Shown one piece after another: positions 1 through 55,651 of a DNA stretch of 55,651 nt (position 1 is its first letter; the number at the start of each line of letters is the position of its first letter). The DNA is taken from NCBI GenBank assembly GCA_947629925.1, contig CANRFO010000017.1, positions 1 to 55,651 of the forward strand, written 5' to 3'. The stretch comes from an uncultured Ruminiclostridium sp. (lineage in GTDB: Bacteria > Bacillota > Clostridia > Oscillospirales > Ruminococcaceae). Position numbers and translations under genes: made by a program. Below the pieces are notes generated by a model, which ran no database searches, had not been told where the DNA came from, and saw nothing but the letters and a program-made list of their open reading frames with translations.

Positions 1-272
1 TTTTTCTTTCTCAACTTTCAGTCGGCTTTTTATTTACTGCCTTTTGGCTTTTTTGTTGAGTTTTGCTCTTATCTAATATTTAAAGAATATCAGCGTTCGG
101 ACGGCGTAAGCGACGGACAGAACAGTAATAAACTTTATTATAATAATACACCGAATTATCGGAAAAATCAAGATACATTTCAATTTTTGGTGAAAGTTTA
201 CATAGATGAAATTGCAAATTTTCAGTATATACGGAAAACCTAAATTTTATCAAATAAAAAATACAACATTTA
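1..272. other. gene-free left edge
   Basis: No convincing gene was found in this AT-rich stretch. It lies upstream of the SGNH hydrolase promoter and is probably the intergenic region after a gene left of the window. Short ORFs here have no ribosome site and no recognisable protein. Confidence 0.5.
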
Positions 273-301
273 TTGACGAAAAAGGATTTTATGTGTATAA
301 T
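273..301 (+). promoter_or_regulatory. promoter of the SGNH hydrolase operon
   Basis: TTGACG at 273-278, a 17-base spacer and TATAAT at 296-301 form a near-consensus vegetative promoter. The first start codon used, at 376, lies about 70 bases downstream. Confidence 0.75.
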
Positions 302-375
302 AGGAATAAGTGCTTTTTGCTTCGAATGAAGTTCGCATGATCTCTGCGGCAAAAACAATATCGGAGGATACAAAA

Positions 376-1260
376 TTGGCAAAGAAAAAAAATAACGGGC
401 TTTCCATAGCGATAGTCGCCCTTAATATAGTTATAGTGGGAATAATAATACTTCTCATATTCCTTGTATATCTTCATATGAGAGAGGATATAGACAACGG
501 ACGCGAAAACAATATCCATTCCACAGGCTCTGATACTGTTCCCGCCGAAGAAAGCTCCGATATTTCGTTTACATCTCCTTCAGACGTATCTCAGAGCAGC
601 GCTCCTGAAGCTTCAGGCTCCGATGAAACGACCGAGAGCGAGGCGACGTCGGAGGAAATGTCTGATACTTCTGCCACCTCCGTGACAGTAAATCCTCTCA
701 GCTACAACAAGAGCTTTTATGACAACTGTTTCTTTATAGGCGACAGCATTTCGACAGGACTTTATCTCTACGGCTTCCTTGACAAGGACAATGTTTTTGC
801 CGAGGTGGGACTTAACCCCGAAAGCGCGCTGACGCACGAGATAGACGGCGTGACCTGCTCCGCCAAGGCACAGGCCCTTGATCCCGAAAGGATCTATATA
901 ATGCTGGGAACGAACGGACTTGCTTATATGGACGGCGAGTATATGGCAAACAAGATGGTTGAGCTTATCGCTCAGCTTGAGACCGCCTGCCCTGTGGCTG
1001 ATATATATGTTATTTCTATCCCTCCCGTGACTGCGGCGCACGAGGCGGAAGGAAACGAGACCATGAGCAAGGTGCTTGATTATAACAGCAAGCTGAAGGA
1101 ACGCTGTCAGGAGGGCGGATTTACCTACATCGACCTTTGCTCGGTGCTTCAGGACGAAACGGGCTATATGTCCGCGAATTATGCGGAAGCCGACGGACTG
1201 CATTTCCTCGGTGCAGCGTATATAAGAATGCTCAATTATGTAGAACAATGTTCTCAGTAA
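376..1260 (+). CDS. membrane-anchored SGNH/GDSL-family hydrolase
   Basis: A 294-residue protein of the SGNH/GDSL esterase fold, probably removing or transferring acyl groups on a cell-surface polymer. One transmembrane segment (about residues 8-32) is followed by a Ser/Thr/Glu-rich linker, so the enzyme domain sits outside the cell. Block I is the GDSIS motif in CFFIGDSIS, block III is the GTNG motif, and the catalytic Asp/His are in DGLHFLG near the C terminus. The TTG start at 376 is chosen because GGAGG stands 8 bases before it; a GTG at 310 lacks a ribosome site. It heads an operon with a DUF4358 lipoprotein and a small membrane protein. In related bacteria such pairs sit beside MBOAT O-acyltransferases, but none is seen here. 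The substrate is unknown. Confidence 0.8.
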   Translation: MAKKKNNGLSIAIVALNIVIVGIIILLIFLVYLHMREDIDNGRENNIHSTGSDTVPAEESSDISFTSPSDVSQSSAPEASGSDETTESEATSEEMSDTSATSVTVNPLSYNKSFYDNCFFIGDSISTGLYLYGFLDKDNVFAEVGLNPESALTHEIDGVTCSAKAQALDPERIYIMLGTNGLAYMDGEYMANKMVELIAQLETACPVADIYVISIPPVTAAHEAEGNETMSKVLDYNSKLKERCQEGGFTYIDLCSVLQDETGYMSANYAEADGLHFLGAAYIRMLNYVEQCSQ

Positions 1261-1299
1261 AAAACAGTAAAATTACCCACAAAAGGAAGGAAAAATAAA

Positions 1300-1773
1300 A
1301 TGAAGATCACAAAAACCATCGCATCACTTCTTATCCCTGCAATACTGCTCTCAGGGTGCAGCGACGGCAGCTCAGCCGCCGATATCGACCCCTCAGAAGC
1401 GGTTCAGGCAGTTCTTGCCGAAACTCCCATAAGTTCGGGGATAGAAAGGGGAAAAGAGGATCTGGACATTTTTGACGACGATATTGACGCTTCTCTGGTA
1501 GAAAGCGCTTCTTACAGCCTTTGCGCTTCAGGCGCGTATCCCGACGCGGTGGCGGTCATAAAATGCACTTCCGCCGAAGCGGCAGGCGAGGTGCTTACTG
1601 TTCTTCAGGCTCATCTTGATGAACAGAAGGAGCTTTATGAAACATATACTCCCGACGAGATGTATAAACTGGAGGGAGCCAAGGTATACTCAAAAGGGAA
1701 CTACGCGATATATATCGCCGTTTCCGACAACGACAAAGCGCAGGAGATAATCGACGGCAGGCTTGCAGGCTGA
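1300..1773 (+). CDS. DUF4358 lipoprotein
   Basis: A 157-residue secreted lipoprotein. The signal peptide ends in the lipobox LSGC at about residues 17-20, so the mature protein should be lipid-anchored on the outer face of the membrane. The rest is an alpha/beta domain matching the DUF4358 pattern, with the characteristic YPDAVAVIK stretch and a C-terminal YAIYIAVSDN strand. No catalytic residues are known for this family. A good ribosome site (AAAGGAAGG) precedes the ATG. The gene lies 39 bases after the SGNH hydrolase and 21 bases before a small membrane protein, so the three are probably co-transcribed and may act together on the envelope; this partnership is inferred from context. Confidence 0.8.
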   Translation: MKITKTIASLLIPAILLSGCSDGSSAADIDPSEAVQAVLAETPISSGIERGKEDLDIFDDDIDASLVESASYSLCASGAYPDAVAVIKCTSAEAAGEVLTVLQAHLDEQKELYETYTPDEMYKLEGAKVYSKGNYAIYIAVSDNDKAQEIIDGRLAG

Positions 1774-1794
1774 TTTTGAACGGAGGAAAGGGAA

Positions 1795-2151
1795 ATGGCA
1801 GAAGAATGTATCATAATAACCATTCTGCTTATTTTCGCCATTCTGGCGATGCTGAGATATAAGCGCAAACGGTGGGCGATAGCTATTCTGCCTCTTCTTG
1901 TACTTCCCGTCGTGAGCAGTGTCGCGGGAGTTGTGAGCAAATATATACTGGGCGTGGAATTTAAGTTCATCGGCGCCGTCATCACCATAATGACCGCCAT
2001 GATAGTTTCCTGCACATGGATAGGTTTCCTGACCGCCACTCTGCTTCAGCGCCGCAAGACCCGCACTTCGTATATGATAGTGTGCATAGCCTTTGACGTG
2101 ATACTGGCAGCGGTCCTGCTTTCCGATTACTACACCGCTCTGCCTCAGTAA
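1795..2151 (+). CDS. small multi-pass membrane protein, function unknown
   Basis: A 118-residue very hydrophobic protein with about four predicted transmembrane segments (roughly 5-20, 28-48, 58-82 and 92-112), separated by short basic loops (RYKRKR, QRRKTR). No family was recognised. A GGAGGAAAGG ribosome site precedes the ATG, so it is very likely a real gene. It is the last gene of the SGNH hydrolase/DUF4358 operon and is followed at once by an intrinsic terminator. A role with the two preceding envelope proteins is inference only. Confidence 0.65.
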   Translation: MAEECIIITILLIFAILAMLRYKRKRWAIAILPLLVLPVVSSVAGVVSKYILGVEFKFIGAVITIMTAMIVSCTWIGFLTATLLQRRKTRTSYMIVCIAFDVILAAVLLSDYYTALPQ

Positions 2152-2158
2152 AAACAAA

Positions 2159-2202
2159 AAAACGACCGCTTCGCTGTCATACGAGGCGGTCTTTTTATTT
2201 TA
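2159..2202 (+). terminator. intrinsic terminator
   Basis: GACCGC pairs with GCGGTC around a loop and is followed by TTTTTATTTT. It closes the SGNH operon and may also serve the converging cytidine deaminase gene. Confidence 0.8.
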
Positions 2203-2212
2203 AATGAAACGT

Positions 2213-2623
2213 TCAGCAGATAACAGGCTCCCATGCAAAGGGAAGCAGGTCCCTTGCCCTGACCTTTATCAGCTTTCCGTTCCCGTCATTGACTATGACC
2301 TTTATATCGGGGCAATATTCAAACAACATCTGCCGACAGTTCCCGCAGGGCGGAATGACGAGATCGGGCTGCTTTTCGTGGACTGCGACGATTGTTTCAA
2401 ATTCTCTTTCACCCGCGGAGACAGCCGTTCCCATAGTTATATATTCTGCGCAGGAGCCGTGTATCCCGTCGCAGTTCACTCCTGTGTATATCTTGCCGTT
2501 TTTGCAAAGGAGAGCGCAGCCCACCGTGTGATGATATACTCCGTCGTCAAAATTTTTTGTCAGCACGTCCAGCCCCAGCTCTATCAGCTTTTTATCTGTT
2601 TCGTTCAGCTCGTATCTTTCCAT
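2213..2623 (-). CDS. cdd: cytidine deaminase family protein
   Basis: A 136-residue zinc-dependent deaminase that would convert cytidine or deoxycytidine to (deoxy)uridine in pyrimidine salvage. The two zinc motifs are clear: the CAE motif in HGSCAEY (Cys ligand and proton-shuttle Glu) and PCGNCRQ, which supplies the other two Cys ligands. The length fits the small homotetrameric cytidine deaminases. The ATG at 2623 is chosen because AAAAGGAGAG stands just before it; the longer reading frame has no ribosome site. The zinc region is a little different from housekeeping Cdd proteins, so a related blasticidin-S-deaminase-like activity cannot be excluded. It is transcribed away from nrdD, from which it is separated by an NrdR-type box. 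Confidence 0.85.
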   Translation of the reverse strand: MERYELNETDKKLIELGLDVLTKNFDDGVYHHTVGCALLCKNGKIYTGVNCDGIHGSCAEYITMGTAVSAGEREFETIVAVHEKQPDLVIPPCGNCRQMLFEYCPDIKVIVNDGNGKLIKVRARDLLPFAWEPVIC

Positions 2624-2693
2624 TTTTCTCTCCTTTTCAGTAATTATCGGTTCCATTATTATATATTTTTTTCCTTCCGCAGTCAACACCCTG

Positions 2694-2709
2694 ACACTAC
2701 ATATTGTGT
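2694..2709. promoter_or_regulatory. distal NrdR box
   Basis: The 16-base near-palindrome ACACTACATATTGTGT fits the NrdR box consensus. It is almost exactly the reverse complement of the box at 2822-2837. It lies upstream of the nrdD promoter and could also affect the cytidine deaminase gene. Confidence 0.65.
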
Positions 2710-2772
2710 CCATTTGTAAAAAATATACAAAATTCAGCCCTTATTTTAGACACGGATAAATTCCAAAACATA

Positions 2773-2801
2773 TTGACAAACCGCTGATAACGCAATATAA
2801 T
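2773..2801 (+). promoter_or_regulatory. nrdD promoter
   Basis: TTGACA (2773-2778), a 17-base spacer and TATAAT (2796-2801) form a consensus promoter. An NrdR-like half box (ACGCAATAT from 2790) overlaps the -10. Confidence 0.8.
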
Positions 2802-2821
2802 ATATATTGCTGATATCAAAA

Positions 2822-2837
2822 ACACAATATGTAGTGC
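2822..2837. promoter_or_regulatory. proximal NrdR box
   Basis: ACACAATATGTAGTGC fits the NrdR box. It begins 32 bases after the NrdR-like half site at 2790, about three helix turns, the usual spacing for paired boxes. Binding here would block transcription of nrdD when dATP is high. The nrdR gene is at 54906 in this window. Confidence 0.75.
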
Positions 2838-2886
2838 TTTTTTCAAATCAGATAAAAAGCAGGACAGGAAAGCAGAGGAAGTCGGA

Positions 2887-5145
2887 ATGATTACAAAAAT
2901 ACAAAAACGTGACGGAAGAACGGTACCATTCAGTGTGGACAAGATAGCTGACGCTATTTATAAGGCTGCGAGAGCTGTAGGCGGAAACGACTACGACTCG
3001 GCGTCGGAACTGGCGGAAAAGGTATGCGATATGCTGGAGAAGCAGAAATTTGACAGCTCGAATCCTCCTACCGTTGAACAGGTTCAGGACACCGTTGAAA
3101 AGGTCCTTGTAGAAAACGGACACGCCCGCACAGCAAAAGCATATATCCTTTACAGAGCGGACAGGACCCGTATCCGTGAGATGAACACGGCGCTGATGAA
3201 GATATACGAGGACCTCACCTTCAAGCCCGCCAAGGAAAGCGACATGAAGCGTGAAAACGCCAACATCGACGGCGATACCGCCATGGGTACCATGCTGAAA
3301 TACGGCTCCGAGGGCGCAAAGCAGTTCAACGAGATGTACGTTCTCCCTCCTGAGCAGTCCAAGGCGCATATCGACGGCGATATACATATCCACGACCTTG
3401 ACTTCTTTACGCTCACCACCACCTGCTGTCAGATAGATCTGATAAAGCTGTTCAAAAACGGCTTTTCCACAGGCCACGGCTATCTGCGCGAGCCCAATAA
3501 TATAGGAAGCTATTCCGCTCTCGCCTGCATAGCCATACAAAGCAACCAGAACGACCAGCACGGCGGTCAGTCCATACCGAACTTTGACTACGCTATGGCG
3601 GAGGGCGTCAAAAAGAGCTATAAGCAGCTTTACCGCAAGAACATCGTCCGCGGCATAGGCTTCAAGACAGGCAGCACAGACGCCGACGAGATAGAAAAGA
3701 AGGTAGGCGCTTATATGGACGCTCTCGCTGCGGAAGGGCTTTTCCCCGTCCTTGCGGGCGACCCTGCTTTTGAAGCCAAGGAAAAAGCCGCTCTTGCCGA
3801 GATACTGGGCGACGAAAAGCTGGCGCAGAACATTCAGGAATACACCAAGAAGCTCACCTTTAAGGAAACGGACAGAGCCACATATCAGGCTATGGAAGCC
3901 CTTGTGCATAACCTTAACACCATGAACAGCCGCGCAGGTGCCCAGACTCCTTTCAGCTCCATAAACTACGGCACCGACACCAGCCTTGAAGGACAAATGG
4001 TCATCAAGAACATCCTCTTGGCAGAGGAAGCGGGACTTGGCAACGGCGAAACTCCTATCTTCCCCATTCACATATTTAAAGTAAAAGAGGGAGTAAACTA
4101 CAACGAGGGCGACCCCAACTACCAGCTTTTCAAGCTGGCGTGCAGAGTCAGCGCAAAGCGCCTGTTCCCCAACTTCTCCTTTATCGACGCTCCCTACAAC
4201 CTGCAATACTACAAGCCCGGCGATTACAGCACCGAGATAGCATATATGGGCTGCCGCACCCGTGTTATCGGCAACGTTTACGACCCAAGCCGCGAGATAG
4301 TCTGCGGCAGAGGGAACCTGAGCTTCACCTCTATCAACCTGCCCCGCCTCGGTATCCTTGCGGAGCATGATGTAGTGCGCTTCTTCGAGCTTCTTGAAGA
4401 GAAAATGGATCTGGTAGTGGAACAGCTTAAATACCGCTACAAGATTCAGGCTCAGAAGAAAGTCCGCAACTATCCATTCCTTATGGGACAGGGCGTGTGG
4501 ATAGATTCCGAAAAGCTGGGTGCAGACGACACAGTAGGTGAGATACTCAAACACGGAACTCTTTCCATGGGCTTTATCGGACTTGCGGAATGCCTGATAG
4601 CACTTATCGGCGTTCACCACGGCGAGAGCAAGGAGGCTCAGGAGCTTGGTCTTCGCATAATCACCAGAATGAGACAGCGTATGGACGAGGAAAGCAAGAA
4701 AACGGGAATGAACTTCTCCCTGCTTGCAACTCCCGCCGAGGGACTGTCGGGAACCTTCATCAAAAAGGATAAAAAGCGTTTCGGCGAGATAAAGGGCATA
4801 ACCGACAAGGAATATTACACCAACTCTTTCCATATCCCCGTATATTTCAACATTGACGCTTTCTCCAAGATAAAGCTGGAGGCTCCTTACCACGCTCTCA
4901 CCAACGCGGGACACATCAGCTATATCGAGCTTGACGGCGACCCGCTGAACAACCTTGACGCCTTTGAGCAGGTTATCCGTTGCATGAAAGAAAACGGCAT
5001 AGGCTACGGCTCTATCAACCACCCTGTTGACCGCGATTCTATCTGCGGCTACACAGGCATTATCGGGGACATCTGCCCCAAGTGCGGACGCCGTGAAGAG
5101 GAACACGCCGTCGCCACCGAAAGAGTTGAGAGAATAAAGCTGTAA
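2887..5145 (+). CDS. nrdD: anaerobic ribonucleoside-triphosphate reductase (class III)
   Basis: A 752-residue oxygen-sensitive reductase that makes dNTPs from NTPs by glycyl-radical chemistry. An ATP-cone allosteric domain occupies about residues 1-95 (starts MITKIQKRDG). The catalytic barrel follows, with HIHDLDFFT and SLSFTSINLP-like blocks near 160 and 475. Near the C terminus are CGYTG (about 720-724) and CPKCG (730-734), part of the zinc site. In the NrdD proteins I know, a second CxxC and a radical-glycine segment of the form RxxGYL follow; here the protein ends about 20 residues after CPKCG and I do not see that segment. No nrdG activase gene is adjacent. GAGGAAG precedes the ATG. Regulation by NrdR is supported by the boxes upstream. 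Confidence 0.9.
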   Translation: MITKIQKRDGRTVPFSVDKIADAIYKAARAVGGNDYDSASELAEKVCDMLEKQKFDSSNPPTVEQVQDTVEKVLVENGHARTAKAYILYRADRTRIREMNTALMKIYEDLTFKPAKESDMKRENANIDGDTAMGTMLKYGSEGAKQFNEMYVLPPEQSKAHIDGDIHIHDLDFFTLTTTCCQIDLIKLFKNGFSTGHGYLREPNNIGSYSALACIAIQSNQNDQHGGQSIPNFDYAMAEGVKKSYKQLYRKNIVRGIGFKTGSTDADEIEKKVGAYMDALAAEGLFPVLAGDPAFEAKEKAALAEILGDEKLAQNIQEYTKKLTFKETDRATYQAMEALVHNLNTMNSRAGAQTPFSSINYGTDTSLEGQMVIKNILLAEEAGLGNGETPIFPIHIFKVKEGVNYNEGDPNYQLFKLACRVSAKRLFPNFSFIDAPYNLQYYKPGDYSTEIAYMGCRTRVIGNVYDPSREIVCGRGNLSFTSINLPRLGILAEHDVVRFFELLEEKMDLVVEQLKYRYKIQAQKKVRNYPFLMGQGVWIDSEKLGADDTVGEILKHGTLSMGFIGLAECLIALIGVHHGESKEAQELGLRIITRMRQRMDEESKKTGMNFSLLATPAEGLSGTFIKKDKKRFGEIKGITDKEYYTNSFHIPVYFNIDAFSKIKLEAPYHALTNAGHISYIELDGDPLNNLDAFEQVIRCMKENGIGYGSINHPVDRDSICGYTGIIGDICPKCGRREEEHAVATERVERIKL

Positions 5146-5157
5146 ATCGAATAAATA

Positions 5158-5198
5158 AATTTTGCCGATACTCCGCAAGGAATATCGGCAAATTTTTA
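5158..5198. terminator. bidirectional intrinsic terminator
   Basis: TTTGCCGATA pairs with TATCGGCAAA and is followed by TTTTTAT on the plus strand and an A/T-rich run on the minus strand. It separates the converging nrdD and PIG-L genes. Confidence 0.8.
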
Positions 5199-5213
5199 TA
5201 CATTCGGTGAACT

Positions 5214-6584
5214 CTATCTGTGCCTTTTAACGTCCTTTCTCCCCACCGTGAAAAATGCAATAATTATTATCACAAAAAATAACCCCACAATAACATACAA
5301 AATCATATTTCCCGCTTTATTGCCTTCTTCCGCCACAGTTGTCTGTGCGGTTTCTTCTGCCGTTGTTTCGGAAGTTGTGGTCTGCTGTTCGGTGACTGAT
5401 GTTTCAGGCGGCTCTGTGTCGGGAACAGTGGTCTCCTCAGGGAGCGGCTCTATGTGGTCCATAAAGTCCGCCTTTTCGTCAGTGCCCACCAGCGTTCTGT
5501 ACAGTCCGAACTGCCGACAATCCCAGTCCTCCAGATAATTCACCGAATAACCCAAATATTGCTGTGACTTGTGAAAGCCGTAGCAGTATTCCGCCGCCTC
5601 TCTCGCCGTCATTCCGCCAAAGCTGTCCAAGGTCCTTTCCCAGTCCATTGTAATGGCGTTTTCTTCCCAGAAATGAAGATAGGTTTTCGGCACGTCCCAA
5701 ACTCCGTATTTTTCCGCCGAAGCAGGGAACTGCTCAGGGTCGTTTGATATCTCCACAGCGTCCATAACTATGCTTGCCGCCATTTTATGCGCGCCGTGAC
5801 CGTATTCTCCGTTCTTGTCGTGAGTAACTATGACAGAAGGCTTGAACCGCCTTACCTGCTCTGTGAACCACTCCAGCACGCTGTTGTAATCGTAAATGCT
5901 TTTCGCCTCGCTCAGCGTCCATATCGGTTCATAGGGAATATCGGGGATTATGCCGATAACAGGATAATTCCTCACTCCCGCCGCCCAAAGCCCGTCCAGA
6001 AGCTCATGCGGGCGAGGCTGTTCCTCAAAGTGCGTGGTCATATACGCCACCTGAACCTTCAGCCCCAGTTCTCCCGCATAATAGGGAATAGTCCCGCCGA
6101 ACATAAGAAATTCATCGTCCGCGTGAGCGGTGAGTATCAGCATATCCGCCTGACTGCAAGGCTCCTCCCACCGCTGAACGAAATCGGGAAACTCGGTGCT
6201 TTCAAAAACGTAAATATCGCAGATACTGCCGCCCTCGGGGCAGTCTATCCTGAATTTCTCCTCGGCTTTCTCAAATATTATAAGCTTGTGCAGTATCTCT
6301 CCGTCAAAGGAAAAGCTTTCCTTTCCCGCCGAAACGGTATAATCGGCGGGATCTTCGTTCCATATTATATAAGCCGCTTTTATCGGCTTGTCCGCCGAAA
6401 CCTCAAGGGATATCTCATCGCTTTTGTAAACAGTCATGTAGTCGCCGTCGCTTAGACAAACGGTCTCCTCATCTCCAAGCCCGCCAAATTCAGCGGTAAG
6501 CTCTGTATCGGCGTTCTCCGCGTAAATTGCCGCGCAAAGCGTAAAAACTGTTATAGCTGCCGCGGCAAAAAACAATTTTTTCAT
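5214..6584 (-). CDS. secreted PIG-L family deacetylase with C-terminal membrane anchor
   Basis: A 456-residue protein of the PIG-L/LmbE zinc deacetylase family, which removes N-acetyl groups from sugars such as GlcNAc derivatives. It has a signal peptide (about 1-22), an N-terminal beta-rich region (25-145), and a deacetylase domain with the zinc motif AHADDE (near 165) and the second metal/base motif HGAH (near 275). A long Thr/Glu/Pro-rich linker leads to a single transmembrane segment (about 425-447) and a basic tail (GRKDVKRHR). The domain is therefore displayed outside the cell on a stalk. The ATG at 6584 follows CGGAGGAAG; the longer ORF start lacks a site. The gene stands alone. The substrate is unknown; peptidoglycan or a glycan are guesses. 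Confidence 0.85.
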   Translation of the reverse strand: MKKLFFAAAAITVFTLCAAIYAENADTELTAEFGGLGDEETVCLSDGDYMTVYKSDEISLEVSADKPIKAAYIIWNEDPADYTVSAGKESFSFDGEILHKLIIFEKAEEKFRIDCPEGGSICDIYVFESTEFPDFVQRWEEPCSQADMLILTAHADDEFLMFGGTIPYYAGELGLKVQVAYMTTHFEEQPRPHELLDGLWAAGVRNYPVIGIIPDIPYEPIWTLSEAKSIYDYNSVLEWFTEQVRRFKPSVIVTHDKNGEYGHGAHKMAASIVMDAVEISNDPEQFPASAEKYGVWDVPKTYLHFWEENAITMDWERTLDSFGGMTAREAAEYCYGFHKSQQYLGYSVNYLEDWDCRQFGLYRTLVGTDEKADFMDHIEPLPEETTVPDTEPPETSVTEQQTTTSETTAEETAQTTVAEEGNKAGNMILYVIVGLFFVIIIIAFFTVGRKDVKRHR

Positions 6585-6660
6585 ACTTCCTCCGGGAATT
6601 GTAAGTATATGATAATTATACAATAAATATAACTTTTATGCAACGCAAATCAAAAAATCA

Positions 6661-6689
6661 TTGACAAAACATTTCAAAAGAGTTACAAT
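6661..6689 (+). promoter_or_regulatory. mscL promoter
   Basis: TTGACA (6661-6666), a 17-base spacer and TACAAT (6684-6689). The ribosome site CGGAGG and ATG at 6724 follow. Confidence 0.75.
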
Positions 6690-6723
6690 AAAATAAATCA
6701 AGAAAATAAATCGGAGGTTCACC

Positions 6724-7182
6724 ATGGCAGAAGAGAAAAAGAAAAAGCTGAAGATCATAGGCGAATTTAAGGAATTTATCTCCAGAGGAAACGTTATGGA
6801 CATGGCGGTAGGTCTTATCGTCGGCTCCGCGTTTACCGCGATCGTAAATTCTCTGGTAGGCGATCTGCTGATGCCTTTGCTGGGTATCATAACAGGCGGA
6901 ATAAACTTTTCCGATATGAAATGGGTATTGCAGGAAGCGGTAATGGAGGGCGAAGAGATAATAACTCCCGAAGTTGCTGTGAATTACGGCTCCTTTATCC
7001 AGTACATAATAAATTTCCTGCTGATAGCGATTTCCGTATTCCTGCTTGTAAAGGGCATAAATGCGGTGAGAGCAAGAGCGGAGAAGAAAAAGAAGGAGGA
7101 AGAGGAGGCTGCTCCTCCCGCTCCCGACCCTCAGCTTGTTTTGCTTGAGGAGATAAGAGATCTGCTGAAGGAAAAGAAATAA
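6724..7182 (+). CDS. mscL: large-conductance mechanosensitive channel
   Basis: A 152-residue pore protein that opens under membrane tension and releases solutes after osmotic downshock. The family signature is clear: an amphipathic N-terminal helix ending in FKEFISRGNVMDMAVG, the first membrane helix with GLIVGSAFTAIVNSLVGDLLMP, a periplasm-like loop, a second helix (about 96-118), and a charged cytoplasmic tail (RARAEKKKKEEEE) with a final helix LEEIRDLLKEK. Length matches MscL (about 130-150). The ATG follows CGGAGG. The gene has its own promoter and terminator and no functional partners nearby. Confidence 0.95.
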   Translation: MAEEKKKKLKIIGEFKEFISRGNVMDMAVGLIVGSAFTAIVNSLVGDLLMPLLGIITGGINFSDMKWVLQEAVMEGEEIITPEVAVNYGSFIQYIINFLLIAISVFLLVKGINAVRARAEKKKKEEEEAAPPAPDPQLVLLEEIRDLLKEKK

Positions 7183-7189
7183 TAAAAAT

Positions 7190-7230
7190 TCAGGCACTTT
7201 CCGAAAGGGGAGTGCCTGATTTATTTTGTT
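7190..7230. terminator. bidirectional intrinsic terminator
   Basis: TCAGGCACT pairs with AGTGCCTGA around a short loop and is followed by TTTATTTTG. It serves mscL and probably the converging GNAT gene. Confidence 0.8.
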
Positions 7231-7244
7231 TTATAGAACAGTAT

Positions 7245-7745
7245 TTACAGCTCCCGCTGCGCTACGATAACGGTATAGTTATCCGTATCGTAAGTAACGC
7301 CTGTTTCCGTAAATCCGTTCTTGTGCCAGAAATGCTCTGCCTGGGGATTGCCCTTGACCCAGCCCAGTCGTACAGCAGAAAGCCCGTATTCTTTCAGATA
7401 TGCACACAGCTCGTGAATGATCTCGCTTCCCACTCCTTTGTTCTGAACGGAAATATCTGTCATAAAGAAACCGATAAACGCCGTTTTGTCATTGGGAAAT
7501 TTATTTATAAAATCCATTACGGCGATGAGCTTATCCTTGTCATAATAACCTACATAATATTTATCGGAATAATTCTTCTTCGGCGGCAGGGCTTTCATAT
7601 CGTCGGCTATGCTCTGTTCGGTGACGAAGGGAGGACAATGTTTATAATACAGGGCATTATTCCTGCACAGCGCGTATATTTCCGCAATATCTTTTTCTGT
7701 CATACACCGCACAAAGTAACGGTTTGAAAAAAGTGAAACGTTCAT
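7245..7745 (-). CDS. GNAT family N-acetyltransferase
   Basis: A 166-residue acetyltransferase of the GNAT fold, moving an acetyl group from acetyl-CoA to an amine. The acetyl-CoA binding motif A is the segment VQNKGVGSEIIHELC (about 92-106), resembling the Q/RxxGxG/A signature. The C-terminal part has the typical GNPQAEHFWHKNGFTETG, where the side-chain acceptor site ends. The N-terminal RYFVRCMTEKDIAEI is the usual start of the fold. The substrate is not predictable. The ORF stands alone between mscL and the metal-transport operon, transcribed on the minus strand. Confidence 0.85.
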   Translation of the reverse strand: MNVSLFSNRYFVRCMTEKDIAEIYALCRNNALYYKHCPPFVTEQSIADDMKALPPKKNYSDKYYVGYYDKDKLIAVMDFINKFPNDKTAFIGFFMTDISVQNKGVGSEIIHELCAYLKEYGLSAVRLGWVKGNPQAEHFWHKNGFTETGVTYDTDNYTVIVAQREL

Positions 7746-7785
7746 TGTATACCCGCCTTTAAATTGACTGCCGTAAGTGCAGTTT

Positions 7786-9624
7786 TTATTTTGTTGACAT
7801 TGTTCTCATAGAATTGAGCACCGCAAGCACGCAAACGCCTACGTCGGCGAATACCGCCTCCCACATATTTGCAACACCTAAGGCGCCTAAAACCATTACC
7901 GCCAGCTTTACCGCAAGGGCGAAGATTATGTTCTGCCAGACTATGCGCATCGTCTTTCTTGATATTTTCAAGGCGGCGGCAATTTTTGAGGGCTTGTCGT
8001 CCATAAGCACTATGTCTGCCGCCTCTATCGCCGCATCCGAGCCCATTGCGCCCATCGCTATGCCCACATCTGCTCTTGAAAGAACGGGAGCGTCGTTTAT
8101 TCCGTCACCGACGAATACCAGTGTGCCGCCGCTTTTTTCGGCTAACAGCGTTTCCACCCTCTCCACCTTTTCGGCGGGGAGCAGCTTTGTGTAGACCTTA
8201 TCCAATTTCAGCGCATTTGCGACAGCTTCTCCTGCCGCTTTTTCGTCGCCTGTGAGCATTACGGTATTCTTTATTCCCGCAGATTTAAGGTCTTGTATCG
8301 CCTTGGCGCTGTCCTCCTTTATCCTGTCGGAAATAAGAAGGTGTCCCATATATTTCCCGTTAACTGCAACGTGAACGGCAGTGCCGTTTGTTTCTTCGCT
8401 GTATTCAACGCCCGCCTCTTTCATCAGCTTGTCGTTGCCTGCGAAAACCTGCTTTCCGTCTATCAGGGCGGATACTCCTCTGCCTGCAAGCTCTTTTACG
8501 TCGCTTATCCTTTCCTGAGGTATCGGCTTGCCGTAGGCGTCCTTTACCGAGCGGGCTATGGGGTGGTCGGAGTAGCTTTCCGCCAGTGCCGCATATTCGA
8601 TAAGCTCCTTTTCATCACAGTTCACGGGATATATCGCCGTTACGTCAAACACGCCCTTGGTGAGAGTGCCTGTTTTGTCGAACACCACCGTTTCCGCCTT
8701 GGAAAGGGCTTCAAGGTAGTTCCCGCCCTTGACGAGAACGCCTTGCCGCGAGGCTCCGCCGATTCCCCCGAAAAAGCTGAGAGGAACGGAGATGACAAGG
8801 GCGCAGGGGCAGGAGATAACAAGGAAAATGAGCGCACGCTCTATCCATTCGCTCCATGAAAGTCCCAGCAAGAGAGGGGGCAGGATAGCCAGCAGGACAG
8901 CTCCCAAAACGACGCAGGGGGTGTAATACTTTGCAAATTTTGTGATGAAATTTTCCGTTCTCGCTTTTTTTGCGGAGGAATTTTCCACAAGCTCCAGAAT
9001 TTTTGAAACGGTGGATTGACCGAATTCTTTTGTTACCTTTATTTCAAGCAGTCCCTCCATATTGACGCAGCCGCTTATCACCTCGTCACCTTCGCAGACT
9101 ATTCTGGGGAGGGATTCGCCTGTCAGGGCGGCGGTGTTCAGGGAGGAAGTCCCGCTTTCCACAATGCCGTCAAGGGGTATCTTTTCCCCCGGCTTTACTA
9201 TAATAACGTCGTCGATATGCACCTCGTCAGGCTCAACTTGGACAAGCTCGCCGTCACGCCTTACGTTGGCGTAATCGGGGCAGATGTCCATAAGCTGAGT
9301 TATCGAGCGGCGGGATTTTCCCACGGCGTAGCTCTGGAACAGCTCTCCCACCTGATAAAACAGCATTACGAAAACGCCCTCGGGATATTCTCCCAGAACG
9401 AAAGCTCCTATCGTGGCAATCGACATAAGAAAATTCTCATCAAATATCTGACCGTGAGCGATATTCCTCACCGCTTTCCACAAAACGTCCCAGCCTATCA
9501 GCAGGTATGGTACGAGAAATGCCGCTAATTTCCACCAATGCTCAAGGGGCAGGAGGTATGCTGCGACCAGCAGAACGCCGCTTAAAATTATGCGGGCAAG
9601 GGTCATTTTCTGTTTTTTAGTCAT
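7786..9624 (-). CDS. P1B-type heavy-metal (Zn/Cd/Co) exporting ATPase
   Basis: A 612-residue ATPase that pumps heavy-metal ions, probably Zn(II), Cd(II) or Co(II), out of the cell. It has the metal-site motif SCPCAL in the sixth membrane helix, the phosphorylation motif DKTGTLT, the ATP-binding HP of SDHPIARS, TGES in the actuator domain, and GDGINDAP in the hinge. The usual N-terminal heavy-metal binding domain is absent and is encoded instead by the small gene just upstream, whose stop overlaps this ATG (ATGA). It is the last gene of the arsR operon. The CPC motif and the ArsR sensor type point to divalent zinc-like metals rather than copper. Confidence 0.9.
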   Translation of the reverse strand: MTKKQKMTLARIILSGVLLVAAYLLPLEHWWKLAAFLVPYLLIGWDVLWKAVRNIAHGQIFDENFLMSIATIGAFVLGEYPEGVFVMLFYQVGELFQSYAVGKSRRSITQLMDICPDYANVRRDGELVQVEPDEVHIDDVIIVKPGEKIPLDGIVESGTSSLNTAALTGESLPRIVCEGDEVISGCVNMEGLLEIKVTKEFGQSTVSKILELVENSSAKKARTENFITKFAKYYTPCVVLGAVLLAILPPLLLGLSWSEWIERALIFLVISCPCALVISVPLSFFGGIGGASRQGVLVKGGNYLEALSKAETVVFDKTGTLTKGVFDVTAIYPVNCDEKELIEYAALAESYSDHPIARSVKDAYGKPIPQERISDVKELAGRGVSALIDGKQVFAGNDKLMKEAGVEYSEETNGTAVHVAVNGKYMGHLLISDRIKEDSAKAIQDLKSAGIKNTVMLTGDEKAAGEAVANALKLDKVYTKLLPAEKVERVETLLAEKSGGTLVFVGDGINDAPVLSRADVGIAMGAMGSDAAIEAADIVLMDDKPSKIAAALKISRKTMRIVWQNIIFALAVKLAVMVLGALGVANMWEAVFADVGVCVLAVLNSMRTMSTK

Positions 9625-9836
9625 ACCAGTATCTCGCAGTCGGGCTCAATTCTCTTGCATATCTTTGCGGCTTGCTTTACCATTTCATCAAAGCGGTCGT
9701 CGGGGGCGTTTATCGTGATTTTCTGGGTCATAAAATTAACGGTGGCGTCAACGCCCTCCAGCTTGTTTATGGCACATTCCATTTTTGCGGCGCAGTTTGC
9801 GCAGTCAAGGTCTTTCAGCTTGTAGGTCTTTTTCAT
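9621..9836 (-). CDS. HMA-domain metallochaperone
   Basis: A 71-residue stand-alone heavy-metal-associated domain of ferredoxin-like fold. The metal-binding CxxC is in DLDCANCAAKME (about residues 9-20). It ends with the second beta-alpha-beta unit. It should bind one metal ion and pass it to, or regulate, the ATPase encoded right after it, taking the role of the N-terminal domain missing from that ATPase. The ATG at 9836 follows GAAAGGAG; the longer reading frame to 9890 lacks a site. It overlaps the ATPase start by four bases. Confidence 0.88.
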   Translation of the reverse strand: MKKTYKLKDLDCANCAAKMECAINKLEGVDATVNFMTQKITINAPDDRFDEMVKQAAKICKRIEPDCEILV

Positions 9837-9856
9837 AATTTTTCTCCTTTCGGTTT

Positions 9857-10357
9857 TTATATTTTGCCTCGTTTCAGTGCGGGAGGACATGGAATACAGC
9901 GGTTTACCTTTTCGAGGTATTTTTCATATTCCTCTCCGTACAAATCACGAAGCCATTTTTCCTCTGTAAAAATAAGTATCACGGTCATTTCCGCCCAAAA
10001 TACAGGCGGCAAAACAAGAAGTATAACATTTCCATATATCAACACTGCTCCTGTACACGATAGCAGGAACATTGAATAAATCGGGTTTCGTACCCAAGCA
10101 TAAACATCATTGGTCACAAGATGATTATTTTTTATTCCGCTGTCGATTTTAGCAAAATATACGCTTCTCACCCAAAGAATAATACCTGATACTATCAGCA
10201 GAACACCTGTTACAGCAACAAGTATTCTGAATATTCCAAAGCTTATAACGGGCAATATTCCTGTTTGTGAAAGAGCTATACCCGCCGCTGTCAGCATGAG
10301 CATAACTCCTGCTATAACAGGACCTACGCCGTAGCGTGGAAGATGATTTTTCTTCAT
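9857..10357 (-). CDS. ICMT/PEMT-like membrane methyltransferase
   Basis: A 166-residue integral membrane protein of the isoprenylcysteine/phospholipid methyltransferase superfamily. It has about four membrane segments, then the conserved YAWVRNPIYSMF motif (RNP, S-adenosylmethionine binding) and the C-terminal EEKWLRDLYGEEYEKYLEKV helix with the EE...Y..Y pattern of the family. The reaction here is unknown; a role in metal homeostasis is suggested only by its place between the ArsR regulator and the metallochaperone. The start at ATG 10357, nine bases after the arsR stop, is chosen for operon spacing; its ribosome site is weak. Confidence 0.75.
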   Translation of the reverse strand: MKKNHLPRYGVGPVIAGVMLMLTAAGIALSQTGILPVISFGIFRILVAVTGVLLIVSGIILWVRSVYFAKIDSGIKNNHLVTNDVYAWVRNPIYSMFLLSCTGAVLIYGNVILLVLPPVFWAEMTVILIFTEEKWLRDLYGEEYEKYLEKVNRCIPCPPALKRGKI

Positions 10358-10365
10358 ATTGAAAA

Positions 10366-10710
10366 TTATTCTTCGATATGCTCCATTCCCTGTCCGATTA
10401 TCTTGTAAACGTGGTCGTCGGAAAGGGAGTAGAATATCAGCTTGCCCTCCTTGCGGGCTTTTACCAGCTTGTTCACTTTTAAAACTCTGAGCTGATGGGA
10501 CGCCGCCGTCTGAGTTATTCCCAGCAGGAGAGCGATGTCGTTTACGCAAAGCTCCGACTCGAACAGGGCGTAAAGTATCTTTATCCTTGTGGAGTCGCCG
10601 AACACTTTGAAAAGCTCCGCAAGATCGTACAACATTTCGTCCGCAGGCATTTGCTCAAGCACGGTCTTTATGGTGCTGTCCTGCGCGCGGAGATATTCGT
10701 TTTCAGCCAT
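10366..10710 (-). CDS. ArsR/SmtB-family metal-responsive repressor
   Basis: A 114-residue winged-helix repressor. The recognition region is ELCVNDIALLLGITQTAASHQ (about 55-75), and the wing follows. The C-terminal helix LSDDHVYKIIGQGMEHIEE carries a D-x-H...H-x-x-E arrangement, like the alpha-5 zinc site of CzrA/SmtB sensors, and ELC carries a Cys as in CadC-type sensors. It should bind DNA without metal and release it when Zn or Cd rises. It heads the operon with the methyltransferase, chaperone and ATPase. The ATG at 10710 follows AAAGGACG. An operator-like inverted repeat (CATATG/CATATA) lies between the -10 and the gene. Confidence 0.88.
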   Translation of the reverse strand: MAENEYLRAQDSTIKTVLEQMPADEMLYDLAELFKVFGDSTRIKILYALFESELCVNDIALLLGITQTAASHQLRVLKVNKLVKARKEGKLIFYSLSDDHVYKIIGQGMEHIEE

Positions 10711-10733
10711 ATCTGTTCGTCCTTTCATAAAAA

Positions 10734-10781
10734 CATATGTTTATTTGTTCATATATTAACATATAATATTCCGTTTGTCAA
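10734..10781 (-). promoter_or_regulatory. promoter and operator of the metal-efflux operon
   Basis: On the minus strand TTGACA (10781-10776), a 17-base spacer and TAATAT (10758-10753) form the promoter. Just downstream, CATATGTTTATTTGTTCATA (from 10734) is an imperfect inverted repeat typical of ArsR/SmtB operators. Metal-responsive autoregulation is inferred. Confidence 0.7.
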
Positions 10782-10875
10782 TAGGATTACGGGAAATTTT
10801 TTTGAGATTATCGGAGAAAATTTGTAAAGGGGCTTTTACAGCGGGTTTATGGGAAAATATTTTTTCAAAAGCAAA

Positions 10876-10908
10876 CAGCCCTCTGTCTTTAAATACAGAG
10901 GGCTGCTC
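10876..10908 (-). terminator. intrinsic terminator after the recombinase
   Basis: CAGCCCTCTGT pairs with ACAGAGGGCTG. On the minus strand it is followed by TTTGCTTTT. Confidence 0.75.
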
Positions 10909-10925
10909 CTTACAGCGCAAAGATG

Positions 10926-12614
10926 TTACTTATTGCTGTTCTCGTAAGATTCGATCATTTTCTTGAACGTGTGACCCGTACGGCTTTCGGCGGGAGTATG
11001 CCTTTTCAGCTTTTGCAGGTATTTTTCGCAGGTGTCCCCTGTGAAAATTTTTATGTCAAGTCTTGCTGTTCCGTCCTCTTCAATGGAAACAAAGATCTTG
11101 TCCACAAAAGTATCTATAAATTCCTTGGATATTTTGCCGCATTTGCAGCTTTCCTCCGCGTCTTTAAGCACCCTGCGTATCTTTTCCATATTGCGCCTGA
11201 ATTCTTCGTTCGAGGACAGCTGCTCTGTAAGGTCGATGATCTCCTGTTCAAGCTCGCTGATCTCGGCGTTGCACTGAGCGGTCATCTGTTTGAAATCCGA
11301 CGGGGTGATACTGTCCAGCGTTACCAGCTCAAGGAGCTTGTTTTTCTTTCTTTTCGCAGTTTCGATACGAGCCTGAGCGGTCTCTAATTTCTTTTCTGTG
11401 TTCCTGTCGGCGGTCATTCCCTGATAAAGGCGTTCATATTCTTCTATCATCGCCTTTGAAATTTCCCTCGTGTCACTGAAGACCTCAAAGATAAGCGGCT
11501 TTATCTCCTCCTCGTAGATAGCGAAGGAAGGACAGCTTTCCCTGCCGCTTTTGATCTTCCCTGAGCATACCCATTTGGAATTTTTATTGCCTTTTTTGTC
11601 AACGGAATCACGGCGGTAATAGGGCGCGCCGCAGTGAGTGCAGTACAGCTTTCCCGTCAGAAGGTTAGCGTGATTGCATATCCCCTGGCGGTTTTTTACG
11701 TCCTCGCTGCGCTTTCTTAAAACCTCGTTTGCGCGCTCCCAAAGCTCCTCCGAAACGATAGCGGGGACGATCTCGCCGCTTTCGTCCCTGAACATCACCC
11801 ATTCCTCAGGCGGCAGGAATTTTTGCTTTTTGGTGAACATATCCACCACCTTGACCTTGTTGCCCACATAGTAGCCTTTGTATTTCGGATTTGATATCAT
11901 ACCCGACATTGTGGAGTGAGCAATTTTGTTGCCGTTGTAGTTTCGGTAGCCTTTATCCCAGAAGATTTTTTCAAGCTGCTTCATGGAGTATTCGCCTGTG
12001 GAATACATCTCAAAAAGCTCCCTTACCATCTGCGCCTGCTCCTCGTCGATAACAAGCCTGCCTTTGTCCTTTTTGTAGCCGAATATCCTGTTGTTTCCCA
12101 GGACTACGCTTTGCTTTATCGCCTGCTGATGACCGAATTTCACACGGGAACTGAGCTTTCGAAGCTCGTCCTGCGCTATGCTGGACATTATCGACAGACG
12201 AAGCTCGGAATCCTCGTCAAAGGTATTTATGTTGTCGTTCTGGAAGAACACCCCGACCCCTGCGTTAAGAAGTCTGCGGGTAAACTGTATCGAATCGAGG
12301 GTGTTTCTGGCAAATCGGGATATTTCTTTTGTTATTATGAGGTCGAATTTTCCCTCCTCGGCGTCGTCTATCATACGGTTGAAATTCTCACGGCGCTTTG
12401 TGGATATGCCTGACAGTCCCTCGTCGATGTACCCCGAAACAAACTCCCAGGCGGCGTTTTTGCGGATAAAATCCTCGTAATATCCTATCTGGTTCCCCAG
12501 CGAATTGAGCTGCTCGTCCGATTCCGACGACACCCGCGCGTAATATGTAACCCGCAGGGGCACGTCATATACGCTTTTTACCTTGAGCTGCTGCCTTATT
12601 GAGTGTATATCCAT
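10926..12614 (-). CDS. large serine recombinase
   Basis: A 562-residue site-specific recombinase of the large serine type. The catalytic resolvase domain (about 15-165) starts with TYYARVSSESDEQ, containing the nucleophile Ser in the YARVSS motif, and carries the conserved GISTKRRENF and ITKEISRFARN blocks. A recombinase domain (about 175-290) and a zinc ribbon follow: CTHCGAPYYRR near 340 and a later Cys pair (VCSG...CPSF). A coiled-coil region (about 410-490) leads to the tail. Such enzymes integrate and excise mobile elements. GGAGGATAAA precedes the ATG at 12614. It stands at the left edge of the accessory island, but no attachment sites were identified, so its element may have decayed. 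Confidence 0.9.
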   Translation of the reverse strand: MDIHSIRQQLKVKSVYDVPLRVTYYARVSSESDEQLNSLGNQIGYYEDFIRKNAAWEFVSGYIDEGLSGISTKRRENFNRMIDDAEEGKFDLIITKEISRFARNTLDSIQFTRRLLNAGVGVFFQNDNINTFDEDSELRLSIMSSIAQDELRKLSSRVKFGHQQAIKQSVVLGNNRIFGYKKDKGRLVIDEEQAQMVRELFEMYSTGEYSMKQLEKIFWDKGYRNYNGNKIAHSTMSGMISNPKYKGYYVGNKVKVVDMFTKKQKFLPPEEWVMFRDESGEIVPAIVSEELWERANEVLRKRSEDVKNRQGICNHANLLTGKLYCTHCGAPYYRRDSVDKKGNKNSKWVCSGKIKSGRESCPSFAIYEEEIKPLIFEVFSDTREISKAMIEEYERLYQGMTADRNTEKKLETAQARIETAKRKKNKLLELVTLDSITPSDFKQMTAQCNAEISELEQEIIDLTEQLSSNEEFRRNMEKIRRVLKDAEESCKCGKISKEFIDTFVDKIFVSIEEDGTARLDIKIFTGDTCEKYLQKLKRHTPAESRTGHTFKKMIESYENSNK

Positions 12615-12701
12615 AATTTTATCCTCCAAAAAAGTTCGCTGTATCATTACTATTATGATTATATCATATATAAGCGAATTTTTCAAGCCTTAGCAGAAAT
12701 T

Positions 12702-12881
12702 TTAACGCTCCTGCTCCGAATGCCTTTTGTTTATGATCACACGCATTTTGTTGCGCTGCTCCTCGGTTATCATACCCTTTGAAAAAAGGGTGTCGTTGTA
12801 ATACGTCAGCCAGAGACGCTCTAAAACGGATCGCTTTTTGTTTTCATCATAAACGGGTTTTTGTCTATTTTCTTTCGGCAT
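12702..12881 (-). CDS. small SHOCT-like protein next to the recombinase
   Basis: A 59-residue basic protein preceded by a strong ribosome site (AAAAGGGAGG). The C-terminal part, TLFSKGMITEEQRNKMRVII, resembles SHOCT-like short helical motifs (an LxxKGxITEEE pattern). It is the gene just before the serine recombinase on the same strand, 87 bases apart, so it may be co-transcribed and act with it, for example as a directionality or accessory factor. That role is a guess. Confidence 0.6.
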   Translation of the reverse strand: MPKENRQKPVYDENKKRSVLERLWLTYYNDTLFSKGMITEEQRNKMRVIINKRHSEQER

Positions 12882-13275
12882 ATAACGACCTCCCTTTTTA
12901 AGTATTATTGACGGGATTTGAGGGTTCATTCGGTTGATTAAGGTAGCCCTGGATCGGGGCGACCTTTTCTCTTTGCAGTAGGAAGAGAATGGGTTTCTTT
13001 CTTTTGATTTTTTTAAATCTGGATTTTGTAAAAAGGTTTAGTGAAGATGAGGGGATTTTGCCCCTCACTTTTAAAGCCGAAAAATTGAGCAAGTGGACCA
13101 CATTTTTTAAAAAATTTTTAAATTTTTTTGTTGAGCAGATTTTGTTTCACATTCATAAATGAAAATTTTGAGCTAATGGAAGCAAAGTATTTTTACAGAA
13201 TTTAATAAAATCACAGCCTGTGAAAAATGTCTGAACATAGAAAAAGGCTGCTCTTAAAAAGAACAGTCTTTGAAA

Positions 13276-13636
13276 AAATTGTTCAAGCGCTGAGGCGCGG
13301 GTGGTTGACAGCAAGCATAGCCTTTGTCTATACACTCTGACTTTTTTGTGAAAAGTCGTTCGTTACCGCTTCGGCATTTTCTGAGAATTTCGGCTTCCTC
13401 AATTTGTCAGAAAGTCGCTTGCTGTGGAAATCCCCAGACCCCTTTAAAATAGAAAAATTTCGTAAAGTGCAAAATATAGCTGATAATCTTTCAAGCAAAG
13501 CTTGAAAATCAGGTCAGGTTCCTGATTTTATGAACAGGCTTTTGTCGGCTTTATGATTTTTCTTGAAAAATCAAAAATGTATAGACAAAGGCGATGCTTG
13601 CTGTCAACTAATTGCGCCGCAGAGCATGAACAAATT
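13276..13636. repeat. long imperfect inverted repeat with 243-bp centre
   Basis: The arms 13276-13334 and 13578-13636 are inverted copies. The inner 31 bases (13304-13334 against 13578-13608) differ at one position; the outer parts match with several changes. The centre has smaller hairpins (for example TTTCAAGCAAAGCTTGAAA near 13491). It has no coding capacity. It could be a miniature inverted-repeat element or a structured transcript. Confidence 0.7.
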
Positions 13637-13808
13637 TTTAAGGAATTATAATTTTTTTCAAAAATCATAACAAGAAAATTTCAGATAATACAAAAATAAA
13701 TTTCGTTTATTGCTTTAAAATATCCAGCATTTATCATTTTCCTGAGTAACGATATAGGCTTTCTTGTGTTTGATTATAGAATAACTCTTTCAAGTATTTT
13801 TATACATA

Positions 13809-13843
13809 AAAGAGCAATACTGCAATTAAGCAATATTGCTCTG
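13809..13843 (-). terminator. hairpin at the distal end of the CRISPR array
   Basis: AGAGCAATA pairs with TATTGCTCT. A T-run follows on both strands (GTTTTT on plus, TTTTATG on minus). It is well placed to end the minus-strand CRISPR transcript about 95 bases after the last repeat. Confidence 0.7.
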
Positions 13844-13936
13844 TTTTTACATCAGCAACCGATCAACTTTGATCTTTGGGTTAAAAGCTTATTTATGACC
13901 GCCTCTCTATGTGTTGTTATTGATTATGTTGTGCTA

Positions 13937-14103
13937 ATTTTACTATCCTGTAAATTTACACTACTTTCAAACCTCAATAATCACTTTTGACATTCTGCAA
14001 AAGTTTTACTACCCTATAAATTTACACTACTCTCAAACACAAAATGATGATTGAGGACAGCTTCGCTGTTTTACTACCCTATAAATTTACACTACTCTCA
14101 AAC
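13937..14103 (-). CRISPR. distal CRISPR block: three 36-bp repeats, two spacers
   Basis: Repeats at 13937-13972, 14003-14038 and 14068-14103; spacers of 30 and 29 bp. The plus-strand repeat begins GTTTTACTACCC and ends ACTACTCTCAAAC. The leftmost copy differs at four positions, all transitions, as expected for the old, leader-distal end of an array. In the transcribed (minus) sense the repeat starts GTTTGAGAGTAGTGTAA, like type II-A repeats of gut Firmicutes. No cas9, cas1 or cas2 gene is in the window. Confidence 0.9.
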
Positions 14104-14231
14104 CAGTTTTAAATGCTAAATATGTCTTGTCTGTAACGCAATGGCATCCATATCGCTATGATGCATTGCGATGCCACCTCAATGCTGCCTATGTTTATGC
14201 AGCAAGAAAGCTATGGTAATATGTTGTCACC

Positions 14232-14699
14232 TTATGCCTTTGTTACATTCGGCTTTGTAAGGTTTGCAGTGTAGAACTTTCTAAGATTCTCATTGTAGTC
14301 TGCTTCATTGTATCTAGATTGATCCATAACAATGATATCAGCAGGGCAATCTGCGTTGTTCCAAAGCACTGCGCCTTCCCAATCGTACACCCCTGTATCT
14401 CCATCTGTTGGGTAGTTGTCTGAGTTTACATCGGTGATATGCGTTCCAAACATGCTGTAAGCAATCTTGTAGTCATATGGTTCGTATGCATCCTCATCAA
14501 CGTACCATTTCTCCACGACCGCAACTATACCTGTCTGGTTGAACAGACGAAGAAAGTCCATCTGCGTTTTGAATGTTTTAACAGACTCTATTATGCTGTT
14601 ATAATCATCTGTTGGTTGATCCGCTGGTTTTTCAGGAAATGATCCATCCCTATAATCGAAAACCGCAAAACCATTGCTCTCCATTGTTCTCATTTTCAT
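14232..14699 (-). CDS. unknown protein inside the interrupted CRISPR array
   Basis: A 155-residue soluble acidic protein of no family I recognise. It is rich in Asp, Tyr and Asn, with segments such as AVVEKWYVDEDAYEPYDY and TGVYDWEGAVLWNN, and no signal peptide or membrane helix. Its ATG overlaps the stop of the preceding fragment (ATGA), and GAAGGAG stands just before it, so translation should be efficient. It is transcribed in the same direction as the CRISPR array and would be downstream of the leader promoter. It could be cargo that entered the array, or a remnant of a longer operon. No function is proposed. Confidence 0.65.
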   Translation of the reverse strand: MKMRTMESNGFAVFDYRDGSFPEKPADQPTDDYNSIIESVKTFKTQMDFLRLFNQTGIVAVVEKWYVDEDAYEPYDYKIAYSMFGTHITDVNSDNYPTDGDTGVYDWEGAVLWNNADCPADIIVMDQSRYNEADYNENLRKFYTANLTKPNVTKA

Positions 14700-14974
14700 T
14701 CTCCTTCAAAATTAATCATTCTCAGATATTCATTATACTCTGGATACTTGCTAAATATCTCAAATAGGCCCTTTTGGAAGCTATTTCTTTTCTGAGGGTC
14801 AGTTTTAGCATCATTAATAAATTGCATAACCTCATCATTGCATTCCTTGCTAAAGAAATTCTTCCGAGCAAAAGGTCCTATGCAGAGAGGTTTAACACGA
14901 AAATAGCCATCAGCGTCAGGTATTCTATGACCAATAACAAGATGGCGCTTTGATATGGCATCATTATCCAGCTT
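14696..14974 (-). pseudogene. 5'-truncated ORF abutting a CRISPR repeat
   Basis: An open frame of 92 codons runs on the minus strand from the very edge of the CRISPR repeat at 14975 to a TGA overlapping the next gene's ATG. It starts KLDNDAISKRHLVIGHR and ends MINFEGE, reads like a real protein, but has no start codon; upstream in frame is the repeat, with stops. It is therefore the 3' part of a gene cut off at the array boundary. The family was not recognised. Confidence 0.65.
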
Positions 14975-15208
14975 GTTTTACTACCCTATAAATTTACACT
15001 ACTCTCAAACGGAAACGTTTCAGACGTCGGAAAAAGTTCTGTTTTACTACCCTATAAATTTACACTACTCTCAAACGCAATTCCTGAACGCTTCAGATGT
15101 TTCAAAGTTTTACTACCCTATAAATTTACACTACTCTCAAACAACGACACGGGCGAGCTTTACAACGACGAAGTTTTACTACCCTATAAATTTACACTAC
15201 TCTCAAAC
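14975..15208 (-). CRISPR. leader-proximal CRISPR block: four 36-bp repeats, three spacers
   Basis: Identical repeats at 14975-15010, 15041-15076, 15107-15142 and 15173-15208 with three 30-bp spacers (15011-15040, 15077-15106, 15143-15172). The repeat is the same as in the distal block. Perfect repeats plus a promoter on the right side place the leader at 15209-15298. The spacer at 15143-15172 is G/C-richer than its surroundings and is open in a frame; origins could not be searched. The block ends exactly at the truncated ORF. Confidence 0.95.
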
Positions 15209-15298
15209 CTCAAATTTTGAGATAATGACACTACTCATCAGTGAAAATTTACAAGATATAATCAGTATAGCATATTTTCCAAAGAAAGTCAATAAATT
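15209..15298 (-). promoter_or_regulatory. CRISPR leader with consensus promoter
   Basis: On the minus strand TTGACT (15292-15287), a 17-base spacer and TATACT (15269-15264) lie directly after the csn2 remnant and about 55 bases before the first repeat. Transcription would run left through both repeat blocks and the intervening ORFs. Confidence 0.8.
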
Positions 15299-15457
15299 CT
15301 ATATTATGCACAAATCTTTATCAATAATGACGCGAGTCTCATGCTTCAACAATGCAGTTGCTTTACTTTCTATACATATAAGTGTTATACCGTTAAGCAA
15401 AACGCTTTGAAACAGATCTTCGGCTTCGCGGTCAGTTATGTAAATTCCTGCTTGGCA
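15299..15457 (-). pseudogene. csn2: 3' remnant of csn2 (type II-A adaptation gene)
   Basis: A minus-strand frame of 52 codons ending at TAG 15299 reads CQAGIYITDREAEDLFQSV, then continues to the C-terminal ESKATALLKHETRVIIDKDLC. The pattern (ITD-E-E near a helix, a hydrophobic strand ending IES, and the closing IIDKDLC) matches the C terminus of Csn2, the type II-A protein involved in spacer acquisition. Csn2 is normally the last cas gene before the leader, exactly its place here. Two stop codons upstream in frame at 15458 mark where the rest of csn2, and with it cas9, cas1 and cas2, was lost. Confidence 0.7.
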
Positions 15458-15502
15458 TTATTATAAAGTGCGCCATAGCCGCCCTGCCATAAGAAAACAC
15501 AG

Positions 15503-15742
15503 CCGCAGACTTTGATACGTATGATGGGAAGGAAATATAAAATGAGGAGGGGAACCCCTCATTCAAGTTAACAATATAAAATAATGCGTTTACACATAAA
15601 TAAAACGGCTGAACATCTCTAAAATGCTCAGCCGTTTATTTTTTTACTCATCAACAAATTCAATTATCTTCTTTATCTTTTCCACAGGAAAAGGTGCGGC
15701 GATATTGAGATATTCTCTAGCTGAAACTACCGTCCCCGTTTA
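15503..15742. repeat. left degenerate copy of the 21052-21398 junction
   Basis: 15503-15532 matches 21052-21081 inside the metallophosphoesterase gene (29 of 30 bases). 15573-15742 matches 21228-21398: the end of that gene's 3' flank, the shared terminator hairpin and the 3' end of the converging minus-strand ORF. About 145 bases of the phosphoesterase end are missing from this copy and replaced by a short stretch containing a GAGGAGGGGAACCCCTC hairpin. The copies are direct repeats about 5.6 kb apart. Confidence 0.85.
15603..15640 (+). terminator. terminator hairpin, left copy
   Basis: AAACGGCTGA pairs with TCAGCCGTTT and is followed by ATTTTTTT. It duplicates the hairpin at 21261-21295. 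Confidence 0.75.
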
Positions 15743-15866
15743 TGAAGCCGCTGAATTAAAAAGCCCCTATTTTCAAGACGTTCAAGCATTCGGCATGGTG
15801 ATTTGACACCAATTTTTTAGAATTACAAAAGTGCCTTGGTAAAGAGTTCGAGAATTATGTAGGTTC

Positions 15867-16643
15867 ATGTACGCTGAGCCTTCTGAAAGAGTTAAATTCT
15901 TCGTTCCTATCAAAAGCTGTTCGATTACACACATTGATGATACTCAAACGGCTGAAGCAATGCTTCCAAAGAAAAAACCAGTAACAGAACGTGGAATCAC
16001 TATTTCATTAGCTTCGGACAGGGAATACAAATCTAATGCGTATTGGAACGAATTAGACCGTTTGCTCGTTAAGGAATATCAGAGAAAAATAAGAAGCGTT
16101 ATAGATTATGATAGTAATACTCATTTCTCAGTATTCCCACTAGCACCAATCCCGCTTATTATTAAGCTTGGCTATTTGTTTATGGATAAAACAGGTGTTG
16201 ATGTATACCAAAAATTCAGACAACCAGATACATGGAAATGGATAGAAAAAGCCAGTACTAATTCTTTTTCAAAACAAAAGATAAAAAAACATGATGGCAA
16301 TAAGGTAGCTCTCGTACTTTCATTGACTTATGAAATAGGTATTGACCGTATTGAATCCGTATATGATGCTAATATTATATATATAATTCGAGCAAAAACA
16401 CAAAATGTCGATTGCATAAAGAGCTTAAAGGATCTATCTGAGTTTTGGCATTTATATCAGGAGATTTGCGATGAAGCCAGAAACATTGACCAAGCAGACG
16501 AAATATATGTTTTCCCAGCAATGCCTGTTTCGGCTGCATTTGAAGTGGGTCGAAGATATATGCCTAAGGTATATCCTAAACTTCGCATTTTTGATGAGTG
16601 CGACGGATTTGTAGATACTACAATTATTATAGGGGATGAATAA
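15867..16643 (+). CDS. SAVED-domain CBASS effector, probably N-terminally truncated
   Basis: A 258-residue protein whose body (about residues 35-255) matches the SAVED domain, which senses cyclic oligonucleotides made by CD-NTases. Typical features are the central hydrophobic strands (KVALVLSLTYEIG, NIIYIIRA) and the C-terminal VFPAMPVSAAFEVGRRYMP followed by YPKLRIFDE. SAVED proteins usually carry an N-terminal effector such as a nuclease (Cap4, Cap5) or membrane domain; none is present. The ATG has no ribosome site. Upstream, between the recombined repeat end (15742) and this start, are short open stretches in two frames (for example LQKCLGKEFENYV in the +2 frame), suggesting a decayed N-terminal part. 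It is separated from the CD-NTase gene by three bases. Confidence 0.75.
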   Translation: MYAEPSERVKFFVPIKSCSITHIDDTQTAEAMLPKKKPVTERGITISLASDREYKSNAYWNELDRLLVKEYQRKIRSVIDYDSNTHFSVFPLAPIPLIIKLGYLFMDKTGVDVYQKFRQPDTWKWIEKASTNSFSKQKIKKHDGNKVALVLSLTYEIGIDRIESVYDANIIYIIRAKTQNVDCIKSLKDLSEFWHLYQEICDEARNIDQADEIYVFPAMPVSAAFEVGRRYMPKVYPKLRIFDECDGFVDTTIIIGDE

Positions 16644-16646
16644 TAG

Positions 16647-17792
16647 ATGACAGATAGACAACAAGCATTAGGCGTTTTACTTGATAAAATAGCCGATGAA
16701 CTTAACATCACCGATACCATGATGAAGCGAGCAGTTAGCAGCTATGAAGACGTTGGTAAATGGATCGGTGAAGGAATTGATTTTGAAGTATGTATAAAAC
16801 CACAGGGATCGATGAATTTAGGAACAGTAGTGCGTCCGATTGATGATTCTGACGATTACGATATGGATTTGATATGCTTGCTTAAAGATGGTTATCGTCT
16901 TAATTCGGAAGATATAAAAAATATTGTTGGAAATCGTTTGAAAGAGAATGATATTTATAGAGAGAAACTCGAAAAAGAGGGAAGACGATGCTGGACTATG
17001 CAATATAATGAGTTCCACATGGATATACTCCCTAGTGTTCCTAAAGAAAAAGTATATTTACCAACTGTATCCACAGCTATCAGGCTAACTCATAAATCTG
17101 ATAATGGCGAGTATGCTCCCAAATATAGCGACCCTGAAGCATATCATAATTGGTTTGTTGAAAGAATGAACCTGCATCATTATCTGCTAGAAAAGAATTC
17201 AGCTTACGCCAAAAAGGATACTGAGATAGACAAAGTTCCTACATATAAAAGGCGGACGACCTTACAAAAAGCAATTCAATTACTCAAGAGACATCGTGAT
17301 ATAATGTTCAAAGACGATAACGATTATGCCCCAATATCCATAATAATAACAACTTTGGCAGCTTTATCCTATGATGGTGATAATAATGTATATACTACTT
17401 TATCCAAAATCATACAGAGTATGCCTGCGCACATAAAAGAATATGATGGTAAATACACTATATCAAATCCTGTGATGGTAGAAGAAAACTTTGCTGATAA
17501 ATGGAACGAAGTCCCAGAGAAAGCGACAGCCTTTTATACATGGCTATCATCGGCGCAAAAAGATATTCTTGAAGAACCGTTGAAATTTGTTGGTATTAAT
17601 GATGTTGCTAATAACTTGGCTTCTTGTCTCGGGGAAGCTCCTGTAAAGCGTGCTCTAAACAACTATGGAAAAGAAATGAAAACCAGCCGAGATAAAGGCG
17701 AACTATATGTTAACGGGTTGACTGGTGGATTAGGAGCAGCAGATATGACATCTTCAACATTAGTAAAGGGGCATACTTTTTTTGGCAAATAA
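16647..17792 (+). CDS. CBASS CD-NTase (cGAS/DncV-like nucleotidyltransferase)
   Basis: A 381-residue second-messenger synthase of CBASS anti-phage immunity. On sensing infection it would make a cyclic di- or trinucleotide that activates the SAVED effector. The nucleotidyltransferase core is intact: GS at residues 54-55 (QGSMNLGT), the metal-binding D72-x-D74 (YDMDLIC) and the third Asp D126 in EFHMDILPSVP. The C-terminal half is the helical OAS1-like domain. The C terminus ends GHTFFGK; in related systems a C-terminal glycine is the site joined to a target by the ubiquitin-conjugation-like partner, so the extra Lys is notable. The stop overlaps the next gene by 11 bases. The clade and product cannot be told by eye. 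Confidence 0.92.
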   Translation: MTDRQQALGVLLDKIADELNITDTMMKRAVSSYEDVGKWIGEGIDFEVCIKPQGSMNLGTVVRPIDDSDDYDMDLICLLKDGYRLNSEDIKNIVGNRLKENDIYREKLEKEGRRCWTMQYNEFHMDILPSVPKEKVYLPTVSTAIRLTHKSDNGEYAPKYSDPEAYHNWFVERMNLHHYLLEKNSAYAKKDTEIDKVPTYKRRTTLQKAIQLLKRHRDIMFKDDNDYAPISIIITTLAALSYDGDNNVYTTLSKIIQSMPAHIKEYDGKYTISNPVMVEENFADKWNEVPEKATAFYTWLSSAQKDILEEPLKFVGINDVANNLASCLGEAPVKRALNNYGKEMKTSRDKGELYVNGLTGGLGAADMTSSTLVKGHTFFGK

Positions 17793-18210
17793 GAGTTTTA
17801 TTAAAGTGAAGTCGTATACTTTAGCACATCAAAGAATAGATATTAGCAACCGGTTTCCAGGAGGGGAAGCTCATATTACACGAGGGCAGCTTTTTTGGAA
17901 AGCAAAAGTTAAACCTACACCTTTATCACGAGAATATAATATAGAAATGTATTATCGTATAGAAAAGCTACCTAAGATTTATATAGTTGGTGATGGATTA
18001 TCAAAACTTGATGATCCCAATTTCCCGCACCACTATTGGATTGATCAAGATAACAAACGTGTTGAAATATGCTTATTTCGATATGATTTTTCCTCAGACA
18101 TGTTATTAAGCAAAACCGTGGTTCCTTGGGCTATTGAGTGGTTATACTATTATGAAATATGGTTATATACAGGTGTATGGAATGGCGGTGGCGAGCATAT
18201 CACAGCATGA
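17782..18210 (+). CDS. E2-like conjugating protein of type II-short CBASS
   Basis: A 142-residue protein resembling the prokaryotic E2-like proteins that accompany CD-NTases in short type II CBASS operons. Hallmarks are PHHYWID (about 82-88), the likely catalytic Cys97 in VEICLFRYD, and the C-terminal VVPWAIEWLYYYEIW followed by TGVWNGGGEH. These proteins link the CD-NTase C terminus to a target and tune its activity; unlike the full Cap2 protein there is no E1 domain and no Cap3-type isopeptidase gene here. The TTG start at 17782 lies inside the CD-NTase gene, so the two are translationally coupled. This places the operon in the type II-short class. Confidence 0.85.
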   Translation: MANKSFIKVKSYTLAHQRIDISNRFPGGEAHITRGQLFWKAKVKPTPLSREYNIEMYYRIEKLPKIYIVGDGLSKLDDPNFPHHYWIDQDNKRVEICLFRYDFSSDMLLSKTVVPWAIEWLYYYEIWLYTGVWNGGGEHITA

Positions 18211-18234
18211 GCTATTATAGTAATGTTGTTGAAT

Positions 18235-18272
18235 AGGCAATGTTGCTTTCAATGCAACATTGCCTTATTTGT
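18235..18272 (+). terminator. intrinsic terminator of the CBASS operon
   Basis: AGGCAATGTTGC pairs with GCAACATTGCCT around a 7-base loop and is followed by TATTTGTTG. Confidence 0.75.
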
Positions 18273-18457
18273 TGTTCTATTAGTTGATTATTTTTTATGA
18301 TAAATGTACCCCATCGTTCGCTCAAAATTATGTAAAATTGTCTTAATTGTCATTTTTTATAATTGTACTTGAAAAATAATATTAATTACAGTATGATGAT
18401 AAGTGAATTATTGATTATATTATTCGCAAACAAGAATTAAATACAGGAGTCTACATT
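18273..18457. other. AT-rich gap after the CBASS operon
   Basis: Nothing recognisable apart from possible promoter sequence for the HTH remnant that follows. Confidence 0.4.
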
Positions 18458-18526
18458 TTGGAAACTGAAAAATATTTATCAGCACAAGAATTATCTGAAT
18501 CCTGTGGAATTACAAAAAGGTATTGA
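18458..18526 (+). pseudogene. truncated start of an excisionase-like HTH gene
   Basis: A TTG start with a good AGGAG site 8 bases before it opens a frame METEKYLSAQELSESCGIT and stops after 22 residues. The sequence matches the first helix pair of small HTH proteins found in excisionase or Fic-adjacent genes (pattern EKYLSAxELSExxGIT). The frame ends where the next promoter's -35 begins, so the rest of the gene was replaced by the EEP module. Confidence 0.5.
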
Positions 18527-18551
18527 CTTTGTGATTTAAATGTGTTATAAT
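18523..18551 (+). promoter_or_regulatory. promoter of the EEP operon
   Basis: TTGACT (18523-18528), a 17-base spacer and TATAAT (18546-18551). The ACGGAGGTG site and ATG at 18599 follow. Confidence 0.8.
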
Positions 18552-18598
18552 GAATGTTGTGCAGAGGTGCAACAATTATAAAACGGAGGTGCTTTACA

Positions 18599-19474
18599 AT
18601 GGGAAAGCAATTTATTACGGTCTGTGAACTGAATCTTCAGGGCGAAAAATGGAAAAAGAAAGAGGAAGAGGAAATATGGAAACAAATTGAGAAGCTTAAA
18701 AATGCTTTGGATGCTCTGGCAAAAGATATAATTATCTTGACAGCAGTTTGTGATAAACAATGGGAAATAATCAAAGATCAGCTAAAAGATAATTATGAAT
18801 TGGTAGCAAGTAAGATTGTCAATACATTTAGAGTGATTATAGGTGTGAATAAATCTTTTGGCGATTTGAAATTGATTGAGGTAACTATCGACAAAAGCAC
18901 AGATGATATTGACTTATTAAAAGTACGTTTTGAAGTGAAGGAGCAGTTGAAGGAGCAGTCTTTTACGGTCATCGGATGTAGATTTACCACCGGTATTGTG
19001 AATAAGGAACAAGATAAGGACAAGCAGATTCAAGAAATGAGAAAACAGTACGATTCTGAACGTGCGGCTTTTGACAGCACACTGTTACCCTTTATCAGTG
19101 AAAGCATTGAGGGTAATAAAAATGACGTTTTCGTGCTTGCTGGAGATTTCAATAATGCACGTTGCTGTGGTGATCTGGACAGTGTCGGTGATTATACATA
19201 CGAAGAAGGCGGGGTGACGAAAGAACGCCCTCAGATCAATTTTAATTTGCAGTTGATAAAGGATCGGCTTAAGCAATATGATTTTGAGATGGCAGATATT
19301 CGCAAGGATGAAAAGGGCAGAAAACAACCCATACCAACTCATAAAATATTCCCTATTGATCATATTTTTGTGAGAGGCCTCACCGTGAAGGAGGATAACG
19401 TCTGCGGAACCATAACGGTTGGCGACTTATCAGACCACGCCATTATATGGGCTGATTTTGATATGAAGGAGTGA
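18599..19474 (+). CDS. endonuclease/exonuclease/phosphatase (EEP) family protein
   Basis: A 291-residue member of the EEP superfamily (DNase I/AP endonuclease/inositol phosphatase fold). The catalytic blocks in the C-terminal half are LAGDFNNAR (metal and base Asp-x-Asn), PIDHIFV and LSDHAIIWADF (the final SDH catalytic motif). The N terminus begins ITVCELNLQGEKW, resembling the NxxG-type first strand, followed by a charged helical insert (WKKKEEEEIWKQIEKLKNAL) where the canonical Glu motif is hard to place. The target could be DNA, RNA or a phosphoester. ATG 18599 follows CGGAGG; the longer ORF start at 18554 overlaps the promoter region. It leads a three-gene operon with two unknown proteins inside the defence island. 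Confidence 0.8.
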   Translation: MGKQFITVCELNLQGEKWKKKEEEEIWKQIEKLKNALDALAKDIIILTAVCDKQWEIIKDQLKDNYELVASKIVNTFRVIIGVNKSFGDLKLIEVTIDKSTDDIDLLKVRFEVKEQLKEQSFTVIGCRFTTGIVNKEQDKDKQIQEMRKQYDSERAAFDSTLLPFISESIEGNKNDVFVLAGDFNNARCCGDLDSVGDYTYEEGGVTKERPQINFNLQLIKDRLKQYDFEMADIRKDEKGRKQPIPTHKIFPIDHIFVRGLTVKEDNVCGTITVGDLSDHAIIWADFDMKE

Positions 19475-19484
19475 GGAGTTGCTT

Positions 19485-19901
19485 ATGGCGAGGATTAACC
19501 TATCACTAGATAAAAATTTATATTCTTTGCTGCAGAAGGATGCCCTTAAGCATAATTGCACAGTAAATGTTTATTTGATAACGATTTTAGAGAAGCTGTA
19601 CAAGCAGAACCCATTCGATTATGAAGCGGCATTGGCTACCTTAGAGGAAGAAGCGAAGAACCAGCCGTTGAATAAGGATTTCACGCTTGTGGATTTGCCG
19701 TCCTTTTCTGAAATTTGTGTGGTAAAGGCGGAAAATGCCAGCCTTAAACCGACGGTTATTAGAGCCAGACTTGGCAAAATGTTTAATTTCCGCGTTAAGA
19801 AAGGCGAAGTGGGGGATGTTTTTCGAAGTCGGAATTCAAAAGGAGAATTGAAGTTTATTAACAGGGCCGCAGTGTATGTTAGAAAAGAGGTAAGAAAATG
19901 A
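19485..19901 (+). CDS. small protein with ribbon-helix-helix-like N terminus, partner of EEP
   Basis: A 138-residue protein. The first 45 residues (MARINLSLDKNLYSLLQKDA onward) have the strand-helix-helix look of ribbon-helix-helix DNA-binding or antitoxin domains. The rest is unrecognised and ends in a basic strand-rich segment (KMFNFRVKKGEVGDVF). GAGGAG precedes ATG 19485, 10 bases after the EEP stop, and the 3' end overlaps the next gene (ATGA). It may regulate the operon or neutralise the EEP protein; neither is shown. Confidence 0.65.
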   Translation: MARINLSLDKNLYSLLQKDALKHNCTVNVYLITILEKLYKQNPFDYEAALATLEEEAKNQPLNKDFTLVDLPSFSEICVVKAENASLKPTVIRARLGKMFNFRVKKGEVGDVFRSRNSKGELKFINRAAVYVRKEVRK

Positions 19902-20470
19902 GTCAGAAAATGAATGTCAAATCAGCTTTTACAACCTACTTAAAGCAGCACTTCATTAAGTTTCACGAGGTTGTGGATGTATACGATAACACGGACAGAA
20001 TTACTATGGTCTTCGGAAATTGTATACGGTGCCCCGATAAGCTTACTGAGGCGAGCATCTACTTTTACAAGGATTGCATGGAATTTCGTGTATATTATAG
20101 TGTGACCGGCGCAAAATGGTGCGCCAGTAGTACCCACCAATCCGAGTTTTTTCGGCTATTGAACTACATCAATGCAAAGGTCTGGCCTTGCGGCTCTGAT
20201 GGCGTTGGCGGTGCGCTCTACAACTCCATACATCTATATGCCCCGCGCCTGTATATGACGGAAGACGGCTGCCATGATATAACCATGACCGTCATAATCC
20301 CTTATGACTTCTACGAGGTCGCCCCATTACAAACGGAAGACTTTCTCATTGCATCACTGCCAGAAGTGCTGGATGCTCTGAGACCGGCAATATTCCTGCT
20401 GCTCCTCGGAAAAATAGACTTGAACCAAGCGAAGAGGATCGTTGACAGGGATGTACTCGGAGAGGAGTAA
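19898..20470 (+). CDS. unknown protein, YbjN-like pattern
   Basis: A 190-residue soluble protein. The alternating pattern with a long N-terminal helix (VKSAFTTYLKQHF), strands (DRITMVFGNC, ASIYFYKDCMEFRVYYS) and a C-terminal helix pair (LPEVLDALRPAIFLLLLGKI) resembles YbjN or type III chaperone-like folds, but the similarity is weak. It is translationally coupled to the preceding gene by ATGA overlap. Base use is mixed: its middle is G/C-richer than the CBASS genes. The function is unknown; it is the third member of the EEP unit. Confidence 0.6.
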   Translation: MSQKMNVKSAFTTYLKQHFIKFHEVVDVYDNTDRITMVFGNCIRCPDKLTEASIYFYKDCMEFRVYYSVTGAKWCASSTHQSEFFRLLNYINAKVWPCGSDGVGGALYNSIHLYAPRLYMTEDGCHDITMTVIIPYDFYEVAPLQTEDFLIASLPEVLDALRPAIFLLLLGKIDLNQAKRIVDRDVLGEE

Positions 20471-20541
20471 TATATGGTTATAGCTGGTTACACCTGAGTG
20501 GGAAAAAAGCCGGTTTGCAGATGAGAAAGGAGCTCAATCAA

Positions 20542-21234
20542 ATGATTTATATAACAGGAGACATTCACGGCGAAATAACAAGGTTCTGCGAAAGCGGAAT
20601 GCCCGGCGAAAGCGGCTGGACCAAAGACGACAAGCTGATAATCTGCGGTGATTTCGGCTTTGTGTGGTATGATAAATCTGACGAAAAGGACTACGCGAAA
20701 GATCAGAGAGATTTGGATCTTCTTGCGGCTAAGCCCTATGACATATTATTTATAGACGGCAATCACGAGAATTTTGATCAGCTTTACAGTTACCCCAAAG
20801 CGCAAAAATATGGCAATGAGGTACACGTTATAAGAGATAATATTTTTCATTTGCAGCGAGGCAGAGTTTACACTATTGAGGGGAAATCATTTTTCACTTT
20901 CGGCGGGGCTTATTCGATAGACAAAATTCTGCGCCGTGAAGGCGAAACATGGTGGAAGCAGGAGCTGCCTTCAGATGAGGAATATAAAACTGCAATCAAG
21001 GCACTGAAAGAATGTGACCACAAGGTCGATTATATAGTCACTCACACCGCTCCGCAGACTTTGATCCGTATGATGGGAAGGGTCCCTGATATAGCGGGCG
21101 GCGAACTGACGGGCTTCCTCGACTGGGTCTGGTATGAAACTGAGTTTAAAAAGTGGTTTTTCGGACATTGGCACAATGATATCGCAGTTACCGAAAAAGC
21201 GAGACTTTTGTGGTACGATGTGGAGAAAATATAA
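20542..21234 (+). CDS. metallophosphoesterase
   Basis: A 230-residue calcineurin-like phosphoesterase. The metal-binding blocks are ITGDIHGE (GDxHG), ICGDFGFVW (GDxx), IDGNHENFD (GNHE), IVTHTAP (H) and FGHWHND (GHxH), all in order. It should hydrolyse phosphomono- or diesters with two metal ions; the substrate is unknown. ATG 20542 follows AAAGGAG; the longer frame at 20515 is not supported. The 3' end converges on the minus-strand ORF at 21301, sharing the terminator hairpin. A short piece of this gene occurs again at 15503-15532. Confidence 0.88.
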   Translation: MIYITGDIHGEITRFCESGMPGESGWTKDDKLIICGDFGFVWYDKSDEKDYAKDQRDLDLLAAKPYDILFIDGNHENFDQLYSYPKAQKYGNEVHVIRDNIFHLQRGRVYTIEGKSFFTFGGAYSIDKILRREGETWWKQELPSDEEYKTAIKALKECDHKVDYIVTHTAPQTLIRMMGRVPDIAGGELTGFLDWVWYETEFKKWFFGHWHNDIAVTEKARLLWYDVEKI

Positions 21235-21398
21235 AATAATGTATTTACACAACATAAATAAAACGGCTGAACATCTCTAAAATGCTCAGCCGTTTATTTT
21301 TTATTCAGTGACAACTTCAATTATCTTCTTCATCTTTTCCACAGGGAAAGGAGCGGCGATGTTGAGATATTCTCCCGCTGAGACCACCGTTCCCGTTA
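21052..21398. repeat. right copy of the direct repeat
   Basis: It covers the end of the metallophosphoesterase gene, the terminator and the 3' end of the minus-strand ORF. The degraded left copy is at 15503-15742. This copy is intact and in coding context, so it is probably the older arrangement. Confidence 0.85.
21261..21300. terminator. bidirectional terminator, right copy
   Basis: AAACGGCTGA pairs with TCAGCCGTTT and is followed by ATTTTTTATT. It separates the converging phosphoesterase and minus-strand ORF. Confidence 0.8.
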
Positions 21399-22356
21399 TT
21401 ATCGTGTTTTTTACACCAGCGGGGACCTTCACCTTATCTCCCACCTTTATGCTTTCATCTCCCAGATAGTGATAAACGGTATCGGAATAGCCGTCCAATT
21501 TAACTCCGCAGCAGATATATTTCTTATCGTCGGCGAGCCGCTTTTCGTATTCCTTTTTCCTTTCTTCGTCACGTTTTTTCTGTTTTTCCTCTAACTTCTT
21601 TTCACATTCCGCTATCCTATCGTTTGCCGCGTGGGGATATTTTTCCTTGTATACGGAAATAAAACCGTCCCTTATTATTCTCGGATCTACAAGTTCATCA
21701 TCGCTGCATACGCACAGATCAACCATCTCGCAAATTATCCCGCTCAAATTTTCGCTGTTTGCATTTCCGCCGTCAGCGCATACGATAAACAAGCCCTTAG
21801 CCAGCTTTTCGTTATTCCTTTCCAGGAGCTTGAACAGCAAGGTCCCGTAATCTCTTACCAGCTCCCTTGAGCAGTATATCAGCTTGACGGCAAAGTCGGG
21901 CTTTCTTTCGGAGTATTCCGCCATTATGCTGAAAAAATCATTGTTGTAAGCTCCGCTTGTCACTATCCTGTCTGTCAGCTTGTCTTCCGTATCGTTTGAA
22001 TATTCCATATACGGAACGAACTGATCGATGCACCAGTCCCACACCTCAAAGGCTTCTCTGCGGTCAATGCGGTATATTTTTTCAATCATTTCCTCAAATC
22101 CGATCTCCTGCGTCAAGTCCTCTTCAGGCAATGGCAGCAACATATTAAAATTATCCTGAACCGCTTGAGCGTACAGAAAATCTCCGCTGAGAGTTATATA
22201 TCCTGCCGCTGTCAGCTTATGGTGATTTTCCAGTATAAAATCATACAGCGCAAGAGGTTTTTCCTTTGCCTTCTTATCTGAAAATGTCACATTTGTGCAT
22301 TCGCATTTTTTTTTTTTCGCAAAGCGCCTGATACTTTCTCCGATTCGGGAAATCAC
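21301..22356 (-). CDS. unknown protein; likely 3' half of a gene split at an A12 tract
   Basis: A 351-codon frame with a GTG start lying inside the preceding ORF and without a ribosome site. From residue about 18 (CECTNVTFSDKK) it reads as a real soluble protein: helical repeats (about 30-240), a lysine/glutamate coiled coil (CEKKLEEKQKKRDEERKKEY) and a C-terminal small beta domain (DKVKVPAGVKNTIITGTVVS). No family was recognised. It overlaps the 336-residue ORF by 83 bases. The two frames meet at twelve A residues (22317-22306); loss of one A would join them into a single protein of about 660 residues. Slippage, phase variation, a sequencing error or true decay are all possible. Confidence 0.6.
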   Translation of the reverse strand: MISRIGESIRRFAKKKKCECTNVTFSDKKAKEKPLALYDFILENHHKLTAAGYITLSGDFLYAQAVQDNFNMLLPLPEEDLTQEIGFEEMIEKIYRIDRREAFEVWDWCIDQFVPYMEYSNDTEDKLTDRIVTSGAYNNDFFSIMAEYSERKPDFAVKLIYCSRELVRDYGTLLFKLLERNNEKLAKGLFIVCADGGNANSENLSGIICEMVDLCVCSDDELVDPRIIRDGFISVYKEKYPHAANDRIAECEKKLEEKQKKRDEERKKEYEKRLADDKKYICCGVKLDGYSDTVYHYLGDESIKVGDKVKVPAGVKNTIITGTVVSAGEYLNIAAPFPVEKMKKIIEVVTE

Positions 22357-23284
22357 TTTCGTAAAGACCGTTCAATATCTCTGTCGGGTCGGCGTCCTTC
22401 AATATTTCTGACAGGCTTTTTGCGGGAGCTTCACTATTATCTTCCGTCGGCAAAAAGTGATACAATTCCATTATCTCTTTTATCTGCTCAGCCGTTTTAT
22501 CGGTTATTTCATCACCGACATGTATGTATATGCACTGCTCTTCCGCCTCCTCTATCGCCTCCTCGATAGCGTCCTCGTATTCCGCTTCCGTATCATAATC
22601 CTCAGGGTCTATTCCGTATTTCTCGAAATCCTCCTCATGCTCGCTTCGCCAAAATGCTTTTTGTTCCTCTATCTCCTCTTCGTATTCTTCCTCCGTATCA
22701 TAATCCTCGGGATCTATTCCGTATTTCTCAAAATCCTCCTCATGCTCACTTCTCCACCATTCTTTTGCATCTTCTATCGCCTCTTCGTATTCTTCTTCTG
22801 TATCATAATCCTCAGGGTCTATTCCGTATTTATCAAGATCCTCCTCATGCATACCTCTCCAAATCGCTTTTTCTTCCTCTATTGCCTCCTCGTATTCTTC
22901 CTCAGTTTCATAATCGTCGGGATTGACGTCAAAATCAAGCTGATCCTGTATATGCCTTTTCTTCCAACCGTATTTTGCGTCTATGAGCGCCTTGCTGTAT
23001 TCTTCTATCGTTTCGTAATTCTCTGGGAATATGTTATATTCCGCGCCATCGTGGCAGTATTTTCTCCAGTCATACGGACCGTAAGCGGCATTTCCGCCGC
23101 TGTCAAACGCTCCTTCTCCGCCAAGGATAGTCCCCAGCGTCGCCCAGTCGTCCATTGAATCATGACCCAGCCCCGCAGCTATCCCTGCCGCCTTGAAAGG
23201 GTCGGGATCGCCGTTACTGTCCTTGCTGGACTGAACTATGCCGTAAAGAAACAGGTCGTTTAAAATGTCTTCTATAAGTCCCAT
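22274..23284 (-). CDS. acidic repeat protein; likely 5' half of the split gene
   Basis: A 336-residue very acidic protein with a strong GGGAGG site before its ATG. The middle has four tandem copies of a 35-residue unit (core GIDPEDYDTEEEYEEAIE, then a WRSEHEEDFEKY helix); the last copy is degenerate. In DNA the units repeat exactly every 105 bases (22591, 22696, 22801, 22906). The N terminus (MGLIEDILNDLFLYG) has a short Gly-rich region around residues 30-65. No family was recognised. Near the C terminus the frame passes through the A12 tract and ends soon after (MRMHKCDIFR), probably out of its natural frame. Confidence 0.65.
   Translation of the reverse strand: MGLIEDILNDLFLYGIVQSSKDSNGDPDPFKAAGIAAGLGHDSMDDWATLGTILGGEGAFDSGGNAAYGPYDWRKYCHDGAEYNIFPENYETIEEYSKALIDAKYGWKKRHIQDQLDFDVNPDDYETEEEYEEAIEEEKAIWRGMHEEDLDKYGIDPEDYDTEEEYEEAIEDAKEWWRSEHEEDFEKYGIDPEDYDTEEEYEEEIEEQKAFWRSEHEEDFEKYGIDPEDYDTEAEYEDAIEEAIEEAEEQCIYIHVGDEITDKTAEQIKEIMELYHFLPTEDNSEAPAKSLSEILKDADPTEILNGLYESDFPNRRKYQALCEKKKMRMHKCDIFR
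22306..22317 (-). other. A12 homopolymer tract joining two ORFs
   Basis: Twelve T on the plus strand. On the minus strand the upstream frame reads GAA AAA AAA AAA ATG, the downstream frame AAA AAA AAA AAA TGC. Removing one A makes the two frames continuous. Confidence 0.85.
22591..22920 (-). repeat. four 105-bp tandem repeats within the acidic protein gene
   Basis: The segment starting TATCATAATCCTC on the plus strand recurs at 22591, 22696, 22801 and, in degenerate form, 22906. Each encodes one 35-residue unit. Such repeats can change in number by recombination. Confidence 0.85.
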
Positions 23285-23417
23285 TTGCAGCGTCCTCCCA
23301 AGCGTCGATATTTTTCAGAGCGAGTCATATTTCAAATTTTATCATATGCTAAAGGTTTTCTGATGAGTCTGACTGATTTTTTGAATTATTGCCTTCTGAA
23401 TATACTTGTTCGATCTG

Positions 23418-23627
23418 TTAGTCAAAATCTTGTTTGATAGCATCAAGCTCTGTTTTCATAGACTGTCCGTTGATGTTATAGCCCCTGCATTTCTTTGAAA
23501 GATTTGTACACATACGATGTAGCAATTCGTTCCCGCATTTTGCCGCTTGTTTATCGACATTCAATACTGCAATACCGATTTCCATAGCATCAACATAACA
23601 GCTTTTTATGTATTCAAAATCGCTCAT
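23418..23627 (-). CDS. small conserved-looking protein, unknown
   Basis: A 69-residue protein with a good GGAGGATATT site before its ATG. It is predicted mostly helical (FEYIKSCYVDAMEIGIAVLN, then a Cys/Lys-rich middle KCGNELLHRMCTNLSKKCRG). No family was recognised. It stands alone between the acidic repeat protein and the ATPase. Confidence 0.5.
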   Translation of the reverse strand: MSDFEYIKSCYVDAMEIGIAVLNVDKQAAKCGNELLHRMCTNLSKKCRGYNINGQSMKTELDAIKQDFD

Positions 23628-23955
23628 AATATCCTCCGTTCAAATTTTTAATCACTGATCATTTATAATATATTTCCTTACTACATACAATGACTACTCC
23701 TTGGAAAAGCTGATTGATCCGTATCGTCAAACACTTTCGCAGTTGCCTTATTATCGCCTCTGTAATCAATATATATCAAGATATATATTTTGTCAAGGGA
23801 TGATTGTTTATTTAAAAACTGCCATGCTGTTGATCAAAGGCGTGGTGAGTACTACATCTCTGTTTCCCATACATCCATACAGATATAAATGGCATATTCC
23901 GTTAAAATTTTTGTAATTTTTCATATATATTCGTTATAAAAATTGTAATTTGCCC
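23628..23955. other. gap between small ORF and DUF4143 ATPase
   Basis: AT-rich, no gene seen. An ATATATATC/GATATATAT hairpin lies near 23769. A 71-codon frame from 23701 has no ribosome site and is probably chance. Confidence 0.45.
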
Positions 23956-23984
23956 TTGACAATTCGTTAAAATTATTGTATTCT
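23956..23984 (+). promoter_or_regulatory. promoter of the DUF4143 ATPase
   Basis: TTGACA (23956-23961), a 17-base spacer and TATTCT (23979-23984), followed by ACGGAGG and the ATG at 24006. Confidence 0.75.
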
Positions 23985-24005
23985 TGTAGTACGGAGGTGT
24001 TTATT

Positions 24006-25346
24006 ATGTATATGTCAAGAAAGGCAGACCGCTTTCTGGCAGAGTGGAAGCAAGATCCCGACAGAAAGCCGCTGATCATCAAAGGCTCACGGCAGGTCGG
24101 CAAAACCGAAACTGTACGCCATTTTGCCGCTGAAAATTACGAAAGTGTTATTGAGATAAATTTTGTTGAAGAGCCGAAATATGAAACGATAACTTCAGAC
24201 GGCTATAAGGCGGAGGATATTATACGGAACATCTCCCTGCTTGATCCTTCAAAACGCTTTATCGAGGGGAAAACGCTTATTTTCTTTGACGAGCTGCAAA
24301 AGTTCCCCGATATTGCCACCTCGCTTAAATTTTTCAAGCAGGACGGGCGGTTTGATGTTATTTGCAGCGGCTCTATGCTTGGGATCAACTACCAAAAAAT
24401 TGAAAGCAACAGCGTTGGCTATAAAAGCGATTATGTAATGTATTCGATGGATTTTGAGGAGTTCTTGTGGGCAAAGGGATACGACGGTTCTTTTGTCGAG
24501 GAGATTTACAAGCATATGACAGAGCTTACTCCGCTGAGTGAAACGGAACTTGCTGTGTGCCGTTCACTGTTCCTCGATTACTGTGTTCTCGGAGGTATGC
24601 CCGCCGTTGTCAGCGACTATATTACTAAGGGAACATTTGAGGGTTCGCTGGAAACACAGCGTCAGCTTATCGCCGATTACAAGGAGGATATACGAAAATA
24701 CGCCGAGGGAATAGATCAGACCCGTATACTGAACGTGTTCAACCGAATTACGCCGCAGCTTGCGAGAGAAAACAAGAAGTTTCAGATTTCCAAGGTCGCA
24801 GCGGGAGCGAGGTTCAAGGATTATCGCGGGTGTATAGAATGGCTTTTGGACGCGGGTATGGTTAATATCTGCTTCTGTATGAGCTTTCCTGAACTGCCGC
24901 TTGGCGGAAACTATGACGATGACAAGTACAAGCTGTATTTCGCCGACACGGGTCTGCTTGTGGCTATGCTGGATGAGGAGGCACAGGACGATCTGAGGGC
25001 GAATAAAAATCTCGGTGTTTATAAGGGCGCGCTGTATGAAAATATTGTAAGTGAAGCGTTAGTTAAAAGCGGATATTCGCTGTATTACTACAAACGCGAG
25101 AATTCCCCGCTTGAGGAGGATTTTTTCGTGCGAACGGCTGACTCGCTTGTTCCTATTGAAGTCAAGGCGGCAAACGGTCGGTCAAAATCATTGCGGACCC
25201 TTATTGAGTCGGAGCGTTATCCCGATATACATTGCGGAATTAAGCTGACAAGCGGAAATATAGGGTACAGCGACAACATTTACACATTCCCGTACTTCTG
25301 TGCGTTTCTGCTCAGACGGTATCTGAAAGAGAATGATTTGAAATGA
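24006..25346 (+). CDS. AAA-type ATPase with DUF4143
   Basis: A 446-residue protein of the widespread ATP-binding/DUF4143 family. The N-terminal AAA_14 domain has Walker A GSRQVGKTE (near 27-35) and Walker B LIFFDELQKFP (near 93-103), with a sensor-like ICSGSMLG. The C-terminal DUF4143 region contains the PIEVKAANGRSKSL block, which resembles a PD-(D/E)xK-like nuclease core (EEDFFVR...IEVKA). Members are common in gut bacteria, often alone in accessory regions; the role is unsettled. ATG 24006 follows CGGAGGTG. It has its own promoter and a terminator at 25517, so it is a single-gene unit. Confidence 0.9.
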   Translation: MYMSRKADRFLAEWKQDPDRKPLIIKGSRQVGKTETVRHFAAENYESVIEINFVEEPKYETITSDGYKAEDIIRNISLLDPSKRFIEGKTLIFFDELQKFPDIATSLKFFKQDGRFDVICSGSMLGINYQKIESNSVGYKSDYVMYSMDFEEFLWAKGYDGSFVEEIYKHMTELTPLSETELAVCRSLFLDYCVLGGMPAVVSDYITKGTFEGSLETQRQLIADYKEDIRKYAEGIDQTRILNVFNRITPQLARENKKFQISKVAAGARFKDYRGCIEWLLDAGMVNICFCMSFPELPLGGNYDDDKYKLYFADTGLLVAMLDEEAQDDLRANKNLGVYKGALYENIVSEALVKSGYSLYYYKRENSPLEEDFFVRTADSLVPIEVKAANGRSKSLRTLIESERYPDIHCGIKLTSGNIGYSDNIYTFPYFCAFLLRRYLKENDLK

Positions 25347-25516
25347 TATGAATTATAGCTGTGCCTGATACCGATCAAAATCCATAGGGGTTTAAATCAG
25401 CGGCTTACAATTCTCCTGCGGCATATTCACAGCAGTATAATCGGAAACACCTTATCCATATAATACGCCTGTTATTCGCCGATATAAGAATACAATACAT
25501 CTGTATATTCAGTCGG

Positions 25517-25557
25517 AAACCTCCTTCGGTGTAAACACCTGAGGAGGTTTTTACATT
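25517..25557 (+). terminator. intrinsic terminator
   Basis: AACCTCC pairs with GGAGGTT across a loop containing GGTGTAAACACC, itself a small hairpin, and is followed by TTTTACATTTTA. Confidence 0.75.
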
Positions 25558-25558
25558 T

Positions 25559-25662
25559 TATACCCGATAGGGTATACATAAAAATAATAAGCATAATTTT
25601 ACACCTTATAGGGTATAATAATAGCAAAAGCTCTTGACTTTATACCCGTAAGGGTGTAAAAT
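25559..25662 (+). promoter_or_regulatory. hip promoter with three operator palindromes
   Basis: Three related palindromes of the form TACCC-N4-GGGTA: 25559-25576 (TATACCCGATAGGGTATA), 25599-25618 and 25639-25660. The third fills the spacer between -35 TTGACT (25634-25639) and -10 TAAAAT (25657-25662), 17 bases apart. Binding by the HTH protein encoded just downstream would block RNA polymerase, the expected autorepression of a HipB-type antitoxin. Confidence 0.8.
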
Positions 25663-25695
25663 ATAGATAATAATTCTATGATAGGCGGTGTTTCA

Positions 25696-25899
25696 ATGAA
25701 TAAAATTGCCGTGTTTATAAAAGAAAACAGAAAGGCGGCGGGTCTGACGCAAGAAGAGTTTGCTATGCGGTCGGGGCTGGGGCTCCGCTTTATTCGGGAG
25801 CTTGAGCAAGGAAAAGAAACGGTGAGAATGGATAAAGTCAACGTTGCTCTTTCTATGTTTGATATGGAAGCAGTGCCAGGCAGAAAGGACGAAAAATAA
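25696..25899 (+). CDS. hipB: HipB-like XRE-family antitoxin/repressor
   Basis: A 67-residue helix-turn-helix protein. The Cro/CI-type HTH covers most of it: IKENRKAAGLTQEEFAMRSG, then the recognition helix LGLRFIRELEQGKETVRMDK. Such proteins repress their own operon and help neutralise HipA/HipT kinases. ATG 25696 follows GGCGGTG; an ATG at 25678 is less well placed. The stop overlaps the next start (TAATG). The three palindromes upstream are the probable operators. Confidence 0.85.
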   Translation: MNKIAVFIKENRKAAGLTQEEFAMRSGLGLRFIRELEQGKETVRMDKVNVALSMFDMEAVPGRKDEK

Positions 25900-26228
25900 T
25901 GGACGCTTTCAGAACAGCTTATGTTTATGTAAGAAACGTTTTTGCAGGAGAGCTTTGCGAAACGGACGAGGGATATTCCTTCACTTATGACCAGCGGTAT
26001 TTAAGCAGTGAAAATGCAAGCGCCGTATCTCTTACCCTGCCGCTTTGTGAAAAAGCATATACTTCCAAAACGCTGTTTCCGTTCTTTGACGGGCTGATCC
26101 CCGAGGGTTGGCTGCTTGGCGTTGTGAGCCGAAACTGGAAAATAGATACTAAAGACAGGTTCGGCTTGCTGCTTGTTGCCTGCAAGGACGGGATAGGCAA
26201 TGTCAGCATAAGGGAGGAATATATATGA
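25899..26228 (+). CDS. hipS: HipS-like protein (HipA N-terminal subdomain)
   Basis: A 109-residue protein equal to the N-terminal subdomain 1 of HipA kinases, which in tripartite HipBST systems is a separate gene. The pattern AYVYVRNVFAGELCETDEGY, the LTLPLCEKAY strand, and LFPFFDGLIPEGWL are typical of this domain. In HipBST this protein acts as the antitoxin towards the kinase HipT. It is coupled to hipB and overlaps the start of the third gene by four bases (ATGA). The next gene, however, is only a remnant. Confidence 0.85.
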   Translation: MDAFRTAYVYVRNVFAGELCETDEGYSFTYDQRYLSSENASAVSLTLPLCEKAYTSKTLFPFFDGLIPEGWLLGVVSRNWKIDTKDRFGLLLVACKDGIGNVSIREEYI

Positions 26229-26293
26229 ATTGTTTATGCTGCGGAAAACCGCTCAAATCCGAAAATACCCAGAATGGCTGGCACAAAAGGTAG
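26225..26293 (+). pseudogene. hipT: remnant of the HipT kinase gene
   Basis: The frame starts MNCLCCGKPLKSENTQNGWH and stops after 22 codons. This is the expected N terminus of the HipA/HipT kinase in such operons (a small CxxCG knuckle followed by GWHKK). The kinase body is absent; sequence after 26293 is unrelated. The toxin has therefore been deleted and the two antitoxin genes remain. Confidence 0.7.
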
Positions 26294-26378
26294 AGTTTTT
26301 CATTCGCATTTTTGGAGTTTATTTTGTTGGTGTGTAGATAGTGATAGTGTAGTATATTTGGTTGGATTTTGAAAAGGG

Positions 26379-26407
26379 TTGATTTTATAATCTTATTATG
26401 ATATAAT
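26379..26407 (+). promoter_or_regulatory. promoter of the zinc-ribbon protein
   Basis: TTGATT (26379-26384), a 17-base spacer and TATAAT (26402-26407). Confidence 0.65.
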
Positions 26408-26438
26408 TAAATTCAGATAAAGCAGTGGGAGGGTACAT

Positions 26439-27125
26439 ATGCCAAACAATGGATTGCCGCCAAATGAATATGCTATTTTAATCAATAAAGCAGTGAAATA
26501 CGGCAACGGTTTTTTTCAGGTATACAGCAACGAATTGATGCTGACCAACTTAAATCTTGTCTTAACTCTAAAAGGAATTATGGGAGGAATAAAAGACAAA
26601 AAAATTTTTGGATTAAACAATATTAAGATTATTGATAATACCCCGCAAGTTTCAGCAAGTGGCAAAAATGAATTAGGCTCTTTAATTATTTCTTTTTTAC
26701 ATGGAACAGAATTTTTTGGCTTTTCTGAGCAAAATGAAGCATATAAATGGCGGGATATGATAATAAACGTTGTGAACGCAAACAGGTACACTGCCTCTTA
26801 TCAGCAGCAACCACAAAAGCAACAGCAAAATCAAGAAGAAAAAGTAACAGTACGAGAATATTATTATAAAGAAGTACCCGTTACTTTTAATGAAACTGTT
26901 GTTACCAAGTGTTCTGCTTGTGGTGCATCCATTTTTGGAAAAAACGGCGATATTGTAAAATGCAATTTTTGCGGTTCAGAAAATATACTCAAAGGCGAAG
27001 GCAGAGAAATGAACAAGCGTGACCAAACAGGATTTGATCCGAATATCAAGTTCTGCTCATATTGCGGAAATAAGCTTCCTAAAGAAGCTGCATTTTGCTT
27101 TAGATGCGGGAAAAAAGTTGAATAA
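26439..27125 (+). CDS. PH-like domain protein with zinc ribbons
   Basis: A 228-residue protein. The N-terminal 110 residues look like a PH/GRAM-like beta domain (FFQVYSNELMLTNLNLVLTL, FGLNNIKIID, then the helix NEAYKWRDMIINVVNAN). A Gln-rich linker follows. The C terminus has a rubredoxin-like knuckle (CSACGAS...CNFCGSE, about 163-186) and a final zinc ribbon (FCSYCGNKL...CFRCGKK). Cytoplasmic; the role is unknown. ATG 26439 follows GGGAGGG. Confidence 0.75.
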   Translation: MPNNGLPPNEYAILINKAVKYGNGFFQVYSNELMLTNLNLVLTLKGIMGGIKDKKIFGLNNIKIIDNTPQVSASGKNELGSLIISFLHGTEFFGFSEQNEAYKWRDMIINVVNANRYTASYQQQPQKQQQNQEEKVTVREYYYKEVPVTFNETVVTKCSACGASIFGKNGDIVKCNFCGSENILKGEGREMNKRDQTGFDPNIKFCSYCGNKLPKEAAFCFRCGKKVE

Positions 27126-27145
27126 AATTTATAAATATAAATAAA

Positions 27146-27180
27146 AACACGGTCCAAAATGAACCGTGTTTTGTTTTAGC
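27146..27180 (+). terminator. intrinsic terminator
   Basis: AAAACACGGTcca pairs with ACCGTGTTTT and is followed by GTTTT. Confidence 0.8.
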
Positions 27181-27494
27181 CTGTTTCTTCAGCCGCCGAA
27201 GTTCCTGGATGAGTTATTTCAAGCTACTTGTAGAGATAGCCCAGCATGTTTTCATAATCCTCTTTTCACTGTTTACTCTTATCACCTTCATTGTAAGGGC
27301 ATTCACAAAAATAAGCACGGTGCTATGTCACTAAAATGGCATAGCACCGTGCCTTTTTATAAAGTATAGCCTACTTACGCATCACAAAACAATGTAGTGT
27401 ACCGTTTCCATTCAGCTGTTAAAGCTATATCAAGAGCGATACAGTCAGTCAAGTTTTTTCTGAAATTGGGAAACATATTTTTATATTCCTATCG
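27181..27494. other. gap with a second strong hairpin
   Basis: No gene was recognised. GCACGGTGCTATG pairs with CATAGCACCGTGC (about 27316-27353) and is followed by CTTTTTATAAAG: a strong intrinsic terminator. The segment left of it has minus-strand frames broken by stops and may be a decayed gene. Confidence 0.55.
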
Positions 27495-27746
27495 TCACAC
27501 CTCTATCCCGACTATGTAAGTATACTGTGCAATATGCCCGTCCTGTCTGCGGTCGGCGCGGGTGAAGGTCATCTTTCGCACGGGCGACATTTTCTTGACC
27601 ATCTGACCGCCGACAGAACCAACCTGTCTTGCGGTAAGATCGCCGTTGTAGCCGTCCTTCAGAGGCACGCCTACTTCATTGGCAGCCTGCATCTTGATAG
27701 AGTTGAGAGCAGGATTGTTTCTGTTGCCATTCTTGTTGTTAGCCAT
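27495..27746 (-). CDS. alpha/beta-type small acid-soluble spore protein
   Basis: An 83-residue DNA-binding spore protein that coats and protects DNA in dormant spores. The conserved core is present: NPALNSIKMQAANEVGVPL, then LTARQVGSVGGQMVKKM. GGAGGAATAA precedes the ATG. After KKM the tail (SPVRKMTFTRADRRQDG onward) does not look like the usual short SASP end; another frame there reads VARAKDDL, more like a normal tail, so a one-base change may have altered the C terminus. Its presence says that the organism, or its recent ancestor, forms spores. Confidence 0.85.
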   Translation of the reverse strand: MANNKNGNRNNPALNSIKMQAANEVGVPLKDGYNGDLTARQVGSVGGQMVKKMSPVRKMTFTRADRRQDGHIAQYTYIVGIEV

Positions 27747-27879
27747 CTTTTTATTCCTCCGTTTAAATTAAATGGATCATTATTATCCTGAACGGTATTA
27801 GCAAGAACTTTTGCCCTTGCGTTAATATTATATCACCCGCATGACCCGTTATGTGAGGAAATTTTTTTCATTAAAGGAT

Positions 27880-29652
27880 TTATTCGGCAGGCTTTTGAAG
27901 TATCGTCACATATCCCGCATCCTTGAACACGGTATAACCCTGTTTTTCCCAACTGTCAACAAGCATATCGTATTCCAGCAGAAGCCCTGTTCTTGTATCA
28001 AGGCAGATATAATCAGGTCTTATATCTTCGTCGAGCTTATAGATTGACGGATACATATATACGTTAGGGCAGTTGTAAAGGTGCGGCGTGAGATAGGTGG
28101 AGGCGTATATTACCGCGTCTCGCGGGATTTCGTCCAGCGCTTCGCTTGTGACTGCGGCATTTTCGTTGTAAAACAGGTCTGACATAAACTTGAATTTCGG
28201 GGCGGAAAATCCCACAAGGCACACGGCGGTAGCCATAGCGGCGGCGACAGCAACTTTCCCCTTTCCTTTGCAATACCTTATATTTTTCGCAAACAGGAAT
28301 ATGAGCAGCGCGCCTGTCCCGAAAACATACTGATAGTTTATATCAGCCTGATAAACGTAGTCTGAAGCGGCATTCACAAGAATAAAAGGAACGATAAGCA
28401 TCCAGTCGCACAGCTTTCTGCTGAACAGCGGTATAAACAGTAACGGAGCCAGCATTTGCAGGAAAAACAGGATCTTTTCTTCGCTGAACACATGGCTCAG
28501 GAAAAATACGGGATTTTTCAGAACGTTTATCACCACGTTTGCCAGAGAGGTTTCTCCTGGATTAAGATATACCGAGTAGCGCGACACCTTTATTCCTTCG
28601 CCGTAAAGCTCTATTGCAGAAGCGGAGATGATGAAGCCCGCGATACCAAGCCCGATAAGTATGAACCCGTCCGTTTTACTTTTATTTTTGGCGGCAAGCG
28701 CGTACAGCCCGCAGAAGACAACGTATATCCCTGCGTCCTCTTTGACGCACAGAAGAAGAACGCCGCACAGCATCATCGCCCATGTATTGCTTTTTTCTAC
28801 AAAATACAGCAGCCACAGTATCAGCGGGGTGAGAAAAGCATTTTCGTGAAAATCGTAAAAGCAGGCGCAGGTAAACGCAGGATATAAAAGGAACGCCATG
28901 CTGATAAACAGCGTAAGTGTTTCGCCGTATCTCCATTTTTTGCAGAGCAGCAGCAAGGGGATAACTCCCGAAAAGCAGATAACAGCCTGCGCTGTCAGCA
29001 GAAATTCCACATTTCTGAATATCATATAAAAGGGAAGCAGTATATAAAAAATCGGAGAAAAATGCACCGCAAAATGCGAAAGCGGGTAAGCGCGCTCAAG
29101 AGTCGTATTCTGGGAAAGGTCGGTTGCCATCGACTCAAACATCTGTGAAAAAATACCGAGGTCAAAAGTAGAGGAGCTGTACGCGAAATGCCTTGCTATC
29201 GTGCCTGCGGCAACCTGCGCCGTAACGATCACCGCAGCGATCCCGACGATCAAATAAACTCTTTTTCCTTCAGTAAGTTTCAGCTTATCGGGGAATTTTC
29301 CTTTCATTATAAAGATCAGCGCGACAGTTATCCCGCAAAGTATAAGCGTTATATAGGGACGGACCGTATTTGCGCGGCTGAGTATGCATACTGAGAAAAA
29401 CAGCATACAAAGCGGCGTTATCGGTTTAATCAGATTTTTCCTGTACGAGAAAATGAAAAACAGCACCGCCCACACTATCATAGTCACGCATACGAGCATA
29501 AGACTGTTTATCTCAGGCGCCGACTGAATATAGTATATGTTGCTTTCATGGTCGGAAGCGAAAGAAAGGGTGAGTGCCGAAGCAACGATAAATCCGTCCA
29601 GAAGCGACCAGGCGACGCATATGAATATTTGCCGTATTTTTTCTTTCATCAT
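27880..29652 (-). CDS. DUF2079 multi-pass membrane protein
   Basis: A 590-residue protein with about 11-13 membrane segments. The block SSTFDLGIFSQMFESMA, followed by HFSPIFYILLPFYMIF and CFYDFHENAFLTPLILW, is characteristic of DUF2079, a family related in layout to GT-C glycosyltransferases that use lipid-linked sugars. The C-terminal soluble part (EIPRDAVIYASTYLTPHLYN onward) resembles the outer domain of such enzymes. The substrate is unknown. AAAGGAAAT precedes ATG 29652. It is a single gene transcribed away from the ABC operon. Confidence 0.82.
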   Translation of the reverse strand: MMKEKIRQIFICVAWSLLDGFIVASALTLSFASDHESNIYYIQSAPEINSLMLVCVTMIVWAVLFFIFSYRKNLIKPITPLCMLFFSVCILSRANTVRPYITLILCGITVALIFIMKGKFPDKLKLTEGKRVYLIVGIAAVIVTAQVAAGTIARHFAYSSSTFDLGIFSQMFESMATDLSQNTTLERAYPLSHFAVHFSPIFYILLPFYMIFRNVEFLLTAQAVICFSGVIPLLLLCKKWRYGETLTLFISMAFLLYPAFTCACFYDFHENAFLTPLILWLLYFVEKSNTWAMMLCGVLLLCVKEDAGIYVVFCGLYALAAKNKSKTDGFILIGLGIAGFIISASAIELYGEGIKVSRYSVYLNPGETSLANVVINVLKNPVFFLSHVFSEEKILFFLQMLAPLLFIPLFSRKLCDWMLIVPFILVNAASDYVYQADINYQYVFGTGALLIFLFAKNIRYCKGKGKVAVAAAMATAVCLVGFSAPKFKFMSDLFYNENAAVTSEALDEIPRDAVIYASTYLTPHLYNCPNVYMYPSIYKLDEDIRPDYICLDTRTGLLLEYDMLVDSWEKQGYTVFKDAGYVTILQKPAE

Positions 29653-29832
29653 TATGATTTCCTTTGAAGTTATATTGGAAAATCCCGAATTTTTCCCTTT
29701 ACTGTTAACACCGTTTAAAAACCGAAAAGGTTACAAATTTTAAAAAAATTTTTTTAAAATTTTCGGAAATTCCGTGGGAGAAACCGCGAAAAGCTTATCT
29801 TGAGCGGCTTTGCCTTTATTCCCCGTCTGAGG
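29653..29832. other. divergent intergenic region with AT palindrome
   Basis: It lies between the divergently transcribed DUF2079 and ABC genes. It contains a perfect 28-bp palindrome of only A and T (29735-29762, AAATTTTAAAAAAA and its complement). No gene. Confidence 0.6.
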
Positions 29833-29861
29833 TTGACACAAATAAAAAAAGGATTTATAAT
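29833..29861 (+). promoter_or_regulatory. promoter of the ABC transporter operon
   Basis: TTGACA (29833-29838), a 17-base spacer and TATAAT (29856-29861). Confidence 0.8.
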
Positions 29862-29978
29862 TATAATTAAAGTACAGCTTAAACAAAGTATTCGGGATCG
29901 TATATCTGTCCCGCGCTTCAGAAGCATTGTCATACGGGAATATTTTCATGAATTATTTTACAGGGAAGTGAAACAATA

Positions 29979-31706
29979 TTGAAGCTTATAAAATATCTTA
30001 AACCTTATCTTATTTTTGCTCTCCTGACGCCTCTTTCAATGGTGGGAGAAGTCATGGTCGACCTTTTCCAGCCCAAGCTTATGTCCGAAATAGTGGATAA
30101 CGGCGTTTTGGGACAGGATATGGAGCTTATAATAAGGACGGGCGTTATCATGCTTATCCTTATAATAATCGGCGGAGCCTGCGGCGTTGCGTCGTCGGCG
30201 TTCAGCGGCTGCGCTTCACAGGGCTTTGCCAAAGACCTGCGTGAAGATGTGTTCAGACGTGTTATGAGCCTTTCTCTCCAGCAGACCGATAAATTTACCA
30301 CAGGTTCGCTCGTGACCCGCCTTACTACCGACATAACCGCCGTGCAGCAGCTTGTTGATTTTGCGCTTCGTATGTTCGTAAGGCAGTCGATAATGTTTAT
30401 CGGCGGAATTATCATGATGCTGACCCTGAACGTGAACTTCGGACTTGTCATAACTGTCGCGCTTCCTGTTGAGGCAGTTATCGTCATTCTTATAATGCGT
30501 AAAGCGACGCCTCTTTATTCCGTCACCGCAAAAAGAATGGACACGGTGAACTCGGTTATGCAGGAAAACGTCACAGGCGCAAGGGTGGTAAAAGCTTACG
30601 TCCGTGAAAAATATGAATCCGACCGCTTTAACGACGCCAACACAAGTCTTATGGAGGCAAATCTCAGCGTAATGAAGCTGAACGCGGTCCTTCAGCCGCT
30701 TCTGATGATAGTGATGAACCTTTCCGTTATCGCTGTGATATGGCTGGGCGGCTGGCAGGTCGAAGCGCAGGAAATGCAGGTAGGCGAGGTTATGGCGGCA
30801 ATAACCTATCTGACTCAGATACTTCACGGAATAATGATGCTGTCCATGATGTTCCAGACCGTTTCAAGGGCTTCCGCTTCCGCAAGGCGCATAAACGAGG
30901 TGCTGGAGACCGAGCCTATCATAAAAAGCGGCTCATCTCAGTTCGGCAGCGAAACAGGTACCGTTTCCTTCAGAAACGTAACGTTTTCATATCCCGGCTC
31001 TTCGGGAACACCTGTAATAGCAGATCTTTCCCTTGACATAAAAAAGGGAGAAAGTATTGCTGTCTTAGGTGCGACAGGTTCGGGAAAAACTTCTCTTATA
31101 AGCCTTATACCGCGTTTTTACGACCCTGTTGAAGGGCAGGTCCTTGTTGACGGCGTAGATGTGCGGGACTGCTCGCTTGAGGAGCTTAGAAACAAAGTCG
31201 CCGTTGTGCTTCAGAAAAGCGAGCTTTTCTCAGGAAGCGCTGCAGATAATATACGCTGGGGCGACAAGACCGCCTCCGACGAAGAGGTGAAAACTGCCGC
31301 TGAGATAGCCTGCGCCGACGAGTTCATCTCCGAGATGCCTGACGGTTACAACGGTATGATCGCCGAAAAGGGCGCGTCCTTGTCAGGCGGTCAGAAGCAG
31401 CGCCTCTCTATTGCGAGAGCGCTTTTGAAAAAGCCTGAGATACTTATTCTTGACGACTCCACATCCGCCTTGGATCTGGGCACGGAGGCAAGGCTCAGAA
31501 ACGGCATAAATGAGCATTTTTCCGAAACCACTCTTATTATAATAGCACAAAGAATAGCGTCGGTCAAGAGCTGCGACCGCATAGCCGTTCTTGACCACGG
31601 GCGGCTTGCCGCAGTGGGAACTCATGAGCAGCTGCTTAAAACCTGCGGGGTTTATCAGGAGATATACCGTTCACAGGTAAAGAACGGGGAAGGGGACGAA
31701 GTATGA
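29979..31706 (+). CDS. ABC exporter, half-transporter A
   Basis: A 575-residue type IV (B-family exporter) half-transporter: six membrane helices (about 1-310) fused to a nucleotide-binding domain. Walker A is GATGSGKT, the signature is LSGGQKQR, and Walker B ILDDSTSALD has Asp-Ser where the catalytic Glu normally stands, so this site is degenerate. The H-loop is also changed (IIAQRIASV rather than xHR). This is the usual picture for the weak partner of a heterodimeric exporter such as BmrCD. The TTG start at 29979 follows AGGGAAGTG. The second half is the next gene. Confidence 0.9.
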   Translation: MKLIKYLKPYLIFALLTPLSMVGEVMVDLFQPKLMSEIVDNGVLGQDMELIIRTGVIMLILIIIGGACGVASSAFSGCASQGFAKDLREDVFRRVMSLSLQQTDKFTTGSLVTRLTTDITAVQQLVDFALRMFVRQSIMFIGGIIMMLTLNVNFGLVITVALPVEAVIVILIMRKATPLYSVTAKRMDTVNSVMQENVTGARVVKAYVREKYESDRFNDANTSLMEANLSVMKLNAVLQPLLMIVMNLSVIAVIWLGGWQVEAQEMQVGEVMAAITYLTQILHGIMMLSMMFQTVSRASASARRINEVLETEPIIKSGSSQFGSETGTVSFRNVTFSYPGSSGTPVIADLSLDIKKGESIAVLGATGSGKTSLISLIPRFYDPVEGQVLVDGVDVRDCSLEELRNKVAVVLQKSELFSGSAADNIRWGDKTASDEEVKTAAEIACADEFISEMPDGYNGMIAEKGASLSGGQKQRLSIARALLKKPEILILDDSTSALDLGTEARLRNGINEHFSETTLIIIAQRIASVKSCDRIAVLDHGRLAAVGTHEQLLKTCGVYQEIYRSQVKNGEGDEV

Positions 31707-31754
31707 GAGATCTTCACTATTTTTTCCTTTCTGAACGAAAGGAGATGAACTGAT

Positions 31755-33593
31755 ATGGCTGAACCTCAGCTCGGTCCCAAGGGACTGACCCGTGGGCCGG
31801 GAGGACCTCATGGCGCGAGAATAACCATGGAAAAGCCTCAGAACGGAATGCAGACGCTGAAAAAGCTGCTGACTTACATAGGAAAAAGCAAATATCTTTT
31901 CTTCTCTCTTCTGGGCGTAATGCTCATAATAACGGTTCTGGGACTTGCCGCCCCGATGATACAGCAGGTGGCGATAGACTGCATAACCGTCACTGACGGT
32001 CACCTGACTGTGGATATGCAGGGACTTTTCAGCAACCTTATAATTCTGGCGGTAGTTTACGCACTTTCTTCCGTATTCACTTACCTTCAGGGCATATTTT
32101 CCGCAAGGCTCTCTCAGTTTACTGTAAAGACCATGCGTCACGACCTGTTTGAAAACCTTGTCCGCCTGCCTATAAAATATTTTGACACTCATAAGCACGG
32201 CGATCTTATGAGCCGAATGACAAACGACGTTGAAAATATTTCAAATACCGTCTCTCAGTCCATAGGCTCGCTTATTTCAGGCGTACTGACGGTCATCGGC
32301 TCATTTGTGATAATGCTCACCTATTCGCCGCTGCTGACGCTCATCTCTCTGGTGACTATCGTGCTTACTATTGTTGTATCGAGCATAATGACAAAATTCA
32401 TGCGCAAATATTTTCTGAGACAGCAGATATTGCTGGGAAAAATAAACGGTCATGTAGAAGAAATGGTGACGGGATACCGCACCGTTGTATCCTATTCAAA
32501 AGAGAAGGACGCAGTCAAAGAGTTCGGAGAGCTGAGCGACAAGCTTCGCAAATGCGGCATAAAGGCGCAGATATGCGGCGGCATGATGGGACCTCTTATG
32601 AACTGCATCTCAAACTTCAGTTTTGTGCTTATCGCCGCATTCGGCGGCTGGTTCAGCATACAGGGCCTTATAACCGTAGGAACGATACAGGCGTTCATAC
32701 TTTATTCAAAGCAATTTTCCCGCCCTATAAACGAGATAGCCAACCAGTATGCCAATATACAGACCGCCATCGCAGGCGCTGAGCGCATTTTTGAAGTAAT
32801 GGAGGCTGAAAAGGAGCCCGACTTTGGCACCGCCGATTTTTCACCAGAAAAAGTAAAAGGCGCCCTTTGCTTTAAGGACGTAAAATTCGGCTATGTCGAA
32901 GGGGAACCTGTATTGAAAGACTTTGACCTTAAAGTGGAGCCCGGTCAGAAGATAGCGATAGTCGGTGCGACAGGTTCGGGAAAAACCACGGTGGTGAACC
33001 TGCTCACCCGTTTTTATGAAATAGACGGCGGAAGCATAACCGTTGACGGTTATGACCTGTATGATATTCCCAAGGACGCGCTTAGAAGATCCATAGCTAT
33101 CGTGCTTCAGGATACCGTTCTGTTTTCGGGTACCATAGAGGACAATATCCGCTACGGCAGAGAAAATGCCGCGCTTGATGAAATAAAAGCCGCTGCCGCT
33201 CACGCCAACGCCGACGAGTTTATCGAGCGCCTGCCCGACGGCTATCAGACCAAGCTTTCCGAGGGCGGCTCCAATCTGTCGCAGGGTCAGCGCCAGCTCC
33301 TTACGATCGCAAGGGCGGTGCTTGCCGACCCGAAGATACTTATTCTTGACGAAGCCACGTCGAGCGTCGACACAAGGACGGAAATGAACATACAATCGGC
33401 TATGGTCGCCCTTATGAAAAACCGCACTTCTTTGATAATCGCTCACCGTCTTTCAACGATACAGGACGCCGATATGATCGTTGTGATAGACGCAGGAGTA
33501 GTTGCCGAAAGCGGAAACCACGAGGAGCTTATCGCAAAGCGCGGAAAATATTATCAGCTTTATCAGACCCAGTTTGCAGGAAACGAAACATAA
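31755..33593 (+). CDS. ABC exporter, half-transporter B
   Basis: A 612-residue half-transporter with an N-terminal Gly/Pro-rich leader (about 1-40), six membrane helices and an intact nucleotide-binding domain: Walker A GATGSGKT, signature LSQGQRQL, Walker B ILILDEATS with the catalytic Glu, and IIAHRLST. It supplies the competent Walker B for the pair. AGGAGATG precedes the ATG, 48 bases after the first half. Together they should export a lipophilic compound, drug, lipid or peptide. The following GH59 enzyme gene starts 15 bases after the stop, so the three are probably one operon. Confidence 0.9.
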   Translation: MAEPQLGPKGLTRGPGGPHGARITMEKPQNGMQTLKKLLTYIGKSKYLFFSLLGVMLIITVLGLAAPMIQQVAIDCITVTDGHLTVDMQGLFSNLIILAVVYALSSVFTYLQGIFSARLSQFTVKTMRHDLFENLVRLPIKYFDTHKHGDLMSRMTNDVENISNTVSQSIGSLISGVLTVIGSFVIMLTYSPLLTLISLVTIVLTIVVSSIMTKFMRKYFLRQQILLGKINGHVEEMVTGYRTVVSYSKEKDAVKEFGELSDKLRKCGIKAQICGGMMGPLMNCISNFSFVLIAAFGGWFSIQGLITVGTIQAFILYSKQFSRPINEIANQYANIQTAIAGAERIFEVMEAEKEPDFGTADFSPEKVKGALCFKDVKFGYVEGEPVLKDFDLKVEPGQKIAIVGATGSGKTTVVNLLTRFYEIDGGSITVDGYDLYDIPKDALRRSIAIVLQDTVLFSGTIEDNIRYGRENAALDEIKAAAAHANADEFIERLPDGYQTKLSEGGSNLSQGQRQLLTIARAVLADPKILILDEATSSVDTRTEMNIQSAMVALMKNRTSLIIAHRLSTIQDADMIVVIDAGVVAESGNHEELIAKRGKYYQLYQTQFAGNET

Positions 33594-33608
33594 TAAGCGA
33601 GGTCATGC

Positions 33609-35957
33609 ATGACAGTTACCGTCAAAAGAACGCCTTCTGCGGCGCATTACCGCGGAGCGGGCATTATAAGCGGGAACGGCTCTTCCCGCCTTCTTCTTGA
33701 TTATAAGTATGAAAACCCCGAAAAGTACAGCGAGATAATGACCCTTCTTTTTGCTCCTGACGAAAGGGGAATGGGAACGGTGCATTTAAAGCTTGAAATG
33801 GGCTCTGACATAAATTCTTCCTCAGGCACCGAACCGTGTGTAAAAAGATACGCCGATGAAAAGACCGTCGTTACCCGCGGCGCAGGATTTATCATAGCCG
33901 CCGACGCAAAGAAGATAAACCCCGATCTTGCCCTTGATATGCTTTATTGGAGCGAACCCGCGTGGGTAACAAACGCCTCCGACGTATACGCCGCCCGTTA
34001 TGAGTGGTACATGGAAAATCTCACCGAAGCGTATGAAATGTTTGGTCTGAAATTCGACTATGTAAGCGTAAACCGAAACGAGCGCGAGGTGGAAGCCGAG
34101 TGGATAAAATATTTTGCCCGCAGGCTGAGATCGGAGCATGACCGTCCCTATGATTTCACAAAGATAAAAATAGTTGCCGCCGACGAGGAAAACGCGTGGT
34201 CCATCGGCGGGCAAATGATGTGTGACGAGGAACTCAGAAACGCGGTGGATATAATCGGCTCTCACTACACGAGCCATGCCTCAGAGGAAGTGATCGCCCT
34301 TTCCAAAGAATACGGAAAGGAAGTATGGTTTTCCGAAGGAAGCGCGCCGATGACCTTCGCTGAGGGCGTGAGCCGTTTTGACGGCTGCGGCCTTACAGGG
34401 ATAAACGGCATATTGGACATTTCCTGCCGTATCGCCGCCATGTATCCTTGCGGACAAATGACGCTTTACGAGTACCAGCCCGCAGTTTCCGCCTATTACG
34501 ACGGCGTGACCTACTGCCATAAGCAGCTTATCACCGCCGCCGAACCGTGGAGCGGCTTTTACGAGGTAAACAGCGGTTATTATATGGCGCTCCACTTGTC
34601 CCGCTTTTTCAAAAAGGGCTGGCAATTCTGTGACAGCGCCTGCTTCTGCGACGGGGAAAAGGGCGGCGACGGTCACGCGATAGTAAACGCAAAGCACGCT
34701 GCTATGACCGCTTACGACGAGGTAAGCGGCGATTACAGCATATTTCTTGTAAATCCGACCGCCGAAGCGGCAAAATATGATTTTGAAGTGACAGGGCTGA
34801 AAAATTCTCCCTTGAATTTATGGGAAACAAGGGGAAATGACGGCGGTGCTTTTGATGAAAACTATTTCAGGAAGATCGGCGCCGTTATTCCCGAAAAAGG
34901 AAGCTTCAGCATTGTGCTGAAGCCCTTCTCGCTCCTTACAGTATCTACTGTTGACACCATCCCGCCTGTGTTTGAAAAGCAGGTCTCCCGTATCCTTCCG
35001 CTCCCTTATAAAGACGATTTCACCTATTCGGAGCATGTCAGGGATTACCTTTCTTCAAGAGGCAATGCTCCCCGCTACACCACCGATCAGGGCGGCGCCT
35101 TTGAGGTGCGTCAGGTAAATAGCAGTAACGTCCTCATGCAGATGATAACTCCTGAAACAAAGTCTATGGAGTGGGGCTTTACCCCGCTTCCCACCACAAA
35201 CTTCGGCGACGACCGCTGGAACGATTATGAGTTTTCCTCGCAGGTCACCCTTTCGGAAAGCTCAGCGCCCGACGAAAATTTTATCGGCATAGGACTTCGT
35301 TACAGTCTTGCTTCTGTCAGCGTGAGCGGCTATTCGCTCCTTTTGTACGAAAGCGGAAAATGGGAGTTCCGCCGTAATTCCGATGTGCTTTTAAGCGGCA
35401 GTTATCCCGTTGAGGACCGAAACGCTCTCCTTAAAATGACCGCCGTAGGCAGGGAAGTGAACGCCTTCATAAACGGCAGGAACATTCTTTTTCATACCGA
35501 CGGCGGCGCGCTGATAAGCGCAGGCAGAGCCGCCCTTTACAGCTCTTACAACAACAATTGCTTCAGTTTTGTAAATATCCTTCCGATAGGTGAATCTCCA
35601 TACGTCACGCGTTTTGACGATACCGACAGTTGCTTCGAGTATCAGGGCGAGTGGAAACACGAGCTTATGAGCAGTTTCCGCTCCTATAAGCGAACGGTTT
35701 CTTCGTCGGAAAGCGGTTCTTTCCGCTTTTCATTTTTCGGAAGCTCCTGCGGTATCTTCGGCAGGAATGAGGAACAATGCCTGACAGCAATCTCTCTTGA
35801 CGGGAATGAGCCTGAAGAAAAACAGCTCCCGTCAAGCGGCGACCGCGAGATCTTCTGCGGCTTCAGCGGTCTTGAAAACGCGCTTCATACCGTAAAAGTC
35901 ACCATTCTTTCGGGAACTCTTAACGTAGACGGCGCTCAGGTCGGAACGGACGAATAA
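33609..35957 (+). CDS. GH59 galactocerebrosidase-like glycoside hydrolase
   Basis: A 782-residue enzyme of glycoside hydrolase family 59, known for removing beta-galactose from galactosylceramide and related lipids. The N-terminal barrel shows YRGAGIISGNGSSRLLLDY, then GTVHLKLEMGSDINSSSGTE, as in galactosylceramidase. Acid/base Glu158 is in VNRNERE and the likely nucleophile Glu243 in VWFSEGSA. A beta domain follows and a C-terminal lectin-like part (about 480-640). No signal peptide is visible, so it would act in the cytoplasm or leave by an unusual route. It follows the ABC exporter pair by 15 bases. Bacterial substrates may be galactolipids or plant material; this is inference. Confidence 0.85.
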   Translation: MTVTVKRTPSAAHYRGAGIISGNGSSRLLLDYKYENPEKYSEIMTLLFAPDERGMGTVHLKLEMGSDINSSSGTEPCVKRYADEKTVVTRGAGFIIAADAKKINPDLALDMLYWSEPAWVTNASDVYAARYEWYMENLTEAYEMFGLKFDYVSVNRNEREVEAEWIKYFARRLRSEHDRPYDFTKIKIVAADEENAWSIGGQMMCDEELRNAVDIIGSHYTSHASEEVIALSKEYGKEVWFSEGSAPMTFAEGVSRFDGCGLTGINGILDISCRIAAMYPCGQMTLYEYQPAVSAYYDGVTYCHKQLITAAEPWSGFYEVNSGYYMALHLSRFFKKGWQFCDSACFCDGEKGGDGHAIVNAKHAAMTAYDEVSGDYSIFLVNPTAEAAKYDFEVTGLKNSPLNLWETRGNDGGAFDENYFRKIGAVIPEKGSFSIVLKPFSLLTVSTVDTIPPVFEKQVSRILPLPYKDDFTYSEHVRDYLSSRGNAPRYTTDQGGAFEVRQVNSSNVLMQMITPETKSMEWGFTPLPTTNFGDDRWNDYEFSSQVTLSESSAPDENFIGIGLRYSLASVSVSGYSLLLYESGKWEFRRNSDVLLSGSYPVEDRNALLKMTAVGREVNAFINGRNILFHTDGGALISAGRAALYSSYNNNCFSFVNILPIGESPYVTRFDDTDSCFEYQGEWKHELMSSFRSYKRTVSSSESGSFRFSFFGSSCGIFGRNEEQCLTAISLDGNEPEEKQLPSSGDREIFCGFSGLENALHTVKVTILSGTLNVDGAQVGTDE

Positions 35958-35959
35958 AA

Positions 35960-35996
35960 ATCAGCGGCTTTGTTTTCACAAAGCCGCCGTTTTTTA
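35960..35996. terminator. bidirectional intrinsic terminator
   Basis: CGGCTTTG pairs with CAAAGCCG and is followed by CCGTTTTTT. It separates the converging GH59 and zinc-ribbon membrane genes. Confidence 0.8.
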
Positions 35997-36407
35997 ATAC
36001 GATATATTTCCAAGTCCTGCTGCCGTTCCCGCAAGTGAAAAGATCATTATCATCATAAGTATCACAACGCCTATCATTATTGCTTCAAAAATGAGCATCG
36101 CACGGCAGTAATTTTTCTTGGACGTTGGAGTGCTGTCGCTGAAAGCCCAGACAAAAAGGAGAATTATGCTGATTATTCCGAGACATTGAGTGAGCAGTAT
36201 CGTTCCCACCCATTGACCCAGAGTCATCGGCTGTTCAGCGTACTGCTGCTGATACGGCTGATAAGTCGGCTGTTGATATGTCGGCTGCTGATAAGGCTGA
36301 TATTGCTGCTGATCGTACTGGGGCTGCACATACTGCATACCGCAGCGAGGGCATATGTTTGCGGAATCCTCAAAAACATTTCCGCAGTTCTGACAGGTCT
36401 TTGCCAT
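35994..36407 (-). CDS. zinc-ribbon membrane protein with Gln/Tyr-rich linker
   Basis: A 137-residue protein: an N-terminal zinc ribbon (CQNCGNVF...CPRCGMQ, residues 4-24), a low-complexity Gln/Pro/Tyr linker (repeats like QQPTYQPY, about 28-58), and two membrane helices (about 65-85 and 102-127) separated by a basic loop. The layout is common in clostridial membrane proteins of unknown role, related to the TM2/DUF4190-like groups. GGGAGGATA precedes the ATG. Confidence 0.75.
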   Translation of the reverse strand: MAKTCQNCGNVFEDSANICPRCGMQYVQPQYDQQQYQPYQQPTYQQPTYQPYQQQYAEQPMTLGQWVGTILLTQCLGIISIILLFVWAFSDSTPTSKKNYCRAMLIFEAIMIGVVILMMIMIFSLAGTAAGLGNISY

Positions 36408-36486
36408 TTAAGTATCCTCCCGAAAGTTCATTCTATGTCTTATATTAGCACAAAAAGTCGTCTTTGTCAAGAAAACCGATGTACGG

Positions 36487-36524
36487 AAAAACTGCGCTTC
36501 GACAGCCGAAACGCAGTTTTGTTT
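36487..36524. terminator. intrinsic terminator after ftsH
   Basis: AACTGCG pairs with CGCAGTT around a 14-base loop, with T-rich flanks on both sides. It ends ftsH on the minus strand. Confidence 0.7.
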
Positions 36525-38504
36525 TTATTTTGTTATTCCGCCGGGATTTTCCGCTTCGGGAGGAGCTTCGGGGGTGACCTCAGGCTGAATGTCAGTCTCA
36601 GGTTTATCCGCGCTTTCGGTTTCTTCAGGGAGAATTACCTCCGACTCGGACCAGATGACAGGCTTTTTCATCAGCCGTTCAAATTCGGCGCCGTCTATCT
36701 TTTCATGCTTCAACAGGTATTTAGCCAGCATATGGAGCTGATCTTTATGCCCTTCAAGAATATCCTTTGCCCTTTCGTAGCCTGTTTCGATAAGCTCGCG
36801 TATCTCTGAGTCTATCTCTGCGGCGATATTTTCGGAGTAGTTCCTGCCCTGTGAATAGTCTCTGCCAAGGAACACCTCCGCTTCGTCGTGACCGTATACT
36901 ACGGGACCCAGCTTTTCGCTGAAGCCGTATCTTGTCACCATGCTGCGGGCGATATTCGTAGCGCGTTCTATATCGTTTGATGCGCCTGTGGATATATCGT
37001 CAAGGATTATTTTTTCCGCTACGCGGCCGCCAAGGAGCGTAACGATATTTTCTTCCATCTGTGTTTTGCTTACAAAGCTCCTGTCATGCTCGGGAAGGGA
37101 CATCGTGTATCCGCCCGCCATTCCTCTGGGGATTATCGAGACCTGATGCACCTTGTCCTGAGAAGGGCAGTAGTAAGTGCATATCGCGTGACCCGATTCA
37201 TGATAAGCGGTGAGCCTGCGTTCCTTTTCTGTGACAACTCTGGATTTCTTTTCAGGACCTGCTACTACTTTTATCGTAGCTTCCTCGATATCTTCTTCTG
37301 TAACAGCTCTCCTGTTGGCTCTTGCGGCAAGCAGAGCGGCTTCGTTCACAAGGTTTTCAAGGTCTGCGCCCGTAAATCCCGCAGTGGATCTGGCAATAGT
37401 TGACAAGTCAACGTCGGGAGCCAGCTTTTTGTTTCTTGTATGGACTTTAAGAATAGCCTCGCGTCCTTTTACGTCGGGATAATTTACGACTATCTGTCTG
37501 TCAAAGCGTCCGGGACGAAGCAGAGCAGGGTCGAGAATATCGCGCCTGTTTGTAGCGGCGATAATGATTATTCCCTGATTTTCGGAGAAGCCGTCCATTT
37601 CCACAAGCAGTTGGTTCAGCGTCTGCTCGCGTTCGTCGTGACCGCCGCCGAGACCTGCGCCTCTCTGACGTCCCACTGCGTCTATCTCATCTATGAAAAT
37701 AATGGAAGGCGTATGCTTTTTCGCCTGATCGAACAGATCTCTTACACGGGAAGCGCCCACACCTACGAACATTTCAACGAAGTCCGAACCGCTTATTGAG
37801 AAGAAAGGAACGTTCGCTTCACCTGCCACAGCTTTTGCCAGCAGTGTTTTACCTGTACCGGGAGGTCCCATGAGCAGCACGCCCTTAGGCACATGAGCGC
37901 CTATGTCCTGATATTTGCGCGGATTTTTGAGGAAGTCCACTATCTCCGCCAGCTCCGCCTTTTCCTCATCGGCGCCTGCTACGTCTTCAAACGTGACTTT
38001 TTTCCCGCCTGAAGGCTGATTGCGGGTATTGGCTTTTGAGAACTGGTTCATTCTTCCGCCGCCTGAGGCTTGCCTCATAATAATGAAGGTAAATCCCACC
38101 ATAAGCGCTATCAGCAGAAGATAGGGCAGGAAAGTTGCAAGGAAGGAGTTGTCAGATACGGCGATATAGTCTTCTACCAACGGCTCGTCAGGGTGAGCGG
38201 CGTTGTAGCGGTCGCGGTAGCTCTCCCCGTCAAAATTGCCGTAAAGGTCGTTTATGAACAGACTTACATAAGGAACAAAGTAGACGCGTTCATTCGTTTC
38301 TCCCTCAAGAACATATTCCAGTTTTCCCGAATTAAGGTCGAGAGTATACGAAGACACCTCAAGCTTGTCGAAATGCTCCATGATCGAGGAATAGGATTCG
38401 ACCTCAGCTCTGGGAGTAACGGACCTGAGTATCGAGATAAGCCCGATTACAAGCAAGATAATTATAAGAATGTAAATGAGAGTTCCTCTTGTTTTTTTCT
38501 GCAT
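36525..38504 (-). CDS. ftsH: ATP-dependent zinc metalloprotease FtsH
   Basis: A 659-residue membrane-bound AAA+ protease that degrades damaged or unassembled membrane proteins and some regulators. Two membrane helices (about 8-26 and 125-145) flank an outer domain. The AAA domain has Walker A GPPGTGKT, Walker [12 protein letters not shown] and the second region of homology [19 protein letters not shown]. The zinc site is HESGH with a downstream Asp. A Pro/Glu-rich tail ends the protein. AAAGGCGGAAA precedes the ATG. The order tilS-ftsH is conserved in Firmicutes, but here the two are separated by a tandem repeat array that likely contains promoters. Confidence 0.96.
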
Positions 38505-38598
38505 GGATTTCCGCCTTTCTTTTTCAACACATAAATAAAAGGATATTTGCCGTATATCGGAAGATATTAAATATATTTTTTAGTCAAGTGTATATTAT

Positions 38599-38692
38599 TA
38601 AAAAAGAGTTTTTTGCGAAGCAAATGCGATTCCTCTGAACCGTTACAATGTTCTCAAACATTATAATAAAATTATTCCTCTTTAAGCCGTTT
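38599..38692 (-). ncRNA. candidate small RNA, unit 4
   Basis: Extended -10 TGTTATAAT (TATAAT at 38704-38699). The most diverged copy. Ends at a shorter hairpin (TTTGC-TTC-GCAAA, 38624-38612) followed by AAACTCTTTTTT. Read-through would enter ftsH. Confidence 0.5.
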
Positions 38693-38708
38693 GAGGTTAT
38701 TATAACAT

Positions 38709-38799
38709 AAGCAGAGCATTTTGCTTTGCAAAATGCGATACCTTAAAAAGTTAAAATGTTCTCAAACATCAAAATAATATTTTCCTCTTTAATCTGTTT
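38709..38799 (-). ncRNA. candidate small RNA, unit 3
   Basis: Extended -10 TGTTATAAT (TATAAT at 38811-38806). Ends at hairpin 38736-38716, where the loop has changed but the stem GCATTTTGC/GCAAAATGC is kept and even longer; the T-run is weak. Confidence 0.5.
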
Positions 38800-38815
38800 G
38801 AGGTTATTATAACAT

Positions 38816-38907
38816 AAGCAGAGCATTTTGTCTCGCAAAATGCGATACCTTAAAAAGTTAAAATGTTCTCAAACTTTTTAATAAAAATTTTCCTCTTTAA
38901 ACTGTTT
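38816..38907 (-). ncRNA. candidate small RNA, unit 2
   Basis: Extended -10 TGTTATAAT (TATAAT at 38919-38914), no good -35. Internal CTCAAAC/GTTTGAG pair. Ends at hairpin 38843-38823 followed by TCTGCTT, a weaker T-run. Confidence 0.5.
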
Positions 38908-38923
38908 GAGGTTATTATAACAT

Positions 38924-39016
38924 AAAAAGAGCATTTTGTCTCGCAAAATGCGATACCTCTGAACCGTTAAAATGTTCTCAAACTTTTTAATAAAAATTTT
39001 CCTCTTTAAACCGTTT
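38924..39016 (-). ncRNA. candidate small RNA, unit 1
   Basis: -10 TGATATAAT (39028-39023 for TATAAT) with a weak TTGCTT 17 bases before it. The transcript would start near 39016 and end after the hairpin 38951-38931 followed by TCTTTTT, the best terminator of the four. Confidence 0.55.
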
Positions 39017-39066
39017 GAGGTTATTATATCATATCACCGCAAAAAAAGCAAATCGAAAAATGAAAT

Positions 39067-40056
39067 TCATGTGTTTTTTTTCCGATATTTCTGGGGAATT
39101 ATCATAATTTCCGCCACGCCTTTTTTGACGCAGGCAAATTTATTTTTCTCAATATTGATTTTGCCCGTTCCCGCCGATATTATTTCAGCGAAACCGTTTA
39201 TTCTAAGCGCGCTCGGCTCAACGTCCCTTTCCCTCAGTATAAGTGAAATGGCGCGGTGGAACAGCGGCTCAGGCAAAATTTTCAGCTTTTCGGAGGAATA
39301 TTTTCCGTATTCGAGACGTGCGTCTTTCAACGCATTTGCGGCTTGTTCTTCGAGATACAGGCTGTCCTCGGTAAGCGCAGAAGTCATTCTTCCTACCCCC
39401 TCGTAAAAGGAGGGATTTATTTCAAGAAGCTTCGGCATAAGCTCTATCCGTATCTTATTTCTTGTATAAGCGGTGGAAAAATTTGTTTTGTCAGTCACGA
39501 ACTTCAGCTTATTTTCCTTGCAGTAAGCTTCTATCTCTTCTCTTGCGCAAAAGATGAGCGGTCTTATAAGATAGTCCCTTTTTGGCGGTATTCCGCAAAG
39601 ACCTTTCAGACCCGTGCCTCTAAGCATGTTCAAAAGCACCGTTTCCGCGTTGTCACAGGCGTTGTGCGCCGTAGCGACCTTTGCGCCGAACTTTTCCGCC
39701 GCCGCCGCGAAAGCTTCGTATCTCAGCTCCCTTGCCCGTTCCTCAATGCTTTCGTGTTTCTTTACCGAGCCTTTTACATCTACCGAAAACACTTCAAGCG
39801 GGACATTCATCTCTTTGCACAGTCCGCGTACATACGCTTCGTCGCCGTCGCTTTCCTCGCCGCGTAAATTGTGATTGACATGGCAGGCATAGACCTTTAT
39901 CCCAAGCTCATCCTCCAGCGATTTCAGCCCGTGGAGCAAAGTCACGCTGTCGGCTCCGCCGCTTAAAGCGACTACCGCATTATCGCCGCTTTTCAGCATA
40001 TCGTATCTTTTTACCGCGTCAAGGAGTTTTTCTCTTATTTTATCCGTTATGCACAT
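39067..40056 (-). CDS. tilS: tRNA(Ile)-lysidine synthase
   Basis: A 329-residue ATP-dependent enzyme that attaches lysine to the wobble cytidine of tRNA-Ile(CAU), an essential decoding change. The P-loop pyrophosphatase motif ALSGGADSVTLLHGL is at about residues 28-42. The catalytic domain ends near 215 with FSTAYTRNKIR. The C-terminal domain is short for the family. The start overlaps the end of dnaB by 17 bases, so it is probably coupled. It is transcribed on the minus strand with rnj, gdpP, rplI and dnaB upstream. Confidence 0.93.
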   Translation of the reverse strand: MCITDKIREKLLDAVKRYDMLKSGDNAVVALSGGADSVTLLHGLKSLEDELGIKVYACHVNHNLRGEESDGDEAYVRGLCKEMNVPLEVFSVDVKGSVKKHESIEERARELRYEAFAAAAEKFGAKVATAHNACDNAETVLLNMLRGTGLKGLCGIPPKRDYLIRPLIFCAREEIEAYCKENKLKFVTDKTNFSTAYTRNKIRIELMPKLLEINPSFYEGVGRMTSALTEDSLYLEEQAANALKDARLEYGKYSSEKLKILPEPLFHRAISLILRERDVEPSALRINGFAEIISAGTGKINIEKNKFACVKKGVAEIMIIPQKYRKKNT

Positions 40057-41386
40057 TGTCGTACTCGTTGAATTTTGTATACTGACCGTTCCAGTACATC
40101 TTTACCGTTCCCGTCTCGCCGTGGCGGTTTTTGGCGATTATGCAGTCGCAGTCGCCGGGGTACTGAGATTCCTTGTTGTAGTAACTGTCTCTGTACAGAA
40201 ACAAAACTATATCCGCGTCCTGCTCAATGGAGCCCGAATCACGCAGGTCGGACAGCATAGGCTGCCTTTCGGTGCGTTTTTCAGCTTCTCTTGAAAGCTG
40301 CGACAAAGTTATGACAGGGACGTTCAGCTCCTTTGCCATCAGCTTGAGGTTTCTTGTTATCTCCGATATCTCGGCTACGCGGTTCCCGTCCCTGCGTCCC
40401 GTGGACATGAGCTGCAAATAATCTATTATCACAAGCCCCAGATTTTTCATTCTCCTGAGCTTTGCCTTCATTTCCGCGATAGATATCCCCGCAGTGTCGT
40501 CAATGTATATCCCCACCCTTGAAAGCACGTCCACCGCCTGACCGATATCGCTCCACTTTGCGGCGGGAATGTTTCCCGTCCTCATCTGCTCCGAGGTGAC
40601 TCTTGCCTCGCTTGAAAGGATACGCGCGGCGATCTGCTCTTTTGACATTTCAAGAGAAAAAATGCAGATCTTTCTGTCGGGATATTTTTTGCCTACATTT
40701 GCCGCTATATTTGTCGCAAACGAGGTTTTGCCCATGCCGGGACGTGCGGCAAGGATTATAAGGTCGGAGGGGTTCAGCCCGAAGGTTATCTTATCCAGCT
40801 TTTCATAGGAGGTTTTAAGTCCGCCGCTTCCCGTGGATTCGGGATTTTCCGACGCTTCCGCCAGAGTATCGAGCTGCATTTTCATTAGAGTACCTATATG
40901 AGTCAGCCCGTTGGTCTCTCTGCTGTCCCGTATATCGAATATTTTCTTTTCCGCAAGGTCGAGCAGAGCGTTTGTTTCCTCCGTTCCCGCCGAAGCAAGG
41001 TCAAATATCTCCTTTGACACGGTCATGAGCTGCCGCACCTGATACTTGTCCTTGATTATGGAGATGTAGCTGTCGATGCCCGACGGGGTTATCGCCGCTT
41101 CCGCCAGCTTCAGAAGATAGCTTTTCGCTTCGTCGCTGTTTTCAAATACGCCGTGCCTTACCGTCGTTTCCATTACAGTGACTATATCTATCTGCTGTCC
41201 TGATATATTCATTTGGTATATTGCGGAGTAAATATCGCTGTGGAGCTGCACCTTGAAATGTTCGGGGTGAAGCTTTTCCGTGACCGCATTGACCGAATCG
41301 GGATCCACCAGCATACAGCCCAGCACCGACTGCTCTGCGTCAAGGTTAAAAGGAAGATTTAACTCCGACAAATCCATGACTGCCAT
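40040..41386 (-). CDS. dnaB: replicative DNA helicase
   Basis: A 448-residue hexameric helicase that unwinds DNA at the replication fork. The N-terminal DnaB domain begins LPFNLDAEQSVLGCMLVDP. The RecA-like motor has Walker A AARPGMGKTSFA (near 207-218), the Walker B-like LVIIDYLQLM, and the C-terminal LSQLSREAEKRTERQPMLSD and GSIEQDADIVLFLYR blocks. Length is typical. It follows rplI by 17 bases, the conserved rplI-dnaB arrangement of Firmicutes. Confidence 0.96.
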   Translation of the reverse strand: MAVMDLSELNLPFNLDAEQSVLGCMLVDPDSVNAVTEKLHPEHFKVQLHSDIYSAIYQMNISGQQIDIVTVMETTVRHGVFENSDEAKSYLLKLAEAAITPSGIDSYISIIKDKYQVRQLMTVSKEIFDLASAGTEETNALLDLAEKKIFDIRDSRETNGLTHIGTLMKMQLDTLAEASENPESTGSGGLKTSYEKLDKITFGLNPSDLIILAARPGMGKTSFATNIAANVGKKYPDRKICIFSLEMSKEQIAARILSSEARVTSEQMRTGNIPAAKWSDIGQAVDVLSRVGIYIDDTAGISIAEMKAKLRRMKNLGLVIIDYLQLMSTGRRDGNRVAEISEITRNLKLMAKELNVPVITLSQLSREAEKRTERQPMLSDLRDSGSIEQDADIVLFLYRDSYYNKESQYPGDCDCIIAKNRHGETGTVKMYWNGQYTKFNEYDNVHNG

Positions 41387-41403
41387 AAAATTGCTCCTTA
41401 AAA

Positions 41404-41856
41404 TTATTCCTGAGCTTCCTCCACCATAACGGTGAACTTGGCGGTAACACCGTTGTAAAGCCTTGCTTCAGCTCCGAAAGCGCCGAATGTCTTTATCTCG
41501 CTGTCAAGCGCCAGCTTCCTCTTGTCAACGTCAAGACCGAACTGTTTTTTTATTTGCAGGGAAATATCCTTTCCCGTAACGGAACCAAACAGTTTTCCGC
41601 TTGTGCCGCCTTTTCCGATTATCTTTACAGTCTTGCCCTCAAGCTTTTCAGCCACCGCTTTTGCATTTGATATCTCAACGTCTATCTTGTGCTGTGCGGA
41701 AGCCTTTTGTCCTTCCAGCATATTCATGTTCTGAGGAGTAGCCTCTACCGCCAGCTTTTTGGCGATAAGGCAGTTGCGTGCATAGCCGTCTTTAACTTCC
41801 TTTATTTCGCCTTTTTTTCCTGTTCCTTTTACATCTTCGATAAGTATTACCTTCAT
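41404..41856 (-). CDS. rplI: 50S ribosomal protein L9
   Basis: A 150-residue ribosomal protein. The N-terminal L9 domain is [20 protein letters not shown], then [21 protein letters not shown] long connecting helix (about 45-75) and the C-terminal RNA-binding domain ([20 protein letters not shown]) follow. Length matches L9 (about 148). It lies between gdpP and dnaB, 33 and 17 bases apart. Confidence 0.97.
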
Positions 41857-41889
41857 TTTTATGTCCTGCCTTTCGTTGGAGTTTTATTT

Positions 41890-43866
41890 TCAGCTTAGAC
41901 TTTCGTAGTATTTGTCGATAGCTTCCTTGACCCTTGCTCCCGCTTCTTCAAGAGAAACGTCCTTGAGCTGAGCGCCCGCCATTGTCTGATGACCGCCTCC
42001 GCCCAGATATTCCATAACTATCTGAACATTCAGCGCGCCCATTGACCTTGCGCTTATATATATTTCGTCCCCGCCGCTCTTGTAGTAAACAAAGGAAGCG
42101 TCAACATTCTCAATGCTGAGAAGCTCGTCTGCCGCCTGAGGCGCGATGAGGCGCATTTCGGGGCTGAATATCGTTGTGCTTGCAATAGCGCAGCGCTTGT
42201 AGATATTTGCCTTTGAGACCAAAGCCGCTTTCTGCCTGTAATTTTCTATGGAATTTGCGAACAGCGCCTTTACATTCACCGTATCTGCGCCCAGCTTTCT
42301 CAGGAACGCCGCCGCCTCGAATGTTCTGACTCCTGTCTTTATCGTGAAGTTTTTGGTATCCAGCATGATCCCCGACAAAAGCGCTTCCGCCTGTGAAGCG
42401 GTTATTCTGCCCGCCTTGCCGAAGTATCCGAGAAGCTCCGTCACCATCTCCGAAGCCGATGAAGCGTAAGGCTCGTGGTAGAATATAAGCGAGTTGTCTA
42501 TATAATTCACCGTTCTTCTGTGATGGTCGATGATAACGAGCTGTTTTGCCTTTGAATGAAGCTCCTGACTTTCGAGCATGAGCGGGTTATGCGTATCCGT
42601 AATTATGAGCAGCGACTGCTCCGTAATATTTTCGACCGCCTGCTGCGGCTGGATAAACAGCGGGACCTTCGGATCCTCCGCAGCCTTGAGCCTGTCTATA
42701 AGCTGAGTGCTGAGGGAAGAGGTGCTGTTTACCACGACCTCCGCCTGCCGTCCGAGATTTCTTATAGCGCAGGCAAGACCTACCGATGAGCCGACGCTGT
42801 CCAGATCGCTGAACTTATGACCCATTATGTAGACCTTATCGGCATTTTCCACAAGCTGTATGAGCTGATTTGCGATGATCCTCGCCTTGACCTTGTTAGC
42901 TCTTTCCACTCCTTTGGAAACGCCGCCGTAAAACTCAAAGCCCGACACCGTTTTGATAGCCGCCTGGTCGCCTCCGCGTCCCTGCGCCATTTCCAGCGCC
43001 TGCTTTGCATAGGCTTCGCTCTCGGAAATTGTATCGGCTGTCCTTCCTATACCTATCGAGAGAGTAACGTTCATTCGGTCGTTCACCTGTATCTCTCTCG
43101 CCTTGTCCAGAAGCTTTACCTTTCCCTCGATAAGCTTTGCCACATGCCTTTCCTCAATGACAGCCCAGAATCGGTCTCTTGTCTGTTTTCGCAGTATGCC
43201 TGTGGTCTCCGCGATAAAATCCTCTAACAGCCTGTCTATCTGTACCGTAACATGAGCCGTTTCGCTTTCGAGGCTGCTTCCGAACAGCTCGTCAAAGCTG
43301 TCTATCATTATCAGCATAACAACGGGATGAGAAAGCTTCTGCTCCGTCTGTATCCTTACAAAATCCGTTATATCGTTGAGGTATATCAGAAAAATATCAG
43401 GTTCGTTCTCATCGGCGGGAACATTGATATAAACGCGGTAATATCTGTCCTTGTACCTTATTTCCGCGCCGTTTTCCGACATGAAGCTTTCCAGCGGGAG
43501 CGCCGTTATAGCGTCAAACGAGCCGCCGTATACCGCGTCGTCGGTAAATGCCTCCGCAAAGCCCTTGTTGAACCATATTATCTTTTTGAGATTGTCCGTG
43601 ATAACTACGCTCATCGGCAGACTGTACAGCGAAAGCTTGTTTTCCTGCGTTATCTGATCGTTTATGAGGGCGGAATACTGAAAATTCCGTCTTGTGACCT
43701 GTATCAGTTTTCCTATTGCAAAGCCTGACACAAGCACGATAAAGGGCGCGATTATCCAGAACATATCGGGCGAGTAGTTAAACGTCACCACCGACATGAA
43801 CAGCAGCAGAGCTATAAGCGCGACAATTGAGACGACCAGACCGCCGTCGCGAAAATAATTTTTCAT
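41890..43866 (-). CDS. gdpP: cyclic-di-AMP phosphodiesterase GdpP
   Basis: A 658-residue membrane phosphodiesterase that degrades cyclic di-AMP, which controls potassium, osmotic balance and wall stress. Two N-terminal membrane helices (about 8-28 and 33-50), a PAS domain (about 75-165), a degenerate GGDEF domain (about 170-310), then the DHH/DHHA1 catalytic part. Metal motifs are GHKFSDLDSVGSS, TDTHNP and IIDHHRR; the C-terminal DHHA1 has GGGGHQTMAGAQL. It follows rnj by 28 bases. Confidence 0.95.
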   Translation of the reverse strand: MKNYFRDGGLVVSIVALIALLLFMSVVTFNYSPDMFWIIAPFIVLVSGFAIGKLIQVTRRNFQYSALINDQITQENKLSLYSLPMSVVITDNLKKIIWFNKGFAEAFTDDAVYGGSFDAITALPLESFMSENGAEIRYKDRYYRVYINVPADENEPDIFLIYLNDITDFVRIQTEQKLSHPVVMLIMIDSFDELFGSSLESETAHVTVQIDRLLEDFIAETTGILRKQTRDRFWAVIEERHVAKLIEGKVKLLDKAREIQVNDRMNVTLSIGIGRTADTISESEAYAKQALEMAQGRGGDQAAIKTVSGFEFYGGVSKGVERANKVKARIIANQLIQLVENADKVYIMGHKFSDLDSVGSSVGLACAIRNLGRQAEVVVNSTSSLSTQLIDRLKAAEDPKVPLFIQPQQAVENITEQSLLIITDTHNPLMLESQELHSKAKQLVIIDHHRRTVNYIDNSLIFYHEPYASSASEMVTELLGYFGKAGRITASQAEALLSGIMLDTKNFTIKTGVRTFEAAAFLRKLGADTVNVKALFANSIENYRQKAALVSKANIYKRCAIASTTIFSPEMRLIAPQAADELLSIENVDASFVYYKSGGDEIYISARSMGALNVQIVMEYLGGGGHQTMAGAQLKDVSLEEAGARVKEAIDKYYESLS

Positions 43867-43894
43867 CGAATGATCTGCCTTTCGGGTAAAATCC

Positions 43895-45823
43895 TTAAAC
43901 CTCCATTATGACAGGGAGTATCATGGGACTTCTTTTTGTTTGCTGATATATGAAGCTGCTCAATGCGTCGCGCAGAGCAGGCTTTATGCTGCCCCATTCC
44001 CTTACGCTGCTGCCTTTGAGCTGCTCTTCAAGCGTTTTCCTTGCTATCGCCTTTGCGTCGTCCATAAGCTTTTCGGATTCTTTTACATATACAAATCCTC
44101 TTGAAACGATATCGGGACCTGAAACTATCGCGCCTGATTTTTTCACTGCGGCGGCAACAATGATAAGTCCGTCCTCCGCAAGGTGTTTTCTGTCCCTGAG
44201 CACGACTGAGCCTACGTCGCCCACGCCGAGACCGTCAACGAGTATGCGTCCCGCAGGAACGGTCCCCGCGAACTTCATGCTGACATTGTTCGTTTCAAGC
44301 ACCTGACCTATATCCGCGATAAAGATGTTTTTTTCGGGAATACCCATTTTTACCGCAAGCATTGCGTGCTTTTTAAGGTGCTTGTATTCCCCGTGTATCG
44401 GTACGAAATACTTCGGCTTAGTCAGGGAGATCATCATTTTAAGCTCTTCCTGACAGGCGTGACCCGAAACATGGACGTCGTACATTTTTTCGTACACCAC
44501 ATCGGCGCCCAGCTTCATAAGGTCGTTCACCACGTTGCCCACCAGCTTTTCGTTGCCGGGGATAGGCGTAGCGGAGATTATGATAAGGTCGTTGGGGGTA
44601 ATGACCACTTGCCTGTGTTCGTTGTTCGCCATTCTTGTAAGAGCGGAAAGCGGCTCCCCCTGGCTTCCCGTAGTGACGATGACCAGTTTTTCAGGAGGAT
44701 ATTTCTTTATCTGCTCAATATCTATCAGCATATCCTCAGGCAGATGGATATAGTTCAGCTCTATCGCCGTCTGTATAACGTTGAGCATGCTCCTGCCGCT
44801 TACCGCCACTTTTCTGCCCTGCATGGCGGCATTGTCCACTATCTGCTGTATGCGGTGGATATTGCTGGAGAAGGAAGCTACGATTATCCTGCGCCCCTCC
44901 GCCTGATTGAAGATATTTTTGAAACTGTTTCCCACCGTGCTTTCCGACATTGTGTAGCCGGGGCGCTCAGCGTTCGTGCTTTCGGAAAGAAGCGCCAGTA
45001 CGCCCTTGTTGCCAAGCTCGCCGAAGCGTGCTATATCTATTATTCCTCCCTCAATAGGAGTGTAGTCTATCTTGAAATCTCCCGTATGCACCACGACTCC
45101 CGCAGGAGTATGCACGGCTATGGCGCAGGCATCGGGAATGGAGTGGTTCACTCTTATGAATTCTGCGCTCATGCAGCCAAGCTTTACGGTATCTCTCGGC
45201 TTCACCGTTATAAGATGAGACGAAGCAAGGATACCGTGTTCTTTGAGCTTTCCCTCAACAAGACCGAGGGTCAGCCTTGTGCCGTATACAGGCACGTTTA
45301 CCTTTTTCAGCAGATATGGCAGGCTCCCTATGTGATCCTCATGCCCGTGGGTCAGCACGATACCTCTCACTCTGTCTTTGTTCTTTTCAAGATAGGTGAA
45401 ATCGGGAATGACCGAATCCACTCCGGGCATTTCCTCATCGGGAAACGCCAGACCGCAGTCTATAACAAAAATATCATTTGCGCATTCGTAAACGTAAATA
45501 TTTTTTCCTATCTCGTTAAGACCGCCTAATGCAAATATTTTAAGCGGAGTAGTCTTCATGTTTGAGGAGCGTCTTTGGATCGGCTGAGGTCTTTTTTCCA
45601 CAGTTTTCTTTTCAGGCAGTTTTTTCTGTTCGGGCGCCGCTTTTTTTACGGCTTTTTTTACAGGCTGCTGCTTCGCGGGAGAAGCCGTTTTCTGCGCGGC
45701 GGCAGGCTTGTGCTGGGCGTCTCCGCTGTTTTTTGTCCACTTTCGGCGCGGCTTGCCGCTTTTATCGGCAGAAGCCTCGTTTTTCCCTCTGAAGTTGGGA
45801 ATAAAAGAGTTGTTTTTCGGCAT
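43895..45823 (-). CDS. rnj: ribonuclease J
   Basis: A 642-residue metallo-beta-lactamase/beta-CASP ribonuclease with 5'-3' exo- and endonuclease activity in mRNA decay and rRNA maturation. The zinc motif is LTHGHEDHIGSLP, and the later beta-CASP blocks include SGHACQEELKMMI and HGEYKHLKKHA. An N-terminal extension of about 90 residues is Lys/Ala/Pro-rich and disordered (for example KPAAAQKTASPAKQQPVKKA), absent from the 555-residue Bacillus enzymes and perhaps an RNA- or protein-binding tail. ATG 45823 follows AAAGGAAC. It begins the rnj-gdpP-rplI-dnaB-tilS operon. Confidence 0.95.
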   Translation of the reverse strand: MPKNNSFIPNFRGKNEASADKSGKPRRKWTKNSGDAQHKPAAAQKTASPAKQQPVKKAVKKAAPEQKKLPEKKTVEKRPQPIQRRSSNMKTTPLKIFALGGLNEIGKNIYVYECANDIFVIDCGLAFPDEEMPGVDSVIPDFTYLEKNKDRVRGIVLTHGHEDHIGSLPYLLKKVNVPVYGTRLTLGLVEGKLKEHGILASSHLITVKPRDTVKLGCMSAEFIRVNHSIPDACAIAVHTPAGVVVHTGDFKIDYTPIEGGIIDIARFGELGNKGVLALLSESTNAERPGYTMSESTVGNSFKNIFNQAEGRRIIVASFSSNIHRIQQIVDNAAMQGRKVAVSGRSMLNVIQTAIELNYIHLPEDMLIDIEQIKKYPPEKLVIVTTGSQGEPLSALTRMANNEHRQVVITPNDLIIISATPIPGNEKLVGNVVNDLMKLGADVVYEKMYDVHVSGHACQEELKMMISLTKPKYFVPIHGEYKHLKKHAMLAVKMGIPEKNIFIADIGQVLETNNVSMKFAGTVPAGRILVDGLGVGDVGSVVLRDRKHLAEDGLIIVAAAVKKSGAIVSGPDIVSRGFVYVKESEKLMDDAKAIARKTLEEQLKGSSVREWGSIKPALRDALSSFIYQQTKRSPMILPVIMEV

Positions 45824-45978
45824 AGATGTTCCTTTCGTCCGCAGAAGCTGCGGCACGCCGTCCACAAGCGCCCGCTCACGGTAGATCGAATGGAAGAAAG
45901 TACCGCTTCCGCAATTTTTCTGTTTTGTTTTATTCTTATATAAGCGCGAACGCTTTAATTACATAGAAATACTATTTT

Positions 45979-46007
45979 AGTATATACCAATTCTTTCCGA
46001 TTGTCAA
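45979..46007 (-). promoter_or_regulatory. promoter of the rnj operon
   Basis: On the minus strand TTGACA (46007-46002), a 17-base spacer and TATACT (45984-45979). The leader to the rnj ATG is about 150 bases. Confidence 0.8.
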
Positions 46008-46072
46008 GAAAAATCCGTCCTGTTTTTCGGAAAAGCCCTTTATAACGCCCCAAACTGACATTTGTCCGCATT

Positions 46073-48337
46073 TTATTTTTTCATGATCTCTCTTATCTTT
46101 TTTTCAATATCGTCGCAAAGCGCCTTTGCGGATTCCTGAGAAAAGCTTTCCGCGTACATATAAAGACCGTCTCCTCGTCTGTTTGAGCGTACAAGCACTC
46201 TGTTCCCCTCTTCGCCCATGAATATCCCCTCGGAAATGCCGCCACCGTTTTCGGAAAGTTTTCCGAGGATCCTCTGAGGCGGGCAGTCCACCTTTAAAAA
46301 CCTGTTTTCCGTTGCAAGCTCAGGTATGCTCTCCAGAAATCTCCCCAGCGTCATATACGACTTGGCGATTATCTCCAGCGCATTCAGCGCCAATACGATC
46401 CCGTCGTTCAGGAACGGCTGCGCCGCCGCAAGCTCCCTTGCTTTTTTATCGCTGTTGTCGTTGGTACAGCGATAAAAGCGATAGACCGACCGACCTGTGC
46501 TTTTTGCCGCCTCTTCCATGACCGACGGAAATTCCAGCGGCACCGCCACGTCAAAGCCTTTTTGCATAAGCTCCCGTCCCACGACCGTCACAAGCTTTGT
46601 ATAGTCCGCTTTTTCATCGTCGCTTACAAAAAGCTCGGCCTTTGTGCCGTCCCTGCTCACGTTTACCGTCAGGTTCTCGCCCTTCGGGTTGCTTATCTTT
46701 CTGAAAGGCGCGTCAGCCGCCGCTGTGACCAGCGGATTGTTGCAGCTCACTATTACGTTGTATCTTGAAGCAAAGTCGCTTGCCGCCTCAAGCATTCCCG
46801 AATAAAGCAGGGAAGCGTTCCTGAAAGCCTTTATCTCTCCGAATCCGTCCCATTCCGCGCTTCGGTAGTCTCCTCTGCCGAGCGCCGCTTCAAGCTTCCT
46901 TTCCTGAACTCTCGTAAGAGGGAGCCCCGCCTTGTTGAGCATTGTTATCTTGGCTTTTGAGGACACCTCCGCATGAACGAGCCCTTTGACGTTCATTATT
47001 CTGCTCAGATGAACAAGGGCGGGAAGCGACGTTGCGCCGCAGTCTATAACTCTGCCGCCCGCTCCCGAATATCCTGCGCAGAAGCACGCTTTCAGCACGC
47101 CCGCCGCATTTCCGCAGCCGCAGGAAACTATGACGTTCCCGCCGAACACCGAAGCGGCGGCGCTTCCCAGCATAGTCATAAAAGCGGGGGTTATCTCGGA
47201 ATTTGTCTCTCCCGTCACCCCGCTTTCGTCAAGCTCCTTTGACGGCGACCTTCCGTACTTCATATCCTGTTTAAGCTGTACTCCGTCGGGTATCCTCTTG
47301 TTGTCCCATACCTTGACGGCGGGTTCTATAACGCTGTCAGCGCCGAGGACCGAGCCGCAGCCGAGCACTCCGTCCTCATAGACCGCCGAGCCTTGTTCCG
47401 CCGTTGCGTTTTCGCAGATTATCCCGCCGTTGCACTTCACCCTGTCGGACAAAAACGCCCCGTCAAGTATCACGCAGTCCCTGAGCCTGCAATTTTTTCC
47501 CACATTGACGTTCCCGCAGATAACGCACCCCGCCTCAACATAAGTCCCTATACCTATCTTGACGTTTTCACCGATGAAGCAGGGTTCGTTTATCTTTACG
47601 CCCGCCGTTTCGGGAACAGCTCTGTTGAAGCTGCACCGCACCTTTCCGTAAAGCATATCCCTCTGACATCTTTTGTAGGAGGAAAGGTCGCCTATATCGC
47701 ACCAGTACCCTTTTTCCTGATACGCGGCAAGCTTCATTCCCTTTTTCAGCATGAGGGGAAAAACATCTTTTGAGAAATCAAATTCCTTTCCGTCGGGGAT
47801 AAGCTCAAGAACACTGCGGGACAGCACATAAACTCCCGTGTTGACATGATCGCTCAAAGCTCCTGTATAAGAAGGCTTTTCCGAAAATCCCGTCACAGAT
47901 CCGTCCTTTGAGATAACGCAGCCGTATTCCCGCGGGTCGTCCACTCTTTTTGTGATTATCGTGGCGTCAGCTCCCGCTTTTCTGTGATAGGCCATCGCCG
48001 CCGTAAGATTAAAGTCGCACATGGCGTCCCCGCTTATAACAAGAAAATCCTCATCGAACGCCGCTTTTTTTACGCACCCCGCCGTTCCCAGCGGTTCGTT
48101 TTCATAGGAAAAATCCAGTTTTATCCCTTTGTATATGCCCTCCTTGAAATGCTCTTCTATTTGTTTTCCTCTGTATCTGAGCGTAAACACCGCCTCCGTA
48201 CAGCCGTGCTTTGCCAGCAGGTCCAGGATATATTCGCTTACGGGTCTGCCGCACAGCTTTACCAAAGGCTTCGGCACCGAACAGGTCAGCGGGCGCAGGC
48301 GGCTTCCTTCACCGCCCGCCATGATTACAGCTTTCAT
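46073..48337 (-). CDS. sugar-nucleotide transferase/phosphomannomutase-like fusion
   Basis: A 754-residue fusion. The N-terminal nucleotidyltransferase (about 1-235) starts MKAVIMAGGEGSRLRPLT, the signature of NTP:sugar-1-phosphate transferases such as GDP-mannose pyrophosphorylase. A left-handed beta-helix (about 245-360) follows (ENVKIGIGTYVEAGCVICGN). The C-terminal half resembles phosphomannomutase in layout, but the catalytic TxSHNP serine loop is not visible; the matching place reads GLVHAEVSSKAKITMLN. This domain may have lost catalysis and act as a regulator. Such fusions are annotated as mannose-1-phosphate guanylyltransferase in many clostridia. It is a single gene upstream of the rnj operon. 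Confidence 0.85.
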   Translation of the reverse strand: MKAVIMAGGEGSRLRPLTCSVPKPLVKLCGRPVSEYILDLLAKHGCTEAVFTLRYRGKQIEEHFKEGIYKGIKLDFSYENEPLGTAGCVKKAAFDEDFLVISGDAMCDFNLTAAMAYHRKAGADATIITKRVDDPREYGCVISKDGSVTGFSEKPSYTGALSDHVNTGVYVLSRSVLELIPDGKEFDFSKDVFPLMLKKGMKLAAYQEKGYWCDIGDLSSYKRCQRDMLYGKVRCSFNRAVPETAGVKINEPCFIGENVKIGIGTYVEAGCVICGNVNVGKNCRLRDCVILDGAFLSDRVKCNGGIICENATAEQGSAVYEDGVLGCGSVLGADSVIEPAVKVWDNKRIPDGVQLKQDMKYGRSPSKELDESGVTGETNSEITPAFMTMLGSAAASVFGGNVIVSCGCGNAAGVLKACFCAGYSGAGGRVIDCGATSLPALVHLSRIMNVKGLVHAEVSSKAKITMLNKAGLPLTRVQERKLEAALGRGDYRSAEWDGFGEIKAFRNASLLYSGMLEAASDFASRYNVIVSCNNPLVTAAADAPFRKISNPKGENLTVNVSRDGTKAELFVSDDEKADYTKLVTVVGRELMQKGFDVAVPLEFPSVMEEAAKSTGRSVYRFYRCTNDNSDKKARELAAAQPFLNDGIVLALNALEIIAKSYMTLGRFLESIPELATENRFLKVDCPPQRILGKLSENGGGISEGIFMGEEGNRVLVRSNRRGDGLYMYAESFSQESAKALCDDIEKKIREIMKK

Positions 48338-48545
48338 ATAAAAAACTCCTTTTTGAGATATATTTACATTATTATCCCAACAAGCCGCCTCACATATTCA
48401 GTTTAATTTGTCCAATATCAAAACTGTCTGCCCCCGCATACTATATAGTACCCTTTTTGTAAAGGCGGCGCCGCGGCAAGGGCGGCTCGCGCCTTTTTTA
48501 CGGCTCTGCCTGACAAAAGGGCATGATTATATCTGAAAGGAATGA
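48338..48545. other. divergent gap before DUF3343/csd
   Basis: GC-rich in part. A GAAAGGAATG site occurs at its right end, followed by ATGATG in a frame that does not continue into the DUF3343 protein. No other gene seen. Confidence 0.4.
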
Positions 48546-48773
48546 TGCAAAACGGAAACGTGGTATCTTACGGTAAAAAGCTATACCGAAGCCGTAAGCG
48601 GAAAAGATTTCCTGAACGGCCTTAACATAAAATGCAGTGTGGAAAAGCTTAGCGGGGGCGGGAGCGGCTGTACCTATGCGATAAAGATAAAGGGCGACCC
48701 TGAAAAGGCGTCGCGGCTTCTGGGAGCCGTAGGGATAACCGCCGTAAAAATGCTGCACGGGAAGAACGGATAA
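48546..48773 (+). CDS. DUF3343 protein lacking an in-frame start codon
   Basis: A 75-codon frame from the TGA at 48543-48545 to TAA 48773. From TWYLTVKSYTEAVSGKDFL through the Gly/Cys loop SGGGSGCTYAIKI to the end it matches DUF3343 (a putative Se/S carrier-like domain), a frequent neighbour of cysteine desulfurases. There is no ATG, GTG or TTG between the upstream stop and the start of the domain. AAAGGAATGATG just upstream is a ribosome site with ATG, but in another frame. A one-base indel near the start, recoding or a rare start codon could explain this. The stop overlaps the csd ATG by one base (TAATG). Confidence 0.65.
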   Translation, partial: CKTETWYLTVKSYTEAVSGKDFLNGLNIKCSVEKLSGGGSGCTYAIKIKGDPEKASRLLGAVGITAVKMLHGKNG

Positions 48774-49900
48774 TGGTTTATCTTGACAATGCCGCCACAA
48801 CTTATCCCAAGCCGCCCGCGGTGATAAGCAAAAGCTCCTATGCATTGGTAAATTACGGCGCAAATCCCGGAAGAGCAGGACATAAGCTGTCCATGGAAAC
48901 GGCGGAGGCGGTCTACCGCGCAAGAAAGCAGTGTGCTGTTTTTTTCGGAGCGAGAACGGAAAATGTCTGCTTTATGCTTAACTGCACTCAGGCGCTTAAC
49001 ACCGCCATAAAAGGCATACTTACGCCCAACTCCCACATAATAACAAGCGACCTTGAGCATAACGCAGTTTTCCGACCCGTCACCGCCGTTTCAAAAAGCG
49101 GCGGCATAACCTTTTCCATAGCTGAAGTAAGCGAAAATGACGATAAAACAGTGGAAAATTTCCGCCGCTTGATAAAACCGAACACAAAAGCGATAGCCTG
49201 CACCGCCGCAAGCAACGTCACGGGCTTTATCCTCCCCTACAAGCGGATAGCCGCCATTTGCAGGGAGAAAAACATCTGCTTTATCCTTGATGCCGCGCAG
49301 GGAGCGGGCGTGCTTCCCATAAGCCTTGAGGACGGAATAAACATCATCTGCGCCGCAGGACACAAAGGGCTTTACGGTCCCATGGGAACAGGACTTATGA
49401 TAACCGACGGAAAATACCGCCTGAAAACTCTTATCGAGGGCGGAACAGGCAGCGCTTCTTCAAGCGCCGAGCAGCCTGAGTTTCTCCCCGACCGCTTTGA
49501 AAGCGGCACTATAAACACCTCAGGCGCCATAGCGCTTGGCGAGGGAGTAAAATTTACCGCAAACAAAGGCATAAGCTCTATTTACGAGCATGAATGGCAG
49601 CTTTGCAGATACGCTCATCAACAGCTTTCCAAAATTCCGAAAATAATCCTTTACGGCGATTTCACCCGCAAAAACGTCCCGCTCTTTTCTTTCAACATAA
49701 AGGGAATGACCTCTGAGCAGACCGCCGCCAAGCTCAGCGAGAACGGCTTTTACCTGCGCGGAGGACTTCACTGCGCCTACCTCGCCCACCGAAAGCTGGG
49801 AACGCTTGATACAGGAACGGTGCGTTTTGCCCCTTCGGTCTACACCACCAAATGCGAGGTAAACGCCTTCGTAAGAACAGTAAAGAAATTAGCAAAATAA
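48773..49900 (+). CDS. csd: cysteine desulfurase family protein
   Basis: A 375-residue PLP-dependent enzyme of aminotransferase class V that releases sulfur (or selenium) from cysteine (or selenocysteine) for cofactor or tRNA assembly. It starts VYLDNAATTYPKPP. The PLP-binding Lys is in CAAGHKGLYGPMGTG, and the persulfide Cys in RGGLHCAYLAH. Length fits the SufS/NifS-like csd group. It is coupled to the DUF3343 gene, which may be its sulfur or selenium acceptor; that pairing is inferred from recurrent neighbourhood. Confidence 0.9.
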   Translation: MVYLDNAATTYPKPPAVISKSSYALVNYGANPGRAGHKLSMETAEAVYRARKQCAVFFGARTENVCFMLNCTQALNTAIKGILTPNSHIITSDLEHNAVFRPVTAVSKSGGITFSIAEVSENDDKTVENFRRLIKPNTKAIACTAASNVTGFILPYKRIAAICREKNICFILDAAQGAGVLPISLEDGINIICAAGHKGLYGPMGTGLMITDGKYRLKTLIEGGTGSASSSAEQPEFLPDRFESGTINTSGAIALGEGVKFTANKGISSIYEHEWQLCRYAHQQLSKIPKIILYGDFTRKNVPLFSFNIKGMTSEQTAAKLSENGFYLRGGLHCAYLAHRKLGTLDTGTVRFAPSVYTTKCEVNAFVRTVKKLAK

Positions 49901-49907
49901 AAAATGA

Positions 49908-49948
49908 AAAGTCTTCTGAAATTTTTAAATTTCAGAGGGCTTTTTTAA
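49908..49948 (+). terminator. intrinsic terminator
   Basis: AAGTCTTCTGAAATT pairs with AATTTCAGAGGGCTT and is followed by TTTT. Confidence 0.8.
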
Positions 49949-49956
49949 TACCCATA

Positions 49957-49985
49957 TTGCAAAAAACTACAAAATATGTTAAAAT
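49957..49985 (+). promoter_or_regulatory. purB promoter
   Basis: TTGCAA (49957-49962), a 17-base spacer and TAAAAT (49980-49985). Confidence 0.6.
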
Positions 49986-50041
49986 AAATTAGTTATGAGA
50001 ATTACGCACAATTAAAATAAATAAAAGAAAAGGAGCAGCAT

Positions 50042-51481
50042 ATGTCAAGAGATCACAACACCTATCAAAGCCCCCTTTGCAGCCGCTACGCAAGCAAGGA
50101 GATGCAGTACGTCTTTTCCGAGCAGAAAAAGTTCAGCACCTTCCGCCGCCTTTGGGTAGCCCTTGCAAGAGCGGAAATGAACCTTGGGCTGAACATCACC
50201 CCCGAGCAGGTGGCTCAGCTTGAGGCAAACGTGGACAACATCGATTTTGACGTTGCCGAGGAGCGTGAAAAGCTCGTCCGCCACGACGTAATGTCCCATG
50301 TTTACGCCTATGGTCAGGTCTGCCCCGATGCCGCAGGGATAATCCATTTGGGAGCGACCTCCTGCTACGTTGGAGATAACACCGATATTATCATTATGCG
50401 CGACGCTTTGCAGATAATCCGCCGCAAGCTTGTGAACGTGATAGCGAACCTTGCCTCCTTTGCGGAAAAATACAAGTCCATGCCCTGCCTTGCCTACACT
50501 CATCTTCAGCCCGCACAGCTAACCACGGTGGGAAAGCGCGCTACCCTCTGGACCAACGAGCTTTTGATGGACCTTGAGGATCTTGAGTACCGCATAAGCA
50601 GTCTGAAGCTCCTCGGGCAAAAGGGAACAACAGGCACACAGGCAAGCTTTATGGAGCTTTTCCACGGCGATGAGGAAAAGATAGACAGATTAGAGCAGAT
50701 GATAGCAGAGGAAATGGGCTTTGAAAAATGCGTTCCCGTCAGCGGTCAGACCTATTCAAGAAAGGTAGACACAGGCGTTGTGAACGTCCTTGCAGGAATT
50801 GCCGCAAGCTGCTCCAAGTTCAGCAACGATATGCGTATCCTTGCAAGCTTCAAGGAAATGGAAGAGCCCTTTGAGAAAAATCAGATAGGCTCTTCAGCGA
50901 TGCCCTATAAGCGCAATCCTATGCGCTGCGAGCGCATAACCTCTCTTGCCCGCTACGTTATGATAGACGCCTTGAACCCCGCCTTCACCAGCGGCACCCA
51001 GTGGTTCGAGCGCACCCTTGACGACAGCGCCAACAAGCGCATTTCCGTAGCCGAGGCCTTCCTTGCCGTTGACGCTATCCTGAACATTATGCTGAACGTC
51101 ACCGACGGGCTTGTTGTATACGAAAAGTCCATAAGGGCGAGAGTTATGAAGGAGCTTCCCTTTATGGCAACTGAAAATATAATGATGAGAGCAGTTGAAA
51201 AGGGCGGCAACCGTCAGGAGCTTCACGAAGCCCTCCGTCAGCACAGTATAGCCGCCGCCAAGGTGGTAAAGGAGGAGGGCGGCGAAAACGACCTTGTTGA
51301 ACGCATAGCCGCCGACCCCGCATTTATGATAACCGCCGAGGAGATAAAGGCGGTGCTGAAGCCCGAAAATTATATCGGACGCTGCCCGTCGCAGGTGGAC
51401 AGCTTCCTGAAAGAGTGCGTTCAGCCCGTTCTCGACAGGAACAGGGAGCTTCTTGGAGAAAAAGCTGAACTGTCCGTGTGA
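50042..51481 (+). CDS. purB: adenylosuccinate lyase
   Basis: A 479-residue enzyme of purine synthesis acting twice: it splits SAICAR to AICAR and adenylosuccinate to AMP, releasing fumarate. The fumarase/aspartase signature is GSSAMPYKRNPMR (near 282-294), with the catalytic Ser in the flexible loop before it. HLGATSCYVGDN (near 101) and TLQPAQLTTVGKR-like HLQPAQ are the other conserved blocks. The ATG follows AAGGAG. It has its own promoter. Confidence 0.95.
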   Translation: MSRDHNTYQSPLCSRYASKEMQYVFSEQKKFSTFRRLWVALARAEMNLGLNITPEQVAQLEANVDNIDFDVAEEREKLVRHDVMSHVYAYGQVCPDAAGIIHLGATSCYVGDNTDIIIMRDALQIIRRKLVNVIANLASFAEKYKSMPCLAYTHLQPAQLTTVGKRATLWTNELLMDLEDLEYRISSLKLLGQKGTTGTQASFMELFHGDEEKIDRLEQMIAEEMGFEKCVPVSGQTYSRKVDTGVVNVLAGIAASCSKFSNDMRILASFKEMEEPFEKNQIGSSAMPYKRNPMRCERITSLARYVMIDALNPAFTSGTQWFERTLDDSANKRISVAEAFLAVDAILNIMLNVTDGLVVYEKSIRARVMKELPFMATENIMMRAVEKGGNRQELHEALRQHSIAAAKVVKEEGGENDLVERIAADPAFMITAEEIKAVLKPENYIGRCPSQVDSFLKECVQPVLDRNRELLGEKAELSV

Positions 51482-51512
51482 AACGATTTTTCTGAAAATT
51501 CTTTCAAACACC

Positions 51513-51540
51513 TTGACTTATTCGTAATTTCTGCTATAAT
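51513..51540 (+). promoter_or_regulatory. secDF promoter
   Basis: TTGACT (51513-51518), a 16-base spacer and TATAAT (51535-51540). A GGCGTTAAACGCC hairpin follows near 51580. Confidence 0.7.
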
Positions 51541-51624
51541 ATATAAGGTTATTTTTTGACATGAGCTTGTCAAAGAGGCGGCGTTAAACGCCGTTAAAAA
51601 TATAGGAACGGAGTGAAAATTCAA

Positions 51625-53016
51625 TTGAAAAAAGTTGGAAAGCCCGTTTTCTTTATAGTTTTTGCGTTGATCGCAGTATTTTCCGTGCTTGCCCTTGTGG
51701 GCGTACACACATATTACGGCGATGTTACCAGAACTTGGATAAACGGGTTGAGCGATATACGCTGGGGCATTGATATCCGCGGCGGTGTGGACGTTACATT
51801 TACTCCCCCCGACGGTTACGACGCTTCAGACGCCGAAATGGACGCTGCGAGGTCGGTCATCGAGACTCGTCTTTTGAACAGCAACATAACCGACTATGAC
51901 CTTTACATGGACTATACAGCCGACCAGATAATCGTCCGCTTCCCGTGGCAGTCCGACGATACCGATTTCGACCCCGAAACGGCGGTGAAAGAGCTTGGCG
52001 AGACCGCGCTGCTGACTTTCCGCGAGGGCGCGCCCTCCGCGATAGGCGAGGATCAGACATATGAGGATCTTCCTCTTGTCCTCAGCGGCTCAGATGTTGA
52101 AAGCGCCACTGCTTATTACAACACCGACGAAAAGGAGTATCAGATACAGCTCGTGCTGAAGGACAGCGGTAAGGAAGCCTTCTCCGAAGCGACAGGCCGC
52201 CTTGCGGGAAACGGCGTTATCTCGATATGGATGGATGACGACTGCATTTCCTATCCTTCCGTAAGCAGTCAGATAACCGACGGTACCGCTACCATAAGCG
52301 GAAGCTTTGACGCAGAAAGCGCCAAGGAGCTTGCCGACAAGATAAACGGCGGTGCGCTTCCTTTCAGACTTGAGCGTGAAAACTTCAGCACCATAAGCCC
52401 CACTTTGGGCGAAGGTGCAAGAGACGCGATGGCAATCGCAGGTCTTATCGGCTTTGCATTCATCGTTATCTTTATGATACTGAAATACCGTCTGCCCGGC
52501 GCTATCGCTTCCATAGCCCTTGTAGGTCAGGTCGCCGGTACATTTGCCGCAATAACAGGATTCTTTGCGTTCAACGACAGCTTTACGCTTACTATCCCCG
52601 GTATTGCAGGTATTATCCTTGCCATAGGCATGGGCGTTGACGCCAACGTTATAACGGCGGAAAGAATAAAGGAAGAGATCCACGCGGGAAAATCCGTTGA
52701 CGGCGCTATCCGTACAGGTTATAAGAGAGCCTTCTCCGCCGTATTCGACGGAAACATCACCATGATAATCGTCGCAATAATCCTTATGGGTGCTTTCGGT
52801 ACTACCGACAGCATTTGCGCGATAATCCTCTCTCCTATCTTCACATGGTTCGGAGCCTCCACCGAAGGCACGATATTCTCCTTCGGCTATACATTGGCAG
52901 TGGGCGTTGTGCTTAACTTCCTTTTCGGTATCTTCCTCTCAAGGCTCATGACGTCCTCGCTTGCAAGGTTCAAGACCTTCAGAAAGCCTTTCTTCTACGG
53001 AGGTGCTGAAAAATGA
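51625..53016 (+). CDS. secD: protein translocase subunit SecD
   Basis: A 463-residue membrane protein that, with SecF, helps pull exported proteins through SecYEG using the proton gradient. It has one N-terminal helix, the large outer P1 domain (DIRWGIDIRGGVDVTFTP, typical D1 motif), then five helices from about 265, with the D4 block IPGIAGIILAIGMGVDANVI and the E/R motif ITAERIKEE. The TTG at 51625 is chosen with GGAG 11 bases before it; GTG 51613 is too close to the site. The stop overlaps the secF ATG (ATGA). Confidence 0.93.
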   Translation: MKKVGKPVFFIVFALIAVFSVLALVGVHTYYGDVTRTWINGLSDIRWGIDIRGGVDVTFTPPDGYDASDAEMDAARSVIETRLLNSNITDYDLYMDYTADQIIVRFPWQSDDTDFDPETAVKELGETALLTFREGAPSAIGEDQTYEDLPLVLSGSDVESATAYYNTDEKEYQIQLVLKDSGKEAFSEATGRLAGNGVISIWMDDDCISYPSVSSQITDGTATISGSFDAESAKELADKINGGALPFRLERENFSTISPTLGEGARDAMAIAGLIGFAFIVIFMILKYRLPGAIASIALVGQVAGTFAAITGFFAFNDSFTLTIPGIAGIILAIGMGVDANVITAERIKEEIHAGKSVDGAIRTGYKRAFSAVFDGNITMIIVAIILMGAFGTTDSICAIILSPIFTWFGASTEGTIFSFGYTLAVGVVLNFLFGIFLSRLMTSSLARFKTFRKPFFYGGAEK

Positions 53017-53960
53017 AAAATCAGAAAATACTTGACATCTTCGGAAAGAGAAAGATATTCTTCACCGTCCCTATCGTCATCGCAGTGATAGCTGTTATAG
53101 TCGCTCTTATCTTCGGAATAGAGGTCGACATCGAGTTTAAGGGCGGTACCATCATGACTTACAGTTACAGCGGAGATCTTGATACCGATGCGATCAAGTC
53201 TGCCGCCGAAAGCTACGGTTACGGTTCCGTGGGAGTGTCTACGGGAAATGCTATTGCTTCAGGTTCAATGGCTCAGAGCGTGAGCCTCTCGTTTGCGGCT
53301 AACGATTCCTTCACCGAGGACGCGCAGAATGAAATGATAGGCGCCCTTGAAGAACAGTTCGCCGACTTTCAGCTCACTCATCAGAATACTCAGGACGTAA
53401 ACCCCACCTCAGGCTGGAAATTCTTTGTAAAGTGCCTTGTGGCAGTTGTGTTCTCGTTCCTCCTGCTGGTAATTTATATTGCCTTCCGCTTTAAGAAGAT
53501 AGGCGGTCTTTCCGCAGGTATCTTCGCTCTGGTAGCTCTGATGCACGACATTATAATAGTATTTGCCGCGTTCATATTCTTCCGCCTGCCTCTCGACGCG
53601 AACTTCATGGCGGTAGTTCTTACGATACTCGGTTACTCCATCAACAACACTATCGTTACCTACGACCGAATCCGTGAAAACAGGACCCTCTACGGCAAGA
53701 GATACGGTCTTGTCGAGCTGATGAACACCAGCGTTACGCAGACCATGACCCGTTCCATAAACACCACTATAACCACTGCCTTTGCGGCTCTGGCGATATG
53801 CGTGGTAGCGTGGATATGCGGCGTTGAATCTATAATCAGCTTTGCGTTCCCGCTGTTTATCGGTCTTATCGCGGGATTCTACTCATCAGTGTTCATGTCA
53901 GGCTCCATGTGGGTAATGTGGCAGCTTCACAAGAGCAAGAAAGCAGCAAAAGAAAAGTGA
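53013..53960 (+). CDS. secF: protein translocase subunit SecF
   Basis: A 315-residue partner of SecD. It has an N-terminal helix (about 16-35), the short outer domain beginning DIEFKGGTIMTYSY, and five further helices with the conserved ALMHDIIIVFAAF, ILGYSINNTIVTYDRIREN and TMTRSINTTITT blocks. Translationally coupled to secD. A basic tail (KSKKAAKEK) ends the protein. SecD and SecF are one fused protein in Bacillus but separate here, as in many clostridia. Confidence 0.95.
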   Translation: MKNQKILDIFGKRKIFFTVPIVIAVIAVIVALIFGIEVDIEFKGGTIMTYSYSGDLDTDAIKSAAESYGYGSVGVSTGNAIASGSMAQSVSLSFAANDSFTEDAQNEMIGALEEQFADFQLTHQNTQDVNPTSGWKFFVKCLVAVVFSFLLLVIYIAFRFKKIGGLSAGIFALVALMHDIIIVFAAFIFFRLPLDANFMAVVLTILGYSINNTIVTYDRIRENRTLYGKRYGLVELMNTSVTQTMTRSINTTITTAFAALAICVVAWICGVESIISFAFPLFIGLIAGFYSSVFMSGSMWVMWQLHKSKKAAKEK

Positions 53961-54032
53961 TCTTATCAGAGCCTGATGTAAAAATCGGGCTCTGTCTGTT
54001 ATTCAGGCAAAATTTGCGGAAGGAGGACAAAA

Positions 54033-54809
54033 GTGCAGATAGGCGTATCTACCGCGTGTTTTTATCCCGCCGAAACGGAAACGGCGCTGAAGACCCTTGC
54101 AAACGGGATCACGGATACCGTTGAGATATTCTTTAACGCCGAATGCGAGCTTAGCGGCGATATTTATCGGGAAATAAGCTCCATCGTACGCGAAAACGGA
54201 ATATCCGTCCTCTCCGTACACCCCTACACCAGCGCTTTGGAAACCATGTCCCTTTTCGGGAACTATCCCCGCCGCCTTACCGCTATGCTTGACAGTTACA
54301 GACGCTATTTTGAGATAATGAACGAGCTTGGCGCAAAGATCTTCGTCCTCCACGGCGCGCTTAAAAGCGCCGACTGCTCCGAAAGCCTTTATTTTGAGCG
54401 TTACTCAATGCTTTACGAGCTGGGAAAGTCCTTTGGCGTCACCGTTGCTCAGGAAAATGTGAGCTACTGCAAAAGCGGGAACAACGCCTTTCTTCAGAGC
54501 ATGAAGCGTCAGCTCGGCTCCGACTGCGCATTTGTCCTTGACGTGAAGCAGGCTCTGCGAAGCGGAACATCGCCGTTCACAATAATGGAGCTGCTCGGCA
54601 GTTCCATCGTCCACTACCACCTTAGCGATAACACAACGGAAAAGGACTGTATTCCCGTGGGAAAAGGAAAATTTGACTTTCCTCTTTTTGCTCAGATGCT
54701 GAAAAAAAGCGGTTACAGCGGCGGGATAATACTCGAACTTTACCGAAGCGGTTTCGGCGCGGCGGACGAGCTGAAGAAAAGCGTGGACTATATGAAAAGA
54801 TATTTTTGA
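54033..54809 (+). CDS. sugar phosphate isomerase/epimerase (TIM barrel)
   Basis: A 258-residue TIM-barrel protein of the xylose isomerase-like/AP endonuclease 2 superfamily. Metal-binding residues of the family can be seen in VLHGAL, AQENVSY (Glu), VLDVKQ (Asp), HYHLSDN (His) and the C-terminal ILELYRSG (Glu). The substrate is unknown; a sugar or sugar phosphate is likely, although an endonuclease IV-like role cannot be excluded. The GTG start follows GGAAGGAGG. It lies 72 bases after secF and may be read from the same transcript. Confidence 0.82.
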   Translation: MQIGVSTACFYPAETETALKTLANGITDTVEIFFNAECELSGDIYREISSIVRENGISVLSVHPYTSALETMSLFGNYPRRLTAMLDSYRRYFEIMNELGAKIFVLHGALKSADCSESLYFERYSMLYELGKSFGVTVAQENVSYCKSGNNAFLQSMKRQLGSDCAFVLDVKQALRSGTSPFTIMELLGSSIVHYHLSDNTTEKDCIPVGKGKFDFPLFAQMLKKSGYSGGIILELYRSGFGAADELKKSVDYMKRYF

Positions 54810-54836
54810 AACGGGCGTAAAAAAGCTTGCAGCTAC

Positions 54837-54865
54837 TTGAAAAACCGTTAAAAAAATGTTATTAT
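54837..54865 (+). promoter_or_regulatory. nrdR promoter
   Basis: TTGAAA (54837-54842), a 17-base spacer and TATTAT (54860-54865). Confidence 0.65.
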
Positions 54866-54905
54866 ATAGAAAAGGCATAAAATCCATTGAGAAAGTGAGA
54901 ATCAT

Positions 54906-55358
54906 ATGAAGTGTCCCGAATGCGGATATGAAGACAGCAAGGTAATAGACTCCCGCCCCACCGAAAACAAAATACGCCGCCGCAGAGAGTGCCTGAAGTG
55001 CAAGTGCAGATTTACCACCTACGAGATAATCGAAAATATCCCTTTGATGGTAATAAAAAAGGATAACTCTATCGAGCCTTTCGACCGTCAGAAGCTTATC
55101 GACAGGCTTCTCCGCGCTACGATAAAGCGCCCTGTTAAGCTGGAAACGGTGGAAAATATGGTGGAAGAGATCGTAAACGAGCTGAAAAACAGCTTACAGC
55201 GTGAAGTCACCAGCGACAAGATAGGCGAAATGATCCTGCACAAGCTGAAGGACATCGACCATGTGGCGTACATACGCTTTGCGTCAGTGTATCGTGATTT
55301 TACCGATATAGACAGCTTTATGAAGATAATCGCCGAGCTGTCAGAGGAAGAAAAGTGA
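54906..55358 (+). CDS. nrdR: transcriptional repressor NrdR
   Basis: A 150-residue regulator of ribonucleotide reductase genes. The N-terminal zinc ribbon [20 protein letters not shown]...[12 protein letters not shown] (residues 1-40) binds the 16-base NrdR box; the ATP cone (about 47-140, starts [18 protein letters not shown]) senses ATP/dATP. Its likely targets in this window are the boxes at 2694, 2790 and 2822 in front of nrdD. Length matches the family (about 150). Confidence 0.96.
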
Positions 55359-55417
55359 CGTCTGTCCCTTTTTTCCTGCCCTTTCGCCTTTGTTTAAGGC
55401 ATTTTGTTGATTTTTGA

Positions 55418-55456
55418 CAAAAACAGCGAAGAAATCCTTCGCTGTTTTTCTGTTTT
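55418..55456 (+). terminator. intrinsic terminator after nrdR
   Basis: AAACAGCGAAG pairs with CTTCGCTGTTT and is followed by TTCTGTTTTATTTT. Confidence 0.85.
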
Positions 55457-55472
55457 ATTTTCATTTACCCCC

Positions 55473-55501
55473 TTGACAAGCCCCAACACAAGTGATATAA
55501 T
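55473..55501 (+). promoter_or_regulatory. strong promoter P1, likely rRNA operon
   Basis: TTGACA (55473-55478), a 17-base spacer and TATAAT (55496-55501), a full consensus. No gene start follows before the second promoter. Confidence 0.75.
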
Positions 55502-55594
55502 AATCAAGCGCTCGAAAAAAGGGAGCGCTGAGGCGCATTGAGAAGCTGATATGTACAAACCCTGAAAAAGTTGAAAAAAAGTTTTAAAAAGGTA

Positions 55595-55623
55595 TTGACA
55601 AAAGGCGAGAGATGTGCTAAAAT
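55595..55623 (+). promoter_or_regulatory. strong promoter P2, likely rRNA operon
   Basis: TTGACA (55595-55600), a 17-base spacer with GAGAGATGTGC before TAAAAT (55618-55623). Tandem consensus promoters about 120 bases apart, with no ORF, are the usual start of an rrn operon in clostridia. The rRNA genes themselves would lie beyond the window. Confidence 0.6.
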
Positions 55624-55651
55624 AATAAAGCTGTCCCCGAGAGGGGAAGCT

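Follow-up and report, generated by a model that had tools for sequence, protein, structure and literature searches.

Several insertion sequences recognize their targets by base pairing, and three of these (IS608, IS110, and IS1111) are described as being under development as programmable insertion tools (PMC5934647, PMC11208160, PMC11187229). IS608 inserts 3' of TTAC, which is retained in the left flank, and guides within the element recognize both the cut sites and the target by pairing (PMC5934647). As outlined in the same paper, an artificial 8-nt sequence was added 3' of the left hairpin of IS608 to extend its target recognition (PMC5934647).

Here we analyze a window of 55,651 nucleotides of DNA from an uncultured Ruminiclostridium sp., in which a tandem array of four self-contained small-RNA units had been predicted. 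We propose instead, and consider it likely, that each unit is one copy of an insertion element, non-coding and non-autonomous, of about 100 nt (a sister subfamily has units of about 160 nt), which enters 3' of a host extended -10 box and has an internal guide. This element is very small and lacks genes of its own, and it would use one guide for both its own end and its target, which is the -10 box of a promoter. Short, structured, dispersed, non-coding, and probably mobile repeats such as bcr1 of the Bacillus cereus group are like the present repeat in these respects; we know of no promoter-box target or internal guide in bcr1-type repeats. No title or abstract opening in the literature that we searched describes such an element, which is weak evidence, as subscription papers were mostly outside the scope of the search (PMC identifiers are given for the papers that we cite).

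Four tandem units between tilS and ftsH

On the minus strand of the window, at 38600-39031, four units of 107-109 bp follow each other between two genes that, from their sequences, we take to be tilS (upstream, 39067..40056) and ftsH (downstream, 36525..38504). Both genes are also on the minus strand and have orthologues by tblastn. The original prediction had described such units, each with an extended -10 box, and they were confirmed by the sequence, by Tandem Repeats Finder (38622-39033, period 108, 3.8 copies, 89% matches), and by a covariance model. All of the coordinates that follow are on the minus strand.

Unit 1 (38923..39031, or 109 bp with its left box; 130.2 bits, E = 1.7e-22) starts with the extended -10 box TGATATAAT (39023..39031), which is the host's, and the insertion point is immediately 3' of this box. 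The -35 hexamer is TTTGCT (39047..39052; 3 of 6 matches to TTGACA), from an old promoter downstream of tilS. Units 2 to 4 start with TGTTATAAT, and each of these boxes is the right box of one unit and the left box of the next: 38914..38922 is shared by units 1 and 2, 38806..38814 by units 2 and 3, and 38699..38707 by units 3 and 4. Unit 2 is at 38815..38922 (108 bp, 123 bits), unit 3 is at 38708..38814 (107 bp, 123.4 bits), and unit 4 is at 38600..38707 (108 bp, 117.7 bits).

The internal inverted repeat CTCAAAC/GTTTGAG, which we call the left stem, is present in all four units as had been stated (in unit 1, its arms are at 39013..39019 and 38977..38983, as seen in the sequence and by covariation), but the predicted minimum-energy RNA fold forms it in units 2 and 3 only. 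Next comes an 8-nt segment that we call the guide. It is ATTTTAAC in unit 1 (38966..38973), unit 2 (38857..38864), and unit 3 (38750..38757), and ATTGTAAC in unit 4 (38642..38649). The guide of unit 1 is complementary to GTTATAAT with one T:T mismatch, which is replaced by T:G in unit 4, and the variable letter (N) of the box that follows unit 1 pairs with this guide. The closing hairpin, GCATTTTG...CAAAATGC, was found in units 1 to 3, with the changed loop in unit 3 that had been noted earlier, but in unit 4 it is degraded (GCATTTGCTTCGCAAAAAAC), and the right box of unit 4 is degenerate (TTTAATAAT). In unit 1 this hairpin is GCATTTTGCGAGACAAAATGC (38931..38951), then comes TCTTTTTATG, and the hairpin was also a site in the terminator scan, which gave one further site other than the described hairpin. 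T-runs (CTCTTTTT) are present in the first and last units, as originally described, and absent from units 2 and 3 (CTCTGCTT).

In favor of four self-contained small-RNA genes in tandem are the extended -10 boxes, and the hairpins of units 1 and 4 with their T-runs are possible terminators. The units, when folded singly as RNA, also fold better than most shuffled sequences (z-scores of -2.2 to -3.3), and their structure is kept by covariation, as described below. Nevertheless, we find this explanation highly unlikely: T-runs are absent not only from units 2 and 3 but also from a long unit of the sister subfamily (L241), loops were replaced between the subfamilies, and further objections come from the insertion sites and from the pairing of the guide. 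Rfam had no matches at the gathering score in the window and in eight related loci, and the original prediction likewise knew of no named RNA family with this layout; with low scores allowed, there were 4 matches (E of 3.8 to 8.9), all of them under the gathering score.

The window also contains a tandem array with a 66-bp period at 14975-15208, whose unit begins GTTTTACTACCC...CTCTCAAAC and whose shape, as we see it, resembles that of a small CRISPR array. An imperfect 105-bp tandem repeat at 22560-23027 has a period that is a multiple of three and is possibly a repetitive protein-coding stretch.

A dispersed non-coding family

In the genome that the window comes from, a DNA search found related units at four further places, three of which were also found by the covariance model. 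There are five units at C8:58807-59345, two units and a degraded third at C10:33698-34013, one unit and a piece at C8:40055-40161, and a decayed single unit on C26. A covariance-model search of clostridial genomes had been suggested with the original prediction, and we ran one with a model (R1) built from 12 units. Of the 71 genus genomes, 13 had R1 matches, up to 21 per genome (in the window's own genome, 8 of the 21 matches are antisense overlaps). A second model (R2) adds G032, which R1 missed, and G271, which is from a different family. In total, the element is carried by at least 14 of the 71 genus genomes and by one genome of another family, and it is dispersed and non-coding. Across the order, R2 matched in 6 of 394 genomes and 2 of 168 genera; absences in the R1 and R2 scans of genomes are soft because stricter filters were used. 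A gapped core pattern was found in 5 of the 394 genomes, including four copies in G271, and the reversed control had no hits.

We scanned GTDB species genomes with an exact pattern that can match only the short subfamily, and this gave 29 stretches, from assemblies with nine accession prefixes. These assemblies are titled Oscillospiraceae, Clostridiales, Clostridia, or Bacillota, plus one Bacteroides. The label of the last (JAMPHV, titled Bacteroides sp., with L260 and L262) looks wrong. The element was not found in IMG/VR contigs with the exact pattern, nor in plasmids or phages.

The array is not a recent duplication in one strain, which had been named as a way for the original prediction to fail; by sequence comparison, the window repeat is a member of a dispersed non-coding family.

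The counts that we report for individual units come from a table of 103 units, or 118 model matches minus 3 antisense self-overlaps, 7 matches cut by contig ends, and 5 that were short or decayed. The counts for arrays are for 86 arrays, from 93 loci of which 7 weaker ones were left out (L034, L040, L049, L050, L067, L083, and L119); L006, which came from a DNA match, is included. Covariation was measured in an alignment of 51 units, which is 55 non-redundant units minus 4 with degenerate ends (unit 4 of the window, L095, L116, and L105).

The element lies next to host promoters

Most copies begin immediately 3' of a host extended -10 box, TGNTATAAT, with the host's -35 upstream. At 44 of 58 native boundaries, a -35 with at least 4 of 6 matches to TTGACA is found 16-18 nt before the left box; when the anchor was moved by 6-30 nt as a control, this was true of just 7 to 13 of the 58. 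Host boxes have A or G directly 5' of the TG in 60 of 62 cases, and T one position further 5' in 51 of 62. TRTG is a motif of Gram-positive promoters. The right edge is usually a second TGNTATAAT, which is followed by the host leader and usually by a gene: a crude test of open reading frames put a co-oriented gene next downstream of 60 of the 86 arrays, a frame in the opposite direction in 14, a contig end in 9, and nothing in 3. Judging by their sequences, the genes found downstream presumably include ones that encode methionyl-tRNA synthetase, cytidylate kinase, homoserine dehydrogenase, D-Ala-D-Ala ligase, GlmS, and PurE, and in G032 there is what we take to be the gene for ribosomal protein S2.

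Sites without the element were also identified. For the insertion L028 (in G029), the joined flanks are 93% identical to G005 across the junction (positions 1-324), and G005 has one box, TGATATAAT, with the host leader directly after it. G000 is also empty at this site (88% over 13-324). Three sites gave 17 aligned orthologues that lack the element and have a single box: 6 at ddl, 6 at L029, and 5 at L028. (Two of the 17, L193 and L206, were placed by multiple alignment rather than by BLAST.) The single box is TATACT in three of the L029 orthologues. R2, at E up to 0.1, matched none of the 17 empty stretches. Two other sites have five orthologues, four of which failed to align through the promoter; the fifth, L207, looks empty and was left uncounted.

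The site of the array in the window is also informative. In five relatives (G005, G029, G008, G033, and G001), the interval between tilS and ftsH contains a gene that we believe to be hpt, behind a promoter. The -35 and the box of this promoter correspond to the sequence immediately left of unit 1: the hexamer TTTGCT is kept, at 17-18 nt from the box, in G005, G029, G008, and G001, and is TTTGAT in G033. All five relatives have one box at this site and are without the element. In the window, hpt is absent between tilS and ftsH (38505-39066), and there is no convincing match to it elsewhere in the window, so the array starts at what was the hpt promoter and lacks a clean right edge. G035 also seems to be without hpt between tilS and ftsH, and its assembly has a run of N there. 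In G029, a GC-rich hairpin insertion of a different kind, about 136 nt long (L122, on C7), comes directly after TATGTTATAAT of the hpt promoter, between tilS and hpt. G005 is without this insertion, and its TATAAT joins TGCAATATTGG; this is a second type of repeat at the same kind of site.

The alternative that was offered originally is a multi-promoter leader that boosts ftsH. In a wider form, the repeats would be kept because they raise the expression of ftsH and of other genes. The extended -10 box that most right ends leave behind is as this explanation would have it, and so is the direction of the downstream genes, which are co-oriented in 60 of the 74 arrays for which a downstream frame was called. 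However, the downstream genes are varied, the aligned orthologues do without the element, and guide and box still pair in a case where the box has ceased to be a -10 (GCAATAAC, see below). For ftsH itself, the last right box in the window is the degenerate one. We therefore regard a function as a leader as very improbable, even more so than the small-RNA array. Because most right ends leave an extended -10, the extra ftsH promoters may be a side effect.

One guide matches the element's own box and the host's

The guide, ATTTTAxC, is directly 3' of the left stem and is complementary to GNTATAAT save for a central T:T mismatch. In 88 of 92 scorable units from the 103-unit table, the letter x pairs with N of the right box of the same unit, and all four letters are used; shuffling within genomes gave a mean of 58.1 and a maximum of 73 in 20,000. 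In 51 of 66 first units, x also pairs with N of the host box (shuffles had a mean of 31.5 and a maximum of 44). The guide does not match N in the other 15 host boxes and the other 4 right boxes. For internal left boxes, the 23 matches of 26 are hardly above shuffles (mean of 21.1; 2,905 of 20,000 were as high). These counts omit 3 units without a scorable guide, boxes that scored under 6, and 8 left edges that resemble the end of another unit.

In 14 units, the left N and the right N differ, and the guide fits the right one in 12, the left one in 1, and neither in 1. Since the guide follows the right box where the boxes differ, the right box must be the element's and the left box the target. 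As judged from these sequence patterns, then, the element inserts 3' of extended -10 boxes and bears its own right box, and its guide matches both.

An ordinary MITE of a DDE transposon would also have the box on both sides, as a target-site duplication at TGNTATAAT, and N does agree between the two boxes in 41 of 55 cases (shuffle mean of 26.5). We considered that this agreement might reflect target-site duplication and dropped the idea because the right N follows the guide, in 12 of the 14 differing cases, and not the host box. L028 is an example: G005, G000, and the left box all have A as N, and the right N is T, which is fitted by the guide. Furthermore, the window units start with AACCTC and end with CTCTTTTTA, so terminal inverted repeats are absent. 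Of all the explanations that we weighed, this one seems the least probable.

The structure is also conserved by covariation. In the 51-unit alignment, the guide is paired with N of the right box in 50 of 51 units (UA 21, CG 20, AU 8, GC 1; L095, whose right N does not fit its guide, is among the units left out of this alignment). In the left stem, 98% of cells are paired and 5 of 7 pairs changed on both sides, and the left structure scores above every one of 500 shuffles in all five measures of covariation. The right structure does so in three measures, and the other two are unexceptional (29 and 147 of the 500 shuffles). Between box and stem there are three columns, which are AAC/AAC and unpaired in 32 of 51 units; others are AAT/ATT (6), AAC/GTT (3), and AAA/TTT (1). 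In the inner AAC/AAC columns, 28.8% of cells are paired, and these columns are unpaired in most units. The stems and the guide-box pairs thus covary, which supports selection on the structure of the nucleic acid; the original prediction had suggested selection on RNA structure. The proposed hairpins form only partly in predicted single-strand folds.

The covariation bears on the small-RNA genes as well. The CTC/GAG of the left stem covaries, and the usual spacing from the -10 puts the start of the transcript 3' of the first bases of this stem, which would therefore lie upstream of the transcript; the guide also pairs with the left box, which the unit's own promoter would not transcribe. Because of these bases, the 17 empty orthologues, and a first -10 box that is the host's, we set aside the array of small-RNA genes; with the copies dispersed among genomes, self-contained small-RNA units are not the best account of the data.

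Some details of the pairing were recorded with an earlier guide finder that misplaced the guide in a few units (86/93). With this finder, the T:T mismatch is T:G in 6 of 96 units; for left boxes that end in C, the guide starts with G in 8 of 8; and where the guide starts with G, the right box still has T in most cases (7 of 9). The central T:T mismatch (box position 6 against the middle of the guide) is nearly invariant in the 51-unit alignment, being unpaired in 51 of 51 left boxes and 50 of 51 right boxes. It may be kept because a perfect match would place TATAAT on the opposite strand. On the same stem, the loop of the right hairpin can read GCAAAGC or GCTTTGC, as if flipped, for example in L001:1604-1719 and L003:1504-1621.

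A sister subfamily and the growth of arrays

G014, G032, and G271 have a sister subfamily of units of about 160 nt, with the same skeleton and with quite different, GC-rich loops, so that the loops were replaced between the subfamilies. In the 18 long units with a recognizable right box, N is paired in 16 and is a G:T wobble in 2 (L312 and L320); because we located the right box via its fit to the guide, these units serve as an illustration of the rule and are no test of the pairing. At a host site that is common to G014 and G032, one genome has two full units and a truncated third and the other has a single unit. The host box is the same (TATTATAAT), and the right boxes (GATATAAT) fit the guide. 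In an old array in G014, the boxes are GCAATAAC and the guides are GTTTTTGC. There are several compensating differences, and the box is no longer a -10, so pairing can outlast promoter function.

Unit 4 of the window and a mid-array unit on C8 have features in common (the ATTGTAAC guide), and the neighbors of unit 4 differ from it. This likeness suggests that units may enter arrays by insertion at a right box. In G092, three units have an identical score (112.3 bits each), which suggests that local amplification may also occur. In L244 (G016:C84), L248 (G093:C41), and L289 (G092:C22), other hairpin-rich sequences have seemingly inserted in the left loop of the unit; L244 and L248 keep both arms of the stem and the guide.

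How the element might move

We propose that the guide picks the target and that, during excision and insertion, it would pair in turn with the left box, within the left hairpin, and with the right box, within the right hairpin. This pairing would be on single-stranded DNA, as by the guides at the ends of IS200/IS605 elements, and an enzyme that acts in trans would cut 3' of TATAAT. Each copy ends in a box that fits the guide, and new copies could therefore land beside existing ones, which would give arrays. Insertions are probably made tolerable by the restored -10 box. If the units are guide-bearing insertion elements, then we favor single-strand, HUH-like movement, and we give it about an even chance; its chief rival is RNA-guided movement, as with bridge RNAs or seekRNAs.

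A Y1 transposase (PF01797) was not found in the window's own genome. Among the genus genomes, PF01797 is present in 6 of 13 carriers by R1 and in 14 of 58 others (7 of 14 and 13 of 57 if G032 is counted as a carrier). A Y1 transposase could have been lost or could be too divergent for the model. The DEDD transposase family PF02371 is present in 7 of 13 R1 carriers and 11 of 58 others, and 6 of the 13 carriers are without it. The window's own genome has one marginal match to PF02371 (21.3 bits, at the cut-off), and there is none in G035 or G079. G035, estimated to be 100% complete and with 17 R1 matches, has neither family, and the searches for the two families found no enzyme that is common to all of the carriers. 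Both families are somewhat more common in carriers, which leaves room for either.

We also looked for related ends near these transposases. Ten Y1 loci had no left end and no guide, with only loose matches to the right end. Eleven more stretches (8 with PF02371, 1 with the marginal match, and 2 with Y1) had no match to the guide and a few loose 12-nt matches to the left end. One loose left-end match is beside TGGTATAAT in the Y1 stretch L338 (G092). Downstream of left-end remnants, no longer element with the same ends was found within the stretches that were examined, of which L286 and L291 stop at the end of the contig and L292 nearly does.

In the chief rival, the same guide-directed element would be moved by an RNA-guided recombinase like those of IS110 and IS1111, and RNA from the unit, made from the host -10 or from the junction of a circle, would pair with the target and donor boxes. 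When the right end of a unit is joined to its left end, this gives an extended -10 that could transcribe the guide, which may be compared to the joined ends described for IS110 and IS1111 (PMC11208160, PMC11187229). Many short units end in a T-run, and the higher frequency of PF02371 in R1 carriers also favors this mechanism. On the other hand, only one strand on one side of the target is paired here, and seekRNAs and bridge RNAs are described as matching both strands (PMC11208160, PMC11187229). The 46 host right flanks have only a bias towards A at +1 and +2 (30 of 46 and 27 of 46). G035 has its 17 matches without PF02371, and none of the nine PF02371 stretches (one of them marginal) has a match to the guide. 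Also, with the usual -10 spacing, part of the left stem lies upstream of the position where the transcript should start. Overall, we judge an RNA-guided recombinase to be unlikely, with an appreciable chance of being correct.

More tentatively, and with some doubt, we suggest that the repeat is a guide-programmed cassette in which a single 8-nt guide specifies both its own right end and a promoter's -10, which spreads and stacks in tandem, and which would be moved by an enzyme outside the known guide-using transposases. As the guide aims at the -10 box, many promoters are open to one family of repeats, those of housekeeping genes among them. From the covariation at N, we predict that altering x in the guide should alter which promoters are chosen.

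Comparison with known systems

Like the present repeat, REP and REPIN sequences are short, non-coding hairpin repeats between genes and are thought to be moved in trans, by RAYT (TnpAREP), according to published descriptions (PMC8266576, PMC2817692, PMC3116915, PMC3733652). In contrast to those descriptions, the present element is about 100-160 nt, has a guide to the -10 box, and mostly starts at one, and the four window units do not have the tetranucleotide GTAG or CGTC at the foot of a hairpin.

In IS110 and IS1111, as in our proposal, a guide that is encoded by the element pairs with both the target and the donor ends, and there is a promoter where the ends meet (PMC11208160, PMC11187229). 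The guide RNAs described in these papers have segments for both strands (PMC11208160, PMC11187229), whereas the present element has one guide, which matches only the GNTATAAT side. It also differs from the IS110 and IS1111 elements described there in that there is no transposase gene inside it and PF02371 is absent from those 6 R1 carriers.

The IS200/IS605 family, as represented by IS608, is alike in more ways: insertion is exactly 3' of a short target that is left in the left flank, without a target-site duplication, both ends have hairpins (here, by covariation), and guides act by base pairing (PMC5934647). Unlike the IS200/IS605 elements, the present element was not accompanied by a Y1 transposase in its own genome. 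IS608 is described as having two 4-nt guides, each 5' of a hairpin, whereas the present element has one 8-nt guide, 3' of the left hairpin, for both ends; this natural guide is in a similar place to the artificial 8-nt sequence that was added to IS608 (PMC5934647). In comparison to IS608 as described there, the right end of the present element repeats the target, so that arrays are possible, and the target is a promoter element.
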